From NCBI GenBank assembly GCA_027484655.1, contig JAIXSM010000052.1:1-64000 (forward strand): 64,000 bases of DNA, given 5' to 3'. Origin of the DNA: Hyphomicrobiales bacterium (GTDB lineage Bacteria > Pseudomonadota > Alphaproteobacteria > Rhizobiales > Beijerinckiaceae). Below, one piece after another: positions 1 to 64,000 of the stretch (position 1 is the stretch's first letter; every line of letters begins with the position of its first letter). The notes under the pieces are model-generated. The model ran no database searches and was not told where the DNA came from. It saw nothing but the letters and a program-made list of their open reading frames with translations. The translations under genes and the position numbers were made by a program.

Positions 1-644
1 ATCTCGGCTGGAAGCTCGCCATGGCCGTGCGCGGGACTGCGGGGCCGCGACTGCTGGAAAGCTATGGCGTCGAGCGCTGGGCGGTGGCGCGGCGCAACAC
101 CGGTTACGCGCGGGCGCTGGCGGATTCGCTGGGCAACTTCCGGCCTGTTCCCCACATCGAGGATGACACGCCGGAAGGCGCGGCCGCGCGCGCTGCAGCG
201 GGCGAGCACTACAACCGCCATGCCCGCGCCGAGTTCAACATTCCCGGCTTCACGCTGGGCGCCCGTTACGATGGGTCGCCCGTGATTGTGGGCGATGGAA
301 CCCAGCCTCCGCCGGATGGGCCCAACGTCTATCACCCCACCGCCTGCCCGGGCGGCCGCGCGCCCCACGTTTGGTTCGACGAGGTGTCTCTCTACGACCG
401 GTTCAACTTTGAATGGACGCTGCTGCGGCTGGGGCGCGATGCGCCGGACGCATCCGGGTTCGTTGCGGCGGCGCGCGCGCGCGGGGTTGATCTCAAGGTT
501 ATCGAGGTTGAGGGCGACGAGACGCGCGATCTTTACGAGGCGAACCTCGCGCTGATCCGGCCCGACCAGATCGTCGCGTGGCGCGGCGGCTCGGATGCCG
601 GCGCCGCAGCGATCCTCGATCAGGCGGCGGGGTTCGCCGCCTGA
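1..644 (+). CDS. FAD-dependent aromatic monooxygenase, C-terminal part (5' end outside window)
   Basis: The frame is open from base 3, so the gene begins upstream of the window and only about 213 C-terminal residues are seen. The first residues, LGWKLA, match the helix that follows the FAD-binding GD motif in PheA/TfdB-type flavoprotein hydroxylases, and the end carries the family's thioredoxin-like C-terminal domain with the RPDQIVAWRG motif. Such enzymes hydroxylate aromatic or polyketide rings using NAD(P)H, FAD and O2 in the cytoplasm. The internal ATG at 21 lies inside the conserved helix and is not the real start. The substrate cannot be told because the N-terminal and middle domains are missing. 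Family call is confident, substrate unknown. Confidence 0.85.
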   Translation, partial: LGWKLAMAVRGTAGPRLLESYGVERWAVARRNTGYARALADSLGNFRPVPHIEDDTPEGAAARAAAGEHYNRHARAEFNIPGFTLGARYDGSPVIVGDGTQPPPDGPNVYHPTACPGGRAPHVWFDEVSLYDRFNFEWTLLRLGRDAPDASGFVAAARARGVDLKVIEVEGDETRDLYEANLALIRPDQIVAWRGGSDAGAAAILDQAAGFAA

Positions 645-668
645 GGCCTACTTCTTCTTCTGCTCGAA

Positions 669-956
669 TTAGGAGCGCAGAACGGCGTTGATGCGCGTCT
701 GATAGCCGGGCCCCTGCGCCTTGAACCAGTCGATCATGTCGGCGTCCAGCCGCAACGTAAGTTGCTGCTTGGCGCGCGGCAGCTCGATCTCGACGATCTC
801 CCAGTCGTCGCTGTCCATAGCGTCGTCCGGGTCGCTGCCGTCAGGCATGGGATGGTTGCGGGCCTTTTCCCAGTCAGTCTGGTCGAGGCCGGCGGCGCGC
901 ATGGCCTCCAACTGCTCAGTTGTGTAGCTGACGATACGCTCTTTCTTCTGCGACAC
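669..956 (-). CDS. brnA: BrnA-family antitoxin
   Basis: A 95-residue acidic protein. The N-terminal half is a linker rich in Asp and Glu, and the C-terminal half (LPRAKQQLTLRLDADMIDWFKAQG) is a ribbon-helix-helix segment typical of BrnA antitoxins, which bind their operator and neutralise the BrnT RNase. The start at 956 overlaps the 3' end of a BrnT-like reading frame by about 40 bases, which is the usual brnT-brnA arrangement. Here the toxin partner is only a C-terminal stub (see 916-990), so the antitoxin appears orphaned. Family assignment is from motif resemblance; whether it is still expressed is unknown because the normal promoter upstream of brnT is gone. Confidence 0.75.
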   Translation of the reverse strand: MSQKKERIVSYTTEQLEAMRAAGLDQTDWEKARNHPMPDGSDPDDAMDSDDWEIVEIELPRAKQQLTLRLDADMIDWFKAQGPGYQTRINAVLRS

Positions 957-990
957 GGGACCTCCTGAAAGAAATCACCCGGACGTTTTC
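916..990 (-). pseudogene. brnT: brnT toxin remnant (C-terminal fragment)
   Basis: The last 24 codons of a frame overlapping brnA read ENVRVISFRRSRVAEERAY followed by a short tail. This resembles the final strand and helix of BrnT toxins (R-I-I-S-A/F-R-x-A-x-x-x-E-R-x-x-Y). Upstream of about base 990 the frame continues only into low-complexity, proline- and glycine-rich sequence encoded by an intergenic repeat, with no sign of the BrnT N-terminal half that carries most of the RNase active site. I infer that the toxin was decapitated by the repeat or by an associated deletion. The fragment is short, so the identification rests mainly on its position beside brnA. Confidence 0.55.
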
Positions 991-1090
991 GCCGCTCCGG
1001 CCACATCCCCGGACGCGAAGCGGTCCGGGGCCCAGAAGTTCATCGCTGGATCCCGGGTCCGCGCTTTGCGCGTCCCGGGAAAGTGGCGGG
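991..1090. repeat. GC-rich intergenic palindromic repeat
   Basis: This stretch holds two adjacent imperfect palindromes built on CCCCGGACGCGAAGCGGTCCGGGG and CCCGGG...CCCGGG cores. A closely related CCCCGGACGCCGAAGGCGATCCGGGG core recurs in the repeat tracts near 26.75 kb and near 47.5 and 47.7 kb, so this is a dispersed genomic repeat family. It occupies the place where the 5' half of brnT should be. From here to the ffh start I see no further gene. Confidence 0.6.
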
Positions 1091-1293
1091 AGCTTAAAAG
1101 CCGACCAACATCTGCTCAAGTTCGAGATGAAGCGTAAGGTCAGGCTCGCGCCGGAGCAAGGCTCGCCGCGAGGCGCTTTCGTTGACTCTCCCGTCGTTCG
1201 CGCCTAAAGACCTTCGTAACTCTCGCCAGAGATGTTCTTTGCGATCCGCCCACCAGCCCTGTGAGGCTGGAGGCCAACGCCCGGCAGCGCGAT

Positions 1294-1318
1294 GCGCCCC
1301 CGGGCGCGTTTTGCTTTG
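1294..1318 (+). terminator. Terminator-like hairpin in the ffh leader
   Basis: A short GC hairpin (GCGCC/GGCGC around a CCCG loop, 1294-1307) is followed by GTTTTGCTTT. It lies about 35 bases before the ffh start codon on the same strand, so it could terminate upstream transcription or attenuate ffh. A second small perfect hairpin (CCAGCC/GGCTGG, 1253-1270) precedes it. Both are weak and could be incidental in GC-rich DNA. Confidence 0.3.
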
Positions 1319-1351
1319 AGCGTCCGGGTGAGCCGACACGAGGATGACACC

Positions 1352-2905
1352 ATGTTCGAGGGCCTTTCCGAAAAGCTCTCCGGCATTTTCGACAAGCTGA
1401 CGCGTCGCGGCGCCCTCTCCGAGGACGACGTCAACGCCGCCATGCGCGAAGTGCGCCGGGCGCTGCTGGAGGCCGACGTCGCCCTCGATGTGGTGCGTTC
1501 GTTCACCGACAAGGTGCGGGCGAAGGCGGTCGGCGCCAACGTCGTCAAGTCGGTGACGCCCGGCCAGATGGTCGTGAAGATCGTCAACGACGTGCTGGTG
1601 GAGACGCTTGGGTCGGACGCCGATCCCATCAATCTGGACGCCGCCGCGCCAGTCGCCATCATGATGGTGGGCCTGCAAGGCGCCGGCAAGACGACCACCA
1701 CCGCCAAGATCGCCAAGCGCCTGTCCGAGCGCATGAAGCGCAAGGTGCTGATGGCGTCGCTCGACGTAAAGCGCCCGGCCGCGCAGGAGCAGCTCGCCGT
1801 GCTCGGCCGCCAGATCGGCATCGATACGCTGCCCATCGTCGCCGGCCAGACGCCGGTGCAGATCGCCCAGAGGGCCGAGCAGGTCGCCCGCCTGCAGGGC
1901 TACGACGTGGTGATGCTGGACACAGCGGGCCGCACGCATATCGATGAGCCGCTCATGGCCGAGATGGCGGAGATCAAGTCCTCCGCCCGACCCCACGAAA
2001 TCCTGCTGGTGGCCGACAGCCTCACCGGTCAGGACGCGGTCAATCTCGCCAAGAATTTTGATGACAGCGTCGGCATCACCGGCATCGTGCTCACCCGCAC
2101 CGACGGCGACGGCCGCGGCGGCGCGGCGCTGTCCATGCGCGCCGTCACTGGCAAGCCGATCAAGCTCATCGGCACCGGCGAAAAGGTCGACGATCTCGAC
2201 GATTTCCACCCCTCGCGGGTGGCCAACCGGATTCTGGGCATGGGCGACATTGTCGCCCTCGTCGAGAAGGCGGCGCAGTCCATCGACGCGGAAAAAGCGC
2301 AGGCGATCGCCGAGCGCATGCGCAAGGGCAAGTTCGATCTGGAAGACCTCGCCGAGCAACTGGCGCAGGTGGAGAAGATCGGCGGCCTTGGCGGCGTGAT
2401 GGGCATGTTGCCGGGCGTCGCCAAGATGAAGGATCAGATCGCCAAGGCGGGCGTCGACGATCGCACGGTCAAGCGCCAGCGCGCCATGATCATGTCCATG
2501 ACACCGCAGGAGCGGCGCAACCCGGACATCCTGAAGGCGTCGCGCAAGAAGCGCATCGCGGCGGGCTCCGGCATGAAGGTCGAGGATCTGAACCGGTTGA
2601 TTAAACAGCACCGGCAGATGGCCGACATGATGAAGGCCATGGGGGGCGCCAAGCGCGGCCCGCTCGGCCGCATGGCGCAGGCGTTTGGCTTGGGCGGCGG
2701 CATGCCGAGCCCCGAGCAGATCGCCGAGATGCAGAAGCAGATGGAGGCGCAGGGCGGGGCGCCCGGCGGAATGCCGAAGCTGCCCGCCGCGCCGCCGCCG
2801 GGGCTCACCGGCCCCAATCCATTCGCCAAGCCGGGGTTGCCCGGCCTTGGCCCCAAGCTGCCGGGTCTCGGCGGATTCAATCCCTTCGGGGGCAAGAAGA
2901 AGTGA
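1352..2905 (+). CDS. ffh: Signal recognition particle protein Ffh
   Basis: 517 residues. Ffh is the GTPase that binds SRP RNA and signal sequences and hands ribosome-nascent-chain complexes to FtsY at the membrane. The N domain (1-95) begins MFEGLSEKLS. The G domain has the P-loop GLQGAGKTTTTAK (108-120), DTAGRTHID and TRTDGDGRGG. The methionine-rich M domain covers the last third and ends in a Gly/Pro/Phe-rich tail, GGFNPFGGKKK. The ATG at 1352 is preferred over an upstream in-frame ATG at 1292 because it follows AGGATGA and matches the conserved N terminus. rpsP and rimM follow on the same strand after 64 bases, the standard alphaproteobacterial order. Confidence 0.97.
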   Translation: MFEGLSEKLSGIFDKLTRRGALSEDDVNAAMREVRRALLEADVALDVVRSFTDKVRAKAVGANVVKSVTPGQMVVKIVNDVLVETLGSDADPINLDAAAPVAIMMVGLQGAGKTTTTAKIAKRLSERMKRKVLMASLDVKRPAAQEQLAVLGRQIGIDTLPIVAGQTPVQIAQRAEQVARLQGYDVVMLDTAGRTHIDEPLMAEMAEIKSSARPHEILLVADSLTGQDAVNLAKNFDDSVGITGIVLTRTDGDGRGGAALSMRAVTGKPIKLIGTGEKVDDLDDFHPSRVANRILGMGDIVALVEKAAQSIDAEKAQAIAERMRKGKFDLEDLAEQLAQVEKIGGLGGVMGMLPGVAKMKDQIAKAGVDDRTVKRQRAMIMSMTPQERRNPDILKASRKKRIAAGSGMKVEDLNRLIKQHRQMADMMKAMGGAKRGPLGRMAQAFGLGGGMPSPEQIAEMQKQMEAQGGAPGGMPKLPAAPPPGLTGPNPFAKPGLPGLGPKLPGLGGFNPFGGKKK

Positions 2906-2969
2906 ACTGAACGGGCCGCGGCTGCGATAGGCCGCCTCTCCCGAAAACCATCAACGAAAGGAAGCCAGC

Positions 2970-3320
2970 ATGTCCCTCAAGATCCGTCTCTCCCGTGGCG
3001 GCGCCAAGAAGCGCCCGTTCTACCGCATCGTCATCGCCGACTCGCGCATGCCCCGCGACGGCCGTTTCATCGAGAAGATCGGCACCTTCGATCCGCTGAA
3101 GCCGAAGGATGACGCCGCCCGCCTCGTGCTCGACGTCGAGCAGGCCAAGGCCTGGATCGCCAAGGGCGCCCAGCCGACGGACCGCGTGGCGCGTCTCCTC
3201 GACACCCTCGGCGTGATGAAGCGCGAAGCCCGCAGCAACCCCGAGAAGTCGAAGCCCAAGAAGAAGGCGCAGGAGCGCGCCGCCGCCGCTGCGGCCGCCG
3301 CAGAAGCTGCTGATGAGTAA
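2970..3320 (+). CDS. rpsP: 30S ribosomal protein S16
   Basis: 116 residues. S16 is a small-subunit assembly protein that binds 16S rRNA. The N terminus [26 protein letters not shown] is diagnostic for the family, and a Lys/Ala-rich tail extends the C terminus, as is common in alphaproteobacteria. The ribosome-binding site AAAGGAAG sits 8 bases before the ATG. It lies between ffh and rimM in the conserved ribosome and SRP gene string, with 13 bases to the rimM start. Confidence 0.97.
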
Positions 3321-3333
3321 GGTCGCCTGAGAC

Positions 3334-3876
3334 TTGGCCAGCAACCCGACATCCTCTCCGCGCATTCTGGTGGGCCGCTTCGGCGCACCCCACGGCGTGC
3401 GCGGCGAAATCCGGGTGAAGTCGTTCACCGGCGACCCGCTTGCGCTCGCGTCCTATGAAGGACTGTCGGACGCAGCGGGCGCGCGCGCATTCGTCATCGA
3501 GGGCGCGCGACCGGTGAAGGACGACATCATCGTGGTTCGGGTTGCGGGCGTTCGCGACCGTAACGGCGCCGAGGCGCTGACGAACGTCGATATCTATCTC
3601 CCCCGCGAGGCGCTGCCGGCGCCGGACGAGGAAGAGTTTTACGTCGCCGATCTGATCGGAATGGACGTGGCGCTCACCAACGGCGAGCCCTTTGGCCATG
3701 TGCGCGACGTGCTCAACTACGGCGCCGGCGATATTCTGGAAATCCAGCAGACGGACGGGCAGATCACGCTGGCGCCATTCACGAAAGCCGCTGTGCCCCA
3801 CGTGGATGTGGCCGCCCGGCGGGTGACGGTCGATCCGCCGGTCGAGACCGAGGCTGGCGAGCCCGAAGGCCCGTAA
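3334..3876 (+). CDS. rimM: Ribosome maturation factor RimM
   Basis: 180 residues. RimM binds S19 and helps 30S head assembly and 16S rRNA processing. The N-terminal domain shows the ILVGRFGAPHGVRGEIRVKSFT signature, and the second, PRC-barrel domain begins near EEFYVADLIGMDV and ends DVAARRVTVDPP. The first conserved residues are preceded by no ATG; the best start is TTG at 3334, 13 bases after rpsP. In most related genomes trmD and rplS follow directly. Here the next gene is rppH on the opposite strand, so the usual rpsP-rimM-trmD-rplS string is broken at this point. Confidence 0.95.
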   Translation: MASNPTSSPRILVGRFGAPHGVRGEIRVKSFTGDPLALASYEGLSDAAGARAFVIEGARPVKDDIIVVRVAGVRDRNGAEALTNVDIYLPREALPAPDEEEFYVADLIGMDVALTNGEPFGHVRDVLNYGAGDILEIQQTDGQITLAPFTKAAVPHVDVAARRVTVDPPVETEAGEPEGP

Positions 3877-3909
3877 ACAACACGGGCCAGCCCTCTGCGC
3901 GCTCGCGCT

Positions 3910-4416
3910 TTACATCCGCGTGACGAGCGGGGCGAAGATCTCGACCACCTTTTCGTACACCGGGCGTTTGAAGGGGATGATGAGCTGCGGAAGGCGCTCG
4001 ATGCGCTCCCAGCGCCAGGCGGAGAACTCCGGCTTGTGGCGGCCGCCATCGGGGCGCAGCACGTCAATTTCGCGTTCGTCGCCCTCAAACCGCAAGGCGA
4101 ACCACTTTTGCGTCTGGCCGCGATAGCGGCCCTTCCACGCATGCTCGGCGATGTCCTGCGGCAGATCATAAGCAAGCCACTCGGGCGCCTCCGCGATCAG
4201 CGACACGCTCGTGACACTGGTTTCCTCGCGCAGCTCCCGCAACGCCGCGGCGTAGAGATCCTCGCCCGGATCGACCCCGCCTTGGGGCATCTGCCACTCG
4301 TGACCGGGCGCCACGTGCTCAACGAGCGCTTCGTTCGCGCGCCGCCCAACAAATGCGAGCCCGGCGGCGTTGACGAGCATCACGCCCACGCAGGGGCGGT
4401 AAGGCGCGGCCTTCAT
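3910..4416 (-). CDS. rppH: RNA pyrophosphohydrolase (NUDIX)
   Basis: 168 residues. RppH removes pyrophosphate from the 5' triphosphate of mRNAs and so starts RNase E-dependent decay in the cytoplasm. The NUDIX box G-x5-E-x7-REVxEE is visible as [20 protein letters not shown] (about residues 40-60), preceded by the family's [11 protein letters not shown] start and MPQGG. The C terminus [12 protein letters not shown] is typical. It converges on rimM, with 33 bases between the stop codons, and follows the deacetylase-like gene on its own strand after 16 bases, matching Rhizobiales order. Confidence 0.95.
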
Positions 4417-4432
4417 CTACAACACTCCAGAG

Positions 4433-5659
4433 TTACGGAGCGCGGGCCACCGGCTTATCCGGCGCACGCGCCATGGCGCTGACCGGCGTCAGGTCGATTC
4501 CGCGCGCCTCCAGCCCGCGGGCGAACCGCGCCGCCTTCTCGATCACGATGGGAAGCCCCGCCCCCGCCCCGACCGCCGATCCCCGGCTTCTCGCGACCTG
4601 TTCGAGGCGCGCCAGCGCGCCGTCGATGTCGTCGAGCCGGGCGTCGATGGCCACATCCGCGCGGACGACGATGGCGCCCGCCTTCGCCCCCGCGGCGGCC
4701 GCCTGACTGCGCGGCGCCGATCCGTCATCCAGATAGAACAGCCCGCGTCCTGCGAGTTCCCCCATTACCGGCGTCATTGCGCCCACGTCCGCGGTGAAGC
4801 GGGCGCCCATGTAGCCGGCGATGCCGACGTAACCCGGAAACCGGCTCATATGCCAGTGCAGTTTGCTGATGTTCTCGGTTGCTGCGGCGCCGGTGCGCAG
4901 CACATTTGGGCCGGGCTCTTCCGCCTGTGATGGAAAACCGTCCATGGGCGTCTGCAGCAATGTTTCGTGGCCGCCTGCCCGCGCGCTGGCGACTTGTTGC
5001 GGCAGGTTGCGGCCATAGGGTGCGAAGGCCAGACTCACCGCGTCCGGCAGGCGCTCGATGGCCTCCGATGTCACCTGCGGGTTAAGGCCCATGGCTCCAA
5101 TGACAAGGGCGAGACGGGGGCGGCCGCTGGGCGCGGGCGCCGGGCGTGCGTAGACCGCCATTGGCGTGGCGCCGTCCGTCCCGATGCGCGGCAGCGGCCC
5201 GGCTTTGGCATCCTCCACCAGCCGGGGATCGGGCGCGGGGGCGAGAGGTGACGCGGAAGGGGGCGGCGCGACGGCGATAATCATTGATTGCGGCGCCCCG
5301 CCGCCGCCCTGTCGGACAACCTTCACGCCGGCGGCGTCCTCCACGTCGCTGGCCTGCGCCCGTGCGGGGAGCGTCGGTCTGGCGGTGGAGCCCGTCACAT
5401 CTGTCATGGAGACCCCCGGCGCGTCCGCTACAGGCGGCGCAGGCGCACTGGCCTCGCGCACCGGAGCGGCTTCGCGTCCGGCGATGAGCAGGGCGACGCC
5501 TTCCGGCCCAACCCTCGCGTACCCGACTGCCCCGATGGCCACGATGACCGAAGCCGCCGCGACGGCCCCGCGCCAGGGGAAGGCCGCGGGCGTTCTGGAA
5601 ACAGCGGCAGGCGGGGGTTTCGGCAGACCGAGCGGCTTGTTGAGATCGTCGAAATCCAT
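4433..5659 (-). CDS. Divergent polysaccharide deacetylase family protein
   Basis: 408 residues. The protein starts MDFDDLNKPLG, has one membrane-spanning segment at about 30-50, then a Pro/Ala-rich linker and a C-terminal divergent NodB-like barrel from about residue 180 (RPRLALVIGAMGL ... LLQTPMDGFP ... LFYLDDGS). The Asp pair usually seen in catalytic deacetylases at the first strand is replaced by G-A here, so catalysis is doubtful. It stands between ctpA and rppH in the conserved envC-ctpA-deacetylase-rppH block. The family's role is not established; the link to peptidoglycan factors suggests a periplasmic envelope function (inference). Confidence 0.88.
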   Translation of the reverse strand: MDFDDLNKPLGLPKPPPAAVSRTPAAFPWRGAVAAASVIVAIGAVGYARVGPEGVALLIAGREAAPVREASAPAPPVADAPGVSMTDVTGSTARPTLPARAQASDVEDAAGVKVVRQGGGGAPQSMIIAVAPPPSASPLAPAPDPRLVEDAKAGPLPRIGTDGATPMAVYARPAPAPSGRPRLALVIGAMGLNPQVTSEAIERLPDAVSLAFAPYGRNLPQQVASARAGGHETLLQTPMDGFPSQAEEPGPNVLRTGAAATENISKLHWHMSRFPGYVGIAGYMGARFTADVGAMTPVMGELAGRGLFYLDDGSAPRSQAAAAGAKAGAIVVRADVAIDARLDDIDGALARLEQVARSRGSAVGAGAGLPIVIEKAARFARGLEARGIDLTPVSAMARAPDKPVARAP

Positions 5660-5737
5660 CGACCTATACCAATATGAAAATGGATCCAGCGCCGCAAACG
5701 CCGGCGCCGAACCTCTATAAATGAAACGCGGTGATGC

Positions 5738-5761
5738 GGGCGGCCTGAAAAATGGCCGCCC
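5738..5761 (-). terminator. GC hairpin between ctpA and the deacetylase-like gene
   Basis: GGGCGGCC and GGCCGCCC form a perfect 8-bp stem around a TGAAAAAT loop, 7 bases after the ctpA stop codon. The trailing sequence on the minus strand (ATCACCGCGTTTCATTT) is only moderately T-rich, so it may act as a weak terminator or a 3' mRNA stabiliser within the gene block. Confidence 0.4.
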
Positions 5762-5767
5762 TACGCT

Positions 5768-7105
5768 TTACTTGGCGGGCTCGGGAGCCGGTTCCCGGGA
5801 GAGTTCACGCAGCTGGGTCGGAGTCTTGTTGCCGCGCAGGAGATCCGCCGCTGCAATCAGCTGCTTGTCCTTCGTGACGTCCGGCGGGACGTACGCCTGC
5901 GAACCGCCGCGCTCATCGTCGCCGTTGCGCAGGTGGCCGCGCAGGGCCGCTTCGCCCTTGGTGCTGTCGCGTCCCTTCAACTCGTCCGGCACGTCCTGAA
6001 GGATCTGGATGTCCGGATCGATGCCCTTGGCCTGAATCGAGCGGCCGGAGGGCGTGTAGTAGCGCGCCGTGGTGAGGCGCAGGGCGCCGTTGTTCTGGCC
6101 CAGCGGGATAATGGTCTGGACCGAGCCCTTGCCGAAGGAGCGCGTGCCGATGATGGTCGCGCGCTTGTGATCCTGGAGGGCGCCCGCCACGATCTCCGAG
6201 GCCGACGCCGAGCCGCCGTTGATGAGCACCACAATCGGCTTGCCCTTCGAGAGGTCGCCGGCCCGCGCGCTGAAGCGCTGGGTCTCCTCGGCGTTGCGGC
6301 CGCGGGTGGAGACGATCTCGCCGCGCTCGAGGAACGCGTTCGACACCGCGATGGACTGGTCGAGCAGGCCGCCCGGATTGTTGCGCAGGTCGAGGATGTA
6401 ACCGCGGAACTTGTCAGCCGGAACCTCGGACTGGAACTTCGCGATGGCCGCCTTCACCCCGTCGAACGTCTGCTCGTTGAACTGAGTGATGCGGATATAG
6501 CCGATGTCCTCGCCTTCCATGCGCGAACGGACCGCGCGAATCTGGATCCGGTCGCGGGTGATGCGGAACTCGCGCTGGTCCTTGCTTGGGCCGCGGATCA
6601 CGGTCAGCTTCACGGATGTGCCAATGGCCCCGCGCATCTTGTCGACCGCCTGATTGAGCGTCAGCCCCTGAGTGGTCTCATCGTCGATGGCGGAGATGAT
6701 GTCGCCGGCAAGAATGCCCGCGCGGGAGGCGGGGGTGTCGTCGATGGGCGTCACCACCTTGACGATGCCTTCCTCCTGCGTGACCTCGATGCCGAGACCG
6801 CCGAACTCGCCGCGCGTCTGCACCTGCATGTCGCGGAAGCTCTTCGGGTCCATGTAGCTCGAGTGGGGATCGAGGCTCGACAGCATCCCGTTGATGGCCG
6901 ACTCGATGAGCTTCTGGTCCGCAGGCTTCTCGACGTAGTCGGAGCGGACCTTTTCGAACACGTCGCCAAAGAGGTTCAGGCTGCGGTACGTTTCCGCAGC
7001 CGACGCCCATGCCGGCGCCACCGAGCCGATGCGGCCGCTGGTGGCGAGAGTGGCGACGCCAGCGCCGATGACGGCGCCGAGCAGAACGAGCGAGACCTTC
7101 CGCAT
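5768..7105 (-). CDS. ctpA: Carboxyl-terminal processing peptidase, S41 family
   Basis: 445 residues from the ATG at 7105, which has GGAG in front; an in-frame TTG at 7123 is the alternative. S41 proteases are periplasmic serine proteases that trim C termini and, in proteobacteria, control peptidoglycan hydrolases. Visible are an N-terminal signal anchor (VSLVLLGAVIGAGVATLA), a PDZ domain at roughly 95-175 (FGGLGIEVTQEEG ... GDIISAIDD), and the catalytic Ser in GGSASASEIVAGA with its Lys in SFGKGS. It lies 33 bases downstream of envC, a LytM factor, which fits a protease and hydrolase-activator pair in cell separation. Confidence 0.95.
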   Translation of the reverse strand: MRKVSLVLLGAVIGAGVATLATSGRIGSVAPAWASAAETYRSLNLFGDVFEKVRSDYVEKPADQKLIESAINGMLSSLDPHSSYMDPKSFRDMQVQTRGEFGGLGIEVTQEEGIVKVVTPIDDTPASRAGILAGDIISAIDDETTQGLTLNQAVDKMRGAIGTSVKLTVIRGPSKDQREFRITRDRIQIRAVRSRMEGEDIGYIRITQFNEQTFDGVKAAIAKFQSEVPADKFRGYILDLRNNPGGLLDQSIAVSNAFLERGEIVSTRGRNAEETQRFSARAGDLSKGKPIVVLINGGSASASEIVAGALQDHKRATIIGTRSFGKGSVQTIIPLGQNNGALRLTTARYYTPSGRSIQAKGIDPDIQILQDVPDELKGRDSTKGEAALRGHLRNGDDERGGSQAYVPPDVTKDKQLIAAADLLRGNKTPTQLRELSREPAPEPAK

Positions 7106-7138
7106 TCTCCGCAACCTTTTCAATTGCCGTCGCCAGCC

Positions 7139-8446
7139 TCAGGCGCCGCTTTTCGCCCACCAGGGATCGGGGTCAATGGCGACGCCATCTTTCCTGAACT
7201 CAACATAGAGAATTGGTTGCTTCGCGCCAATAGCGATTGCTGCGGCCGTGCTTCCTGATGTTTCTCCCATGGCCCCCACCGCCTCGCCGGCGAGCACGAA
7301 CTGGCCCACTTCAACATTGATCCGGGCGAGCCCTGCGAGCACCACGTAATAGCCGTCGCCGGCGTTGATGATGAGAAGCTGGCCGTAGGTCCGGTAGGGC
7401 CCCGAGAACGCCACCCAGCCGTCCGTCGGCGACGAGACCACCGCGCGCGGGCGCGCGCTGATGGAGAGTCCCCGCTCCACGCCGCCAAATCCATCTGGCG
7501 CGCCGAAGCTTTTGCGCACTTCCCCCACGACAGGCCGGGGCAGGAGGCCTCTGGCGTTTGCGAATGAGATGGCGGGGGTGAGCCGGCCTGCATTGGCGAA
7601 CGGAGACCCGCCGCGCGCTGCGTCGCCGGGGCGTTGACGGCGGTCCTCGTCCGCCCGCCGGGCGGCGTCCGCGCCACGTCTTGCGCCTGAGATCTCGTTT
7701 TCCATGCGGGCGATCAAATCTTTGAGATCAAGCGCCTGACGGGCCAGCGCCCGGGCGCGCTCGCGCTCGGCCTGCAAGGCTTTCTCGCTCTCGCCCACAT
7801 CGGCGCGGCGCGCCTCGGTCAACGCCGCAAGCCGCTGGCGCTCCTCGCCCAGTTCGCCCGCCTCCTGCCGCAACCTGTCCCGTTCCGCGCTGACGGCCCG
7901 CCGCAGGGAGGTGAGTTCCGCCAGGTCCGCGGCGAGAATCTCTGTCTCCACGCGCAGTTCGGGGACCAGCCCTCCCAGGAGGATCGCCGCGCGGATCGCC
8001 CCGAGCACGTCGTCGGGCTTCACCAGGAGCGCGGGCGGCGGGCGATGTCCGAGCCGTTGCAGGGCTGCGAGCAGATTCGCGATGGTGTCGCGACGGGCGG
8101 CGAGGGAGTCCTGGATCGCCTTCTCGCCCGCGAGAGACGCGTCGAGCCTTTTTTCCGCCTCGGCGACGCGGCTTTCAGCGGTCTGGACGCGCTGTGTGGC
8201 GGCGAGCAGAGCCGCTGTCAGTCGGGTGCGGTCCGTGCGCACGATCTCGAGTTCGGCCTCGATGCGCTTGCGCTGGGCTTCTGACAGACGCATCCCTTCC
8301 TCAAGGGCGCGCAGTTCCTCCTGCCTTTGGTCAAGAGGCGAGCGCACGGGCGCTGGCGGGTCGGTTTCTTGCGCCCGCGCAGACGCGCCCGCCAGCCCGA
8401 TCGCCAGCGCCGTCGCAAGTCCCATGCGTCTGATGGCGAGCCCCAT
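7139..8446 (-). CDS. envC: EnvC-like murein hydrolase activator, degenerate M23/LytM
   Basis: 435 residues from the ATG at 8446, which is followed by a clear signal peptide (MGLATALAIGLAGASARAQ); an upstream ATG at 8476 is possible. Residues about 40-280 form a long coiled coil with many Glu, Arg and Ala, and the C-terminal 130 residues form a LytM barrel. The zinc-ligand positions of active M23 peptidases (H-x3-D and H-x-H) are not present: the segments read ERGLSISA and YYVVLAG. As in E. coli EnvC, this argues for an activator of amidases, not an enzyme. It is followed by ctpA. Confidence 0.9.
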   Translation of the reverse strand: MGLAIRRMGLATALAIGLAGASARAQETDPPAPVRSPLDQRQEELRALEEGMRLSEAQRKRIEAELEIVRTDRTRLTAALLAATQRVQTAESRVAEAEKRLDASLAGEKAIQDSLAARRDTIANLLAALQRLGHRPPPALLVKPDDVLGAIRAAILLGGLVPELRVETEILAADLAELTSLRRAVSAERDRLRQEAGELGEERQRLAALTEARRADVGESEKALQAERERARALARQALDLKDLIARMENEISGARRGADAARRADEDRRQRPGDAARGGSPFANAGRLTPAISFANARGLLPRPVVGEVRKSFGAPDGFGGVERGLSISARPRAVVSSPTDGWVAFSGPYRTYGQLLIINAGDGYYVVLAGLARINVEVGQFVLAGEAVGAMGETSGSTAAAIAIGAKQPILYVEFRKDGVAIDPDPWWAKSGA

Positions 8447-8506
8447 CCAACGTCCCGCGTGAATCGATCCCACCATAAGCTGCGGACGCCCCCAAGGAAA
8501 CGCCGG

Positions 8507-8989
8507 TCAGGCGCGGTGATAGGGGTGGCCCGACAGGATGGTGATCGCCCGGTAGATCTGTTCGGCCGCCATCACGCGGACAAGCTGGTGTGGCCATGTC
8601 ATCGCGCCAAACGCCAGAACGAGGCCTGCGCGGGCGCGAAGCTCTGGATCAAGCCCGTCAGGGCCGCCGATCAGCATAACGTACGCGGGCGCGCCGGCAT
8701 CCCGCGTGCGGGCCATGTCGCTGGCGAACGCTTCGCTGGTCGTGTGCGCGCCGCGCTCATCAAGGCAGATAATCCGGGCGCCTGCCGGCGCGAGGGTCAA
8801 CAGGCCGCGGCCTTCCTCGGCCTTGCGCTCCTCGGACCTGCGCGCGCGGCTCTCGTCAAGCTCCCGCACGTCGAGCCCCGCCAGCCCGATTGCGCGGCAG
8901 GATGCTTTCGCCCTGTCCACGTAGCGGGTCGCAAGCTCACGCTCGGGCCCGGCTTTGAGCCGCCCGACTGCCCCCAGAACAAGCTTCAT
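8507..8989 (-). CDS. rlmH: 23S rRNA pseudouridine-1915 N3-methyltransferase
   Basis: 160 residues, the normal length for this SPOUT-class enzyme, which methylates pseudouridine 1915 in helix 69 of 23S rRNA using SAM. The SAM-binding knot is seen as [19 protein letters not shown], followed by [22 protein letters not shown] and the terminal SGHPYHRA, all diagnostic. It lies 13 bases downstream of rsfS and upstream of envC, the standard arrangement in alphaproteobacteria. Confidence 0.97.
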
Positions 8990-9002
8990 CGCCCGCCGGC
9001 CC

Positions 9003-9443
9003 TCAGACCGGCCGGCGCTCGTCCGCGGATTCCACCGGCCTGTCGCCGCCCCACATCTTTTCCAGATTGTAGAAGGCGCGCACTTCCGGCCGGAATACGT
9101 GAATGATCACGTCTCCCGCGTCGACGAGCACCCAATCGCAGTGCGGCAGCCCTTCCACGCGCGGCGCCGTGACACCGCTCGCCTTGCAGGCCTTCAGCAC
9201 GCGGTCGGCGATGGCGCCGACGTGCGTGTTGGAGCGCCCGGTGGCGATCAGCATCGTGTCAGCGATGGTGGTCTTGCCGCCCAGTTCGATGGGAACGACG
9301 TTTTCGGCTTTCGCGTCGTCCAGGGCCGTCAACACAGTCCGCACGAGGTCTTCGGCGTTGGTCCCGGCCGGGGCGTCCGCCGTGCGAAGCAGCGCAGGGG
9401 CCGCTTCAGTTGCAACCGTCGGTGTCAGTGTTTCGCACTCCAT
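9003..9443 (-). CDS. rsfS: Ribosome silencing factor RsfS
   Basis: 146 residues from the ATG at 9443; an in-frame TTG at 9473 would add ten residues but its SD-like GGAAG abuts the codon. RsfS binds L14 and blocks subunit joining when nutrients are scarce. Conserved features are [38 protein letters not shown], the [15 protein letters not shown] strand, and the C-terminal R-x-F-Y-x-L-E-x-M-W. An N-terminal extension of about 35 residues is poorly conserved. nadD, which usually precedes rsfS, is not here; the upstream region is occupied by the divergent dioxygenase cluster. Confidence 0.95.
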
Positions 9444-9637
9444 GTTCCCGACCGCCACAAAGACGACCGGCAACTTCCAAGATGGCCTCGAATCGCCGCC
9501 AGTTCAATGCGCCAATCGACGCGCGGACGGATTAAACCGCGTTTACCGGCCGGATCCGCCAGTCCTGCGCGCGCTTGACTGGCGCGCGAGCGCCCCGCAC
9601 ACAGGCGGGAAAGAGGAAATCGCAAGGAACCAGAGGT

Positions 9638-11002
9638 ATGCAGCCCGCCCCGCTCCGACCCGCGGATATTGATGCGCTCCTTGATGATCGCCCCGCCGAC
9701 GGCGTTTTCCGCGTGAGCCGCGCGGCTGTGCGCGAGCAGGCGATCTTCGATCTCGAAATGCGCCATATCTTCGAAGGCTCGTGGGTGTTCCTTGGCCTCG
9801 CCTGCCAGATTCCGGCGCCGCATGATTTCTTCACCACGCGCATCGGCCGCCAGCCCGTGGTGGTGAGCCGCGACGGGACGGGCCAGATTCGTTGTTTCAT
9901 CAACTCCTGCCGGCATCGGGGCGCACTCGTGTGCCACCGGGCCGCTGGCAACGCCCGCCGCCACGCCTGCCAGTACCATGGTTGGGTCTATGACAGCGCC
10001 GGCGCGTGCCTTGACGTGAAGGACGAGAAGCAGGGCGCCTATACGGATGCGTTCCGCGCCGAGGACCATGGCCTCGTCCAGGTTCGCCTTGGCGATTACC
10101 GCGGGTTCCTCTTCGGCAGCCTCAATCCGGACGTTGCGCCCATCGAGGCGTATCTGGGAGATGTGCGCGCCCTGCTCGATCTCATCGTCGACCAGTCGCC
10201 GGACGGACTCGAGGTTGTGCCGGGCGTGGTGCGCTACGTCTACAACGGCAACTGGAAGCTGCAGCTCGAAAACGGCACCGATCCGTACCACTTCACCTCC
10301 ACGCACCCCTCCTACATCCAGATCCTGGGCGAGCGCGGCAAAAAGGCCGCGAGCGGCGGCCACACCTCGATCTATCAGAACTTCAACCAGAAGAGCATTT
10401 CGCGCGGCGCGTTCTGCTTCCCCAACGGCCACGCCGCCATCTGGGGCGAAACCCCCTCAAGCGATGCGCGCCCCATCTTTCGCCAGATCGAGGCGCTGCG
10501 CGCCCGCGTGGGCGAAGCGCGCGCCAAATGGATGCTCTACACGCGCAACCTGAGCATCTTTCCCAACGTGCAGTTTGCGGAGAACGCCGCCCTGCAGATG
10601 CGCGTCTGGCGCCCGCTCTCGCCCGGCAGCACCGAGATGACCACATACTGCCTCGCGCCGAAAGGCGAGGATCGGGCCGCGCGCGCCGTGCGCATCCGGC
10701 AATACGAGGAGTTCTTCAACCCCAGCGGCCTCGCCACGCCCGACGACGCGGCTGCGTATGAGGATTGCCAGGCCGGAAACGTCACGCCGGCCATCGACTT
10801 CCATCAGGGATACGCGCGCGGCATGGCCGCGGTGCGCCGCGGCGGCGACGAGCACGCGGCTGAGCTGGGGCTCAATCCCTCCACCTCCATCGTGGGCGCG
10901 TTCGAGATGGGTGACGAGACCGTGTTCCACGAAACCTACCGGACCTGGCGCGAATTGCTGCGCAAGGGTCTTGAGCGCGATCTTGCCGGAGAGAGCGCAT
11001 GA
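9638..11002 (+). CDS. Aromatic ring-hydroxylating dioxygenase, alpha subunit
   Basis: 454 residues. This is the oxygenase large subunit, carrying a Rieske [2Fe-2S] centre and a mononuclear iron site that dihydroxylates an aromatic acid or hydrocarbon. The Rieske motif C-x-H-x(17)-C-x2-H appears as CRHRGALVCHRAAGNA..CQYHGW, and the iron-site motif D-x2-H-x4-H as DPYHFTSTH with the preceding ENGT. The ATG at 9638 is chosen because it follows CCAGAGG. The beta subunit starts in the 4-base overlap ATGA. No ferredoxin or reductase gene is nearby, so electron delivery must come from elsewhere. Benzoate/toluate- or anthranilate-type enzymes are the nearest guess; substrate unproven. Confidence 0.92.
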   Translation: MQPAPLRPADIDALLDDRPADGVFRVSRAAVREQAIFDLEMRHIFEGSWVFLGLACQIPAPHDFFTTRIGRQPVVVSRDGTGQIRCFINSCRHRGALVCHRAAGNARRHACQYHGWVYDSAGACLDVKDEKQGAYTDAFRAEDHGLVQVRLGDYRGFLFGSLNPDVAPIEAYLGDVRALLDLIVDQSPDGLEVVPGVVRYVYNGNWKLQLENGTDPYHFTSTHPSYIQILGERGKKAASGGHTSIYQNFNQKSISRGAFCFPNGHAAIWGETPSSDARPIFRQIEALRARVGEARAKWMLYTRNLSIFPNVQFAENAALQMRVWRPLSPGSTEMTTYCLAPKGEDRAARAVRIRQYEEFFNPSGLATPDDAAAYEDCQAGNVTPAIDFHQGYARGMAAVRRGGDEHAAELGLNPSTSIVGAFEMGDETVFHETYRTWRELLRKGLERDLAGESA

Positions 11003-11508
11003 GCCCGGAGATGATGAGCGCCGATGTTCAGACCATCGCGCAAGGCGTTCTCTTCGAGGAGGCGCGCGCGCTCGACGAGCAGCGCTTCCATGACTGGCTC
11101 GCGCTCTACGCAGAGGACGCCGTGTTCTGGGTTCCCGCATGGACCGACGAAGGCCGCCCGACGCAGGATCCCGAGACCGAGTTGTCGCTGATCCACTGCA
11201 CGCGCGCGCAACTCGCCGAGCGGGTCGGCCGCGTGGAGGGCGGCCGCTCCCTCGCATCGACGCCGCTGCCGCGCACGGCGCATGTGATCTCGAACGTGCT
11301 GGCGGAAGGGGCCGGCGATGGGCGGATCTTCGTGCGCTCGGTTGCGCTGACCCACGCCTTCAACATCAAGCGGCGCGAGACGACGCTCGCTTACGCGCTG
11401 GTGGAGCATGATCTTGTCGCCACGGGCGCGGGCTGGCGCATCGCCCGCAAGAAGATCCTGCTGCAGAACGACTACATCGCCACCATGATGGACTTCTACA
11501 CGGTATAG
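10999..11508 (+). CDS. Aromatic ring-hydroxylating dioxygenase, beta subunit
   Basis: 169 residues of the small cone-shaped (NTF2-fold) subunit that forms alpha3beta3 hexamers with the preceding gene. The early motif LFEEARALDEQRFHDWLALYAEDAVFWVPAW and the late GAGWRIARKKILLQND are typical of the family. The start overlaps the alpha stop codon (ATGA), so the two are translationally coupled, which suits subunits made in equal amounts. A class II aldolase follows after 66 bases. Confidence 0.92.
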   Translation: MSPEMMSADVQTIAQGVLFEEARALDEQRFHDWLALYAEDAVFWVPAWTDEGRPTQDPETELSLIHCTRAQLAERVGRVEGGRSLASTPLPRTAHVISNVLAEGAGDGRIFVRSVALTHAFNIKRRETTLAYALVEHDLVATGAGWRIARKKILLQNDYIATMMDFYTV

Positions 11509-11574
11509 CCGCAAGACGTTGCGCAGGTTCGCGCCATGGGCCATCCTTCATTCCAAGAGATGAGAGGAGACACC

Positions 11575-12306
11575 ATGGACCGGCTCGAGCGCGCGCGGCG
11601 CGACGTTGTCATCGCCAATCGCATTCTGGCCCAGCAAAAGGTGCTGGACGCCTACGGCCACGTGAGCATTCGTCATCCGGACGATCCGAACAAATATCTG
11701 CTCGCGCGCTCCTGCAGCCCAGGCATCGTCGATGTGGGCGACATCGTCGAGTTTCATCTGGATGGGGCGCCCACGGGGCCGGAAAAGCGCCCGCTGTATC
11801 TGGAGCGCTTCATCCATGGCGCGGTTTATGAGCGCCGGCCAGATGTGAAGGCGGTGCTGCACTCCCACGCCGACGACCTGCTGCCGTTCTCCATCTCGAA
11901 GACGATGCGGCTGCGGCCGGTCATCCATGCGTGCGGCGACATGGGGCAGGATATCCCCGTATGGGATATTGCACGCAACTTCGGAAACGCGACGAGCCTT
12001 CTCGTGCTCAACATGGAGCATGGGCGCGATCTGGCGCAGAGCCTCGCGGGACATCGCATGGCGCTGATGGCGGCGCACGGGTTCGTGTGCACCGGGCGCT
12101 CGATCTATGATCTGGTGCGGCTTGCGGTCTACATTCCGCGCAACGCCCGCGTGCAGATGCAGGCGAGCATGATGGGCGAGTACCGCGTGATTGCGCCCGG
12201 CGAGACGCAGGCGCGGCTTGATCTCGACCCCGACTCGCCGGCGCTCAAGCGCGGCTGGGAGTTCTGGGGCCGGGAGGCTGGTTGCGGCGCTTTGCTCGAA
12301 GATTGA
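11575..12306 (+). CDS. Class II aldolase/adducin family protein
   Basis: 243 residues. The zinc-dependent class II aldolase fold is shown by AYGHVSIRHPDDPNKYLL, the metal-site segment VLHSHADDLLPF, and LMAAHGFVCTGRSIYDLVRLAVYI. Family members act as sugar-phosphate aldolases, epimerases or decarboxylases, and in aromatic clusters they are often annotated as HCOMODA or 4,5-dihydroxyphthalate decarboxylase-type enzymes. Given the Rieske dioxygenase just upstream, decarboxylation of a dihydrodiol or dihydroxy acid is a reasonable inference. The ATG at 11575 is chosen for the GAGAGGAGACACC ribosome site. Exact reaction unknown. Confidence 0.88.
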   Translation: MDRLERARRDVVIANRILAQQKVLDAYGHVSIRHPDDPNKYLLARSCSPGIVDVGDIVEFHLDGAPTGPEKRPLYLERFIHGAVYERRPDVKAVLHSHADDLLPFSISKTMRLRPVIHACGDMGQDIPVWDIARNFGNATSLLVLNMEHGRDLAQSLAGHRMALMAAHGFVCTGRSIYDLVRLAVYIPRNARVQMQASMMGEYRVIAPGETQARLDLDPDSPALKRGWEFWGREAGCGALLED

Positions 12307-12334
12307 AAGCCAACCAAGAAACGGAGGGGAAACC

Positions 12335-13354
12335 ATGAAGAAGCTGTTTGCGATTGCGGCTGCGCTGGCGGCCATGGCGGCGCCGGCCGCCGCTGATCCG
12401 ATCGCCGAGTTCTACAAGGGCAAGACGGTCACGATCCTGATCGGCTTTCCGCCGGGAGGCGGCTACGACGCCAACGCCCGCATGCTGGCCCGCCACATGG
12501 GCCGGTTCATTCCCGGCAACCCCACGGTCGTGGCATCGAACATGCCCGGCGCCGGCTCGGTCACCGCGGCCAATCACACGTTCAACCAGGCCGCCGCCGA
12601 CGGGACCGTGTTCACCATTTTCGCCTCCTCCGCGGCGATTGAGCCCATTCTGGGCAACAAGGCGGCGCGCTTCGATCCCGCGAAATTCGGCTGGATCGGC
12701 TCCATGGCGCAGGAGGTCGCCTATTGCGGCGTCTGGCAGGGGCCGGGGGCTGCGTCCTCGTGGAAGGACGTGATGGAGCGCGAGACGATTTTTGGCGGCG
12801 GCGCGCCGGCGGCGATCACCTTCCAGCATCCCATGGTGCTGAAGAACGTGCTCGGCGCCGCAAAAATGAAGGTGATCTCCGGCTATCCGGGAACCCGCGA
12901 CGTCAATCTCGCCATGAACCGCGGCGAGGTGAACGCCTCGTGCGGCCTCTTCAGTTCTTCAATCATGTCGCAATGGCGCAACGAGGTGGAGAGCGGAAAG
13001 CTCAAGCTCGTGATCCAGATGGGCTTCAAGAAGAGCGACCAGTTCGGCGTCATTCCCAGCGTGTTCGATTTCGCAAAGACGGATGAGGAACGCCAGATTC
13101 TTGAAATCCACTTCCACCAGCAGTTGCTCTCGCGCCCCTTCGCCCTGCCGCCCAACACGCCTGCGGACCGGCTGAAGGCGCTGCGCGCGGCCTTCACGGA
13201 GACCATGAAGGACAAGGAGTTCCTCGCTGAGTCGCAGAAGATCGGCCTCGATATCGACCCGGTGTCGGGCGAAGAGATCGAGGCTGCGCTGCAGCGGTTC
13301 GCAGGCTTCCCCGCGCAGGTGCTGAAGAAAGCCGAGGAGGCGATGGGGCGCTGA
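12335..13354 (+). CDS. TctC (Bug) family periplasmic solute receptor
   Basis: 339 residues. The first 22 are a signal peptide (MKKLFAIAAALAAMAAPAAA). The mature part carries the Bug pattern: YKGKTVTILIGFPPGGGYD near the start, RFIPGNPTVVASNMPGAGS, and GTRDVNLAMNRGEV in the middle. These receptors bind carboxylated small molecules for the TctAB membrane complex or act as sensors. No tctA or tctB is in the window. The gene has a strong site (CGGAGGGGAAACC before ATG) and follows the dioxygenase and aldolase genes, so it probably binds the aromatic or carboxylate substrate they use (inference). Confidence 0.9.
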   Translation: MKKLFAIAAALAAMAAPAAADPIAEFYKGKTVTILIGFPPGGGYDANARMLARHMGRFIPGNPTVVASNMPGAGSVTAANHTFNQAAADGTVFTIFASSAAIEPILGNKAARFDPAKFGWIGSMAQEVAYCGVWQGPGAASSWKDVMERETIFGGGAPAAITFQHPMVLKNVLGAAKMKVISGYPGTRDVNLAMNRGEVNASCGLFSSSIMSQWRNEVESGKLKLVIQMGFKKSDQFGVIPSVFDFAKTDEERQILEIHFHQQLLSRPFALPPNTPADRLKALRAAFTETMKDKEFLAESQKIGLDIDPVSGEEIEAALQRFAGFPAQVLKKAEEAMGR

Positions 13355-13363
13355 GCGCTTCGT

Positions 13364-14242
13364 TTACGCCGGAACGTCGCCGCAGACAGCCGTGCGCTCC
13401 ATGCGGCGGCGTTCCGGATAGTAGTCGTTGGCGGCGTAGTGCTGCGTCGACTGGTTGTCCCAGAACACGATGGTTCCCGGCGACCAGACGAAGCGGAACT
13501 GATACTCGGGCACGTGAACCTGTGCGAACAGCACGTCGAGGATCGCCCGGCTTTCGTCCTCGTTCAGTCCGTCGATGTGCAGCGTGAACTGCGGGTTCAC
13601 GTAGATGCACTTGCGGCCTGTGACGGGATGGGTGCGCACGACCGGGTGCAGGGGGTTGGGATACAACTCCTCCATGCGGCGCAGGCGCTTCTGATCCTCT
13701 TCCGACGTCGTGAACAGCACGCGGAAGTTCTTGAAGTCGTGGCGCGCCTGCAAGCCGTCGATCATGGCGCGGAACGGCGCGCTCAGGCCGTTGTAGGCGG
13801 CCTCCATGTCGCACCACAGCGTATCGCCGCCCAGCGGCGGCATGATCTCGCAGCGCAGGATGGTGTACTTCGTCGGCCGCGCGCGGAACGTGGTGTCCGA
13901 GTGCCAGACATCCGTCGAGAGCACCGGATTGTCCTTGTGGTTGTCGAGCACCATGATTTCCGGGAACTCCCCCTCCGGGCGGAAGGGATGCACCTCAAGC
14001 TCGCCGAACCAGCGGCTGATCTCCACGTGCTGGCGCGTGGTGAGGTGCTGGTCGCGGAGAAAGATCACCTTGTTTTCGATGAGCGCGGCCTCGAGCGCCC
14101 GGAAGGTGGTCGCGTCCAGCCCTTTCGTCAGATCAAGGCCTCTGATCTCCGCGCCCAGATGGCGGCCTGTTCGCTGCACCTCAAAGGGGGCTGCCGCGAG
14201 AGCGGCGCGGGTCCATGGCTGCGGGGCCGCGCTGACATTCAT
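13364..14242 (-). CDS. TauD/TfdA-family 2-oxoglutarate-dependent dioxygenase
   Basis: 292 residues. Enzymes of this family use Fe(II), 2-oxoglutarate and O2 to hydroxylate or cleave sulfonates, aryloxyalkanoates and related compounds. The iron ligands are seen as the H-x-D of VWHSDTTF and a distal His in the VRTHPVTGRKCIYVNP stretch; the 2-oxoglutarate-binding Arg lies near the C-terminal FRFVWSPGTIVFWDNQSTQH. The N-terminal GAEIRGLDLTKGL is diagnostic. It converges on the TctC gene with 9 bases between the stops. GGGAGG precedes the ATG. Substrate unknown. Confidence 0.92.
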   Translation of the reverse strand: MNVSAAPQPWTRAALAAAPFEVQRTGRHLGAEIRGLDLTKGLDATTFRALEAALIENKVIFLRDQHLTTRQHVEISRWFGELEVHPFRPEGEFPEIMVLDNHKDNPVLSTDVWHSDTTFRARPTKYTILRCEIMPPLGGDTLWCDMEAAYNGLSAPFRAMIDGLQARHDFKNFRVLFTTSEEDQKRLRRMEELYPNPLHPVVRTHPVTGRKCIYVNPQFTLHIDGLNEDESRAILDVLFAQVHVPEYQFRFVWSPGTIVFWDNQSTQHYAANDYYPERRRMERTAVCGDVPA

Positions 14243-14473
14243 GTTTTCCTCCCGGCGATCTTCGCCATTATGGAGGCATTATGCGCGCCGAGGGTAACCT
14301 CGCAAGGTCTGCGCCGTCGCCCTGCCGCTTTGCGCGGTGTGCGTGAAAATGTGATCTCGGCCGATGGCCATGACGCCGCAAACGGCGCAGCAAATCCTGC
14401 GATCACAGAACGAGTAGGGTGGAGAAGCCGTCAGCTACGGCGGAACCACTGTCGCGCGACAGCGCGAAACAAG

Positions 14474-14558
14474 TGGTGCCCAGGAGAGGACTCGAACCTC
14501 CACGGTGTTACCCACTGGTACCTGAAACCAGCGCGTCTACCAATTCCGCCACCTGGGC
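14474..14558 (-). tRNA. tRNA-Leu(CAG)
   Basis: On the minus strand this 85-base sequence begins GCCCAGGTGGCGGAATTGG and ends CCTGGGCACCA, with CCA encoded. The seven-base acceptor stem GCCCAGG/CCTGGGC is perfect. The anticodon arm CTGGT-TTCAGGT-ACCAG gives anticodon CAG, which reads CUG. A long variable arm and the T-arm GGTTCGAGTCC are typical of class II leucine tRNA. It stands alone between the TauD-family gene and the NDUFA9-like gene. About 200 bases on each side hold no gene. Confidence 0.97.
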
Positions 14559-14771
14559 ATTGGCGTCGTCATACGGGCCACGTTCGGCCATGTCAATGCG
14601 CCTGTGGCGTTATCTTCCCGCGCCGCGTCGCGCGCCGGTTATGGCGATTCCCAGTGCCGGCGCCCGCCCGGGGTGACCACGCCGTTAGGCGGTCTGTACA
14701 CGAGGTGCGGCGTTCATTAATGAGGGCCGTTGACAGGCCCGCGCCAGCGGGCCGCACGACCGGACCATTCA

Positions 14772-15791
14772 ATGACAGAGACGCTGGTTCCTCATGGCCG
14801 CCTCGCCACCGTGTTTGGCGGCGGCGGTTTTCTCGGCCGTTACGTGGTGCGTGCGCTCGCCCAGCGCGGCTGGCGGGTGCGCGTGGCCAGCCGCAGGCCG
14901 AATCTCACCGGCCACCTGCAGCCGCTTGGCCGCGTCGGGCAGATCCAGGCCGTGCAGGCGAACCTGCGGTATCCCGAATCCGTGGCCGCCGCCGTGAAGG
15001 GCGCCGACGCTGTCATCAATCTGGTGGGCATCCTGTCGGAGGGCGGGCGCCAGCGGTTCGATGCGGTGCATGCATTCGGCGCGCGGATCGTCGCGCAGGC
15101 CGCCAAGGCTGCGGGCGTCTCCGCTCTCGTGCATGTGTCCGCTATCGGCGCGGACGCGAACTCTGAAGCCTCCTATGCGCGCACCAAGGCTGCGGGCGAA
15201 GCCGCGGTGCGGGAGGCGTTCCCGGGCGCGATCATCGTGCGCCCTTCGATCATCTTCGGGCCAGAGGATGATTTCTTCAATCGATTTGCGGCCATGGCTC
15301 GCATCTCGCCCGCGCTTCCGCTCATCGGAGGCGGGGAAACAAAGTTTCAACCGGTCTATGCAGGCGATGTGGGAGAGGCGATCGTGCGCGCCATCGAGCA
15401 GGGCCCGCCGGGCGTGACCTATGAGTTCGGCGGCCCGGAGGTGGCGACGTTCCGCCACCTGCTTGAGTATATCCTGCGCGAGACAGGCCGGCGCCGCATC
15501 CTTGCGCCGATACCCTTTACGGCCGCCAACGCCATCGCCCTTGGCAGCGAAACAGCCAGCACGCTCAGCTTCGGCCTGATGCCTGCGATGTTCCTCATCA
15601 CCCGCGATCAGGTGAAGCTGCTTCACCACGATAACGTAGTGTCCCGCGAGGCGGTGGCGGAGGGACGCACGCTTGAGGCGCTGGGCGTCACGCCGACCGG
15701 GTACGAGGCTATCGTCCCCACCTACCTGTATCGCTTCCGCGCCACCGGGCAGTTCGGCAGGCGCTCGCCGCCTTCATCGCCCGAAGGCTGA
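14772..15791 (+). CDS. NDUFA9-like NAD(P)-binding protein (atypical SDR)
   Basis: 339 residues. A Rossmann fold opens with RLATVFGGGGFLGRYVVRALAQRG, followed by ADAVINLVGIL, LVHVSAIGAD and the Y-x3-K-like YARTKAAGEAAV; the order fits the extended SDR subgroup that includes complex I subunit NDUFA9. In alphaproteobacteria this protein is linked to ubiquinone biosynthesis or complex I (established for the family only in part). The ATG at 14772 is preferred over an upstream TTG at 14730. It is downstream of tRNA-Leu, and its last 18 bases overlap the convergent EI24 gene. Confidence 0.88.
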   Translation: MTETLVPHGRLATVFGGGGFLGRYVVRALAQRGWRVRVASRRPNLTGHLQPLGRVGQIQAVQANLRYPESVAAAVKGADAVINLVGILSEGGRQRFDAVHAFGARIVAQAAKAAGVSALVHVSAIGADANSEASYARTKAAGEAAVREAFPGAIIVRPSIIFGPEDDFFNRFAAMARISPALPLIGGGETKFQPVYAGDVGEAIVRAIEQGPPGVTYEFGGPEVATFRHLLEYILRETGRRRILAPIPFTAANAIALGSETASTLSFGLMPAMFLITRDQVKLLHHDNVVSREAVAEGRTLEALGVTPTGYEAIVPTYLYRFRATGQFGRRSPPSSPEG

Positions 15792-16457
15792 GGGCGGGCG
15801 GCCACCGGACAGGCGCTTGTGTACCTGCACCATGTAGGCGACGCCGAACAACGGCGTCAGCAGGTTCAGGACCGGCACGGCGAGCAGAAGGGCGATGGGG
15901 AGTCCCGCCGCGAACAGATAGGCGCGGTTGGCGCGCCTGAGGGCGCTGGCCTCCTCAACAGACCTGTAGCGCATGGCGGTCAGCTCGAAATACTCGCGGC
16001 CGAGCAGGTAGGCGTTCGCGCCAAGAAAGGCGACGGCGTTGACGCCCGGCACGAGCAGGAGCGTCAGCGCGAGCAGATTGACGGCGGCGGCGACCAGTGC
16101 AAAGCGGGCCGCGAGCCATAGAGCCGGGCCGGAGGGCACAGGGCGGCCAGCCGGCCAGGGAGGATCGCTCCCGCGCTCCATGATCTCAGCCAATTCGTCG
16201 AGAAAGAAGCCGGCGACGAAGGCCGAGACCGGGGCGATCAGGAACCCGAGGATGAGCACGAGACCCAGACCCGTGCCCACGGAAAGCGCAGCGGCGAGCC
16301 AGGAGTTCTCGAACGCCAGATAGGGCTCGATGAGAAGCCGCAGCCCGGACCACATCAGCGCGAGCAGAACCAGGGTCATCGCCAGCATCTTCCAGAGAAC
16401 GCGACGGAAGGGCGGCGAGAGCACCTGCGGCAGGGCGGCGAAAGCGGCTGATAGCAT
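15774..16457 (-). CDS. EI24/CysZ-like integral membrane protein
   Basis: 227 residues with about four strongly hydrophobic segments (around 25-45, 55-85, 115-140 and 185-205). The overall pattern and the LLVPGVNAVAFLGANAYLLGREYFELTAMRY segment match the EI24 domain, as in CysZ sulfate permeases. Sulfate uptake is a possibility, but the family also holds proteins of unknown role. It overlaps the convergent NDUFA9-like gene by 18 bases at their 3' ends and starts 63 bases after the Spy-like gene stop on the same strand, with a hairpin in between. Confidence 0.85.
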   Translation of the reverse strand: MLSAAFAALPQVLSPPFRRVLWKMLAMTLVLLALMWSGLRLLIEPYLAFENSWLAAALSVGTGLGLVLILGFLIAPVSAFVAGFFLDELAEIMERGSDPPWPAGRPVPSGPALWLAARFALVAAAVNLLALTLLLVPGVNAVAFLGANAYLLGREYFELTAMRYRSVEEASALRRANRAYLFAAGLPIALLLAVPVLNLLTPLFGVAYMVQVHKRLSGGRPPSAFGR

Positions 16458-16474
16458 CTGCTTTATGTAGGCGT

Positions 16475-16500
16475 GAGGAGCGCCCTGTGGAGCGCTCCTC
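16475..16500 (-). terminator. Hairpin downstream of the Spy-like gene
   Basis: GAGGAGCGC and GCGCTCCTC form a perfect 9-bp stem with an 8-base loop, 21 bases beyond the Spy-like stop codon. The tract that follows on the minus strand is not a clean T-run, so termination efficiency is uncertain. Confidence 0.45.
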
Positions 16501-16520
16501 GTGTGTTGGAGCGCAACAAT

Positions 16521-17282
16521 CTAGAGCCGGCCGCCCTCGCGTCCGCCATGGCCGTACTGGTGGCGTCCGTCAGAGTGATGGCCTCCGCGCCCCATTCCCT
16601 GGCCGCCCATCCCGTGATGGCCCGTCCCGTGATGGCCCATGCCTTCGCCACGACGGCCTTCGCCACGACGGCCTTCGCCATAGGGGCTTGCGCCGCGCAT
16701 CATGCCCATCCTGCCCATCATACCGACCATGCCAGAGCCGCCGAGCATCTGCAGCCGACGCTTCTGATCATCTGTGAGGGAGGCGTAGAGCGGGGCCGCA
16801 GCGTCGGCGAACCGCGTCATCATCGCCCCGCGGGCGCTCGACATCTCGCCCATGCGGCGCATCCGCTCGACGGGGTTGGCCGCGACGCCTTCCTTGTCCA
16901 TCCGCGCCCGCCACTCCTCGCGCTGCTTCATGCCTTCGCGCACGGCGTTCTCCACCGGCGGCCAGAGCTTTTCCTGCTCGGGCGTCAATACCAGGCCAGC
17001 TTTCACCGCCGCCATGCGGGCCGCCATCATGGCCTCGCGGTCCTGCGCGGACATGGCTCGCCAGCCGCCGCGGCCGCTCTGCTCGCCATAGCCGCGACCA
17101 TACCCATATCCCTGTCCCATAGATCCGCGTTGCCCGGTCTCCGGCCCTGCCTGCGCCGGGGCGGAGGGGCCAGCGCCTGGCGCTTGCGAGGGCGATGTCT
17201 GCGCGATCGCTGCGGCTCCGGCGAGGCCGGCGGCGCTGAGCGCCGTGGTCAGGGCGAGTGCCCGCGTGAATTTGAACGCCAT
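16521..17282 (-). CDS. Spy/CpxP-like LTxxQ-motif periplasmic protein with Gly/His-rich tail
   Basis: 253 residues. A signal peptide (ALALTTALSAAGLAGAAAIAQ) is followed by a Gln/Gly-rich linker (about 30-75), then a helical domain with two LTxxQ signatures, LTPEQEKLW and LTDDQKRRL. Spy/CpxP proteins are periplasmic chaperones or metal- and stress-sensing adaptors. The last 60 residues are unusual: Gly, His, Met and Arg rich (EGRRGEG, MGHHGTGHHGMGG, GRGGHHSDGRHQYGHGG), encoded by tandem short DNA repeats, and look suited to bind metal ions such as Cu, Ni or Zn (inference). The Met-rich GMVGMMGRMGMM segment adds to this. Function unproven. Confidence 0.8.
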   Translation of the reverse strand: MAFKFTRALALTTALSAAGLAGAAAIAQTSPSQAPGAGPSAPAQAGPETGQRGSMGQGYGYGRGYGEQSGRGGWRAMSAQDREAMMAARMAAVKAGLVLTPEQEKLWPPVENAVREGMKQREEWRARMDKEGVAANPVERMRRMGEMSSARGAMMTRFADAAAPLYASLTDDQKRRLQMLGGSGMVGMMGRMGMMRGASPYGEGRRGEGRRGEGMGHHGTGHHGMGGQGMGRGGHHSDGRHQYGHGGREGGRL

Positions 17283-17388
17283 GTCGGTCTCCTTCAGAGG
17301 AAGCCCCAGTCTCCGAAGATGAAACTACCGGTGAGCCGAAATGGCCGCAAATTAAGCTTTGTTCATGGGGCGCTTGATAGTCGCAGGG

Positions 17389-17429
17389 CCAGAGTGGACG
17401 ACCTGATTGCGTCAGGTCGTCCACTCTGG
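17389..17429 (+). terminator. Long perfect hairpin with T-rich 3' flank
   Basis: CCAGAGTGGACGACCTGA is followed by TTGCG and its exact complement, an 18-bp perfect stem with a 5-base loop. On the plus strand it continues into CTTCTTGTTTTT, which looks like an intrinsic terminator. However, no plus-strand gene lies upstream: the Spy-like gene begins at 17282 going the other way and the GT-C gene ends at 17486 on the minus strand. It may end a small plus-strand RNA, act as a bidirectional terminator for the GT-C transcript, or be an operator. The rest of 17283-17485 shows no gene. Confidence 0.55.
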
Positions 17430-17485
17430 CTTCTTGTTTTTCCGCATTTTCTTACGTCCAACCGGCATCCACTTGGACGGAAAAT

Positions 17486-19273
17486 CTAGGGTTGCGGCCC
17501 GGCTGGCGCGCGGACCTCGTACACGCGCAGGGGGCCGGTCTCCACGACGGGCCGGAGCCAGTCGATCGCCCCGCCAGTGCTGGTGAGCGCGGCGGCCAGC
17601 CCGTTCGGCCCGCGCTTGATGATCACCCCGAGGCTGTCGGGATCAAAGCAGAGCGCCACGTAGCGCACCCCGGCCGCCGCCGCGAGCTGCCGCGCGCGCT
17701 CCGGCTCCGCGACAAAGATGTCGAGGGTGGCGCGGATGCTCTTCGTCATGCGGTGGTAGGGGGCAGCGAGGGCGCTGTGGGGCGTGTGCGCAAGGATATG
17801 GCTGCCGAGAAACACAGGCCCGGCGACCACGCCGGGGGGCAGCGCCGCCATGTCGCGGAAGGTGGCGGGCGTGTAGCAGGCGCTCCACGGGCGCTCCGCC
17901 TGCGCCCCTCCCGCTGGCGCTGGCGTGACCAGCAACCATGTCGCCGGCGAGATCGCGAACAGCGCCGGCATTGCCCACGTGAGGCTCCGCGTCGTGCGCA
18001 GGCGCAGAAACACGAAAGCGCCGCCCCAGAGGCTGGCGATGTAGAGTTGCGACATCGCCCGGACTTCGATGGTGACGACCGCCAGCGCGACAGTGGTCGC
18101 CGCGGCCATCGTCAGCCACTTGAGGCGCGCCTCCCCGCTGGTCTGCGCGACCGCGTAGACAGTGCCCAAAGCGGCGAACACTGCAGGAGCAATCATTGGG
18201 AACGCGCTCTGGAAGTCGTCCCGCAACAACTTCGCCAGCGGCGTGGATTCATTCACCAGATCCTGCCACATCTCGCGAACAAGCGGATCGATGTCGCCGT
18301 AAGGGTTGCCGAGACAGTGGGGGTTCAGCCAGCCCGCCAGGCCGCCGGCGACGAGCGCTGCGGCTGCGCTGACTGTCAACCGCGCGCCCGCGCCGTGCAG
18401 CCGAGGAGCACAAATCCCCAGCACGACAAGCGCCGCGGCGGCGATCAGTCCAGCCGACACCAGCGCAGGCGAGATGGCGTCGCACGCCAGCCGCGCGGCG
18501 TCTCCCTGCGGGATAAACGCCAGCCCTGCGACCGGCAAGCCGGCCGCGAGCCCGGCCGCCAGCCCGAACAGCGCGGTCCTGTCGCCGCCGCGCCAGATCC
18601 AGACCGCCGGCCCCGCAGCGCAGGCGACCGCCAGCAAGCCAAGTGTCTCTACATTGATGCTAAGCGAGAGCGCCGCCCACAGCCCCACCAGCACGGAGCG
18701 CCGCGCCTGCCCGGGCTCAATCGACCGGAGAGCGGCCTCGAGAGTGAACAGGATCACCAGAAGTTGCGGCGCGTGGTGGTCGATACGTCCCCATTGGAAC
18801 TGCACGTTGCCCATGCCGGAGAGCACGACGACGGCCAGCGCCGGGACGACGCCGGCCTCTCCCATCAACGTCCGGCCAAGCCGCGCCGCCGCCCACAACA
18901 GGAGCGCGAACAGGCCGAGCGTGAACGACATTCGCGCGAGAAACTCGGCGTTTTCGGTCTCGAAGAACCACGACCAGAAGAGCAGCATCGCCGCGAGTGG
19001 AACATCCACTACCCGCGTCCAGTGGCTCTGGTGTCCGTCAGGAGGCGCAAGGCGCCGTTGGGTGAGATCGTGCCAGCCTTGCCCTGCGACGAAATCGCGG
19101 ACCTGCGCCATGCGCGCGGCGTCATCGGTGTCGATGAACGCGCCGGTGGTCCATATGGCCGCCAGCTGGGCCCAGGACATTGCGATCATGACAAGCAAGG
19201 CGACCGCGAAGGCGGCCAGCAGCGGCGGACTATCGCCGGCGGACGGGATCGTGCTTTGGGATGCGGGCTTCAT
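17486..19273 (-). CDS. GT-C-type polytopic membrane protein (putative glycosyltransferase)
   Basis: 595 residues with about a dozen hydrophobic segments over residues 15-460 and a soluble C-terminal domain of about 120 residues. After the first membrane segment comes FIDTDDAARMAQVRDFVAGQGWHDLTQ, a first-loop acidic motif of the kind used for metal and substrate binding in GT-C enzymes (DxD/DD). QWGRIDHHAPQ is a second conserved-looking loop. Such proteins transfer sugars from polyprenyl-phosphate donors at the periplasmic face. No neighbouring polysaccharide genes indicate an acceptor. It ends 57 bases from the perfect hairpin at 17389-17429. Confidence 0.7.
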   Translation of the reverse strand: MKPASQSTIPSAGDSPPLLAAFAVALLVMIAMSWAQLAAIWTTGAFIDTDDAARMAQVRDFVAGQGWHDLTQRRLAPPDGHQSHWTRVVDVPLAAMLLFWSWFFETENAEFLARMSFTLGLFALLLWAAARLGRTLMGEAGVVPALAVVVLSGMGNVQFQWGRIDHHAPQLLVILFTLEAALRSIEPGQARRSVLVGLWAALSLSINVETLGLLAVACAAGPAVWIWRGGDRTALFGLAAGLAAGLPVAGLAFIPQGDAARLACDAISPALVSAGLIAAAALVVLGICAPRLHGAGARLTVSAAAALVAGGLAGWLNPHCLGNPYGDIDPLVREMWQDLVNESTPLAKLLRDDFQSAFPMIAPAVFAALGTVYAVAQTSGEARLKWLTMAAATTVALAVVTIEVRAMSQLYIASLWGGAFVFLRLRTTRSLTWAMPALFAISPATWLLVTPAPAGGAQAERPWSACYTPATFRDMAALPPGVVAGPVFLGSHILAHTPHSALAAPYHRMTKSIRATLDIFVAEPERARQLAAAAGVRYVALCFDPDSLGVIIKRGPNGLAAALTSTGGAIDWLRPVVETGPLRVYEVRAPAGPQP

Positions 19274-19327
19274 GAGCCCATATCGCTAGAGAAAAATGGT
19301 TCCGCTCACGTTAAGCGGGCGGACCGT

Positions 19328-20137
19328 TCAATCCCCCGCTGCGCGAAGCTCCTCCGGACGCGGCATCGAAATGATGTTGTAGCCGCCGTCAACGAAATGA
19401 ATCTCGCCGGTCACGCCCGAGGAAAGATCCGAGAGAAGATACATCGAGGCACCGCCCACATCGTCGATGTCGAGGCTGCGACGCAGGGGCGAATGCTGCT
19501 TCTGGAAGTTGAACATGGCGCGCGCGTCGCCGATGCCGGCGCCCGCCAGCGTGCGGATCGGACCGGCGGAAACCCCGTTCACGCGAATACCCTGCGGACC
19601 AAGGTCGGCTGCCAGATAACGCACGCTCGCCTCCAGCGCGGCCTTCGCTACGCCCATGACGTTATAGTTGGGCATGACGCGCGTGGAGCCGCCGTAGGTC
19701 AGCGTCAGCAGCGAGCCGCCGTTTGGCATCAGACGCGCCGCGCGCTGGGCAAGCTCGGTGAAAGAGAAGGCGGAAATCACCATGGTGCGCGTGAAGTTGT
19801 CGCGTGTGGTGGCGTCCACGTAACGGCCCTTCAGCTCGTTCTTGTCGGAAAACCCGATGGCGTGCACCGCGAAGTCGAGGGCGCCCCACTGCTTTTCGAT
19901 CGCCGCGAAGACCGCGTCCACGGACTCCAGGTTCTCCACGTCGCAGGGGAGGATCAGGCTCGAGCCAAGGCTCTCTGCCAGCGGCTTCACGCGCTTGCCC
20001 AGGGCCTCGCCCTGATAGGTGAAGGCGAGTTCCGCCCCCTGCGCTGCGACAGCCTTCGCGATTCCCCAAGCGATCGAATGATCGTTGGCCACGCCCATGA
20101 TCAGGCCGCGTTTACCCTGCATCAGTCCGATCGACAT
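19328..20137 (-). CDS. fabI: Enoyl-[acyl-carrier-protein] reductase (NADH) FabI
   Basis: 269 residues from the ATG at 20137 preceded by AGGCGACAG; an upstream in-frame start at 20161 is less likely. FabI carries out the last step of each fatty acid elongation cycle in the cytoplasm. The SDR fold shows RGLIMGVANDHSIAWGIAKA (cofactor site) and the catalytic Y-x6-K as YNVMGVAK, with DIDDVGGASMYLLSDLSSGVTGEIHFVDGGYN at the end. It is the third gene after fabA and fabB on the same strand, the common alphaproteobacterial order for unsaturated fatty acid synthesis. Confidence 0.97.
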   Translation of the reverse strand: MSIGLMQGKRGLIMGVANDHSIAWGIAKAVAAQGAELAFTYQGEALGKRVKPLAESLGSSLILPCDVENLESVDAVFAAIEKQWGALDFAVHAIGFSDKNELKGRYVDATTRDNFTRTMVISAFSFTELAQRAARLMPNGGSLLTLTYGGSTRVMPNYNVMGVAKAALEASVRYLAADLGPQGIRVNGVSAGPIRTLAGAGIGDARAMFNFQKQHSPLRRSLDIDDVGGASMYLLSDLSSGVTGEIHFVDGGYNIISMPRPEELRAAGD

Positions 20138-20235
20138 TCTGTCGCCTGCTCCGAATCGCAATGGACGCTCACGGTAGCAGTGCGAGCGGCCAAGGCTGAA
20201 ATAACAAAATGTGACGATTTACGAGCAGCCTGGGC

Positions 20236-21459
20236 TCAAGCGTCCGGGTGCTTGAGAACAAGCGAGGCGTTTGTCCCGCCAAAGCCGAACGAGTTCGAAA
20301 GGATCGCCCGCAACTGCACGTTGTCGCGGCGTGCGCGGATGATGTTCATATCAGCGAAGGCCGGGTCGATCTCCTCGATGTTGGCGCTCTCGGCGATGAA
20401 GCCGCCCTGCATCATGAGCAGGGAATAGATCGCCTCCTGCACGCCCGCCGCGCCGAGCGAATGCCCCGAGAGCGATTTCGTGGCCGAAATCGGCGGGCAC
20501 TTCTCGCCTGAGCCGAAGACGTTGCGGATCGCCTCGATTTCCTTCGCGTCGCCCACGGGCGTCGAGGTCGCGTGCGGATTGATGTAGTCGATCGGCGCCT
20601 TCACGGTCGAGAGCGCCATGCGCATGCAACGCTCGGCGCCTTCGCCTGACGGCGCGACCATGTCATGGCCGTCGGACGTTGCGCCGTAGCCTGCGACTTC
20701 GGCGTAAATCGTCGCCCCGCGGGCCTTGGCGCGCTCGTACTCTTCCAGCACCAGAACGCCGGCGCCGCCGGCGATGACGAAACCGTCGCGGTTCTTGTCG
20801 TAGGCGCGGGAGGCCACCTGCGGACGGTCATTGTAGTTCGAGGACATGGCGCCCATGGCGTCGAAGAGCACGGAGAGGCTCCAGTCGAGATCCTCGCAGC
20901 CGCCCGCGAACATCACATCCTGCTTGCCGTACTGGATCAGCTCCGCAGCGTTGCCGATGCAGTGGGATGAGGTCGCGCAAGCGGAAGAGATGGAATAGTT
21001 CCAGCCCTTGATCTTGAACCAGGTGGCGAGGGTCGCGGAGGCGGTCGAGGACATGGCCTTGGGGACGGCGAACGGGCCGACGCGCTTGGGGCCTTTGGTG
21101 CGGGTGATGTCCGCCGCCTCGATCAGCGTGCGCGTCGAGGGGCCGCCCGAGCCCATGATGATCCCGGTGCGCTCATTGGAGATATCGCTCTCCTCAAGCC
21201 CCGCGTCGCGGATGGCCTGCTCCATGGCGACGTGGTTCCACGCCGTGCCGCCGCCGTGAAAGCGCATGGCCCGGCGGTCCACGACCTCCTCGGCCTTCAG
21301 CGTGGGCTCGCCCTGCACCTGGCAGCGGAAGCCAAGCTCGGCGTACTTTTCGGCGCGGGAAATGCCGGACCGGCCTTCACGCAAGGAAGCAAGCACTTCC
21401 TGCGAATTGTTTCCAATGGCGGACACGATGCCCATGCCGGTGACGACGACGCGTCTCAT
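20236..21459 (-). CDS. fabB: 3-oxoacyl-[acyl-carrier-protein] synthase I FabB
   Basis: 407 residues. FabB condenses malonyl-ACP with acyl-ACP and is needed to elongate cis-3-decenoyl-ACP to unsaturated fatty acids. The Cys-His-His triad is visible: Cys in [14 protein letters not shown], His in [11 protein letters not shown] and His in [12 protein letters not shown]. The terminal [16 protein letters not shown] is diagnostic. The start [18 protein letters not shown] is standard. It lies 35 bases downstream of fabA and 98 bases upstream of the fabI start. Confidence 0.97.
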
Positions 21460-21494
21460 GGATCACTCCGGAGAATAAGCGACTTCCCTGCGGC

Positions 21495-22019
21495 TCAGGC
21501 CGCGGTGGGGGCGCCGGGCTGGAACAGGCCGACCCGAAGGTCTTTCGCCTCGTAAATCTTGCGGCCGTCGGCCTCAACCCAGCCGTCGGCGATGCCAAGG
21601 ACGAGCTTACCGCGGAAGACGCGCTTCAGTTCAATACCATAGACGACCTTCCGGACGCTTGGCAGAACCTGATCGGTGAACTTGACCTCGCCCACGCCGA
21701 GCGCGCGGCCGCGCCCCGGGGCGCCCAGCCAGCCCAGATAGAAGCCCACGAGCTGCCACAGGGCGTCCACGCCGAGGCACCCGGGCATGACGGGGTCGCC
21801 CTTGAAATGGCAACCGAAGAACCAGAGGTCCGGGCGAACCTCAAGTTCGGCGCGGATGAAGCCCTTGCCGTTGGCGCCGCCGGTTTCAGATATCTCTGCG
21901 ATCCGGTCGAACATCAGCATCGGGGGGAGGGGCAACTGGGCGTTGCCGTCGCCGAACAATTCGCCGCGGCCGCATGCCAGCAGGTCTTCGTATTCGAAAC
22001 TCGAGCGTCTATCGCTCAT
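21495..22019 (-). CDS. fabA: 3-hydroxydecanoyl-[ACP] dehydratase/isomerase FabA
   Basis: 174 residues, the usual length. FabA dehydrates 3-hydroxydecanoyl-ACP and isomerises the double bond, opening the anaerobic unsaturated fatty acid route. The active-site His and Asp lie in [22 protein letters not shown], and the N-terminal block [12 protein letters not shown] is diagnostic. The ATG at 22019 gives the conserved [23 protein letters not shown] start; an upstream frame to 22121 adds no recognisable sequence. First gene of fabA-fabB-fabI. Confidence 0.97.
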
Positions 22020-22140
22020 TCGTCGGGTCGCCTTCCAGAAATGTGCCGCCCGCGCCTTGGCGCGCCGAAGGCGACTTCCTAGCACAGGGCGCCGCGTCCC
22101 GAAAGCGCCGCTGCGCATCATCCACGCCCGGCCGCGCCCA

Positions 22141-22195
22141 AGCCTTCAGGGGCGAGCCTTCAGGGGCGAGCCTTCAGGGGCAAGCCTTCAGGGGA
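22141..22195. repeat. 14-bp tandem repeat, four copies
   Basis: The unit AGCCTTCAGGGGCG is repeated four times in a row with only the last copies altered (22141-22154, 22155-22168, 22169-22182, 22183-22195). It lies between the fabA 5' region and the 3' end of the SH3-domain gene and just overlaps that gene's stop codon. It may influence fabA leader transcription or simply be slippage-prone DNA. Confidence 0.9.
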
Positions 22196-22748
22196 TTCCC
22201 TCGCCGACGTAGACGCCCCAGAGCAGCTTCTGCTCGATGAAGCCGTCGTAGCCCCGCGCACTGATGCGGCACCAGACTTTGTCGCATCTGCGCACGTTGA
22301 CCACAAGTCCGGACTCAAGCTTCGCCACCGCGCCGGCGTCGGCTGCCGCCGAGGCGCGCAGGATTTGCGCCTCGGTCTTTCGCCACGGCGCCACGATCGC
22401 GGTCCGGCGTCCCGAAAGCAGGGAGTGCAGCACCCAGCCTTCCGCGCCCTCCACGTCGCGGATGCGCCGCCAGTTGTCGAATTCGGCTATGATTTCAACG
22501 GGAAGGCCCGCGCGTTGAAACACCCATGCGGTCCGGTGCTCCTTGGAGGGGCCTTCCCGCAGGTTCACACGATCTGACTTGAGGCTGACGAACCTCGGCA
22601 TTGGAAGGCCGCTCACCGGCCCGGACTGTGTGGCCTGCGCGTGCGCCTGCGTCAGAGTGAGGACGAGGCCCAGACCCAGGCCCACGCCCAGACCCAGGCC
22701 GAGTGCTGTCGGGAGGTTCAAGTGGGAGCGCCGGCGGCTCAAAAGCAT
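22188..22748 (-). CDS. SH3-domain secreted protein
   Basis: 186 residues from the ATG at 22748, which has AGGACGAG upstream; a longer frame starts at 22811. The N terminus is an unusual membrane or signal segment made of alternating Gly and Leu (LGLGLGVGLGLGLVLTL), encoded by near-tandem CCCAGG repeats. Two bacterial SH3 modules follow: SDRVNLREGPSKEHRTAWVFQRAGLPVEIIAEFDNWRRIRDVEGAEGWVL, then a second from about ASAAADAGAVAKLE to RISARGYDGFIEQKLLWGVY. Such proteins bind cell-wall peptides or act as regulators. Its stop codon lies in the 14-bp tandem repeat. Confidence 0.85.
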   Translation of the reverse strand: MLLSRRRSHLNLPTALGLGLGVGLGLGLVLTLTQAHAQATQSGPVSGLPMPRFVSLKSDRVNLREGPSKEHRTAWVFQRAGLPVEIIAEFDNWRRIRDVEGAEGWVLHSLLSGRRTAIVAPWRKTEAQILRASAAADAGAVAKLESGLVVNVRRCDKVWCRISARGYDGFIEQKLLWGVYVGEGIP

Positions 22749-22979
22749 CGATCGGCTCGTCCTGAGTTGAACGAAAGCCCCCCTCGGGGGAGCCTTGCGT
22801 CTGCCGTGCATTGTGTTTTAGGTGCCCCGTCCGTGGCCGGCGGCGGGGGCCGTCGGCGGCGAGCGCGTCTACCTTGTCGGCGCGCGGGTTAAGGCCCGGT
22901 GAACGAATGCTTGCCAGGCGCGCTGTGTTGCGAGCGGTTCTGGCGGGCAGGGCTTCGGAGCGAGGCGGGGAATCAGATT

Positions 22980-23972
22980 ATGCGCAAGAAGCCTCTTGTG
23001 ATCGTCACGCGCAAGCTTCCCGACGGAGTCGAGACGCGAATGCGCGAACTCTTCGACACGCGCCTCAACGAGACCGATGCGCCTCTGAGCCAGGCGGCTC
23101 TTGGCGAGGCCATGAAGGCCGCCGATGTGCTCGTTCCCACCGTGACGGACAGGATCGACGCGGCGCTGATCGAGCAGGCCGGGGACCAGCTCAAGCTGAT
23201 CGCCAATTTCGGCAACGGCGTCGATAACATCGACGTTGACGCCGCGCTGCGTCGCGGCATTGCGGTGACGAACACCCCGGGCGTGCTGACCGACGACACC
23301 GCCGACATGACGCTGGCGCTGATTCTCGCCGTCTCCCGCCGCATCGTCGAGGGCGCCAACACGCTGGCGGCCGGCGAGTGGACCGGCTGGTCGCCCACCT
23401 GGATGCTGGGCACCCGCATCACCGGCAAGCGTCTCGGCATCGTCGGCATGGGCCGCATCGGCCAGGCGGTCGCCCGTCGCGCCAAGGCGTTCGGCCTGTC
23501 GATCCATTATCACAATCGTCGCCGCGCCCCGACCGCGATCGAGGACGAGCTGGAGATGACCTACTGGGAGTCTCTCGACCAGATGCTCGCCCGCATGGAC
23601 ATTGTGTCCGTGAACTGCCCCCATACGCCTGCGACCTATCACCTGCTGTCGGCGCGCCGGCTCAAGCTGCTCCGGCCCAACGCCATCGTCGTCAACACGG
23701 CGCGCGGCGAGATCATCGACGAGAACGCGCTGACGCGGATGCTCGAGGCCGGTGAAATCGCCGGCGCCGGGCTCGACGTGTTCGAGCACGAGCCAGCGGT
23801 CTCGAACAAGCTGCTGCGCCTTGCCCGCGCGGGCAAGGTGACGCTGCTGCCGCATCTGGGCTCGGCGACGGCGGAGGGTCGCATGGACATGGGTGAGAAG
23901 GTGATCGTCAACATCCGCGCATTCATGGACGGGCACAGTCCGCCCGACCGGGTGCTGCCCAGTATGCTCTGA
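22980..23972 (+). CDS. D-isomer-specific 2-hydroxyacid dehydrogenase (glyoxylate/hydroxypyruvate reductase type)
   Basis: 330 residues. The fold reduces glyoxylate, hydroxypyruvate or related 2-oxo acids with NAD(P)H. The dinucleotide motif is GMGRIGQAVARRAKAFGL; the catalytic Arg is in NTARGEIIDE, the Glu in DVFEHEP, and the His in LLPHLGSAT. The early segment GNGVDNIDVDAALRRGIAVTNTPGVLTDDTADMTLAL is characteristic. The ATG at 22980 is chosen over an upstream start at 22899, which adds no conserved residues. It converges on the NUDIX gene with their stop codons adjacent. Confidence 0.93.
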   Translation: MRKKPLVIVTRKLPDGVETRMRELFDTRLNETDAPLSQAALGEAMKAADVLVPTVTDRIDAALIEQAGDQLKLIANFGNGVDNIDVDAALRRGIAVTNTPGVLTDDTADMTLALILAVSRRIVEGANTLAAGEWTGWSPTWMLGTRITGKRLGIVGMGRIGQAVARRAKAFGLSIHYHNRRRAPTAIEDELEMTYWESLDQMLARMDIVSVNCPHTPATYHLLSARRLKLLRPNAIVVNTARGEIIDENALTRMLEAGEIAGAGLDVFEHEPAVSNKLLRLARAGKVTLLPHLGSATAEGRMDMGEKVIVNIRAFMDGHSPPDRVLPSML

Positions 23973-24443
23973 TCACGCGCTGGCTGTCGCCGCTTCCGTC
24001 TGCGCGGCGAAGGCGCGGATGATGTCGCCGAGGCCGGGGTCGTCCACCATCTCGGCCGCCTGGTCCCACGCGAACCAGTGGGTCTTGCGCGCGCTTTTCT
24101 CCGGCCAGGACCGGCTCTGGTGTTTCACCTCGAGCGGAAACACTTCCACCATGCAACGCCATATGGCGCCGTTGCGTTTGCGCTTGTCGTAGTGAAAGGA
24201 GCCAGCGGGCCGGGACGCGATGTCGCCCTTCACCCCGGCTTCCTCGTAAGCTTCCCGGCTTGCGGTCTCGAAGTTCTTGCGGCCCTTCATGGGCCAGCCT
24301 TTCGGGATGATCCAGCGGCCGGTGTCGAGCGAGGAGACGAGCAGGATCTCAAGCTCCGGGCTGCGACGGAAGGGCAGGGCCGCCGCCTGGAGTCGAGCGC
24401 CGTCGGGGGCGAGAAGCTTTGCGGCGTCCTTGGCCTGTTTCAT
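23973..24443 (-). CDS. NUDIX hydrolase
   Basis: 156 residues. The NUDIX box is seen as GWPMKGRKNFETASREAYEEAGVKG (about 55-80), which keeps the G-x5-E-x7-R-E-x2-E-E-x-G pattern. The start MKQAKDAAKLLAPDG and the AALPFRRSPELEILLVSSLDTGRWIIPKG segment resemble the DIPP-like NUDIX group that cleaves diphosphoinositol polyphosphates or dinucleotide polyphosphates in other species; substrate here is unknown. Its stop codon abuts that of the hydroxyacid dehydrogenase. The 173 bases to the divergent YeiH gene hold no further gene. Confidence 0.88.
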   Translation of the reverse strand: MKQAKDAAKLLAPDGARLQAAALPFRRSPELEILLVSSLDTGRWIIPKGWPMKGRKNFETASREAYEEAGVKGDIASRPAGSFHYDKRKRNGAIWRCMVEVFPLEVKHQSRSWPEKSARKTHWFAWDQAAEMVDDPGLGDIIRAFAAQTEAATASA

Positions 24444-24616
24444 TTCACCTCAAATCACAGCCGGTGATGATGCATTGTAATGGGCCTGCGTTGCAAGGCC
24501 CCAGTTGGCGCAGCCTCCGGTTGCGGGTGTGTCCGTGATGCACCATGATTGCGGCGCAATGATCGCAAACGAAGCAAGAGGCGCCGGCCGCGCCCACACA
24601 CAGAGCACAGACCTGC

Positions 24617-25588
24617 ATGTTGAAACGATTTCCGGCCGCGCCGGGTCTGGCGCTGTGCGCCGGGATGGCGTTGATCGCCTTTGCCGCGAGCCGCCTGCAG
24701 AATTACGCGCCCCTGTCGCCTATGATGATCGCCATCGTCATCGCCCTTGGGATCGGCGCGATCTTCGGCGCCCCGTCGTGGGCGAAGGCGGGGCAGGCTT
24801 TTACGCTGCGTCGCCTTCTCAGGTTCGCCATCGTGCTGCTGGGCTTGCAGCTTACGATCAATGACGTTGGCGTGCTCGGCGTCGCGGCTGTGTGCGTCGT
24901 GCTGGGCGGATTGGCGCTCACGTTTTTCGCCACCCGCTGGGCAGGCCGCCTCCTGGGCGTCGATAAGGGTCTTTCCGAGCTGATCGCCTCCGGGACGGCC
25001 GTATGCGGCGCCTCGGCGATCATCGCCACCAACTCCGTCACGCGCGCGCCGCAAGAGGATGTGGTTTACGCCGTCGCGTGCGTCACGTTCTTTGGCACGG
25101 TGGCGATGTTCTTGCTGCCGGCGCTTTATCCGACGCTGGGTCTATCGGCGCTCGAATACGGCGTCTGGGCCGGCGGCTCTGTCCATGAGGTGGCGCAGGT
25201 GGTCGCCGCCGGGTTCCAGCCGGGACAGCAGGAAGGCGAGACAGCCATGCTGGCGAAGCTGGTGCGCGTCGCCGCCATGGCGCCGATGATCCTCTGGCTT
25301 GGCGCCTCCCGCGCCACGAGCGATGGTCCGGCTCCCCCGATTCCGTGGTTCGTCGTTGGCTTCGCGGCGATGATTCTTCTCAACAGCGTGCTCGATCCTC
25401 CACTCTGGGTGCGCCAGCAGGCGCAGGTTGTCACCGTCTTCCTGCTCACCATGTCGCTTGCGGCGCTGGGGCTGGAGACGGATCTGCGCCGCCTGCGGCT
25501 CAAGGGGCCGCGCCCCCTCGTTCTTGGCGCGCTGGCGTGGCTGTTCATCACCGGCGTGACCCTCGCGGGCCTCATGCTGATTCGTTGA
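24617..25588 (+). CDS. YeiH-family putative sulfate exporter
   Basis: 323 residues, with about nine hydrophobic segments. The family (conserved hypothetical 698) is recognised by PMMIAIVIALGIGAIFG, LRFAIVLLGLQLTINDVG, ELIASGTAVCGASAIIATNSVTRA and GVWAGGSVHEVAQVVAAG. Members are proposed to export sulfate or related anions across the inner membrane; direct evidence is limited. It is divergent from the NUDIX gene and followed by an alpha/beta hydrolase on the same strand after 97 bases. Confidence 0.9.
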   Translation: MLKRFPAAPGLALCAGMALIAFAASRLQNYAPLSPMMIAIVIALGIGAIFGAPSWAKAGQAFTLRRLLRFAIVLLGLQLTINDVGVLGVAAVCVVLGGLALTFFATRWAGRLLGVDKGLSELIASGTAVCGASAIIATNSVTRAPQEDVVYAVACVTFFGTVAMFLLPALYPTLGLSALEYGVWAGGSVHEVAQVVAAGFQPGQQEGETAMLAKLVRVAAMAPMILWLGASRATSDGPAPPIPWFVVGFAAMILLNSVLDPPLWVRQQAQVVTVFLLTMSLAALGLETDLRRLRLKGPRPLVLGALAWLFITGVTLAGLMLIR

Positions 25589-25684
25589 CCGCGAGGTCGT
25601 TGCGGCCTGCGATCCGCGGCGGGGTTTGCGCCCCCGCGGTTTGCGCGTAACGTCCCGCCGCCACAACAGGAGGGGACGAGCCCG

Positions 25685-26467
25685 ATGTACGCAACGACGC
25701 GCGATGGCGCGCGCATCTTCTATTCGCTTTCAGGCCAGACTGGTTCGCCGCGCCGCGTGGCGCTGCTGCATTCGCTCGCCATGGATCACACGTTCTGGGC
25801 GCCCATCGCCGAGCGTTTGCAGAACGAGGCGGCGGTGCTGACCGTGGATTGTCGTGGCCATGGCCGCTCGGACAAGCCGGCGGGCCCCTACACGGTCGAG
25901 CAATTCGCGGATGACCTCGCTGATCTGTTCCAGCATCTTGGCTGGGACAAGGCCGTGGTCGCCGGCGCCTCGATGGGCGGCTGCGTGTCGCTTGCATTTG
26001 CTATTCGCCATCCGCAGCGTGTGACGGGTATTGGCCTGTTCGACACCACCGCGTGCTATGGCGCCCCGGCTCCGTGGGAGGAGCGCGCGCAGAAGGCGCT
26101 TGTGGAAGGGCTCGCGAGCCTCACGGACTTTCAGCAGACCCGCTGGTTCAGCGACCGTTTCCGCGCCGAAAATCCCGGCGTTGTGAAAGCCGCGCTCGAC
26201 GTGTTTCTCGCGAACGAGTTGCCGGCCTACGCTGAAACCTGCCGCATGCTCGGCGCCTGCGACCTGCGCGACAAGCTCGGCGACATCAAGGTTCCTGCGC
26301 GCATCATTGTCGGCTCGGAGGATTACGCGACGCCGATCCCCATGGCGCAGACGATGCACGACGGCATCGCCGGCTCCACCATGGAGATTATTGAGGGCGC
26401 GCGGCATCTGTCGCCGCTGGAGATTCCCGACAAGATCGCCGACGAGCTGCGCATCCTGCTCGGGTGA
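25685..26467 (+). CDS. Alpha/beta hydrolase (3-oxoadipate enol-lactonase-like)
   Basis: 260 residues. The catalytic triad is visible: nucleophile Ser in AGASMGGCVS, Asp in VGSEDYATP and His in ARHLSPLEIP. The length and blocks (VALLHSLAMDHTFW, DCRGHGRSDKPAGPYTVEQFADDL) resemble PcaD-type enol-lactonases and other small ester hydrolases. GGAGGGG precedes the ATG at 25685. No other pca genes are near, so a general hydrolase in the adjacent catabolic island is equally possible. The 666 bases that follow contain repeats and no gene. Confidence 0.87.
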   Translation: MYATTRDGARIFYSLSGQTGSPRRVALLHSLAMDHTFWAPIAERLQNEAAVLTVDCRGHGRSDKPAGPYTVEQFADDLADLFQHLGWDKAVVAGASMGGCVSLAFAIRHPQRVTGIGLFDTTACYGAPAPWEERAQKALVEGLASLTDFQQTRWFSDRFRAENPGVVKAALDVFLANELPAYAETCRMLGACDLRDKLGDIKVPARIIVGSEDYATPIPMAQTMHDGIAGSTMEIIEGARHLSPLEIPDKIADELRILLG

Positions 26468-27133
26468 GCGAGGGGGAGCTGCGGGACCGCGCGGTCCAGA
26501 TGCTCCCCTGTTACATTCCCGGGGCGGGCGCAGCCCGAACCCGGGACCCAACACCGCAGCCGCTTGTGTGGGTGGCCGGGTCAGGCCCGGCCATGACGGC
26601 CAAGTGGGCGTCTATCGTCCCTGCAGCGTCATGCCGACGAAGGCAATAACGTCCTTGCATCCACGGCAGGCCAACGCTCCGGCCCTGCGGCCTATCGTGG
26701 ATCCCGGCCGTCGCCGGGATGACGGGGTCGCGCCCACCCGGACCGCGCGCCACCTCCCCGGACGCCGAAGGCGATCCGGGGCCCCGCGCGCATGGCGTAT
26801 GCGCGTTGCGCTCCCTCATCCGGTTTGCTCTGCAAACCACCTTCTCCCACGTGCGGGAGAAGGGCGCGCGCGGTCCAGTTTTGCGCCCATCTCCCCACAG
26901 CGTCATGCCGACGAAGGTCGGCATCCACGGCAGGCAAACGCTTCGACCCTGCGGCCTGTCGTGGATCCCGGCCGTCGCCGGGATGACGGGGTCGCGCCGA
27001 TCCGGACTGCGCGCGTCCCCGCGCGCATTGCGTATGCGCGTTGCGTTCCCTCATCCGGTTTGCTCTGCAAACCACCTTCTCCCGCTTGCGGGAGAGAGCG
27101 GTCCAGTTGGCGCCTGTTGTTCCGGCCCGCCAA
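26468..27133. repeat. Gene-free repeat tract with two long direct copies
   Basis: Two copies of a composite repeat sit side by side: 26625-26880 and 26899-27108. Both run AGCGTCATGCCGACGAAGG, then a CGTGGATCCCGGCCGTCGCC palindrome, then TTTGCTCTGCAAACCACC with TTCTCCC/GGGAGA hairpins, ending GGTCCAGTT. The first copy carries an extra insert with the CCCCGGACGCCGAAGGCG core. Related cores occur near 1.0, 47.5 and 47.7 kb. I see no convincing gene here; open frames are made of the repeat. Confidence 0.8.
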
Positions 27134-28000
27134 TCAGGCCGGGAAGTACCGGTCCAGCCAGTCGAAGAGCACGCTGCGCACCCGCACGTTCGTTTCCGCG
27201 AACATGAAGTGGTCCGTTTCCGCGAACAGATGCAGGTCGCAGGGCTGGCCGGCGCGCTTGAAGATCTCGATGGATTGCTCCGTCGGCGTGACGGAATCCA
27301 CCGACGAGTGCAGCAGCAGCAGCGGACGCGGCGCCATGCGGTGCACGACTTCTTCCGCCTTGAAGTCGAACATGCTCTGCGCGGTTTCCGCCGGGAACAT
27401 CTGGATTGAGCCCGGCACCACATGGGTGCGCAACTCCGGTGGAATCGGCACGATGTCGTAGCGCGGCACCATCAGCGACTGGCCGGTGCGCTCACGATGG
27501 CGCTTGCCCTCTTCCAGCATCGTTGTGAAGCGCGTCCACTGCTCGGGGCTCGGATGCTGGCCGCGGAACTTGCGCTCGCCGTTGCCCCACCCGCCTGACG
27601 ACACGGCCGCCGCTACGCGCTCGTCCACGCTGCCGGTGTAAACCGCGACCGCCGCTCCGAAGCTGGAGCCCAGAAGCGCGATACGGTTCGGATCGACCTC
27701 GGGGCGCGTCTGCAGGAAGCTGATGGCGCTTTGGGTGTCCGCCACCTGCTCAAGGCAGATGACGCGGCCCTTCTCGCCTTCGCTGACGCCGCATCCGCGC
27801 ATGTCGAAGCCCAGTGTGACGTAGCCGCGCTTCGAGAGCATCTCGCAGGGGATCGTCACGTTGCCGGAGTTCTTGGTGCTGCCGAAACCGTGCAGCACGA
27901 TGACCGCGGGCCGGCGCTCGCCGGCCTTGTAGTCCGCCGGCAGCGTGATGCGACCGGACAGCGTCAGGCCGTCCGAGATGAAGGTGACGTCTTCCTGCAT
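27134..28000 (-). CDS. Alpha/beta hydrolase (dienelactone hydrolase/S9-like)
   Basis: 288 residues. The nucleophile lies in LLGSSFGAAVAVY, the Asp in SSVDSVTPTEQ and the His in ETDHFMFAE, forming a complete triad. The early VIVLHGFGSTKNSG carries the oxyanion-hole HGFG. It matches hydrolases related to dienelactone hydrolases and acyl-peptide hydrolases. GGGAGA precedes the ATG at 28000. It is the last gene of the minus-strand run UbiD, TctC, TctC, Ldh, TctC, hydrolase, so it may hydrolyse an ester or lactone made by that pathway (inference). Confidence 0.87.
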   Translation of the reverse strand: MQEDVTFISDGLTLSGRITLPADYKAGERRPAVIVLHGFGSTKNSGNVTIPCEMLSKRGYVTLGFDMRGCGVSEGEKGRVICLEQVADTQSAISFLQTRPEVDPNRIALLGSSFGAAVAVYTGSVDERVAAAVSSGGWGNGERKFRGQHPSPEQWTRFTTMLEEGKRHRERTGQSLMVPRYDIVPIPPELRTHVVPGSIQMFPAETAQSMFDFKAEEVVHRMAPRPLLLLHSSVDSVTPTEQSIEIFKRAGQPCDLHLFAETDHFMFAETNVRVRSVLFDWLDRYFPA

Positions 28001-28024
28001 GGGCTCTCCCTTTTCGCTTTTCTG

Positions 28025-29026
28025 TTACTTGACGAGGTCGAGCACTTCCTTCGGCGCTTCCACGATCTGCCTTGTAAGCTTTGCGAGGAGGTCGCCGCTG
28101 ATGAGCTCGATGTCGATATTGTACCGCTTGGCGTCGGCGAGGAAGCCCACATCCTTCATGGTCGCCTCGAATGCGGCGCGCAGCATCCTTGCGCGGTCCG
28201 CCGGCACGCCCGGCGGCAGGAACACGCTGCGGCCGAAGTCGGATTCCGCCGACAAGAATTCAGCCGCCTGCTTGTGCAGCGGATCGGTCATGACTTCTGC
28301 GAGCGTGGGAACGTTTGGCGCGGAAGGATCGCGTGTGATCGACGCGAACACGATCGGCTTGATCTTGCCCTCCCGGATCTCGTTGGGCATGGCAAGCTGG
28401 ACGGAGAGCCACGAGGCGCCGCGCCCCTCGATTTCGCCGCGCTGCATCGCGAGGTTGAGGTCAGCCGCGCCCTTGTAGCCCATCACCATCTTGAACCTGG
28501 TTCCAAGAAAGCGGTTCATGGTGTTGGGCACGATGAACGTGGGCGAACTCGGGCCGGTGGCGCCGATCACCACCTCCACCTTCCTAGCCTCCTCGATCGT
28601 CTGCGCCTTCGCCGTGTGCCACAACGCCAGCATGTTGCGCACGGGCGCCATGTTGCCGAGCCAGTACCACTCGCGCGCATCGTACTTGGCCACCTGCGGC
28701 TGCAGCACCTGATTGTGCACGATGGTCTGCTGCGTCATCGCGATGGTGAGGCCATCGCGCGGCGCGGTGTTGCTCATCTGGTTGGCGACCTGCAACCCAC
28801 CCGCCTGACCGCCCGCGAACTTCACGATGATTTTTGGCGCGCCGGGAATGTGCTTTGGCATGTGTTCCGCCAGCGCGCGCGCGTATGGGTCGAAGCTGCC
28901 GCCGGGATCAGAGCCGATGATGAAGGAAATGAGCTGGCCCTTGTAGACCGCCGCGAGATCGTCCGCGTGGGCCGTCGCTGGCGCCAGCATGAGCCCGATC
29001 ATCGCCATCCACGATGCTGTTTTCAT
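28025..29026 (-). CDS. TctC (Bug) family periplasmic solute receptor
   Basis: 333 residues. The start at 29026 has AGGAGGGG and is followed by a signal peptide (MKTASWMAMIGLMLAPATAHA). Bug features are VYKGQLISFIIGSDPGGSFDPYARALAEHMPKHIPGAPKI and YKGAADLNLAMQRGEIEG. The FIIGSDPGGSFD ligand loop differs from the other receptors here, which hints at a different ligand. It lies 24 bases upstream of the hydrolase and 26 bases downstream of the Ldh-family gene on the same strand. No membrane partner is present. Confidence 0.9.
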   Translation of the reverse strand: MKTASWMAMIGLMLAPATAHADDLAAVYKGQLISFIIGSDPGGSFDPYARALAEHMPKHIPGAPKIIVKFAGGQAGGLQVANQMSNTAPRDGLTIAMTQQTIVHNQVLQPQVAKYDAREWYWLGNMAPVRNMLALWHTAKAQTIEEARKVEVVIGATGPSSPTFIVPNTMNRFLGTRFKMVMGYKGAADLNLAMQRGEIEGRGASWLSVQLAMPNEIREGKIKPIVFASITRDPSAPNVPTLAEVMTDPLHKQAAEFLSAESDFGRSVFLPPGVPADRARMLRAAFEATMKDVGFLADAKRYNIDIELISGDLLAKLTRQIVEAPKEVLDLVK

Positions 29027-29052
29027 CGTTCCCCTCCTGTTGTTGGCCGGGC

Positions 29053-30120
29053 TCAGCCGGCGATGAATATCGGTCCTGCTACGCCGCATGATACGGCGAC
29101 ATCCTGCAATTGCGCGCGCAACCGCGGCGAGATCGGAACGCCTGAAGCCGCGCGCGCGCGGGCCTCCGCTTCCGAGCGCTCGCCCGGAAGGCGAATGGCG
29201 TCGAACCCATCAGCCTTTGGCAGGTCGCGAATGACGTCGGCGAGCGTGCGCACGTCTGCGTCGAAATCCGCCAGCGGCCTGATCTTCGATGCATCAATGA
29301 CGATGAGCATCTCGCTCTGCATATGAAAACTTTTGCGCCCGGGCCCCAGCATGTTGGCGAGCAGCGGCGCCCCGGCGAGCACGCTTGTCACGCATTCAAA
29401 CAGCAGGCCAAGGCCTGCGCCCTTCGGCCCGCCGATGGGCAGGGCGACGGCGGCTTTCGCGGCGTCCGTTGTGACGCGTCCTTCGGCGTCCAGCGCCCAG
29501 CCTTCGGGGATCGGCTTGCCCTCCCGCTGGGCCTGCTTCAGCTTGCCGTTCGATGCGACCGCACTCGCCATGTCGAGCATGAGCGCGCCATCGGGTCCGC
29601 CCGGCACGCCGATGGCCAGCGGGCTGGTGGAAAGGCTCGGAACGCTTGCGCCATGGTAGGCCATGAGCGGCGGGCCGGAGCCCATGACCATCGCGACAAA
29701 TCCCTGTCGCGCAGCCTGTTGCACGTAGTATCCCACCGCGCCCGTATGGGCGCAGCGGCAGACAATGCCTGTGGCGACGCCATAGAGCCGCGCGCGCCGC
29801 GTCGCCTCCTCCAGCGCCATCATCATCGGCACGGGGCCGGCGGCGCGGTCCGCGTCGATGCGGAACAGCGCCGGCGCGGCGTCGTCGAGACGAGGCGCCG
29901 CATGCGGATTGATGGAGCCGTTGGCGATGAGGTTGAGATAGGAGGGGACGCGCTCGACGCCGTGGGAGTCGATGCCGCGCAGGTCAGCCCACGTGAGCAC
30001 GTCGGCCACCTGAGCGGCGTGCGCCTCCTGCATGCCGCGCGATGCGAACACGCGGGTGACGAACGCCGCAAGCTCTCTCGCCGAGATCATGCCTGGCGCT
30101 TTTGCGTTGCCGTCCGTCAC
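29053..30120 (-). CDS. Ldh-family (malate/L-lactate/ureidoglycolate) NAD(P)-dependent oxidoreductase
   Basis: 355 residues from the GTG at 30120, which sits 3 bases after a strong AAGGAGGAG. The NTN-like Ldh family oxidises 2-hydroxy acids such as malate, ureidoglycolate or sulfolactate with NAD(P). Visible motifs are VLTWADLRGIDSHGVERVPSYLNLI, the glycine-rich ANGSINPHA, TSPLAIGVPGG and LMLDMASAVASNGKL. It is inside the minus-strand run between two TctC receptors. The substrate is probably an imported hydroxy-acid (inference). Confidence 0.9.
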   Translation of the reverse strand: MTDGNAKAPGMISARELAAFVTRVFASRGMQEAHAAQVADVLTWADLRGIDSHGVERVPSYLNLIANGSINPHAAPRLDDAAPALFRIDADRAAGPVPMMMALEEATRRARLYGVATGIVCRCAHTGAVGYYVQQAARQGFVAMVMGSGPPLMAYHGASVPSLSTSPLAIGVPGGPDGALMLDMASAVASNGKLKQAQREGKPIPEGWALDAEGRVTTDAAKAAVALPIGGPKGAGLGLLFECVTSVLAGAPLLANMLGPGRKSFHMQSEMLIVIDASKIRPLADFDADVRTLADVIRDLPKADGFDAIRLPGERSEAEARARAASGVPISPRLRAQLQDVAVSCGVAGPIFIAG

Positions 30121-30142
30121 CGTCTCCTCCTTTATTTTCAAC

Positions 30143-31180
30143 CTAGCGGCCGAGCGCTTTCTTGACGCGTTCCACCGTATCCGGCGGCGTCTCGAACATG
30201 CGCGCGACCAGCTTTTCGACCTCTTCGCCAGAGAGCGGATGAACGTCGATGTTCATCTTTTCCGCTTCCGCCAGCAACTCGGGATCTTTCATCGTCGCCT
30301 CGAACGAGCGGCGCATTTCCGCAAGTCTGTCGGTGGCGATTTCCGGCGGCGCGATAATGGGGCGCGCGAACGAGTTCTGGCTGTAGAACATCTCGAGCGC
30401 CCGGCGGTCGGCGTCGTTGCGCGCCAGCTCCATCATGAGCGGGGTTTTCAGCGCATTGAGCTGCGGATGGCCCTTGATGTCTTCCTGCGCGAATACGCGC
30501 GTGAACAGCTCGCCCTTCAGAATGTCGGGGTACTGCACCTTCGCTGTGGACCAGCCCAGCCCGCAGATGCCCTGCACCTCGTTGCGCTCCATGGCCAGCG
30601 TGACCTCGCGCGAGCCCTTGTAGCCGGTGACGATCTTCATGCGTCCGCCCAGAATGCCATTGGCGAACGCGGGGAAGTCGTAGGTCGTGCTGCCGGGCGC
30701 GGTTGCGCCGATGATCACGTCGCTGGCGATCAGCTCCGCCGGGGTTTTGGGCGCAGCGTCGCGGCGCAGCAGGCAGACGAGCACTTCCGAATGCGCGTTG
30801 CCCACGTAGCGGAATTTTGAGGGATCGTAGTTGCGCCGCAGGCTTTCGCTCAGCAGCGGATCCACGATCACGCTGGGAAACACAATGCCGACGAACGTGC
30901 CGTCCTTGGGCGCGCGGGTGAACACATGGCTCGCCACCACGCCGCCGCCAGCGCCGGGCATGTTGGAGGGCACCACCTGCGGGTTGCCGGGAATGTGCTT
31001 GCCCCAGTGGCGCGCGACGAGGCGGCCGTAGGTGTCCAGCCCGCCTCCCGTGGAGGAGCCGATGGCGAGCGTCAGCTGCTTGTCCTTGAAAAACGGCGCT
31101 GCGCCCTGCTGGGCCTGCGCGCTCGTTGTGAAAGCGCCCGCCAGCAGCGCGGCGGCGAAAATGGCTGCGTGCTTTTGCAT
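30143..31180 (-). CDS. TctC (Bug) family periplasmic solute receptor
   Basis: 345 residues from the ATG at 31180; an in-frame start at 31198 is also possible. Signal peptide MQKHAAIFAAALLAGAFTTSAQA. Bug motifs are FFKDKQLTLAIGSSTGGGLDTYGRLVARHWGKHIPGNPQVVPSNMPGAGGG and GYKGSREVTLAMERNEVQGICG. Its stop is 22 bases before the Ldh-family start, and its start is 14 bases after the stop of a third TctC gene, so two receptors are made from one transcript. Confidence 0.9.
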   Translation of the reverse strand: MQKHAAIFAAALLAGAFTTSAQAQQGAAPFFKDKQLTLAIGSSTGGGLDTYGRLVARHWGKHIPGNPQVVPSNMPGAGGGVVASHVFTRAPKDGTFVGIVFPSVIVDPLLSESLRRNYDPSKFRYVGNAHSEVLVCLLRRDAAPKTPAELIASDVIIGATAPGSTTYDFPAFANGILGGRMKIVTGYKGSREVTLAMERNEVQGICGLGWSTAKVQYPDILKGELFTRVFAQEDIKGHPQLNALKTPLMMELARNDADRRALEMFYSQNSFARPIIAPPEIATDRLAEMRRSFEATMKDPELLAEAEKMNIDVHPLSGEEVEKLVARMFETPPDTVERVKKALGR

Positions 31181-31194
31181 CGATTTTCCCCGTC

Positions 31195-32196
31195 TCACTT
31201 CATGGCCTCGGTCGCGCGGTCGATCACATCCTTCGGCGCATTCAGGATTTCCATGGCGATCTTCTGCACCTCGGCGCCAGAGGTGGGATCAATCTCGAGC
31301 TTGCGCTTCTCGGCTTCCGCGAGGAACACGGGATCTGCGACCATCTTGTCGAACGCTGCGCGCAGGGTCGCGAGACGATCCGCCGCGATGCCTGGCGGCG
31401 CGATCAGCGCGCGGCCTATGGCGGCGCCCGCAGAGGCGAACTCGATGATCTTCTTCGCCTGCGGGTCGTCCACGATCTCCTGCATCAGCGGAACGTTGGC
31501 CAGCTCCTTGTTGCGGCGCAGGCCGCCCTGGATCAGCGGAATGAAGTCGCCCGCCTCGATCACCGACATGTGGGTCGCGCGCCATGAGTTCCAGGCGGAA
31601 GAGACGAAGTCCACCTCGCCGCGCTCCATGGCGAGGACAGAATCCGCCGAGCCCTTGTAGCCGCAGATGATATCGAACTGATAGCCGCCGAGCGCCTTCA
31701 GCATCGCCGGGTACTGGTAGCTCTGGGAGTTGCGGCCCGTGCAGCCCGCCACTGTCTTCGTCTTGCGCATGTCGGCGGGCGTTTTCGCGGCCGCGCCCTT
31801 GCGGAAGACGAACGCCGTGTTCACCGGCGCGAACGAGCCGATGTAGGACATCTCCTGCACTTTCCACTTGCCCACCGCCGGCTCAAGCAGCTGCGTGTGC
31901 GCAATGGTTTCCGGGAACAGCCCGATGACCGACCCGTCTCTGGGAGACTGGGCGTAGAAAAATGCGGTCGCCACCAGGCCGCCGCCGCCCGGCTTGTGTT
32001 CGACAATGATGTTGGGATTGCCGGGCAAATGGTTGCGCATGAAGTCGGCGGCCAGCCGCGCGTAGAGGTCGTAACTGCCGCCTGGCGGGTGGCCGATGGT
32101 GATGCGCATCGGCTGCTGCGCGTTTGCAGCGCCCGACAGCGCAACGGCGCCGCCGGTGACCAACGCTGCGGCGAGTGTCCTGAGCATGGCCTTCAT
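31195..32196 (-). CDS. TctC (Bug) family periplasmic solute receptor
   Basis: 333 residues from the ATG at 32196, preceded by GGAGGGGAGAAGACG. Signal peptide about 27 residues (LAAALVTGGAVALSGAANA). Bug features are RITIGHPPGGSYDLYARLAADFMRNHLPGNPNIIVEHKPGGGG and GYKGSADSVLAMERGEVDF. A Cys pair (VAGCTGRN and DIICGYKG) could form a disulphide in the periplasm. It follows the UbiD-family gene after 41 bases on the same strand. Confidence 0.9.
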   Translation of the reverse strand: MKAMLRTLAAALVTGGAVALSGAANAQQPMRITIGHPPGGSYDLYARLAADFMRNHLPGNPNIIVEHKPGGGGLVATAFFYAQSPRDGSVIGLFPETIAHTQLLEPAVGKWKVQEMSYIGSFAPVNTAFVFRKGAAAKTPADMRKTKTVAGCTGRNSQSYQYPAMLKALGGYQFDIICGYKGSADSVLAMERGEVDFVSSAWNSWRATHMSVIEAGDFIPLIQGGLRRNKELANVPLMQEIVDDPQAKKIIEFASAGAAIGRALIAPPGIAADRLATLRAAFDKMVADPVFLAEAEKRKLEIDPTSGAEVQKIAMEILNAPKDVIDRATEAMK

Positions 32197-32237
32197 CGTC
32201 TTCTCCCCTCCTGTGAGCCTTTGCGGCTCTTTCCGGA

Positions 32238-33884
32238 TCACTTTTTCTTTTCGACGTTGCGTACGGGCGTCTCAGGTTTGAGACCGGCGCGCCGGCGCGC
32301 AAAGGTGTTTTCGCCGTTGGCTTTCCACTCGCCGCGCGTGGCCGCGTCCGCGAACGCCTGCCACTGGTCGCTCCAGTCGCCGAGATCATACCCATGCCAC
32401 GGCGCGCGCACGGAGAGGCGCGGCAGGCCAAGCTCTTCCCACAGGCGGCGCGCGTCCTCCATGTAGGGCTTCGCCGGCAAGGCGAGCGGCGAGGTGGGGT
32501 GCTTCAGCGTTGCGTCGATGAGCATCGTGGAATCGCCCCCTCCCGCGCCTGCCTTGGGGCCATGGCCTCCGGCGCGATGGGGGACAAGCTGCACATCCTC
32601 AATGGGGTCGCAGCGATACGCCATGGACCAGAAGATCGCGTCTGTGTTGAGCGCGTCGATGTCGCGCGACACCGCGATGACGATCTTGCCGCACTGCGCC
32701 TGCAGGGTAGCTGCGCCATGCAAACCGCGCCACACTTCCGTGCGCGGCGCGCCCGGCGCGAACTTGAGGAAGATCACCTTGCGCAGGTTGGTGAGGGGTT
32801 CGTGCATCACCACGCCCTCGATGCCCTTGATGTCGAGCGTGCGCTTGAGATGCTGGAAGAACAGCGCTTCGTACGCCGACTTCTTGAGGATGCTCGACTC
32901 GCTGGGCGTCACCTCGCTCAGCACGGAGGCGAACACCGGCTTGCGCTTCATGGTGATGGCGGTGACGCGCATCGACATGTTGAAGTCTTCCAGCGCCACG
33001 TGGCCGTGGCTCTCGCCAAACGGGCCTTCCGGCTCCAGCATTTCCGTGTCGATGAAGCCTTCCACGACGATTTCGGCGTCGGCGGGAATTTCGAGATCGA
33101 CGGTCTTGGCTTTCGTCACGCGCATGGCGCGGCCAGCAAGGCCGCCGGCCACCGCCATTTCATCCTCATCGATGCCGAGCTTCTGCGGCCCTGTGAACGC
33201 AACGACCGGCGCGCAGCCGACAATAATCGCGCAGGGCATGGGCTGCCCCATCTTCTGATATTTGAGCCAGTGCACGTAGCCGCCGGCGCCCGACAGGCGC
33301 GAGGCCATGCGCACGGCAAGCCTGTCGTTGGCTTTGAAAGCCGCGCGGTACGTGCCCATGTTGCGCACGCCGGTTTCGGGATCTTTCGTTACGCACACGG
33401 TGGCGGTCAGATACGGCGCAGCGTCGAAGCCCGGCGTGGAGACGGTTGCGGGCAGCACGCTCAGGCCCGTCTTCTGCAAGTCGTCCCCGGTGATGACGAC
33501 CTCATGGCAGGGCGCGTCTTCAATGAATTCCGGCTCAATGGGGTTGTCGAGCGCGCGCATCCAGACGTCAGCCAGATCTTCAACGCCAACGCCCATGCCG
33601 GCGGCGTAAATCTCGTCGTTGGCTGCGAGTGCGCCGACCACCACGGGGATGTCGTACTTTTCGCCCTTGGCGCCGATGACATTGGTGAACAGGAACGCGC
33701 GCCGCTCCTGCTCGGGAAAATTGCCGACGAACTGCCAGCGCACGAGCGGATGGATCTGCGTATCCTTGCACACCGGCTTGTCGATGCGCACGAGAAGGCC
33801 GCGCTCTTCGAGGCGCGCGAGGTGTTCCTGAAAATCGGACGGCGCGGACGACGCCTTTCCCGAGGCTGCTTGCCCAGAGGCCAT
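32238..33884 (-). CDS. UbiD-family decarboxylase
   Basis: 548 residues from the ATG at 33884; a longer frame upstream has no conserved sequence. UbiD enzymes use prenylated FMN to decarboxylate (or carboxylate) unsaturated and aromatic acids. The prFMN and active-site block EGFIDTEMLEPEGPFGESHGHV carries the catalytic Glu residues, and HCxxYR-like regions appear as MGTYRAAFKANDRLAVRM. SDIDALNTDAIFWSMAYRCDP is also typical. No ubiX prenyltransferase is in the window, so cofactor must be supplied from elsewhere. It heads the minus-strand run and diverges from the molybdenum hydroxylase gene across 127 bases. Confidence 0.92.
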   Translation of the reverse strand: MASGQAASGKASSAPSDFQEHLARLEERGLLVRIDKPVCKDTQIHPLVRWQFVGNFPEQERRAFLFTNVIGAKGEKYDIPVVVGALAANDEIYAAGMGVGVEDLADVWMRALDNPIEPEFIEDAPCHEVVITGDDLQKTGLSVLPATVSTPGFDAAPYLTATVCVTKDPETGVRNMGTYRAAFKANDRLAVRMASRLSGAGGYVHWLKYQKMGQPMPCAIIVGCAPVVAFTGPQKLGIDEDEMAVAGGLAGRAMRVTKAKTVDLEIPADAEIVVEGFIDTEMLEPEGPFGESHGHVALEDFNMSMRVTAITMKRKPVFASVLSEVTPSESSILKKSAYEALFFQHLKRTLDIKGIEGVVMHEPLTNLRKVIFLKFAPGAPRTEVWRGLHGAATLQAQCGKIVIAVSRDIDALNTDAIFWSMAYRCDPIEDVQLVPHRAGGHGPKAGAGGGDSTMLIDATLKHPTSPLALPAKPYMEDARRLWEELGLPRLSVRAPWHGYDLGDWSDQWQAFADAATRGEWKANGENTFARRRAGLKPETPVRNVEKKK

Positions 33885-34011
33885 TTGCGGTTCCAACCCT
33901 TCCACGGCGCTTCGCTGCGCCAGTGGTTGCGTTATTATAGGTCTTCCTGTAGCGAGGCAACCAAACGGGCCGGCCGCGCCAAGCCGGCGTCCAGCCACGG
34001 ATGGGGAGAGA

Positions 34012-36375
34012 ATGAACAAGCCGCTGTCGCCGGAATTCGCCGCCATTGGCCGGCCTGTCCGGCGCAAGGAGGATGAGCGCCTCGTCACCGGACGCGGTCG
34101 CTTTACCGACGATTTCCGCCTCCCGGGACAGACCTTCGCCGTCATGGTGCGCTCGCCTCATCCCCACGCGCGCATTGTCTCCATTGACAAGAGCGCGGCG
34201 CTGGCGATGCCTGGCGTTCTCGGCGTGTTCACCGGCGCGGATTGTCTTGCCGACAAGCTTGGCGCCATCCCGCACGATCCGATCCCAAAAACCAAGTACG
34301 ACATGAAGCTCACGGGGCGGGGCGGCACGCCGATCTTCATCGGCCCGCACCTGCTGCTGCCCCACGACAAGGCGCGCCATGTGGGCGAAGCGGTCGCCAT
34401 GGTGGTGGCGCAGACGCTGGCGCAGGCGCAGGACGCTGCGGAAGCCGTGGCTGTCGAATACGAGGAACTGCCCTTCACGCTGGATCAGCGCGAGGCCATG
34501 GAGGCGGGCGCCCCCGCCGTGTGGGACGAGGTGGCCGACAACGCCCTCGTGGACACGTGGTTCGGCGACCGCGAGGGAACCGACAAGGCGTTCGCTGCGG
34601 CCGATCACGTGGTGAGCCTCGATCTCTACATTCCCCGCGTCACGGCGGCCGCTATGGAGCCGCGCGCGGCGCTGGGCTGGCGCGACGCGAACAGCGACCG
34701 CTGGGAGCTGTACGTGGGCGGCGGCGGCGCCGTGCGCCAGAAGGGCGAACTGGCCTCCGTGCTCGGCGTCGATCCCAAGACCGTGCGCGTGCAGACCTAC
34801 GACGTGGGCGGCAACTTCGGCTCCAAGAACCGCGTCTATGTGGAATACGGCCTTGTGCTGTGGGCCTCCGCCAAGGTCGGGCGGCCTGTGAAGTACGTGG
34901 CGACGCGCCATGAGTGCTTTGTCAGCGACTATCAGGGCCGCGATCTCTCCACCCGCGTCGAGCTGGCGTTGAACAAGGACGGCAAGTTCCTTGCGCTGCG
35001 CTGCGACAACGTGAGCAATGTGGGCGCGCGCTGCGTGTCGTTGTCGCCGCTGGGCAAGGGCTCGGGGCTCGTCACCGGCTCTTATGATATCCCCTGCGCG
35101 ACGCTCCATGCCCGCGCGGTGTTCACCAACACCACGCCGACGCAAGCCTATCGCAGTTCGGGCCGGCCGGAGGTGAACTTCGCCATCGAACGGCTGATCG
35201 ACATGGCGGCGCAGGATCTCGGCATCGACCGGGTGAGCCTGCGTCGCCGCAATCTCGTGAAGCGCAAGGCGTTCCCCTACACGAACGCCGTGGGCGCAAC
35301 TTATGACAGCGGCGACTACGCCGCGCAGCTCGATCTGGCGCTCGAGATTTCTGACTATAAAGGTTTCGCGAAACGCAAGCGCGAGAGCGCGAAGCGCGGC
35401 CTGCTGCGCGGCTTCGGGCTGGCGCACTATGTTGAGTCCTCCATCGGCTCGCCGAAGGAGCAGGCGCAGATCATAGTCAAGCCGGAAGGCCGCGTGACCG
35501 TGGTCATCGGCACCCAGCCGAGCGGGCAGGGGCACGAGACGAGCTTTGCGCAGGTAGCAGCCGATCTCATCGGCCTGCCGGTGGACATCGTCGATATCGT
35601 CATCGGCGACACGGACGTGGTGAAGGTGGGCGGCGGCTCCCATTCGGGCCGTTCCATGCGCCATGCGGCCACTGTCATGAACCGCGCGTCGGGCGATCTC
35701 ATTGGCCGCGCCAAGGCCATCGCCGCGTTCATTCTCGGCGTCGATCAGCAGGAGATCGAGTGGGCCGACGGGCGCATCGTGGCGCGCAACTCCAACCGCT
35801 CGTTCGATCTCATCGAGCTGGCGAAGGAAGCCGCGAAGGTCGAACTGCCTGTCGATCTGAAGAGCGGTCTCGCGGTGTGCACCGACAACGAGATGCACGA
35901 ACCCGTGTTTCCCAACGGCTGCGCCAGCTGCGAGGTCGAGATCGATCCTGACACGGGCGCCATCGCCATCGTGCGTTATGCGGCGGTGGACGACGTGGGC
36001 CGCTGCATCAATCCCATGATCGTGCATGGGCAGACCCATGGCGGCATTGCGCAAGGCGTGGGGCAGGCCATGTGGGAGCTGTGCAAGCTTGATGCGGGCA
36101 GCGGGCAGCCGCTCGCCGCGTCCTTCATGGATTACGGCATGCCGCGCGCTGACGATCTGCCCTCGTTCCGCACAGAGATCGCCGAAGTGCTCTCGCCCAC
36201 CAATCCGCTGGGCATCAAGGCGGGCGGCGAGGGCGGCACCACGCCGGCGCTGGCGGTGATCGTCAGCGGCATCGTGGACGCGCTGTCGCATCTGGGCGTG
36301 CGCCACATCGATATGCCGACCACGCCCCACGCCATCTGGCGCGCCATTCAACAAGCCAAGGCCGCAAAGGCCTGA
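34012..36375 (+). CDS. Xanthine dehydrogenase-family molybdopterin-binding large subunit
   Basis: 787 residues, the normal length for CoxL/HcrA-type subunits that bind the molybdopterin cytosine dinucleotide and hydroxylate N-heterocycles or aromatic thioesters. The N-terminal GRPVRRKEDERLVTGRGRFTDD is diagnostic. The cofactor blocks YDVGGNFGSKN and QPSGQGHETSFAQVAAD are present, and the base-catalytic Glu is in IKAGGEGGTTPA. Unlike typical CoxL, the AYRGAGRPE box reads AYRSSGRPE. The FeS small subunit and FAD medium subunit that normally flank it are absent, so this is an orphan large subunit. A leaderless ABC-type receptor follows after 26 bases. Confidence 0.92.
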   Translation: MNKPLSPEFAAIGRPVRRKEDERLVTGRGRFTDDFRLPGQTFAVMVRSPHPHARIVSIDKSAALAMPGVLGVFTGADCLADKLGAIPHDPIPKTKYDMKLTGRGGTPIFIGPHLLLPHDKARHVGEAVAMVVAQTLAQAQDAAEAVAVEYEELPFTLDQREAMEAGAPAVWDEVADNALVDTWFGDREGTDKAFAAADHVVSLDLYIPRVTAAAMEPRAALGWRDANSDRWELYVGGGGAVRQKGELASVLGVDPKTVRVQTYDVGGNFGSKNRVYVEYGLVLWASAKVGRPVKYVATRHECFVSDYQGRDLSTRVELALNKDGKFLALRCDNVSNVGARCVSLSPLGKGSGLVTGSYDIPCATLHARAVFTNTTPTQAYRSSGRPEVNFAIERLIDMAAQDLGIDRVSLRRRNLVKRKAFPYTNAVGATYDSGDYAAQLDLALEISDYKGFAKRKRESAKRGLLRGFGLAHYVESSIGSPKEQAQIIVKPEGRVTVVIGTQPSGQGHETSFAQVAADLIGLPVDIVDIVIGDTDVVKVGGGSHSGRSMRHAATVMNRASGDLIGRAKAIAAFILGVDQQEIEWADGRIVARNSNRSFDLIELAKEAAKVELPVDLKSGLAVCTDNEMHEPVFPNGCASCEVEIDPDTGAIAIVRYAAVDDVGRCINPMIVHGQTHGGIAQGVGQAMWELCKLDAGSGQPLAASFMDYGMPRADDLPSFRTEIAEVLSPTNPLGIKAGGEGGTTPALAVIVSGIVDALSHLGVRHIDMPTTPHAIWRAIQQAKAAKA

Positions 36376-36401
36376 AAAACACTACGGAAGGGAGAACACC
36401 C

Positions 36402-37322
36402 GTGAGCGCGAAGACCATTGAGCTGATCTGCTTCCCCGGCGCCCCGAACCTGCCGATTTTCGTCGCCCAGAAGAAGGGCTGGTTCGAGAAGAACGGCGTT
36501 TCGATCAACATGTCGACCACGCCGAACTCGGCGTTTCAGGCTGAAAACCTCGCCTCCGGCAAGTTCCAGATCGCCGGCACCGCCTTCGACAACGTGGTGG
36601 CCTATCAGGAAGGCCAGGGCGCAGTGCCGCTGAAGGACACGGACTTCTTCGCCTTCATGGGCGCCACGCAGGTGGAACTCGCGTTCATTACGCAAGCCGA
36701 CGTGAAGACCTACGAGGATCTGAAGGGCAAGACGCTGGCGCTCGACGCGCTGTCCACGGGCTTCGCCTTCGCGCTCTACGAGATGCTCGCCCGCAACGGC
36801 CTGACGAAGAGTGACTACGCCATGGCCACCGTGGGCGCGACGCCCGCGCGTTGGGAGGCTGTGAAGGCCGGAACCCATGTGGGCACGCTCACCATCGAGC
36901 CGTTCACGAGCATCGCCCGCAATCAGGGCTTCAACATTCTGGACACGTCCACCAACATCTTCCCGGCCTATCAGGGCGGCTCGTTCGCGGCGAGCCGCAA
37001 GTGGGCGGCGGAAAACCCGGACGCGGTGAAGGGTTTTATTCGCGGCTATCTGGAAGGGTTGGAGTGGACGCTTGATCCCGCGAACCGGCAGGAGGCGACG
37101 GACATCCTTCTCGCCAACATGCCGGAGATCAAGCCGCAGGTCGCCGGTGCGGTGATGAACTCGCTGCTGTCGCCCCGCTCCGGCCTCACGCCCGGCGCCG
37201 CGATACTCATGGACGGGGTGAAGACCGTGCTCGAACTGCGCTCGAAGTACGGTTCTGGCGGCGCCCTGTCGAACCCCGAGAAGTACATCGACCTTCAGTA
37301 CCTGAAGGCCGTCACGGGCTGA
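36402..37322 (+). CDS. NMT1/SsuA-like solute-binding protein without a signal peptide
   Basis: 306 residues, GTG start at 36402 with GGGAGAA upstream. The fold is that of ABC-type receptors for sulfonates, pyrimidines and nitrate: LICFPGAPNLPIFVAQKKGWFEKNGVSINM, ENLASGKFQIAGTAFDNVVAYQEGQG, and TYEDLKGKTLALDALSTGFAF. The mature fold begins at residue 5, so the protein has no signal peptide or lipobox and should stay in the cytoplasm. It is coupled to the molybdenum hydroxylase. It may be a cytoplasmic substrate-binding or delivery protein, or relate to THI5-type enzymes (inference). Confidence 0.85.
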   Translation: MSAKTIELICFPGAPNLPIFVAQKKGWFEKNGVSINMSTTPNSAFQAENLASGKFQIAGTAFDNVVAYQEGQGAVPLKDTDFFAFMGATQVELAFITQADVKTYEDLKGKTLALDALSTGFAFALYEMLARNGLTKSDYAMATVGATPARWEAVKAGTHVGTLTIEPFTSIARNQGFNILDTSTNIFPAYQGGSFAASRKWAAENPDAVKGFIRGYLEGLEWTLDPANRQEATDILLANMPEIKPQVAGAVMNSLLSPRSGLTPGAAILMDGVKTVLELRSKYGSGGALSNPEKYIDLQYLKAVTG

Positions 37323-37325
37323 ACG

Positions 37326-39470
37326 TCAACTGGACAGGCAGTCGCGCACGATCTCTGGAATCGTCTGCGCCGCCTTCAGTCCCGCGCGCAGATCCTCCAT
37401 CGCGCCGGCGTCGAGAGATGCGGGCGCGATCCTGTTTCCGGGGGCTTGTCCGGCCGCGATGTCCTCCAGCTGGCGGGCGAGGATGAAGGTGAGAAAGCGG
37501 CCGTGCGCGCGCGCCAGCGCCTCCAGGTCGGTGCTGTGGGCCTCGCCGAGCGAGCGCACGCCTGCAAGGCGTTCGGCGGTGGCTCTGGCCTCCACGCCGG
37601 CGCGCAGCGCCAGCACCCGCGCCCCGGTCACAATGGGCTTGAGCCCTGTTCTCTTGAGGTCGAGCATTCCGTCCCGGGTTTGCAGGCGCCCGAAAAACCC
37701 GAACGGGGAGGCCTGTTCCGCGCCGGCTTCCGCGAGCAGTTTCAGAAACGGGATCTCGCGCCGCGCCGCCCGCCACATGTCGCGCCAGAGCGCTTCGGCG
37801 AGCATCAGGTCGCCATGGCAGGGGCGCATGTCGAAGGCGATGTCCACCGCCAGCAGATCCTCGGGCCGTGAGCGCGTGAGCCACAGGCGCGCGCGTTCGC
37901 GCCATGTGGCGACGCTGCTTCGCCAGGGGGTGTTCTTCGCCATCACGCCGCCGCGGCAGTAGGGCACGCCCACTGCGTGCAGCAGGTCGCACATGAGGGT
38001 GGCGAGGCGCGCGAACCATGCGTCCTCGCGGCCGTCCGGATCGCCGCGCTCGAACACAATGGCGTTGTCCTGATCGAAGGCGAGCAGGCTTTCGCCCCGT
38101 CCTGCCGAACCCAGCACCACGACCGTGTAGCGGCAGGGCGGCGGCCCGGCCCCTTGCTCCATGAGCGCCTGTTCCGCGAGTTGCGCCGCGCGCCGGGTGA
38201 GGGCGGCCACCTCGCGGGCGATCACCGCCGCGACCTGTTGGCCGTCCATGCCGTAGGCGACCAGACCGCGCGCGACGGAGGGGATGGTCCCCCACGCTTT
38301 TCCCAGCGCGATCACGTCGGGCGCGGTGTCGATGGCGTCGCCCAGCGCCACCGGCTCGCTCATGCGCGACCTGAGGAGGTCGCGCGCGGACAGGGCGCCG
38401 ACGATCCGGCCCGTCTCGTCCGCGACCCCCAGATGGCGAATGCCGAGCCGGTTCATGCGCCCGACCGCGCGATATGCGAACGCCTGCGCGGCCACCGTGA
38501 CCAGGGGGCGCGAGGCGAAGTCGCCAACCCCGCGGGCCAGCGCGTCCGGGCCATGGGCGGCGATGGCGGTCAGCAGGTCTCGCTCGGTGACCACGCCAAG
38601 GTCGCCGGCGACCGCATGGGCCTCCCCCACAAAAATTGAGCCGACCTTCGCGCGCGCCATGGTCGCGATGGCCTCGCCGAGGGGCGCTTCGGGCGCCACG
38701 AAGAGCGGCGCCCGGCTCATGATGTCGCTGACGCGCCGTTCGAACAGAAATGTGTCAACGATTGCGGCCGGCGCGACGCCCTGCGTCTGCGGACCGGTGA
38801 GGGGCGCCCATACGGAGGGGTAGGATTGATCCTGCTCGAAGCGGCGCGTGGCGGCGATGGCCTCGCCGAGCGTCCTCACGCCGCGCTCGCGCAGGTGCGG
38901 CCCCAGCGCCGTGAACACGCGGGCGCAGGAGACGGCGTCGCCCAGGGCGCGATGGCGCGCATCCAGCTCCACGCCGCAGCGCGCGGCGATGATTTCGAGG
39001 GTGTAGGCGGGCAGGTTCGGGAACGCGATCTGGGCGAGGAAGCGCGTGTCGAGGGCTATGGGCGTCCAGGCGGGCAATCCCGCCCGGCGGGCCTCCTCGC
39101 GAAACACGGCGAGGTCGAACCCGAACGAGTGCCCGATCACCACGCGCCCGCGTACGAAGGCGAGCATCGCCTCATAGGCCTGCGGGAAGGAGGGCGCGTC
39201 CGCCGTCATGTCCGGGGTAATGCCGGTGATGGCTTGCGCGGCGTCCGGGATCGTGCCGCCGTTCACGAGCGTTGTGAAGGTATGGGGCGCGCCGGCGCCG
39301 TGGGCGACCTCGACGCCGCCGATCTCGATGATGCACGCGTTGCGGGGATCTAGGCCGGTGGTTTCGGTGTCGATGGCGACCGCGTCTAGGGCGAAGAGCG
39401 CCAGATTACGCTGGTCGCGCTCGATCAGCCGTTGATCCTGCCGGGCCTGAACGTGAAGCACATCCGCCAA
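37326..39470 (-). CDS. DEDDh exonuclease-CBS-DUF294 nucleotidyltransferase fusion
   Basis: 714 residues with four modules. Residues 28-190 are a DnaQ-like 3'-5' exonuclease with D34 and E36 (AIDTETTG), D119 (HSFGFDL), H173 and D178 (HRALGDA), the complete DEDDh set. Residues 245-370 are a CBS pair (VSDIMSRAPLFVA; FASRPLVTVAAQA). Residues 420-560 are a DUF294 nucleotidyltransferase-like domain with G454-S-A-G-R-G-E and D466-x-D468 (FDQDNAIVFE), and a helical DUF294 C-terminal domain follows. CBS pairs bind adenine nucleotides, so ligand-gated nucleotidyl transfer or nuclease action is plausible. It converges on the leaderless receptor gene with 3 bases between them. Target unknown. Confidence 0.88.
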   Translation of the reverse strand: MADVLHVQARQDQRLIERDQRNLALFALDAVAIDTETTGLDPRNACIIEIGGVEVAHGAGAPHTFTTLVNGGTIPDAAQAITGITPDMTADAPSFPQAYEAMLAFVRGRVVIGHSFGFDLAVFREEARRAGLPAWTPIALDTRFLAQIAFPNLPAYTLEIIAARCGVELDARHRALGDAVSCARVFTALGPHLRERGVRTLGEAIAATRRFEQDQSYPSVWAPLTGPQTQGVAPAAIVDTFLFERRVSDIMSRAPLFVAPEAPLGEAIATMARAKVGSIFVGEAHAVAGDLGVVTERDLLTAIAAHGPDALARGVGDFASRPLVTVAAQAFAYRAVGRMNRLGIRHLGVADETGRIVGALSARDLLRSRMSEPVALGDAIDTAPDVIALGKAWGTIPSVARGLVAYGMDGQQVAAVIAREVAALTRRAAQLAEQALMEQGAGPPPCRYTVVVLGSAGRGESLLAFDQDNAIVFERGDPDGREDAWFARLATLMCDLLHAVGVPYCRGGVMAKNTPWRSSVATWRERARLWLTRSRPEDLLAVDIAFDMRPCHGDLMLAEALWRDMWRAARREIPFLKLLAEAGAEQASPFGFFGRLQTRDGMLDLKRTGLKPIVTGARVLALRAGVEARATAERLAGVRSLGEAHSTDLEALARAHGRFLTFILARQLEDIAAGQAPGNRIAPASLDAGAMEDLRAGLKAAQTIPEIVRDCLSS

Positions 39471-39538
39471 GGGCCGCCTCCCTCGGCTTCAGTGTGCCTC
39501 CGCAGTCGCGGGAGGGTCAATGGCGAACGCCGCAAACC

Positions 39539-40102
39539 CTACAGCTTCGGGAAGGTGCGATGCATCTGCAATGCGTTATACCGGAGCCCGAACGGGCAGT
39601 AGACTTTCGGTCCCGTAGTAAGCTCACACGCGAACTTGTAGTGCTTTAGAGTTCCATTTTTGTTAAACACGGGCACTCTCTTGAGTCCGGCTCTACCCTC
39701 GCCGTCAAGCAATTGCTGCACGGTCAATCCTCTGTTGTGCCCACCTTTTTTACCGTGCCCCCCCACTTTCCTTGAGATCTGGCGGCTTCCGTCCTTGTCG
39801 TAGTGATCCACATAGATCGGGCGGCCATTTTTGTTCAGCTTCGGCTTGGGATTAGGGTTCAGCACTTGTTTGGGGGGCGTGACCATTCCTGGGCCTGTCT
39901 TGCGGGTCGGGCTTACCCCGTTAGTTCTCCTGACGTTATCGTTCGCTACAATCTTGTTCGGCCCACCTCTCGACAGTGTCGAGATTTGGATCACCTGAGG
40001 CTTGCCGCTTGCCACCGCTTCCGTGGCAGTGGTCGCGCTGACAAAAAATGCGCCCGTGGCCGCAATCCCCGCAGCGGCGAGGCATCTGGCAAATTTCCAC
40101 AT
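39539..40102 (-). CDS. Orphan secreted basic protein of unknown function
   Basis: 187 residues from the ATG at 40102, which has CAGGGAG nine bases away; longer frames start at 40111, 40123 and 40156. A signal peptide (CLAAAGIAATGAFFVSATTATEAVA) is followed by a basic region, TPPKQVLNPNPKPKLNKNGRPIYVDHYDKDG, a Lys/Gly-rich segment SRKVGGHGKKGGHNRG, and a C-terminal part with two Cys (KFACELTTG, KVYCPFGL) that could pair. I recognise no family. The DNA is visibly richer in A and T than its neighbours, with T-runs and A-rich codons such as AAA and AAT, which suggests transfer. The flanks carry no mobility gene. Confidence 0.6.
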   Translation of the reverse strand: MWKFARCLAAAGIAATGAFFVSATTATEAVASGKPQVIQISTLSRGGPNKIVANDNVRRTNGVSPTRKTGPGMVTPPKQVLNPNPKPKLNKNGRPIYVDHYDKDGSRQISRKVGGHGKKGGHNRGLTVQQLLDGEGRAGLKRVPVFNKNGTLKHYKFACELTTGPKVYCPFGLRYNALQMHRTFPKL

Positions 40103-40210
40103 CAAAATCATCTCCCTGAACATTCGCCCAATATGGCGAAGGTCAAGGCCTAACATAACGGAAGGTCAAGGTGAAGATCACGGTTAAGGTATTGTTAACC
40201 GGTCGGGGGC

Positions 40211-42535
40211 TCAGCCGCCGCCCCCTGTCCATTGCGCCCAGAGCCCGGAGAATGGCCGGAAGACGAAGCGCACCTTGTGCTCGCCGGGGGGAACCTCAAC
40301 TGCGCGGAAAATAGCGTTGGCGCGCAGGATCGGCGCTGGTTTGCCGTCGATCTCGGCCCGCCACCACGGATGCCAGACGTCGTTGAGCACCACCCAGCCG
40401 CCCTCTCGGGACGATGCGTCGATGACGACTTCGGTGTTGGCGTAGGAGGCGATGCGCGCGCGACCCGCCGGGCGCGCCTTGCTCTCGGGCGCATCCTCCA
40501 GCAGCACGGTGTTGCGGAAGTCCGTCGCAGGCCACACGCCGGTGGCGATCATCGCCTCAAAATTCGCCGGCCGCGCTTGCGTCGCGAACAGGACGCGGGG
40601 CAGAGCGCGGGGATTCTCGTAGAGGTACGCCGCCCGGTTGCGGCCCGCCTCGATCAGGTCTCCCGGACGAAGCGATTTGTCGAGTTGCTGCGCCGGCACG
40701 CCGGTCACCACCCACCGCACGCCGAGCAGGTCGGCCATGGGCGACGCGTAGCGCGCGAACAGGGGCGCGAACCGCCGCTGGTCGGGAACCGCCACATGGT
40801 CGATGGCGCCGGTGGCCTGCGCGAACCAGCGCAGCCGCAGCGGGTTGTAGCCCAGCCAGTGGTCGAAGCCGTGGGACAGGGACACGTTGGGCCAGTGGAA
40901 GTCCACCGCCGCCATCTCCACCCGGTCGCGCCGGTCCGGCCCTGCGGGGCCCGCCAGCTTGTCCTTCAGCAGCAGCAGCGTGGGGTCGCGTCCGTCGGGT
41001 TTCAGGGCCTCGTAGATCGTCGGGCTCAGCGCGGTCGATTCGTTGGGTCCGTTGTTCACCCGCAGATCGAGGAACAGCAGGGCGCCCAGCGCTACGATGG
41101 CCAGCGTGCGCTTGTGATGAAGGTGCGGGAGGTAGATGAGCAGCGCCGCGGCGGCGACGATCCATCCCGCAGACATGGCCAGCGCCGGCAGCGCGTGGCC
41201 GAGGCGATCTTTGGCGAAGGCGACCGCAACGCAGGCGATGAAGGCGGCCGCCAGCAGCGCGAGGCCCGCCCACAGGGCGCGCGGCGAGCGGCCAAAGCCT
41301 GCGTCCGCGAGTCGATGCACGAGGAATCCGGCGATGATCGCCAGCATGGCGCCCAGCGGGAACGTGGCGTCCGCGGGGCGGCGGAACATATCGGCGCCGG
41401 GCAGGTGGAAAGCCCACGCGAAGAACGGCGTGTACTTGCCCAGCCCAAACAGCAGCAGGACGAGGGCGGCGATGACGTAAGGTCTGATCTCGCGCGCCAG
41501 CAGGCCCCCGCGCGCCACGCCCAGCATGAGGAAGGCCGCCAGCGGCAGGGCGCCCATGTAGACGTTCGCCATGTTGCGGGCGAGCGCCAGCTTCTGGTCG
41601 CCCCAGAAGTCCGGGTTCGGCGGTCCCCAGTAATCCTTCAGCGGTCCGTCGGTTCCAAACAGGTTGGCGGAAACGAAGGTGTAGAGCGCGCCCGGATGCA
41701 GCGATCCGCCCGCCGCGCCTTCAAAATCGATGGCCGGACGGTTGGAGTGGGCCGCAAGCGCCAGCGTCAGCGCAACGGGCAGGGCGACGGTCAGCAGCCC
41801 GCAGACGGCGCCCGCGCCAAGCGGGGCGATGAGCGTGCGCAGGTTGTCCCAGCGCCACCCGCCCTCCAGCGCCCGCCACAGGCCAAGGAACGCCAGAAGC
41901 CAGACGCCGAACCAGGCGACCTGATCGCGGCCGATCACCATGAGCCCGGCGGCGAGGCCGGCCAGCGCGCCCCACAGGATCGAGCGCCGGTCGACCGCCC
42001 GCAGCAGCAGCCACAGGGCGATGGCGAACCACGCAAGACTCAGGATCTGGCCGATGTGCTGGATGCGCCATGCGGCGGAGGCGCCCAACGCGAAGGCGAG
42101 CGCCGCCACCACGGCGCCTTCGGGCCGCCAGCCATGGTCGCGGAACATCGCGATGATGGCGAGGCCGCCAGCGGCGATCATGCAGAAGGCGACCGCGTCA
42201 AACGCCGCGAACGAGGGGGCCTTCTCGAAGAAAGCGAGCAGCAGGTAGGGCGGCGAGAAGATCAGCGACTGCGGGTCGGCGATTTGCGGGTGTCCGCCAA
42301 AAACATGGGGCGCCCAGAACGGCGACTGGCCGCTGTGGAGCGCGTTCGCGAGAAAGACAAGCTGGGGGTAGAAATGCGCCTTGGCGTCCCACGGGATCGT
42401 CACCGAGCCCGTGATCCACGGCCACGCGAACAGGAACGAGGCGGCCAGAAAAACGGCGACGGCCGGCGCATAGCCCGGCCGTCTTCCGTGCGGAACCTGG
42501 TTGTGAGGCCTGGGCTTATTCCTTGACTGCGCCAT
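40211..42535 (-). CDS. YfhO-like polytopic membrane protein
   Basis: 774 residues with about a dozen membrane spans and a periplasmic C-terminal domain of about 250 residues. The first loop ITIPWDAKAHFYPQ then HSGQSPFWAPHVFGGHPQIADPQSLIFSPPYLLLA is the recognised signature of YfhO-type proteins, which add sugars (for example galactose to lipoteichoic acid in Gram-positives) from a polyprenyl donor. Here the acceptor is unknown. The C-terminal domain ends with the TSFGLGDE-like segment GGWVVLNDVWHPWWRAEIDGKPAPI found in this group. Its first 20 bases overlap the 3' end of ribA. Confidence 0.82.
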   Translation of the reverse strand: MAQSRNKPRPHNQVPHGRRPGYAPAVAVFLAASFLFAWPWITGSVTIPWDAKAHFYPQLVFLANALHSGQSPFWAPHVFGGHPQIADPQSLIFSPPYLLLAFFEKAPSFAAFDAVAFCMIAAGGLAIIAMFRDHGWRPEGAVVAALAFALGASAAWRIQHIGQILSLAWFAIALWLLLRAVDRRSILWGALAGLAAGLMVIGRDQVAWFGVWLLAFLGLWRALEGGWRWDNLRTLIAPLGAGAVCGLLTVALPVALTLALAAHSNRPAIDFEGAAGGSLHPGALYTFVSANLFGTDGPLKDYWGPPNPDFWGDQKLALARNMANVYMGALPLAAFLMLGVARGGLLAREIRPYVIAALVLLLFGLGKYTPFFAWAFHLPGADMFRRPADATFPLGAMLAIIAGFLVHRLADAGFGRSPRALWAGLALLAAAFIACVAVAFAKDRLGHALPALAMSAGWIVAAAALLIYLPHLHHKRTLAIVALGALLFLDLRVNNGPNESTALSPTIYEALKPDGRDPTLLLLKDKLAGPAGPDRRDRVEMAAVDFHWPNVSLSHGFDHWLGYNPLRLRWFAQATGAIDHVAVPDQRRFAPLFARYASPMADLLGVRWVVTGVPAQQLDKSLRPGDLIEAGRNRAAYLYENPRALPRVLFATQARPANFEAMIATGVWPATDFRNTVLLEDAPESKARPAGRARIASYANTEVVIDASSREGGWVVLNDVWHPWWRAEIDGKPAPILRANAIFRAVEVPPGEHKVRFVFRPFSGLWAQWTGGGG

Positions 42536-43640
42536 AAGCTGTGAGCTGGTCCGCGTCGATCAGATGACCGGCCCGGTCCCGCTTGGAGGCGAGATACCGG
42601 ACGTTGTGGTCGTTAAGCCGCCCAATTACCCGCTGATCCGCGACGATGTCGAGCCCGGCGCCGCGCAGCGCCGCGATCTTGATCGGATTGTTCGTCATCA
42701 CGCGCACGCTGGCGACGCCAAGCTGCTTCAGCATTTCGGCTGCGAAATCAAAGCCGCGCTGGTCGTGGTCGAAGCCCAGCACCTCGTCGGCGTCGTAGGT
42801 GTCAAACCCCTGTGATTGCAGCTTGTAGGCGCGCATCTTGTTGGACAGGCCGTTGCCGCGGCCTTCCTGATCGAGATACAGCAGCACGCCGCCGCCGTTC
42901 TGGGCCATGAACTTCGCGGTGTCGCGCAGCTGGTCGCCGCAGTCGCACTTGAGGCTGCCGAACAGGTCGCCGGTGAGGCAGGCCGAATGCAGCCGCACCC
43001 CCACCGGGCGCGACAGATCCGGCTTGCCGATGATGATCGCCACCTGATCGCGCAGGCCCTCTCCGCCGCGGAAGACCACGAACTCCGTGTCCTGAGCGCC
43101 TTCCAGCGGCACCGGCGCGCGTCCAACGATCTTCAGGTCCACCACGCTGCGGCCCCGGTACTCGAAGATGCTCCCCGCCTCCGCCTCAAGCAGGCCGCTC
43201 GTCGCCGCCAGTTCCCCGGTGACGGGCGCGACCACGAGGGCGGGGAGGATGAGGGCGAGTCGCGCCAGCTCCAGCGCGGCCTTGTCCAGCGTGTCGATGG
43301 ACGCAACCGGCGCGTCGAAACGGGCTCCGACCTCAAGCGCCAGCGTCGTGATGCGGGCAAGGTCAATCTTCGGCAGGGCGAACTGGCCCGGCTCGGTGCG
43401 CTCCATGCCCAGGCGACGCAGGCGCGGGGCGGGAAGCACGAGCCGCGCGCGCCCGTCCGCCAGCGCCTCAAGGCGCGCGGCCATCGCTGCGTCGAGCGCC
43501 TCGACGCCAATAACCATGATGAGGGTGTCGTCGGACCGGATGAGCGCGGGACGGCCGGATCGCAGCTCGGCGATCGCACGTTCCACAGCAATTTGGCTCG
43601 CTCCGCCGTCCGCTAATAGAATAGTCTTGTTATCCGACAC
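42516..43640 (-). CDS. ribA: GTP cyclohydrolase II
   Basis: 374 residues, GTG start at 43640 with GAGGGTC. The enzyme opens GTP to 2,5-diamino-6-ribosylamino-pyrimidinone 5'-phosphate. The N-terminal 170 residues form the RibB-like domain common in alphaproteobacterial RibA and do not look catalytic. The GCH II domain has the zinc Cys triad (HSACLTGDLFGSLKCDCG), DQEGRGNGL in place of the more usual RGIGL, and KMRAYKLQ with the Tyr that specifies full ring opening. The terminal segment VMTNNPIKIAALRGAGLDIV is standard. It is divergent from a stand-alone RibD-type reductase gene across 112 bases. Confidence 0.93.
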   Translation of the reverse strand: MSDNKTILLADGGASQIAVERAIAELRSGRPALIRSDDTLIMVIGVEALDAAMAARLEALADGRARLVLPAPRLRRLGMERTEPGQFALPKIDLARITTLALEVGARFDAPVASIDTLDKAALELARLALILPALVVAPVTGELAATSGLLEAEAGSIFEYRGRSVVDLKIVGRAPVPLEGAQDTEFVVFRGGEGLRDQVAIIIGKPDLSRPVGVRLHSACLTGDLFGSLKCDCGDQLRDTAKFMAQNGGGVLLYLDQEGRGNGLSNKMRAYKLQSQGFDTYDADEVLGFDHDQRGFDFAAEMLKQLGVASVRVMTNNPIKIAALRGAGLDIVADQRVIGRLNDHNVRYLASKRDRAGHLIDADQLTAYGAVKE

Positions 43641-43752
43641 GCGACCCTCAACTGACTTGGGCGGCTGGATCCGACCGAGGACAAGGTCCGTAAGTAATGA
43701 CGCCTCGTGACGTTTCCATAACGCAGATTGGGAATTTTATCCAGGAGATCCC

Positions 43753-44490
43753 ATGGGACCGGTTCAGGACGCCCGGGCAGGGAATGAACGCGCCGCCATG
43801 GCAGATGTTTCGCCTACGTACGAGGACATCATCGGATCACTGCGGCGCGCGCCGCCGGACCGCCCGTTCGTGGTCGGGCAGCTGGGTCAGTCGCTCGACG
43901 GACGCATCGCCACCGTCACGGGATCCTCGCGCTATATCAACGGCTCGTGCGCGCTGGATCACCTCCATGTCCTGCGCGCCAATGTGGACGCCGTGCTGGT
44001 GGGTGCGGGCACTGTCGTCGCCGACGATCCGCAGCTCAACGTGCGGCGCACTGCCGGCCGCAGCCCTGCGCGGGTTGTGCTGGATCCGTCCGGGCGCACG
44101 CCCCCGCACGGGCGCTGGCTCGCCGACGACGGCGCTCGCAGGATCGTGATCTGCGCCCGGGACATCCCCCGCCCGCCCGGCTGCGACGAGGTGATCGTGA
44201 TCGAGCGCGTCGAGGGGCGCGTCGATCCCCACCGCGTTTGCGCCGCGCTGTTCGAACGGGGCCTGCGTCGCATACTGGTCGAAGGCGGGGCGCGCACCAC
44301 TTCCACGTTCATCGAGGCGCGCGCGATGGATCGTCTGCACGTGCTCGTCGCGCCGGTCATCATCGGCTCCGGCAAGTCGGGGCTGGAGTTGCCGCCGGTG
44401 CGCGAGGTGCAGGATGCGCTGCGCCCGCCCGTGCGCGTGTGGCCGTTCGCCGACGGGGATGTCCTGTTCGATTGCGACCTGCGCGGCTGA
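43753..44490 (+). CDS. Stand-alone RibD C-terminal (reductase) domain protein
   Basis: 245 residues, ATG at 43753 after CAGGAGATCCC. The NADPH-dependent reductase fold that reduces the ribosyl side chain of the diaminopyrimidine is recognised by GQLGQSLDGRIATVTGSSRYINGS, DAVLVGAGTVVADDPQLNVR and RRILVEGGARTTSTFIEARAMDRLHVLVAPVIIGSG. The CMP/dCMP-type deaminase domain that normally precedes it in RibD is absent. It is divergent from ribA, and followed by cytochrome b561 after 19 bases. A pathway in which reduction precedes deamination, as in archaea and fungi, is possible, but a different substrate is equally plausible. Confidence 0.9.
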   Translation: MGPVQDARAGNERAAMADVSPTYEDIIGSLRRAPPDRPFVVGQLGQSLDGRIATVTGSSRYINGSCALDHLHVLRANVDAVLVGAGTVVADDPQLNVRRTAGRSPARVVLDPSGRTPPHGRWLADDGARRIVICARDIPRPPGCDEVIVIERVEGRVDPHRVCAALFERGLRRILVEGGARTTSTFIEARAMDRLHVLVAPVIIGSGKSGLELPPVREVQDALRPPVRVWPFADGDVLFDCDLRG

Positions 44491-44509
44491 CGACACCGTG
44501 GAGCATGCC

Positions 44510-45073
44510 ATGAGCACCATCGAAGCGCCTGCAAGACCGCTGCACTACGCCCCCTGGAGCAAGACGCTGCACTGGGTCAGCGCGCTCATGATCCTGTTCA
44601 TCATCCCTGCGGGGATCGTGATGGCGAACATCGGGCCGGGCAAACTGCAGAACACGCTCTATGACCTGCACCGTTCGTTCGGCGTCGTTGTGTTTGTGCT
44701 GGCGTTGGCGCGGGTGTTGGTGCGCATCGCCCGCGGCGCCCCGGGGCCTGCGGCGGGGCTCACACGGTTTGAGCGGATCCTGTCCACCAGCGTGCATCAC
44801 ACGCTGTATGCGCTGCTCATCGCCATGCCGCTGCTCGGCTGGCTCATGACATCGGCCTACCGGGTGGATGTGTCCGTGTTCGGTCTGTTCACGCTCCCGC
44901 ATGTGGTCGCCCAGGATGAGGCGACGTACAAGGTTCTCCAGCGCCTGCATTTCATCGGCGGGCTCGCGATGACGCTGCTCGTGCTTGCGCACCTCGCAGG
45001 CGTCATCAAGCACACGTTCATCAGCCGCGACACGGTGCTCTGGCGGATGCTGCCCAGGAGCTGGGGCGGCTGA
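44510..45073 (+). CDS. Cytochrome b561
   Basis: 187 residues, ATG at 44510 after GTGGAG. Four hydrophobic helices carry likely haem-ligand His residues: LHWVSALMI, YDLHRSFGV, SVHHTLYALLIAMPLLGWLM and QRLHFIGGLAM. Cytochrome b561 proteins transfer electrons from quinol or ascorbate-like donors across the inner membrane. It is encoded 19 bases after the RibD-type reductase on the same strand, so a redox link to that pathway is possible (inference). Six bases separate it from the convergent methyltransferase gene. Confidence 0.93.
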   Translation: MSTIEAPARPLHYAPWSKTLHWVSALMILFIIPAGIVMANIGPGKLQNTLYDLHRSFGVVVFVLALARVLVRIARGAPGPAAGLTRFERILSTSVHHTLYALLIAMPLLGWLMTSAYRVDVSVFGLFTLPHVVAQDEATYKVLQRLHFIGGLAMTLLVLAHLAGVIKHTFISRDTVLWRMLPRSWGG

Positions 45074-45079
45074 GAAGCC

Positions 45080-45919
45080 TCACGCGGGCGCTGCGAAGAT
45101 GTCCTCGTGGCCGATCTCGCAGGCGCTCGCGGCAAGGCGGGCGTCGAGCCAGTCGTCGATAGCGGCCCCGGGGACGCGCCCTGTTTCCCGCACGGCGCTC
45201 GCTGCGCCGCGGGCGAGTTCGCTCATCAGAACGCGGTCCGACGCATCCATCGACCATGGCGAGGCTGCGCTGGCCACGCCGTAGCCGACCGCTCGCAACG
45301 CGCGCTCAAGGGCTGCTGCGGCGAGCGGCCCGGCGGCGGGGCCAAAACCCTTGTCGCTGTGCTGGTGCGCGTGGAACGCCGCGAGCATGTCCCCGTCAGC
45401 GGCGTGGGGCGGCGACCAGCGCTCATGGCCGTTGTAGGTGAGCGTCGTGTAGAGCGGCGCGCGGCGGGCGGCCAGCGCGGCGCAGAAGCCGCCCATCCAA
45501 TCTTCCGACACGAGATCGAAAAAAGCCGCGGCGGTGACGAGATCCGCCGGCCGCTCCAGCGCGTGCTCTACATGGCGGGCGAGATCGGCCTGCAACACGC
45601 GCACTTCGATGCGCCGTGCGCCGCGGTGAATGACGAGCGCGTCGCCTTCGTCACGGGCGCGCTCACCCCATGCGGCAAGGCGTGCGCGGGCGTGGGCGAG
45701 CAGCGCCTCATCCCAGTCCACCAGCGTCCAGCGCTGGACGGGCGCCGCGATATGGTCGGCCAGCGCGCGCAGGTTTGACCCCGAGCCGCAGCCCAGATCA
45801 ACGATCTCGACGCTCTCCCTCCCGGCGAGCGCCGCGACCGCCCTGTCGCGCACGTCCGCCGCAATGGAGCGATGATCCACGGGCTCGCGCAACGCCAGCC
45901 AGTCCGCTGAAAAACTCAT
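45080..45919 (-). CDS. Class I SAM-dependent methyltransferase
   Basis: 279 residues. The SAM-binding motif I is VEIVDLGCGSGSNLRALADHI, with motif II around WTLVDWDEALLAHARARL and a post-motif at ADLVTAAAFFDLVSEDWM. The N terminus MSFSADWLALREPVDHRSIAADV seems specific. The start overlaps the stop of the glycosyltransferase gene (ATGA at 45919), so it is the last member of a tightly coupled unit with the pyruvoyltetrahydropterin-synthase-like gene and GT4. Its target is probably the product of those enzymes (inference). Confidence 0.88.
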   Translation of the reverse strand: MSFSADWLALREPVDHRSIAADVRDRAVAALAGRESVEIVDLGCGSGSNLRALADHIAAPVQRWTLVDWDEALLAHARARLAAWGERARDEGDALVIHRGARRIEVRVLQADLARHVEHALERPADLVTAAAFFDLVSEDWMGGFCAALAARRAPLYTTLTYNGHERWSPPHAADGDMLAAFHAHQHSDKGFGPAAGPLAAAALERALRAVGYGVASAASPWSMDASDRVLMSELARGAASAVRETGRVPGAAIDDWLDARLAASACEIGHEDIFAAPA

Positions 45920-46983
45920 ATGCTCGCCTTTCCGCCAGCAGTAAGCAGTACGCGGGCCACGGTCGCCGCCGTCGCCTCCCACGTTGGAAGTTGAAGCGCG
46001 GACGCCCGCGCGCCGGCGCCAAGCCTTGCGCGCAGGGCAGGGTCGGCGATGGCGTTGCGCAGGGCATTTTGCAGCGCCGCGACGTTGTCGGAGGGAACCT
46101 TGAGGGCCGCCGCATCCGGCGCCGTCTGTCCCGCCGCGCCGCCGGTCGTCGATACGAGCGGCAGGCCGCGGGCCAGCGCCTCTGTCAGCACCATGCCGTA
46201 GCCTTCGTAACGGGAAGCCAGCACGAAAAGATCGGCGCGGTCGTAGAGCGCGGCCAGCGTGCTGTCGTCCACCGCGCCGGCGATGGTGATGCGGCCCGCA
46301 AGTCCTGCCGCCTCGATCTGCGCCCGCAGGGCGTCCGCCGTCGCCGGCGCGCGGTCGAGAGCGCCGGCGATGGTCAGCGTCCAGTCGAGATCGATCAGGC
46401 CTGCGAGCGCATCGACCAGTACATCGTAGCCCTTGCGCGGCACGATGGACCCAACCGCCAGCAGGGCGACCCCCGGCCCGCCGGAGCCCTTCGCGAGCGA
46501 TGCGCGGTCCACGCCGGGCTCGGCCACGGTCATGCTCTCAAACCGCACGCCAAAGTCGCGCGCCAGCGTCGCCGCCGTCGCCTCGCTGCTGACAATGACG
46601 TGCGCGCTGACGCCCAGCGCGGCGATTTCGCTGTCGCGCAGGGCGTTAGCGTGGTCCGGCGCGAGCCCGGCCTCCAGCGCCAGCGGGTGGTGGCAGAGCG
46701 CGACAATGGGCGCGCGCACATCCCGCGCCATGGCGGCGGGGAAGGCGCCCCACGCCAGTCCGTCGATCAGCAGCACCTCATCGGGCGCCACGCTCTCCAG
46801 CGCGCGGCGCGTGGCGTCGAGATCGTGCGCGGAGGGAAACGGATAGGAGCCCGGCAGCGCAAGCACGCGCACGTCGATCCCGAACTGCGGCAGCAGCGCC
46901 AGCACGCGCCGGTCGTACCCGTAGCCCCCAGTGGGGAGCGACAGGTCGCCGGGGATCGCGAACGCCGCGCGCAGGCGGCTCAC
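45916..46983 (-). CDS. Glycosyltransferase family 4
   Basis: 355 residues from the GTG at 46983, which overlaps the stop of the upstream gene (GTGA); an earlier start at 47004 is less likely. The GT-B fold shows the donor-binding E-x7-E motif as EGYGMVLTE, preceded by the nucleotide region VGSIVPRKGYDVLVDAL and followed by LPLVSTTGGAAGQT. The N-terminal block AFAIPGDLSLPTGGYGYDRRVLALL fits GT4. It is translationally coupled to the pterin-synthase-like gene before it and to the methyltransferase after it, which suggests a small soluble acceptor, not a polymer. Confidence 0.9.
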   Translation of the reverse strand: MSRLRAAFAIPGDLSLPTGGYGYDRRVLALLPQFGIDVRVLALPGSYPFPSAHDLDATRRALESVAPDEVLLIDGLAWGAFPAAMARDVRAPIVALCHHPLALEAGLAPDHANALRDSEIAALGVSAHVIVSSEATAATLARDFGVRFESMTVAEPGVDRASLAKGSGGPGVALLAVGSIVPRKGYDVLVDALAGLIDLDWTLTIAGALDRAPATADALRAQIEAAGLAGRITIAGAVDDSTLAALYDRADLFVLASRYEGYGMVLTEALARGLPLVSTTGGAAGQTAPDAAALKVPSDNVAALQNALRNAIADPALRARLGAGARASALQLPTWEATAATVARVLLTAGGKASI

Positions 46984-47381
46984 GCCACGGGGCCCTCGAA
47001 CCACGCCCGCGCCACGTGGGATTCGTGCAGGGTGACGCGGATTTTCACGATGCCCTCGCCGCCCGGCCCCAGCGCGCCGGCGCGGGCCGCGTCGCGCATG
47101 GCGTCGAAGATGTGGCGGGAGAGAAACTCCGTCGTGGTCTGCTTGCCGGCGAACTGGGGCAGGTCATCGAGGTTCTGGTAGTTCAGGGGGCCCAGCGTCG
47201 CCTTGAGCGCGTCATGGGCGCGGCCGATGTCCACCACCACGGCGTCGGCGGTCAGCTCTTCCCGGAAGAACGCTACATCGACGACGAACGTCGCGCCATG
47301 CAGCTTCTGCGCGGGGCCGAACAACTCGCCCTTGAACGAATGGGCGATCATGATGTGCTCGCGCACCTCGACGGCGTACAT
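46980..47381 (-). CDS. 6-pyruvoyltetrahydropterin/6-carboxytetrahydropterin synthase-like protein, active site altered
   Basis: 133 residues, ATG at 47381 after CCAGGAGTTCCC. The T-fold architecture is clear: IMIAHSFKGE, KLHGATFVVDVAF, VVVDIGRAHDALK, LNYQNLDDLPQF, QTTTEFLSRHIFDAM and VTLHESHVARAWF. But key residues differ from QueD and PTPS enzymes. The zinc box LHGHxF reads LHGATF, so the third zinc His is Ala30. The catalytic Cys before that box is missing (GPAQK). The LDHHxLN catalytic His segment reads LNYQNLDD. H14, H28 and E120 remain. It is therefore unlikely to do standard QueD chemistry and may catalyse a different reaction in the same gene unit. Confidence 0.85.
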   Translation of the reverse strand: MYAVEVREHIMIAHSFKGELFGPAQKLHGATFVVDVAFFREELTADAVVVDIGRAHDALKATLGPLNYQNLDDLPQFAGKQTTTEFLSRHIFDAMRDAARAGALGPGGEGIVKIRVTLHESHVARAWFEGPVA

Positions 47382-47770
47382 GGGAACTCCTGGGAATGGG
47401 AAGAGAGGCCGCGCCTTACGTGGCGCGAGCCGGGGCGCTTGGCAAGGCGGGCATTTGGACCGCGGGCGTCCCCGCCCGCAAGATGGCTGCGCGCGAGGCC
47501 CCGGATCGCCTTCGGCGTCCGGGGAGGTGGATGCGCTGCGTTCGACAGAAGGTGGAGGCTCTGGCTCGCATTTCCGTCATCCGCGGGCTTGACCCGCGGA
47601 TCCATCCTCGCAGCCGAGTGTATGGATCCCCGGATCAAGTCCGGGGATGACGCTGCAGGATGATAGGCGCTTTCGGGACCGCGGGCGTCCCCGCCCGCAA
47701 GATGGCTGCGCGTGAGGCCCCGGATCGCCTTCGGCGTCCGGGGAGGTGGCGCGCGGTCCAGTTGGACCAC
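47382..47770. repeat. Gene-free repeat tract between the pterin-synthase-like and MDR genes
   Basis: A 73-bp direct repeat occurs at 47458-47530 and 47677-47749 with one mismatch. It starts GACCGCGGGCGTCCCCGCCC, contains AAGATGGCTGCGCG, and ends with the CCGGATCGCCTTCGGCGTCC palindrome core. Between the copies is an inverted pair built on GTCATCCGCGGGCTTGACC and its near complement ending GGGGATGAC. The same cores occur near 1.0 and 26.7 kb. No gene is seen. Confidence 0.85.
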
Positions 47771-48784
47771 TCAATACCTCACCACGACCCCCAACCCCTT
47801 GGCGCTGGGCGCAAAGACCTCCGCAGCCCGTGCGCAAAAATCCTCGAACGCGATGTCCGTGTCCAGCAGCGCATCGAGGCGGTCGTCGCGCAACAGCTCC
47901 ATGGCCTTGGCCATGCGCCGCGCGTAATCCCAGCGCGGGCGCCGCGAGGGCGACACCTGCCCCACCTGCGTTGACATGAGGTGCAGGCGCTTCGAGTGGA
48001 AGGCGCCGCCCAGCGGCGTCGGCACGGGCGCGGCGCCGTGCCAGCTCATCTCCACCACCCGCGCCTCGAACCCCGCGCAGGCGAGCGCCAGGGCGAGGCC
48101 CGGAGCGCTGGCGCTGGCGTGGAACACCACGTCGGCCTCAGCGCCTGCCACGTCCCCGGGCGCAGCGAACGGGACGCCGATCTGCGCCGCCGGCTGCGCG
48201 CGGTCCGGGTTCACGTCCACCAGCGTCACGTCAGCGCCGGGCAGGCGCGCGCACAGATACGCGGTGAGCATGCCGACGATCCCTGCGCCCACCACGACGA
48301 TCCGATCGCCCGGACCGGCGCCGGAATCCCACACCGCGTTCAGGGCGGTTTCCATGTTGGCGGCGAGCACGGCGCGCCGCGGCGGCAAGCCCTCGGGCAG
48401 GGGGCGCAGCGTGGCGGCGTCGGCCACAAATCCGGTCTGGTGCGGGTGGAGCGCGAAGACAGGGCGACCGATCAGATCCGGCGGCCCGCCTTCAGTGATC
48501 CCGACCGCGCAATAGCCGTATTTGATGGGGAAAGAAAATTCGCCTTCCTGCATCGGGCATCGCATGCGGGCGTATTCGGACGGAGGAACCGCCCCTGTGA
48601 ACACAAGACGCTCCGTCCCCCTGCTCACGCCTGTAAAGAGAGTTCTGACAAAGGCTTGTCCCTCACGCAGGGCGGGCGTCTCCGCCTCGCGCACGCCGCC
48701 CCGTCCGGCCGCTTCCCACCACAGCGCCCGGACGGTCCGGCTGGACGCGGGGCTTAATCCTTCTATCTTCGCGTCCATCGCCAT
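47771..48784 (-). CDS. MDR-superfamily (zinc-type alcohol dehydrogenase-like) oxidoreductase
   Basis: 337 residues from the ATG at 48784 (a second ATG two codons on). The Rossmann motif is VVVGAGIVGMLTAYLCARL, and the acidic end of the next strand (LVDVNPDR) suggests NAD(H). The catalytic-zinc Cys position of classical enzymes is replaced by LFTGVSRGTERLVF; the SRGTE motif is shared with BchC-type and related MDR proteins. No structural-zinc Cys cluster is seen. Its stop is 389 bases upstream of the pterin-synthase-like gene, separated by a repeat tract, on the same strand. Probably acts in the same pathway (inference). Confidence 0.85.
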   Translation of the reverse strand: MAMDAKIEGLSPASSRTVRALWWEAAGRGGVREAETPALREGQAFVRTLFTGVSRGTERLVFTGAVPPSEYARMRCPMQEGEFSFPIKYGYCAVGITEGGPPDLIGRPVFALHPHQTGFVADAATLRPLPEGLPPRRAVLAANMETALNAVWDSGAGPGDRIVVVGAGIVGMLTAYLCARLPGADVTLVDVNPDRAQPAAQIGVPFAAPGDVAGAEADVVFHASASAPGLALALACAGFEARVVEMSWHGAAPVPTPLGGAFHSKRLHLMSTQVGQVSPSRRPRWDYARRMAKAMELLRDDRLDALLDTDIAFEDFCARAAEVFAPSAKGLGVVVRY

Positions 48785-48856
48785 GTCTGGGCTCGCTACC
48801 GTTTCCCGGCGGGCGTCAGGCGCCAGCCTTCCCTTCCGCAAAAGAGCGTCGCGTAC

Positions 48857-50662
48857 ATGACTTCCCCCGATTCGGACACAACGCCCGCGGGCCTGCAAAG
48901 CCGCGCGACCCTCTTCCGCCGCCGCCTCATCGTGGCGGGCCTCAACATTGGCACGTATGTGGGGCTCCTGTGGTGGCTGTCGAGCATCCTCGCGGTCTCG
49001 GGCTGGAGCGTCATCGATGTGGCGATCTTCGTCTGCTTCGCCATCGCGGCGCCATGGGGCGTGCTGGGCGTGTGGAACGCGCTGATCGGCGTGTGGCTGC
49101 TGCATGGCGGGCCGGACGCCCGCGACGCCGTGGCGCCGTTCGCCCGGGCGGGAGACACAGACGCGCCCGTGACGGCGCAGACCGCTGTTCTCATGACGAT
49201 CCGCAACGAGGATCCCGCCCGCGCCTTCGCGCGCCTCGCCGCCGTGAAGGATAGCCTCGACGCCACAGGGCAGGGCGCGGCGTTCGGCTACTTTGTGCTG
49301 TCCGACACCAGCGACGACGACGTGGCGCTGGCGGAGCAGGCGGCTTTTGAGGCGTGGCGCGCGAAGGCTGACCCGTCGGCCCGCCTGCATTATCGCCGCC
49401 GCACGACCAACGAAGGCTTCAAGGCCGGCAACGTGCGCGACTTCTGCGAGCGCTGGGGCGCGGACTACGAGTTCATGCTGCCGCTGGACGCCGACAGCCT
49501 GATGGATGGCGCAACCATCCTGCGCATGGCGCGCATCGGGCAGGCGTATCCACGGCTTGGCATCCTGCAGAGCCTGGTGGTGGGCGCGCCGAGCCGCTCC
49601 GCCTTCGCGCGCATCTTCCAGTTCGGCATGCGCCACGGCATGCGGCCCTACACCATGGGCAGCGCCTGGTGGGCGGGCGACTGCGGCCCGTTCTGGGGCC
49701 ATAACGCGCTGGTGCGCATCAGGCCGTTCGTGGAGCATTGCCACCTGCCGGTTCTGCCGGGCGGGCCGCCGCTGGGCGGGCAGATCATGTCTCATGACCA
49801 GGTGGAGGCGGTGCTCATGCGCCGCGCCGGCTTTGAGGCCCGCGTACTCCCCGAAGAGGTGGGAAGCTGGGAGGAGAATCCCCCGACGCTGCTTGAGTTT
49901 ACCCGCCGTGATCTGCGCTGGTGCCAGGGCAACATGCAGTACTTCCGCCTGCTCGGGCTGAAGGGCATCCAGCCCATGAGCCGGTTCCAGCTCATCTGGG
50001 CGATCTCGATGTTCATCGGCCTGCCGGCGTGGACGGCGATCATCGCGCTCGCCGCCATCAAGCCGCTGGATGGGGAGCCGACTGCGCTCTTTCCCGCCGC
50101 TTCCGCGCTGGGGCTCTACAGCGTCTTCATGCTGTTCTATCTGGCGCCGAAGCTCGCTGGTTTCGTCGATATCGCGCTCACCCGCGGCGCGCTGGCTCGT
50201 TACGGCGGCGGCGCCCGGTTCGCGGCGGGCGCCGTGACCGAGATCCTGTTCTCGTTCCTCATTTCAGCGGCCACGACCCTGCGCACCAGCCTGTTCATGG
50301 TGGGGCTGTTGTTCGGCAAGGCCGTGGTGTGGAACGGTCAGGCGCGCGACGCCCATGCGCTGTCATGGGGCACCGCCGCGCGGGGCATGTGGCCGCAGAC
50401 GGCGTTCGGCGTCGTTTTGCTCGCCTTTGCGCTGGCGCTGGCGCCGGGTGTGATCTTGTGGTCGCTGCCATTGACGCTGGGCTATTTCCTCGCCATTCCC
50501 TTCGCGGTGGCCACCGCCGACCCGCGTTTCGGGGCGTTTCTCGCCCGCACGGGTCTGTGCGCCATCCCCGAGGAAATCGAGACGCCCGCCATCATCGCGA
50601 CCCTTTTGCGGGGCAGCAATAATGAGCCGGGCTCCGCCCCCGAACTCACAGAGGTTGCATGA
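48857..50662 (+). CDS. opgH: Glucans biosynthesis glucosyltransferase OpgH/MdoH
   Basis: 601 residues. OpgH polymerises UDP-glucose into the beta-glucan backbone of osmoregulated periplasmic glucans and exports it. N-terminal membrane helices are followed by the GT2 domain: VLMTIRNEDPARAFARL, the DxD-like PLDADSLMDG, and the R-x-x-R-W box RRDLRWCQGNMQYF. Several helices follow, and the C-terminal region GNGQARDAHALSWG-like is typical. Shorter than the E. coli protein (about 850) because the cytoplasmic N-terminal extension is missing. It shares a 72-bp divergent promoter region with the MDR gene and is coupled (ATGA) to the next gene. Confidence 0.93.
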   Translation: MTSPDSDTTPAGLQSRATLFRRRLIVAGLNIGTYVGLLWWLSSILAVSGWSVIDVAIFVCFAIAAPWGVLGVWNALIGVWLLHGGPDARDAVAPFARAGDTDAPVTAQTAVLMTIRNEDPARAFARLAAVKDSLDATGQGAAFGYFVLSDTSDDDVALAEQAAFEAWRAKADPSARLHYRRRTTNEGFKAGNVRDFCERWGADYEFMLPLDADSLMDGATILRMARIGQAYPRLGILQSLVVGAPSRSAFARIFQFGMRHGMRPYTMGSAWWAGDCGPFWGHNALVRIRPFVEHCHLPVLPGGPPLGGQIMSHDQVEAVLMRRAGFEARVLPEEVGSWEENPPTLLEFTRRDLRWCQGNMQYFRLLGLKGIQPMSRFQLIWAISMFIGLPAWTAIIALAAIKPLDGEPTALFPAASALGLYSVFMLFYLAPKLAGFVDIALTRGALARYGGGARFAAGAVTEILFSFLISAATTLRTSLFMVGLLFGKAVVWNGQARDAHALSWGTAARGMWPQTAFGVVLLAFALALAPGVILWSLPLTLGYFLAIPFAVATADPRFGAFLARTGLCAIPEEIETPAIIATLLRGSNNEPGSAPELTEVA

Positions 50663-51672
50663 AGCCGATAGCCTCCCTCCTCGCCGCTCTCGCCATTACG
50701 GCCGCCTCCGCCGCCGCGCTGGCCCAACCCGCCATTCATTCGCTGCCTGCCAAGGCCTTCGATCCTGACGAGATCGCCGTCGCTGTCCAGAACCGCAGCG
50801 AGCCGGTGCTCTGCGCGGAAAAGGACAACATCCAGATCGATTTCGCCTCGCCCACGGTGAAGAGCTTCCGCGTGCAGGCGGTGCATCCCGCCTACATCGG
50901 CACGATTGGCGTTGACCGCTATCTGCCCGACTTCACGGCCTGCGACATGAGCAGCGACCCGGTTGTCGCCACGTCCGTGAAAAAGACCGTGCGCCGCACG
51001 ATTTACGAGACGCCCGACTTCCAGCTCGTCGCCTACACGTACCCCACGTTCTGGCGCCCGGCGAACACGCCCGTGCGCATCATCGATCCAGAGAACAAGA
51101 TCGACCAGACGTTCAAGGAAATCCACCTCATGCAGGTGTGGACGCTCCATCGCGAGCGCGCCGAGGAGGTTCTCGTCGTCTATCCGCCGGACGGATACTG
51201 GCGTGCGCGGCCGCTGCCCTTCGCCGACATGCGCTGGACGGCGTACGGCTCGTCCTTCCTTGTCGGCCCTGTGGAGATGCAGGAGCGCCCCATCGTCGAC
51301 ATCAAGCTGATTACCTACAACGCGAAGGACAAAACCTTCACGCTCGACTTCGCCCGCGGCGGTTCGGCGAAGCTGTCCATTCAGGCGCTCGATCAGGAGC
51401 ACATGGCGATTGACGTGGCGCTTGAGGGCGCCATCCCGCGCAACCTGCCGTTCGCCTCGCTGCGCTCCATGTACATCACCGAGACCAACAACGACGCCGC
51501 CCGCGTCGCGTGGAAGCCCAGGGGCGCGAACCGCTGGGGCGAGGCGCATGTGATGGACTTCAAGACCGCGGAAGCCACGGAGATGTGGGTGGGTCGCACT
51601 GTCGCCTCCAAGCACAACACCTCCGCGCCCGACATGGTGCTCGGCCGGTTCAAGGCTGAACCGAAGAAGTGA
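50659..51672 (+). CDS. Conserved-looking periplasmic protein of unknown function in opgH operon
   Basis: 337 residues. Signal peptide MKPIASLLAALAITAASAAALA, then a beta-rich soluble domain. Two Cys (VLCAEKDN and FTACDMSS) lie in the first third. Repeated blocks of aromatic and charged residues, AYTYPTFWRPANTPVRIID and DGYWRARPLPFADMRWTAYGSSF, look like a carbohydrate-binding surface, but this is only an impression. I do not recognise the family, and it is not OpgG or OpgD, whose motifs are absent. Its start overlaps the opgH stop (ATGA) and its stop overlaps the next start (GTGA), so all three are made together and it probably helps glucan export or modification. Confidence 0.75.
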   Translation: MKPIASLLAALAITAASAAALAQPAIHSLPAKAFDPDEIAVAVQNRSEPVLCAEKDNIQIDFASPTVKSFRVQAVHPAYIGTIGVDRYLPDFTACDMSSDPVVATSVKKTVRRTIYETPDFQLVAYTYPTFWRPANTPVRIIDPENKIDQTFKEIHLMQVWTLHRERAEEVLVVYPPDGYWRARPLPFADMRWTAYGSSFLVGPVEMQERPIVDIKLITYNAKDKTFTLDFARGGSAKLSIQALDQEHMAIDVALEGAIPRNLPFASLRSMYITETNNDAARVAWKPRGANRWGEAHVMDFKTAEATEMWVGRTVASKHNTSAPDMVLGRFKAEPKK

Positions 51673-52631
51673 GTTCATCCGCGCGGCGCATACCCTTGAT
51701 CGACGCCGTTCGCGGCGTCGCTCTCGTGGGCATGTCCGCTTACCATCTGGTCTGGGATCTCGCGTTCTACCACCTGATCCCGCGCGAGATCTTTCTGGAT
51801 CCGCGCTTTCAGGCGTTCGGCCATGGCGTGGCGATCTCGTTCCTGACGCTGGCGGGGGTGAGCCTCGCGCTCGCCTCCCGCGACGGGTTTGACGCGAGGG
51901 CGTTCGCCCGCAGGCTGGCCATTGTGGGCGGGGCCGCCGCGCTCGTGTCCCTTGGCACATATGTCTATCTGCCCGAGGCGTTCGTCAGCTTCGGCATCCT
52001 TCATTGCATTGTCGCCGCGAGCCTGCTGGCGGCGCCCTTCGTGCGCGGGCCATGGATCGTTCCGCTCGCGGTCGGCGTCGCGCTTGTCATCACGCCGTCT
52101 GTCCTGCGCTCCGAGGCGTTCAACGGGTCGAACTGGTGGCTGGGCGTGGGGGTCGCAGAGCCACGCACCCTCGATTGGCGCCCGCTGCTGCCATGGAGCG
52201 GGTTCACGCTCATCGGCCTTGCGCTCGCCCGGGCGTGGCTCGCGCGCGGGCTGCCTCAAACGATGGTGGACTGGCGCCCTCGCGGAGCGGCGGGGCGGGC
52301 GCTCGCGTTCGCCGGCGGGCGTTCGCTGCTTGTCTATCTCGTGCATCAGCCGGTGCTGATCGGGCTCGTTTTCCTCGCCGCGGCGGTGATCGGTCCTGTC
52401 GCTGGCGTTGCGGAGGCGGAAGCGCGCTTCCGGGGCGCATGCGCGCAGCAGTGCGCCGCCGCCGGGCCTGATCTTGCATGGTGTGAGCGCGCCTGCGCCT
52501 GCGTCGAGCAGGAGGCCAAGCGCGAAAGCCTGTGGCGCCAGACGCTCGAAAACAAGTTCACGGCTCAGCAGCGGGCGCGGTTCGACGACATTGCCCGCGC
52601 ATGCCTGCGGCCCCACGCCTCGCCGCCCTGA
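51669..52631 (+). CDS. DUF1624 acyltransferase-like membrane protein with Cys-rich C-terminal tail
   Basis: 320 residues from the GTG at 51669, overlapping the previous stop. The N-terminal RIPLIDAVRGVALVGMSAYHLVWDLAFYHLIP is diagnostic of DUF1624, and seven or so hydrophobic helices follow up to about residue 240. The last 75 residues form an unusual tail, EARFRGACAQQCAAAGPDLAWCERACACVEQEAKRE, with six Cys in about 30 residues, which should face the periplasm. Family members are related to membrane acyltransferases; in this operon it may add a succinyl or similar group to the glucan, the role of OpgC elsewhere (inference). Confidence 0.85.
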   Translation: MSSSARRIPLIDAVRGVALVGMSAYHLVWDLAFYHLIPREIFLDPRFQAFGHGVAISFLTLAGVSLALASRDGFDARAFARRLAIVGGAAALVSLGTYVYLPEAFVSFGILHCIVAASLLAAPFVRGPWIVPLAVGVALVITPSVLRSEAFNGSNWWLGVGVAEPRTLDWRPLLPWSGFTLIGLALARAWLARGLPQTMVDWRPRGAAGRALAFAGGRSLLVYLVHQPVLIGLVFLAAAVIGPVAGVAEAEARFRGACAQQCAAAGPDLAWCERACACVEQEAKRESLWRQTLENKFTAQQRARFDDIARACLRPHASPP

Positions 52632-52635
52632 TCGA

Positions 52636-54054
<1,419 letters not shown>

Positions 54055-54300
54055 GGCGGCTCCAAGTCAGCGATTGCGTCACAAAAATGGCTTTCTGCGC
54101 TTTATTCGTAACATCAGATATTATTTTTCGGATGCATTTTTGTTGGAACTCCCGCCGCAGCTCTGGGTTGACGGGTGGAGCGGGGCGTTGCGGCGGGGGA
54201 GACCCCGGCGCTCCCGCCAGTCAGGCCTCGCCCTCCAGGGGTGGGGCGCCACACACCCGAGCAGCGCCTGAAGCGCTGACGTGCGGAGATCGGATCCAAC

Positions 54301-54591
54301 ATGGAAACGGACAACACGACCCGACAGTCGACCCGTGGGTTCGCCTCGATGGACCCTGAAAAGCAACGCCAGATCGCCCGCAAGGGCGGCACCAGCGTGC
54401 CAAAGGAGAAGCGCAGCTTCTCGCGCAACCGCACCCTCGCCGCCGAGGCCGGTCGTAAGGGCGGCCAGAGCGTCCGGCCTGCTCTGCGCAGCTTCTCGCG
54501 GGATCACGAGCTTGCCAGCGAGGCCGGCCGCAAGGGCGGCTACGCCTCCCACGGGGTGCGGGAGGCCGATGGGCGCGACACGGAGCGCTGA
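54301..54591 (+). CDS. KGG-motif general stress protein
   Basis: 96 residues with three repeats of the con-10/YciG type: KQRQIARKGGTSV, LAAEAGRKGGQSV and LASEAGRKGGYAS, each about 25 residues apart and joined by SFSRNR or SFSRDH linkers. Proteins with this KGG domain are small, hydrophilic and induced by general stress or desiccation; their mechanism is not known. It is divergent from fumC, with 246 bases between them, and converges on phhB. The sequence before its ATG has GGAG thirteen bases upstream. Confidence 0.9.
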   Translation: METDNTTRQSTRGFASMDPEKQRQIARKGGTSVPKEKRSFSRNRTLAAEAGRKGGQSVRPALRSFSRDHELASEAGRKGGYASHGVREADGRDTER

Positions 54592-54641
54592 TCGTCTCGT
54601 TCACATCAGGGGACGGGCCATAGGTCCGTCCCTGTCTCGCC

Positions 54642-55007
54642 TCAATCGGCCAGAACGTAGGCGTGCGCGGGTTCCGCGGGCGTTCCTTCCAGCGGCCCCC
54701 CTGCTGCGGGGCGCCAGGCGATAACCGCCTCAATCTGCTGCGCCAGCGCGAAGTCGCGCTCTGTCACGCCCCCGGCGTCGTGGCTCCAGAGAACCACCTC
54801 CACCTTGCCCCATGAGAGCGCGATGTCGGGATGGTGCCAAGCGGCTTCCGCGAGGTGTCCGATGGTGGTGGTCACCACAAGCGCGCTGCGAAAACCGTTC
54901 ACTTTGTAGATCCGCCGCAGCGTCTTTCCGTCGAACCGCCACGCAGGCAGCGCCTCGCTGACGCGCCGCGCCGCCTCCTCTGTCCCGATGACATTCGTCC
55001 CTGTCAT
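54642..55007 (-). CDS. phhB: Pterin-4a-carbinolamine dehydratase
   Basis: 121 residues from the ATG at 55007 (GGGGAG upstream); a longer frame starts at 55091. The enzyme dehydrates 4a-hydroxytetrahydropterin, the by-product of aromatic amino acid hydroxylases, and can also act in other pterin-dependent reactions. The signature E-x3-H-H-P-x5-W-x9-W/H-x8-D is complete: EAAWHHPDIALSWGKVEVVLWSHDAGGVTERD. No phenylalanine hydroxylase gene is in the window. It is the second pterin-related locus here, about 6 kb from the ribA/pterin-synthase-like cluster. Confidence 0.93.
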   Translation of the reverse strand: MTGTNVIGTEEAARRVSEALPAWRFDGKTLRRIYKVNGFRSALVVTTTIGHLAEAAWHHPDIALSWGKVEVVLWSHDAGGVTERDFALAQQIEAVIAWRPAAGGPLEGTPAEPAHAYVLAD

Positions 55008-55129
55008 GATCGCTCCCCACGCGGCGAAGCCGGAGCGGACACCGCCCGGCTCGATCAATATGTCGCGCTGGCTGTCCGTTTCGACGCGCAATCTTGTCGA
55101 TCCTCGCTCCGCTCCGGTCGGATTGCGCT

Positions 55130-55720
55130 TTAGCTCGCCATGGCGACCTTCGCGGCGTGGGGAGTCTGCTGGCCGCAGGCTGGCAAGGCTGCTCGCAGCG
55201 CCTCGGTCGCCGCGTCGAACTCCCGTTGCAGGGCGTCAAGGCGCGCGGCGCCGTCTGCTGCGAGTTCATGGGCTGAAAGCTCGCGCCATTTCAGACAGAG
55301 GCCATAGACCCTGCGCGCGCCCACGTTCGCCGCGCTGCTGCGCAGGGCGTGTGTCTGGGCGGCGAAGTCGCTGGCGTTGCCCGCCGCGACCGCGGCGGCG
55401 ATGCGCAGCATGAGCACCCGCCCCTCCGCCTCGAATTGCTCCGCGACCTCCCGCACGAAGGCCTCCTCGCCGATGGCCCGAAGCGCCGCGAGGGCGGAGA
55501 GGTCCAGAACCGGCTCCGTCGGGATCAACGGATCGGGCGCGCTCGCTGGCGGCTTGCCCCTTTCGCCCCGGCGATAGAGCGTGGCGGCGCCGGCGGCGGC
55601 GAGACCGGCTGCGGCGGCCGCGGCGAGGCGATGTTCGCCCCACAGCGGCGCGCTTGCGACAGCGACGAGGAACCCGGCGAACAGGATTGCGGCGGAGCGG
55701 AGCAGCAGAGGTCTTGTCAT
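55130..55720 (-). CDS. Membrane-anchored histidine phosphotransfer (Hpt) protein
   Basis: 196 residues. The N terminus has two hydrophobic helices (SAAILFAGFLVAVASAPLWG and LAAAAAAGLAAAGAATLY), then a linker, and a four-helix Hpt domain from about residue 75. The phosphoryl-accepting His is in AAQTHALRSSAANVGARRV, matching the H-x-L-K-S-x-S-x-x-x-G pattern with Arg for Lys. It lies 8 bases downstream of the REC-PAS-GGDEF-EAL gene on the same strand, so phosphotransfer to or from that receiver domain is plausible (inference). Confidence 0.88.
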   Translation of the reverse strand: MTRPLLLRSAAILFAGFLVAVASAPLWGEHRLAAAAAAGLAAAGAATLYRRGERGKPPASAPDPLIPTEPVLDLSALAALRAIGEEAFVREVAEQFEAEGRVLMLRIAAAVAAGNASDFAAQTHALRSSAANVGARRVYGLCLKWRELSAHELAADGAARLDALQREFDAATEALRAALPACGQQTPHAAKVAMAS

Positions 55721-55728
55721 GGGCGCTT

Positions 55729-57876
55729 TCAGGCGGACAGGGGGAAAGCTTGATTGCTCAGGAGCAGCCTCACAAACTCATCCTCCGGCATGGGGCGGGC
55801 GAAGTGATATCCCTGCCCGAAGTCGCAGCCCTCCTCGCGCAGTTGTTGCGCCTGGGACGCGGTCTCCACGCCCTCGGCGAGGATCTCCAGCCCCAGCCCG
55901 TGCCCCAGATGCACAATGGCGCGCACGATGGCGAGATCGCTGAGGCTCTGGTGCAGGTCGCGCACGAAGCACTGATCGATCTTGATGCGGGTGACGGGCA
56001 GGCGCTTCACGTAGCTGAGGGATGAATAGCCCACGCCGAAATCGTCCATGGCGATGCGCACCCCCATGTCGCGCACGCGCGCCAGATCGCCGGCGGCGCA
56101 ATCAATCTGGTCCAGCAGGGTGCTTTCGGTGATCTCCAGCTCCAGAAATCGTGGGTCAAGGCCGGCAGCGCTCAACGCCGCCGACACCGCGCGGGGCGTC
56201 CTGCCGTCCGTAAGCTGGGAGGGCGACAGGTTCACGGCGACCGGCACGCCCGTTCCCTGGCGGGTTTGCCATCGCCGGGCGGCGCGACACGCCTCGCCAA
56301 GCACCCATTCCGTGATGGGTCGGATCAACCCGTTTTCTTCCGCCCTTGGCAGGAAGGCGCCGGGCTGAACAAGGCCAAACTGCGGGCGATTCCAGCGCAT
56401 CAGCGCCTCGGCGCCGATGATTCGGCCGCTCCTGAGATCGACCTGCGGCTGATACCAGACGACGAACTCCTCCCGGTCGAGCGCCAGTCGCAGCTGGCGG
56501 TCGAGCAGCGCCTCCCGATGCAGCCGCTCGTTCATGTCGGCCGCGAAGAAGCAGTAGCGATTCCCGCGCTCTACCTTCGCCCGGTACATGGCCATGTCGG
56601 CGTTCTTCAGCAATTCCTCGCAGTCGCCCCCGTCCTCGGGGTGCAGCGCGATGCCGATCGACGCGGTGGCCCGGGCCGGCGCGCCCTCGAACTGGTCCGC
56701 GCTCGACACAACGTCGAGAAGACGCCGCGCAAAGTCCGCCGCGTCCTGGCTGTTGGCGACATGGGTCTGGATGACCGCGAACTCGTCGCCCCCGAGCCGC
56801 GCGAGCGTGTCTTCCTCCCGCACTGCGGCGCGCAGCCGGTCCGCCACCGAGCGGATGTAGCGATCGCCCGCGGAATGGCCGAGGAGGTCGTTCACGGTCT
56901 TGAAGCCATCGAGGTCCAGGAGATGGAGCGCGAACACCTGGTCTCCGCGCCGCGCGCGCACGATTTGCGCCCGCAGGCTTTCGTGCAGCAGGGCGCGGTT
57001 CGCGAGCCCTGTCAGCGGGTCGTGGTGCGCCATGTGACGTAAATGCGTCTCTGTGCGCTTCTGGGCTGTGAGGTCCAGCGACGACGTCAGGATCGCCGTC
57101 ACGGCGTTATCCCGGCTCATGATCGGAAACTTGCCGGTGAGGAAGTGTCGCCGTTCGCCGGAGGCGCCGACCAGTTCCTCCTCGAAGGACTGGATCGGCA
57201 CGCGTCCCTCGAACACCACGCGGTCGAGGGCGAGGCTGCGCGCAGCCCGTTCCGCCTCCAGCACAGTTGCGACGTTTCGCCCCACCACGGCTTCCGCGTC
57301 GCAGCCGAGGAACTGGTTGAACGCGGCGTTGGCGAACACGATGCGCCCGTCCGGGGCCGTGGCGCTGATCATCATCGGCAGGGTGTCAATCACCTGCGCG
57401 AGGCGTTCGGAGGAGTCGCGCAACTCCCGCTCGCGGGTGCGCTCGCTGTGCTCCAGTTCCTGCGCGAGGCTTGTGGCGCGGGCCGCCAGCAGCAACTGAT
57501 GCTTGTGCAGCTTGAGAAGGTTGCGCGCGCGGGTCACAAACTCGTGGTGATCCACAGGGGAGTGCAGGAAATCCGTCGCCCCAGCCTCAAGCGCCCGCAG
57601 CCGGAAGGTGCGCTCCTCGTAAACGGTGATTACGATCACCGGAATGTCCGATGCGTCGGGCAACTCCCGGAAACGGCGAATGAACTCCGCTCCGTCCATG
57701 CCAGGCATCTTGTAATCTGTGATGACGAGATCCGGCGCGTTGTCGGCCAGCCAGGCGAGCGCGGAGTCTGGATCCGCGAACGTGCGCACGGTGATGTCCG
57801 GCTCGATGGACGCCGCGAGCTTGGCGAAGATGTTCCGGTTCGTGCTTCTGTCATCGACAATGACAATCAGCGACAT
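55729..57876 (-). CDS. REC-PAS-GGDEF-EAL cyclic-di-GMP signalling protein
   Basis: 715 residues from the ATG at 57876. Order: receiver domain (1-125) with D8/D9 and phospho-acceptor D54 (VITDYKMPG) but Ser106 where the conserved switch Lys normally sits (DFLHSPVD); PAS domain (about 155-275); GGDEF (280-445) with intact GGDEF at 362-366 and inhibitory site R353-x-x-D356; and EAL (455-710) with EALMRW at 490, NLSPSQL, ELEITEST, MDDFGVGYSS, KIDQCFV, EGVET and QGYHFARP. Both the synthesis and hydrolysis active sites look intact. It is followed by the Hpt gene. Output probably adjusts motility or surface polysaccharide. Confidence 0.95.
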   Translation of the reverse strand: MSLIVIVDDRSTNRNIFAKLAASIEPDITVRTFADPDSALAWLADNAPDLVITDYKMPGMDGAEFIRRFRELPDASDIPVIVITVYEERTFRLRALEAGATDFLHSPVDHHEFVTRARNLLKLHKHQLLLAARATSLAQELEHSERTRERELRDSSERLAQVIDTLPMMISATAPDGRIVFANAAFNQFLGCDAEAVVGRNVATVLEAERAARSLALDRVVFEGRVPIQSFEEELVGASGERRHFLTGKFPIMSRDNAVTAILTSSLDLTAQKRTETHLRHMAHHDPLTGLANRALLHESLRAQIVRARRGDQVFALHLLDLDGFKTVNDLLGHSAGDRYIRSVADRLRAAVREEDTLARLGGDEFAVIQTHVANSQDAADFARRLLDVVSSADQFEGAPARATASIGIALHPEDGGDCEELLKNADMAMYRAKVERGNRYCFFAADMNERLHREALLDRQLRLALDREEFVVWYQPQVDLRSGRIIGAEALMRWNRPQFGLVQPGAFLPRAEENGLIRPITEWVLGEACRAARRWQTRQGTGVPVAVNLSPSQLTDGRTPRAVSAALSAAGLDPRFLELEITESTLLDQIDCAAGDLARVRDMGVRIAMDDFGVGYSSLSYVKRLPVTRIKIDQCFVRDLHQSLSDLAIVRAIVHLGHGLGLEILAEGVETASQAQQLREEGCDFGQGYHFARPMPEDEFVRLLLSNQAFPLSA

Positions 57877-57990
57877 CGAATCCTCGTGGCGCAAAAGCGC
57901 GTCAGTCGCGCCTCTCATGACTTGAGCGTGGCGCTACTATTCACGGACAGGCTTAAGGATCGATCAACAGAAACCCGTTGCTGGCAACGG

Positions 57991-59295
57991 TTAGTTACGT
58001 CCGATGCTGACGTAATGGAAACCCCGGCGGCGCATATCGACTGGCCTGTAAATATTGCGCAGGTCGATAACGACCGGCTGGGCCATGACCCCCTTGATGC
58101 GCGCGAGATCAAGCGCACGGAAGGCGTCCCATTCCGTCAGGATCACAAGCGCATCGGCGCCCTGCGCGCAGGTGTAGGGATCGTCGCAGAAAGCGACGCC
58201 CGCCAGCATGGGGCGCGCCTGCTCCATGGCTTCGGGGTCGAACGCCCGCACCGTCGCGCCCATGGATTGCAGCGCCGGGATGATCGCCAGCGACGCAGCG
58301 TCGCGCATGTCGTCGGTGTTGGGCTTGAAGGCCAGACCCAGGACGGCGATCGTCTTGCCGCGCAGGGATCCGCCGCAGGCCTCGAGGATCTTTTCCGCCA
58401 TGCGACGCTTGCGGCTTTCGTTGGCGGCCGCGACCGTCTCGACGATGCGCACAGGCGCGCCCGCATCCTGCGCGGTCTTGATGAGCGCGTGGGTGTCCTT
58501 GGGGAAGCATGAGCCGCCGTAGCCCGGCCCCGCGTGGAGAAACTTCGAGCCAATCCGGTTGTCGAGGCCGATGCCGCGCGCCACGTCCTGCACGTTGGCC
58601 CCCACCTTCTCGCACAGGTCGGCGATCTCGTTGATGAACGTGATCTTCGTCGCGAGGAAAGCGTTCGCCGCGTACTTGATGAGCTCCGAGGTTCGCCGCG
58701 AGGTGAACACAAGCGGCGGCTGGTTGAGATAGAGCGGCCGGTAGATCTCCTCCATCGGCTCGCGCGCGCGGGCATCGTCGAGGCCGATCACGATGCGGTC
58801 GGGTCGCTTGAAGTCGGTGATCGCTGCGCCCTCGCGCAAAAACTCCGGGTTTGAGACGACCGCGAACTCCGCGTCCGGGCGCGCCTCGCGGATGATGCGC
58901 TCCACCTCGTCGCCGGTGCCCACCGGCACGGTCGACTTCGTAACGATGACCGTGAAGCCGTCGAGAGCCATCGCGATTTCGCGCGCGGCCTCGTAGACGA
59001 AGGTGAGGTCCGCATGGCCGTCGCCGCGCCGCGACGGGGTGCCCACCGCGATGAACACAGCTTCAGCGCTGCGAACGGCTTCGGGAAGCTGCGTGGTGAA
59101 GGAGAGACGGCTGGCGCGCACGTTGGCGGCGACAAGATCATCGAGGCCCGGCTCGAAGATGGGAATCTCGCCGCGGCGCAGGGCGGCGATCCGGCTCTCG
59201 TCCCGGTCCACGCACGTCACGTCATGGCCGAAATCGGCGAAGCACGTCCCCGAAACGAGGCCGACGTATCCTGAACCGATCATCGCAATGCGCAT
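57991..59295 (-). CDS. ugd: UDP-glucose 6-dehydrogenase
   Basis: 434 residues. The enzyme oxidises UDP-glucose to UDP-glucuronate for exopolysaccharide or lipid sugars. The NAD motif MRIAMIGSGYVGLVSGTCFADFGH, the catalytic Cys in GPGYGGSCFPKDTHAL, and the C-terminal LGLAFKPNTDDMRDAASLAIIP are all diagnostic. It is on the minus strand between the amidohydrolase operon and the cyclic-di-GMP gene, with 114 bases to the latter. A GC hairpin lies about 100 bases upstream. Confidence 0.97.
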   Translation of the reverse strand: MRIAMIGSGYVGLVSGTCFADFGHDVTCVDRDESRIAALRRGEIPIFEPGLDDLVAANVRASRLSFTTQLPEAVRSAEAVFIAVGTPSRRGDGHADLTFVYEAAREIAMALDGFTVIVTKSTVPVGTGDEVERIIREARPDAEFAVVSNPEFLREGAAITDFKRPDRIVIGLDDARAREPMEEIYRPLYLNQPPLVFTSRRTSELIKYAANAFLATKITFINEIADLCEKVGANVQDVARGIGLDNRIGSKFLHAGPGYGGSCFPKDTHALIKTAQDAGAPVRIVETVAAANESRKRRMAEKILEACGGSLRGKTIAVLGLAFKPNTDDMRDAASLAIIPALQSMGATVRAFDPEAMEQARPMLAGVAFCDDPYTCAQGADALVILTEWDAFRALDLARIKGVMAQPVVIDLRNIYRPVDMRRRGFHYVSIGRN

Positions 59296-59398
59296 CGAAT
59301 CTCCTCCGCGGGCGCGCGAACATTAGCACTGCGGACGCTTGAGCGAAACCTCGTCGAGCCCCTGTCCCAGCGTCAGGCGGGGCCATTCCCGCAACGCA

Positions 59399-59424
59399 GA
59401 ACCCCGCCCTTCCGGGCGGGGTTC
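59399..59424 (-). terminator. GC-rich hairpin after the amidohydrolase gene
   Basis: GAACCCCGCCC and GGGCGGGGTTC form a perfect 11-bp stem around a TTCC loop, 30 bases past the amidohydrolase stop codon on the minus strand. The trailing minus-strand bases are not a T-run, but the stem is strong enough to separate this operon from ugd. Confidence 0.65.
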
Positions 59425-59453
59425 CTTGGGCGTTTCCTCAATGTTTTTTGATC

Positions 59454-60698
59454 TCAGGCGCCGACGTAGGAGCCGTACTTGATGAGGTTCTGCTTCTGCC
59501 CCTCGTTGCGCGGGGGCAGCTTGAACAGCTTGTGCGCCGTGCCGCCGAGGATGTTGTGGCGGGCCTTGTCCGTCAGGAACGGCAGATCCCAGATCGTGGA
59601 GGGAAGGTCGAAGTCCCAGTGCGGATAGTCGGAAGCGTAGAGGAGCTGCGTTTCCGCGTTGATCATGCGGAACGTGGTCTCCAGCGCCTCCATGTCCTGA
59701 ATCTCCATGGGCTGCGACGAGTAGAACATGTCGCGCATGTAGTCGGACGGCTTCTTCTTGAGCAGCGGGCACTCGGACGGGCGCAGCATGAACTCGTGGT
59801 CGAGGCGCTGCATCAGGAACGGGATCCACGCCAGACCAGCTTCGATCCACAGCACGGGCAGCTTCGGGAAGCGCTCGCCCATGCCGTTCACGACCCAGTT
59901 CGTGCAGTGCAGGATGTTGAACCACGAGAAGCCCAGCGCGTGCGCCGAGATGAAGCGGTTGCAGCTCTGGAAGGTGTGCGAGCCCCAGTGCGGGCCGGAG
60001 TGGAAGGCGAGGGTCAGCCCCCGCTCTTCCAGCGCGCGATAGAGCTTCATGTAGGCGTTGTCCTGCACCGCCATCTTCTCGCGCACGGAGGTCACCATGA
60101 AGCCGCCGACGCCCTTGCGGTCGCCGAAGGTCTCGACCATCCGCAGGGAGCCTTCCGGATCGCTGAAGGGCAGCGAGATCATGGTGTACATGCGGTCGTT
60201 GCTGTCAGGCAGCGCCTGCTCGGTGACCCAGCGCGCATACGCCCAGCATAGCTCGAACTCCATCTCCTTCTGGGGATGCAGGCCGACGTTGAGCATGCCC
60301 GTGGGGAACAGGCAGGAGTAATCGACGCCCATGGCGTCCATCCAGCGCTCGCCGAGCTGCGCGTCGCGCTGGCGGCCGCCCTCGGTCTTCTCCGAGGAGC
60401 GCAGCGGATAGCGGGTTACGCGACCGCCCATGTCCTGATAGCCGAAGCCGCTGGGCATCACGTTGCCGCGGCCCTGCTTGGCGCGCGACGACATGGCGAG
60501 CTGGCGCAGAACGTCGTTCTCCATGTAGGGGAGAATTTCGCCAAAATTTTCGTTCTCGTAGTGGTGGGCGTCGCAATCGACGATCAGCACGTCCTCGAAC
60601 TTGCGGTCGCGCGCCTGCTTGGCGGCGTGGGCGAGCAGCTTCGAGGTGTTGAGTTCTTCGACCGTTACGCGCCGGCCGCGGTCAGAAATGAGATCCAT
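59454..60698 (-). CDS. Amidohydrolase-2 family protein
   Basis: 414 residues. The metal-dependent TIM-barrel fold (ACMSD-like group) is recognised by VLIVDCDAHHYENENFGEILPYM near the start, LTLAFHSGPHWGS in the middle, and LLYASDYPHWDFDLPS towards the end, which supply His and Asp metal ligands. Members hydrolyse or decarboxylate aromatic acids. The final segments (MEIQDMEALETTFRMI) and KLFKLPPRN are family-like. It lies downstream of the Lys/Ala-repeat protein and Rieske protein, which suggests a redox-assisted catabolic system (inference). Confidence 0.88.
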   Translation of the reverse strand: MDLISDRGRRVTVEELNTSKLLAHAAKQARDRKFEDVLIVDCDAHHYENENFGEILPYMENDVLRQLAMSSRAKQGRGNVMPSGFGYQDMGGRVTRYPLRSSEKTEGGRQRDAQLGERWMDAMGVDYSCLFPTGMLNVGLHPQKEMEFELCWAYARWVTEQALPDSNDRMYTMISLPFSDPEGSLRMVETFGDRKGVGGFMVTSVREKMAVQDNAYMKLYRALEERGLTLAFHSGPHWGSHTFQSCNRFISAHALGFSWFNILHCTNWVVNGMGERFPKLPVLWIEAGLAWIPFLMQRLDHEFMLRPSECPLLKKKPSDYMRDMFYSSQPMEIQDMEALETTFRMINAETQLLYASDYPHWDFDLPSTIWDLPFLTDKARHNILGGTAHKLFKLPPRNEGQKQNLIKYGSYVGA

Positions 60699-60739
60699 GG
60701 CGTGTTCCTATCTTCGATGTTTGTTGGTTTGCGCGCAGC

Positions 60740-61420
60740 TCAGGTGGAGCTCCAGCTCTGCCACATGCCCAGTTCGAAAACCTGCAGATCAACGGCCTTC
60801 AAGAGCGCTCCGCACAAGATCATGACGTCGGTGGCGCTCACGGCCGAGCGCTGGCCCAGTGCGGGATAGCGCTCGCCAGCTTCGGTGTTGGCCGCGTACA
60901 GCTTGCAGAGCGCGGCGATCAGCGCCTGTTGCGCGTGCGGCTGAAGCGTCTGGAGGTCGCCGGTCTCCACCATCTTTTCGATGCGGGCGGCGAACTCCAG
61001 CGCGTGCGCTGACTCCGGCGTGTCGACGACTTTCACCGGGGCCGGGATGCGGCGCAGAACTTCCACCTTCGGCGCCTCGGGCGCAGCCGCTGCGGCCGCC
61101 GCCGCCTCTCCCTTCTTGCCGCTCTTGCGGGCGACAGTGCGGGCCGCGTCCGTGCCGGGCGCGATGCCCTTCGACAGCGCCTTCAGGAAGGCCGCCTTGT
61201 CCTGCGACGAGGGCTCGCCGGCGTCGGCCTTGCGCGCGCGTTTGACAGGCGCAGCCTTTACCGGCGCCGCCTTGGTCGCCGCAGCTTTGGTCGCCGCAGC
61301 TTTGGTCGCCGCAGCTTTGGTCGCCGCAGCTTTGGTCGCCGCAGCTTTGGTCGCAGCAGCCTTGGGCTTCTTTGCGGGCGATTTCGCCGGCTTGGCCGCC
61401 GCGCGATCAGGCGACGACAT
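60740..61420 (-). CDS. Lys/Ala-repeat protein of unknown function, between Rieske and amidohydrolase genes
   Basis: 226 residues. Residues 10-75 are low complexity, with five or more tandem KAAAT units, then KAAPVK and RKA, giving a strongly basic arm like histone H1 tails. A linker with IPAPVKVVDTPESAHALEF leads to a helical C-terminal domain (about 140-226) ending ATDVMILCGALLKAVDLQVFELGMWQSWSS. I do not recognise the domain. The gene overlaps the Rieske gene by 14 bases and precedes the amidohydrolase by 41 bases, so it is likely a subunit or accessory factor. The DNA arm is a 15-bp tandem repeat and may vary in length. Confidence 0.7.
   Translation of the reverse strand: MSSPDRAAAKPAKSPAKKPKAAATKAAATKAAATKAAATKAAATKAAATKAAPVKAAPVKRARKADAGEPSSQDKAAFLKALSKGIAPGTDAARTVARKSGKKGEAAAAAAAAPEAPKVEVLRRIPAPVKVVDTPESAHALEFAARIEKMVETGDLQTLQPHAQQALIAALCKLYAANTEAGERYPALGQRSAVSATDVMILCGALLKAVDLQVFELGMWQSWSST
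61266..61355. repeat. 15-bp in-frame tandem repeat, six copies
   Basis: The unit GCAGCTTTGGTCGCC occurs in five near-identical tandem copies (61281-61355), preceded by one degenerate copy at 61266-61280. It encodes the KAAAT repeat of the protein above on the minus strand. A multiple of three keeps the frame through copy-number change, so the basic arm can lengthen or shorten by slippage. Confidence 0.9.
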
Positions 61421-61772
61421 AAACCTCGTCCCCCTTGGTCACGACGTCATACTTGCGCAGCTTCACGCGGCGGTCGGCCACATGCTCGCCGGTCCTCATG
61501 TCGTACTCGTAGCCATGCCACGGGCAGACGAAGTTCATGTCCTTCTCGGAGAAGTACAGGCCCATGGAGGTCTTGTCCTCGCGCAGGCGCTCCTCCACGC
61601 GGGCGATGGTCAGGCCCTCGCAGGCGGGGCCGCCCTGATGCAGGCAGTAGTTGCTGTAGGCGAAGAATTCGCCCTCATGACGGAACACGCCGATCTCGGC
61701 CTCGCCGATGCGAATGATCTGCCGTTCGCCGTCCTTGAATTCCGACGCTTTGCAAACAAATTGCTCAGCCAT
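61407..61772 (-). CDS. Rieske [2Fe-2S] protein with enlarged cluster-binding loop
   Basis: 121 residues, ATG at 61772 with GAGAGG upstream. The Rieske ligands are C43-L-H45 and C83-P-W-H86. The gap between H45 and C83 is 37 residues, about twice the 15-17 seen in standard Rieske ferredoxins and oxygenases; the extra stretch includes GLTIARVEERLREDKTSMG and an additional Cys51. Residues EFFAYSNYC and GYEYDMRTG flank the cluster as usual. It is the first gene of the operon with the Lys/Ala-repeat and amidohydrolase genes and probably donates electrons (inference). Confidence 0.88.
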   Translation of the reverse strand: MAEQFVCKASEFKDGERQIIRIGEAEIGVFRHEGEFFAYSNYCLHQGGPACEGLTIARVEERLREDKTSMGLYFSEKDMNFVCPWHGYEYDMRTGEHVADRRVKLRKYDVVTKGDEVYVVA

Positions 61773-61909
61773 TGGCGTTGACCTCTCCGTCGTTTCTTGT
61801 TGCCGAAAACAGGGCGCGCGCGGCCCGTTGGGGTTGTCTCGACATTAGGCAAAACCGGGTCGCCGGGTCCAAGCGTTTCGCTTTGGGGCTGACCCAAGTT
61901 TTTCTTTGG

Positions 61910-62833
61910 TCAGCTCAGGCGGCGCGCGTAGGGGCCGATGCGCTCCAGCAGGCCATCGACCACATGGCCGAGAAACGCCGCGATCTGCTCTTCGTGCACG
62001 AACGGCGCCCGCTCTTCCGGGCGCACCACGTAGAGCGTGCGCGTGATGGCTGGCCGGTCGATGCGCCGCGCCACCAGCGTGCCCGCGCGCAACTCCTCCG
62101 CCGCGAGGCTGTAGGGCAGGATGCTGGCCGCCTCGCCGCGCGCGATCATCGCCTTCATGGACGAGACCGAATGCACCTCCCAGGCGAGGCGCATGCGCAG
62201 CGCAAGGCGCTTGGCCTCGCTCTCCACGATGCGACGAATCACGCCGCGGGAGCCGGCGATGGCGAGATCGTGATCCAGCGCCTCCGCCAGACTTACCGTC
62301 GCCGGCGCGGGCTCCCCGGTCGGCGCGGTGACGAGCAGCAGATCCTCCTCGATGACGGCGCGCCGCTCCAGCCCCGGACGCCCCTCGATGTTGTAGAGGA
62401 AGGCGATATCGACCTGACCGCGGTCGAGGGCGTCCAGCAGCACCGGCGTGCGCTCTTCGACGAGGCTCGCGTGCACGCCGGGCATTTCTTCGCGGGCGCG
62501 CAACAGCAGATCGGCGCCAAGCATCAGGACGATGCTGGGGTTCACGCCGAGCACCAGATTATCCTGCGCGCGCGCGCCCATGGCGCGCAGCTCCGCGCGG
62601 GTGCGCTCCACATCCGCAAGGATCGCGCGGGCGCGCTCGTGCAGCAGTTTGCCAGCGTGCGTGGGCGACACGCCGCGGGAGTGGCGCAGCAGCAGCGCCA
62701 CGCCGAGTTCGTCCTCAAGCTGCTTGATCTGGGCGCCAAGCGCGGGCTGGGCAAGCCCGAGTCGCTGGGCGGCGGCGGTCATGTTTGCCGCCTCCACCAC
62801 CTTCACGAAGTAGCTGAGCTGACGGAAGTTGAT
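61910..62833 (-). CDS. LysR-type transcriptional regulator (probable ATC start)
   Basis: 307 residues if translation starts at the ATC at 62833; 298 if at the GTG at 62806. The N-terminal helix-turn-helix reads INFRQLSYFVKVVEAANMTAAAQRLGLAQPALGAQIKQLEDELG, and the family consensus begins M-N-F-R-Q-L-x-Y-F. The codon in the Met position is ATC and it follows GGGGGG by about 8 bases. Starting at GTG would cut into the first recognition helix. There is no ATG, TTG or other GTG in frame upstream. The effector domain follows (PSIVLMLGADLLLRAREEMPGVHASLVE). It is 137 bases from the Rieske operon start and may regulate that operon or its neighbours. Confidence 0.85.
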   Translation of the reverse strand: MNFRQLSYFVKVVEAANMTAAAQRLGLAQPALGAQIKQLEDELGVALLLRHSRGVSPTHAGKLLHERARAILADVERTRAELRAMGARAQDNLVLGVNPSIVLMLGADLLLRAREEMPGVHASLVEERTPVLLDALDRGQVDIAFLYNIEGRPGLERRAVIEEDLLLVTAPTGEPAPATVSLAEALDHDLAIAGSRGVIRRIVESEAKRLALRMRLAWEVHSVSSMKAMIARGEAASILPYSLAAEELRAGTLVARRIDRPAITRTLYVVRPEERAPFVHEEQIAAFLGHVVDGLLERIGPYARRLS

Positions 62834-62856
62834 GGCGCTGCCCCCCGGTGTCGGCC

Positions 62857-63321
62857 TTACAGAACTGGCGTGCTGTGGGTGTGGGCGTGCCCGTGCTCGC
62901 CGTGACTGTGATGATCGGCGCTGCGGATCGGGACCACGTTGATCTGCCCGAAGCGCACGCCCCGTTCCGCCACGATGGCCTCTGCGAGTTTGCGCACCGC
63001 CTCGGTGTGGCCCTTGAGCATGGTCACCTCCATGCAGTGGCGATGATCGAGCCGGGTGCGCATGGTGGCGATGGTGAGGTCGTGGTGCTCATGCTGGGCG
63101 CGGTCCAGCCGCATGGCGAGGTCGCGGCCGTCGTAATCGTACACGTAGGACACCGCCGCCACGCAATCGTGGGTGAGGGCCTGGTCCTGATTGGATCGCG
63201 CCAGCGAGTCGCGCACGAGGTCGCGGATCGCCTCCGAGCGGTTGCTGTAGCCCTTCGCCTCCATAAAGCGGTCGATCGCGTCGGCGATGCTGTCGTCGAG
63301 GCTGATGGTCAGGCGCTGCAT
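62857..63321 (-). CDS. nikR: NikR-like ribbon-helix-helix regulator with altered nickel ligands
   Basis: 154 residues from the ATG at 63321 (GGAAGG upstream). The RHH DNA-binding part MQRLTISLDDSIADAIDRFMEAKGYSNRSEAIRDLVR and the ACT-like C-terminal domain follow NikR closely. In E. coli NikR nickel is bound by H76, H87, H89 and C95. Here the equivalent stretch reads ATMRTRLDHRHCMEV, so the HxH pair is R88 and R90; the preceding His (H79/H80) and the Cys96 remain. A His-rich tail (HHSHGEHGHAHTHS) is added at the C terminus. It may sense a different metal or bind Ni in another way. No nickel transport genes are nearby. Confidence 0.88.
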   Translation of the reverse strand: MQRLTISLDDSIADAIDRFMEAKGYSNRSEAIRDLVRDSLARSNQDQALTHDCVAAVSYVYDYDGRDLAMRLDRAQHEHHDLTIATMRTRLDHRHCMEVTMLKGHTEAVRKLAEAIVAERGVRFGQINVVPIRSADHHSHGEHGHAHTHSTPVL

Positions 63322-63381
63322 GAGAACCTTCCGGCGCTGGCGTCGGGCCATTTTAACTGCGGGCGGCCGCCCCGGAAACGG

Positions 63382-63408
63382 AAAAGGGGCCGCGCGGCGC
63401 GCGACCCC
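63382..63408 (-). terminator. Intrinsic terminator of the ThDP enzyme gene
   Basis: On the minus strand GGGGTCGCGC pairs with GCGCGGCCCC (one T-G pair) around a GCC loop, followed directly by TTTT and then CCGTTT. It lies 16 bases beyond the stop codon at 63424 and is a good rho-independent terminator. Confidence 0.8.
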
Positions 63409-63423
63409 CTGAATCGTCTTGCG

Positions 63424-64000
63424 TCAGGTATTGCGCAGGCCGGTCGAGCCGTGGCCGCGCTCCGCGCCCGGCGGCACGTGAACATCGACGAGGCAGACGC
63501 CGCCGGCGGCGAGAATCTCGGCGCCCTTCTTCAGCGCCGCGCCCAGTTCCTCAAGCGTCGTCACCGGGCCGATGCCAACCGCGCCCTGGGACTCCGCGAA
63601 CTTCGCGATGTCGATGGCGGGTCCGTTCATGGCCTGGCCGATCCACCGGTTGCCGACGACGCGATTGCGCCGGCGGGCGATGTTTTCCTGATGCAGCTCG
63701 TCGTTGAAGTACGACTGGTTGTTGTTGATGACGACCAGCAGCGGGATCTTGTGCTTCACAGCGGTCCATAGGGCGTGGCCGCCCATCATGAAGTCGCCGT
63801 CGCCGAGAATGGCGACCGTCGAGCGCCCCATGTCCGTGCAGGCCAGCGCGACGCCGATGGAGATCGACGGGCCGGAGCCAATGCCGCCGCCGCCATCCTT
63901 GCCCATGTAGGCCATGGGGGTGCGCCACGGCCACAGGTCCGTCGGCCACTGGCGGGCGACGCCGGCCAGCGTAACAGCGTCCGGATCCGGGAACTGGTCG
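63424..64000 (-). CDS. Thiamine diphosphate-dependent enzyme, C-terminal part (5' end outside window)
   Basis: The frame is open to the edge of the window, so about 191 C-terminal residues are seen. The ThDP-binding motif GDG-x24-27-NN is present (ILGDGDFMMGGHALWTAVKHKIPLLVVINNN), preceded by GKDGGGGIGSGPSISIGVALA. The downstream SYFNDELHQENIARRRNRVVGNRWIGQAM is like acetolactate synthase- and benzoylformate decarboxylase-type enzymes. The first ATG at 63915 is internal and not the start. It is followed by a good terminator and then nikR on the same strand. Substrate cannot be told. Confidence 0.87.
   Translation of the reverse strand, partial: DQFPDPDAVTLAGVARQWPTDLWPWRTPMAYMGKDGGGGIGSGPSISIGVALACTDMGRSTVAILGDGDFMMGGHALWTAVKHKIPLLVVINNNQSYFNDELHQENIARRRNRVVGNRWIGQAMNGPAIDIAKFAESQGAVGIGPVTTLEELGAALKKGAEILAAGGVCLVDVHVPPGAERGHGSTGLRNT

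Follow-up and report, generated by a model that had tools for sequence, protein, structure and literature searches.

A conserved gene set around a non-canonical PTPS-like protein and its possible link to a pterin-type metabolite

In a Hyphomicrobiales bacterium (assembly GCA_027484655.1), the genes surrounding a PTPS-like protein form a conserved system and not a chance neighbourhood, and we lean towards the view that they encode a pathway not yet described, spreading by horizontal transfer, whose product is a small molecule built on a pterin-type (2-amino-4-oxo) ring. The observations behind this view are the identities of the genes, their conservation and co-inheritance, the fusion of a GT4-family glycosyltransferase to a methyltransferase (MT), and residue changes in the encoded proteins. 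The window, i.e., the whole stretch of DNA analysed, covers positions 1 to 64,000 of contig JAIXSM010000052.1.

Locus organization and conservation

The seven genes from ribA to the MDR dehydrogenase that an earlier note had described are all open, match the expected families and lie where it placed them (Table 1), and the two reading-frame overlaps it reported are present in the sequence (GTGA between the PTPS-like and GT4 genes, ATGA between GT4 and MT). The MDR gene is indeed on the same strand as the PTPS-like gene, but 389 bp separate the two. This gap holds two near-identical 74-nt repeats. The minus-strand ribA is divergent from RED and cytochrome b561, the true start of RED possibly being at a later ATG, and the MdoH-like gene is the divergent neighbour of MDR. 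An Rfam scan of positions 36000-58000 of the window gave no match at the gathering threshold.

Table 1. Genes of the cluster and its flanks, with window positions
Feature	Positions	Strand	Supporting match
YfhO-like membrane protein, downstream of ribA	40211-42535	-	PF09586 32.2 bits (cut-off 28.5), short stretch
ribA, GTP cyclohydrolase II (GCHII) long form (374 aa)	42516-43640	-	NCBIfam NF006456 496 bits (cut-off 464)
RED, stand-alone RibD_C-type reductase	43753-44490	+	PF01872 133 bits
Cytochrome b561	44510-45073	+	PF01292
MT, class I SAM methyltransferase	45080-45919	-	Pfam Methyltransf_25/12
GT4-family glycosyltransferase	45916-46983	-	PF00534 98.7 bits
PTPS-like T-fold protein, non-canonical active site	46980-47381	-	PF01242 71.7 bits (gathering 22.4)
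MDR dehydrogenase	47771-48784	-	weak match to BchC; alcohol/polyol dehydrogenase fold
MdoH-like membrane glycosyltransferase	48857-50662	+	NCBIfam NF003963 928 bits (cut-off 884)

Across 80 related loci, we found GT4 in 78, MT in 71, MDR in 65, the MdoH-like gene in 60, cytochrome b561 in 53, ribA in 43, RED in 42 and the YfhO-like gene in 37, and across 134 loci the corresponding numbers were 126, 112, 114, 85, 74, 68, 77 and 46; the loci were not de-replicated, many end early at contig ends, and the neighbours in the larger set were called by profiles made from the very loci being counted. The larger count leaves out one locus without a PTPS-like ortholog (L135) and the short L001, L082-L085 and L095. 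GT4 was not found beside the PTPS-like gene in L093 and L105, nor MT in L102 and L103, and three Streptomyces plasmid loci carry the PTPS-like gene with no other core gene nearby. GT4 and MT are a single protein in six loci, and other Pseudomonadota as well as Actinomycetota have versions of the cluster. In Methylosinus trichosporium OB3b, the cluster is borne on a plasmid. On a Neorhizobium plasmid, MDR and the MdoH-like gene share a strand, the latter lying immediately upstream; we regard its product as a probable accessory of the Hyphomicrobiales form, and the YfhO-like protein as a possible one.

Co-inheritance was evaluated with score limits chosen after viewing the gaps in each distribution. 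At family scale, MDR (at least 300 bits, the gap running from 303 to 135 bits) and the PTPS-like protein were both found in 52/52 positive genomes and 0/47 others (n = 99, no mismatch), while RED (at least 190 bits, gap from 199 to 89 bits) was found in 30/52 PTPS-like-positive and 1/47 other genomes. The absence of RED from 22 of the 52 means that it is not indispensable or that RibD substitutes. At phylum scale, i.e., among genomes outside the window's class, RED (at least 150 bits, in a search limited to E 1e-30) occurred in 24/27 PTPS-like-positive and 0/371 other genomes, the gap here lying between 151 bits and the 113-115 bits of two PTPS-like-negative genomes that were left uncounted. 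The 27 positives are those with at least 50% identity out of 74/398 genomes matching at E 0.001, the remaining matches being weak (identity 33% or less). Seen from the reductase side, RED orthologs lie in PTPS-like-positive genomes in 30/31 cases at family scale and 24/24 at phylum scale (at least 150 bits), although Fisher values for such tables overstate independence because the counted genomes are related. Where RED lies away from the PTPS-like gene, RED, cytochrome b561 and ribA form a separate block in 6/6 examined genomes, a count that does not include a seventh genome (G080) with RED ~10 kb away. The earlier note's expectation that the genes are conserved together is thus borne out by the 134-locus counts, the co-inheritance and the GT4-MT fusions.

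Active-site residues of the cluster proteins

In all 134 PTPS-like sequences, the equivalents of the catalytic Cys27 and the zinc-binding His33 of QueD/PTPS are Ala, within a motif A-Q-x-x-H-G-A where HGA replaces HGH, and the pterin-gripping Glu110 equivalent is retained (the roles of these residues being those we take them to have in QueD/PTPS). None of the 134 carries a motif of QueD/PTPS-I, II or III, given as CxxxHGH, CxxxxxHGH or ExxHGH in PMC5041015, and the window protein scores below the NCBIfam cut-offs for QueD (32.4 vs. 89.25 bits) and PTPS (24.9 vs. 125.5 bits). Judged by its sequence, the protein is therefore not QueD/PTPS, although it belongs to the same fold family and has the His16, His31 and Glu110 equivalents; it differs in its neighbours and in having Ala at the positions of the catalytic Cys and of the third His of the zinc site. 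The closest known protein is SCO6650 of Streptomyces coelicolor (PDB 3d7j), which aligns to residues 1-129 of 133 (E 8.4e-44) and likewise has HGA for HGH and keeps the Glu; this near full-length similarity places the window protein in the SCO6650 type, a family already partly noticed by others through this solved homologue. The structure paper reportedly found no zinc, no catalytic triad and no PTPS activity, with a pterin-compatible pocket. By description only, the family can also be likened to PTPS-V, a COG0720 subfamily of PTPS fold outside I, II and III whose function is given as "still unclear" (PMC5041015).

The reductase RED carries Gln at the position of E. coli RibD Lys152 in 76 of 77 sequences (His in the other), and so lacks the residue of bacterial RibD enzymes acting on the 2-oxo substrate, which the genome's own RibD has. 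At this position, Lys goes with a preference for the 2-oxo substrate and Thr with one for the 2-amino substrate, as reported with a T35K mutant; archaea have Asn and fungi Thr (PMC3631187). The nearest solved structures (6p8c and 2azn) are diaminopyrimidine-type reductases, and RED shares with the archaeal and fungal members a stand-alone domain and a non-Lys residue; its median length of only 264 aa leaves no room for a fused deaminase. Gln instead of Lys points to an undeaminated 2-amino substrate, and thus to a pterin-type rather than flavin-type route. Of the "pterin- or flavin-like" molecule first suggested, the pterin-type part is accordingly favoured by the RED Gln and the retained PTPS-like Glu110, and the flavin part is not.

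The window RibA has all three zinc Cys and the equivalents of Tyr105, Asp126 and Arg128, which presumably play their usual GCHII roles. The one further GCHII domain that turned up in the genome is missing all three zinc Cys, so that the window RibA, as the sole intact GTP cyclohydrolase II found, must also serve riboflavin; its presence is therefore no evidence of a dedicated pathway enzyme in this organism. In four non-alphaproteobacterial Pseudomonadota genomes, the cluster ribA is one of three GCHII matches, and its product groups with alphaproteobacterial cluster RibA and not with the host's other RibA.

Met at the Tyr105 position makes GCHII stop at the formyl intermediate, where SCO6655, a GCHII of S. 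coelicolor, also stops. Among 68 cluster RibA, two are Met-type with a creatininase-family gene (both Streptomyces), four Tyr-type with and 60 Tyr-type without one, and the remaining two show a gap and a Val where the sequences are cut or leave the family; no ribA was found at four creatininase loci. These four Tyr-type clusters and four loci are inconsistent with a strict coupling of creatininase to Met-type GCHII. Removal of the formyl group from the GTP cyclohydrolase intermediate has been reported for a creatininase-like enzyme, but more distant homologues of the creatininase family did not complement (PMC9478397), so that formamidase activity of the cluster creatininase is a guess.

The nearest relatives of GT4 are polysaccharide and phosphatidylinositol-mannoside-type enzymes. 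Structure models of MT (pLDDT 96.9) and MDR (pLDDT 90.0) compared with the PDB gave generic small-molecule methyltransferase and alcohol/polyol dehydrogenase folds, respectively, and no hint of substrate. Against the cluster profile, three of the genome's four CDP-alcohol transferases reach 27-37 bits and the fourth has no match, whereas the cluster members listed score 228-322 bits; no cluster ortholog is thus seen in this genome.

Proposed pathway and rival explanations

We infer the substrates, the order of steps, the product and the role of the pathway throughout. RibA would open GTP to 2,5-diamino-6-ribosylamino-4(3H)-pyrimidinone 5'-phosphate, assisted in some lineages by a creatininase-family formamidase, and RED would convert the ribosyl to a ribityl chain ahead of any deamination, so that the 2-amino group is retained. 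The PTPS-like protein would grip the ring by its conserved Glu and, lacking the catalytic Cys and full zinc site, catalyse some other reaction, perhaps closing the ring or rearranging the side chain. MDR may then oxidise or reduce a side-chain hydroxyl, and GT4 and MT may add a sugar and a methyl group in consecutive steps. Cytochrome b561, the MdoH-like and the YfhO-like proteins would handle, export or reduce and re-oxidise the product here, a membrane role that a CDP-alcohol transferase and a flippase-like protein may take elsewhere.

The same membrane and glycosyl-transfer neighbours, which are numerous, could instead belong to a cell-surface or lipid glycoconjugate, with a methylated glycan or glycolipid assembled by GT4, MT and the MdoH-like and YfhO-like proteins (or by a CDP-alcohol transferase and a flippase-like protein in their place), the PTPS-like protein acting on a sugar or nucleotide-sugar, and RibA and RED lying nearby for riboflavin. 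The relatives of GT4 and the 22/52 genomes without RED fit this account, which we nevertheless consider unlikely: RED is nearly restricted to PTPS-like-positive genomes even where unlinked, the extra RibA moves with the cluster into other Pseudomonadota, and the pterin-anchoring Glu is invariant. That ribA, RED and creatininase boost or reroute riboflavin, the other genes glycosylating, methylating and exporting a flavin, seems decidedly improbable. RED has neither room for a deaminase nor the Lys associated with a deaminated precursor of flavins, ribB, ribE and ribH products do not accompany ribA and ribD among annotated neighbours as in a riboflavin operon, and we know of no role of the PTPS fold with flavins, which we count against this branch, despite the window RibA being the sole intact GCHII found in the genome and flavin secretion modules being discussed for Sinorhizobium (PMC9478397).

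An ordinary queuosine or folate QueD/PTPS gene next to unrelated genes is what the match to the PTPS family of Pfam and the product names in RefSeq (6-carboxytetrahydropterin synthase) would suggest. This we hold to be extremely improbable, the neighbours being conserved with no que or fol product among those annotated; the active site and NCBIfam cut-offs lead us to reject such a gene, in line with the earlier view that this is not the usual folate or queuosine system.

Within the pterin-type pathway, it is tempting to speculate, with very little confidence, that the pathway yields a new kind of redox cofactor, either anchored in the membrane or exported: an N8-ribityl pterin bearing a sugar and a methyl group that would be the counterpart of a quinone and lipid-linked in the CDP-alcohol-transferase form. 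There, the transferase would join the ribityl phosphate to a phospholipid, like polyol phosphates, and an LPG_synthase_TM-type protein would flip the lipid-linked pterin, while in the cytochrome b561-bearing form electrons might pass between the pterin and membrane b561.

Relation to known systems

Pterin glycosides of cyanobacteria and green sulfur bacteria, sugar-bearing pterins like the proposed product class, start from GTP cyclohydrolase I and a canonical PTPS-II, whereas the PTPS here is non-canonical. Riboflavin synthesis in the archaeal/fungal order (GTP cyclohydrolase, formamidase ArfB/BrbF, RED) resembles the cluster in a reductase type suggesting reduction before deamination and in the creatininase-family gene of some clusters, but here no deaminase, lumazine synthase or riboflavin synthase was seen and the early steps would lead to PTPS-like/MDR/GT4/MT. 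A Met-type RibA occurs in the Streptomyces clusters L087 and L137 together with a creatininase, a CDP-alcohol transferase and a flippase-like protein; the window cluster lacks all of these.

Among the open-licence papers listed in searches for the gene set or its parts, none describes the set. If the pterin-type pathway is real, bacteria of at least two phyla would have in common a route to a metabolite undescribed in the literature searched, the SCO6650-type PTPS-fold family would gain a function, with enzymes and a metabolite class to seek, and early riboflavin steps of the archaeal order would supply a second pathway in bacteria. Among plasmid records of the PTPS-like family, 14/20 are annotated as 6-carboxytetrahydropterin synthase.

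Layout and conservation of the cluster

The window corresponds to contig C46 of a 3.59 Mb genome, and all seven cluster genes that an earlier note had placed here are supported by sequence and family matches. The GTGA and ATGA overlaps it described between the PTPS-like, GT4 and methyltransferase (MT) genes are both in the sequence, and the MDR dehydrogenase gene indeed lies upstream on the same strand, 389 bp from the PTPS-like gene. Part of this gap is taken up by a pair of 74-nt copies with 99% identity, which within the window may represent a dispersed repeat.

Coordinates of features in the window and in compared genomes
Feature	Location	Remark
74-nt copies	47457-47530; 47676-47749	window, between PTPS-like and MDR genes
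Conserved protein without Pfam match (c8) and HGSNAT_cat membrane protein (c10)	50659-52631	window; after MdoH-like gene in many relatives
RibBA GCHII domain (L145)	G000:C36:31010-31498	genome of the window
Stretch L190	G064:C1:52000-71500	genome G064
PfkB-type kinase or inositol-monophosphatase-family genes	L093 6834-7754; L094 10997-11887, 5171-5974	near Rhodobacterales cluster forms

By the PTPS-like protein, the closest relatives of the window's genome are labelled Beijerinckiaceae and Rhizobiales/Hyphomicrobiales. Among the best 80 of 161 confirmed loci, GT4 was present in 78, MT in 71, MDR in 65, the MdoH-like gene in 60, cytochrome b561 in 53, ribA in 43, the stand-alone RibD_C-type reductase (RED) in 42 and the YfhO-like gene in 37. 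With plasmid records and further genomes added, the set reached 134 loci with a PTPS-like gene, and this neighborhood search, of the kind proposed in the earlier note, found GT4 in 126/134 and MT in 112/134. The same loci included MDR (114), MdoH-like (85), RED (77), cytochrome b561 (74), ribA (68), c8 (56), c10 (30), CDP-alcohol transferase (20), flippase-like (16) and creatininase (10) genes; searches of L093 and L105 found no GT4, and those of L102 and L103 no MT. All four core genes (MDR, PTPS-like, GT4, MT) occurred together in 96 loci, on one strand in every case and in the order MDR-PTPS-GT4-MT in 93.

Co-inheritance across genomes

In a survey of 99 family genomes (ortholog limits of at least 300 bits for MDR and 190 bits for RED), the PTPS-like gene was detected in 52, and an MDR ortholog in exactly the same 52. 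RED was found in 31, of which 30 were PTPS-like-positive, and was missing from 22 of the 52 positive genomes, which suggests that the pathway can run without RED or with RibD. Across the eight genera with both PTPS-like-positive and -negative genomes, MDR followed the PTPS-like gene in all eight and RED in six. In a phylum survey of 398 genomes (PTPS-like at least 50% identity, RED at least 150 bits), 27 held a PTPS-like ortholog, and RED was present in 24 of these and in none of the 371 others, two of which gave weaker matches (113-115 bits). Six genomes in which RED and the PTPS-like gene are apart were examined, and in all six RED remains next to cytochrome b561 and ribA (a seventh, G080, with RED ~10 kb off, is outside this count).

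The sole family genome with RED but without the PTPS-like gene, G064 (86% complete), yielded no PTPS-like or MDR match genome-wide. Its stretch L190 keeps ribA, RED, the YfhO-like gene and the c8/c10 flanking genes; GT4, MT, cytochrome b561 and the MdoH-like gene were not found there, as expected if the block from the MdoH-like gene to cytochrome b561 had been lost as a unit.

Active sites and a proposed pathway

All 134 PTPS-like sequences have Ala at the positions of Cys27 and His33 in E. coli QueD, and the Asp70 and His71 positions hold mostly Asn (0.84) and Tyr (0.92), which makes canonical PTPS or QueD chemistry unlikely. His16, His31 and Glu110 equivalents are kept in 134/134, and the ring grip is thus predicted to be retained. 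Among solved structures the best match is SCO6650 (PDB 3d7j), in which the structure authors reportedly found neither zinc nor PTPS activity. A 2016 review (PMC5041015) names a PTPS-V subfamily of unclear function, possibly this one.

RED carries Gln at the E. coli RibD Lys152 position in 76/77 sequences, and in PMC3631187 a Thr-to-Lys change at this position in yeast RIB7 shifts preference between 2-amino and 2-oxo substrates. RED thus most likely acts before deamination, which would leave a 2-amino, pterin-type ring.

The one other GCHII domain in the window's genome, in RibBA on contig C36, lacks all three zinc Cys, and the window RibA is the only intact GCHII found there, hence it must serve riboflavin too. 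In three other cluster-bearing Hyphomicrobiales genomes (L179, L180, L181), the best and only GCHII match also aligns without the three zinc Cys. Outside the Alphaproteobacteria, a cluster ribA was detected in four genomes (L112, L115-L117); it is one of three GCHII matches there, the other two being a stronger, RibA-like match and a weaker match whose frame is ~400 aa long (probably RibBA). In a midpoint-rooted tree, read without support values, their cluster RibA groups with alphaproteobacterial cluster RibA, apart from the RibA-like match, whose place is with E. coli RibA. Elsewhere, the window's genome carries two creatininase-family genes. According to PMC9478397, a Sinorhizobium creatininase-like enzyme deformylates the GTP cyclohydrolase intermediate, and more distant homologs did not replace it. 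The strict creatininase/Met-type GCHII pairing that we expected did not hold across cluster RibA.

As the best proposal from the genes for substrates, product and function, RibA, with or without formamidase, would convert GTP to a diaminopyrimidine, RED would reduce this to the ribityl form, the PTPS-like protein would perform a non-canonical T-fold step, MDR (nearest folds: alcohol and polyol dehydrogenases) a redox step on a hydroxyl, and GT4 then MT glycosylation and methylation. The membrane genes in the cluster point to a product that is exported or active in the membrane. The parts belong to known families, and searches on the gene set or its parts in an open-licence library (subscription journals and preprints being outside this scope) gave no description of the combination or of the presumed product.

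Fusions, plasmids and other lineages

GT4 and MT are fused into a single reading frame (644-655 aa) at six loci, L114-L119, of Pseudomonadota that belong to other classes than the window, with the GT4 match in the first part and the MT match in the second. Plasmid-borne versions occur in Streptomyces, Microbacterium, Agrobacterium, Neorhizobium, Palleronia and the gammaproteobacterium Thiodictyon, and non-Hyphomicrobiales forms often include a CDP-alcohol transferase (PF01066) and a PF03706 membrane protein. Rhodobacterales forms have PfkB-type kinases nearby, Palleronia also an inositol-monophosphatase-family gene, possibly for kinase and phosphatase steps. Three Streptomyces plasmid loci (L088, L136, L138) hold the PTPS-like gene without other core genes, possibly reflecting another role for this family, beside cupin, MBL-fold and BTAD-regulator genes and, in two, MEKHLA-domain genes.
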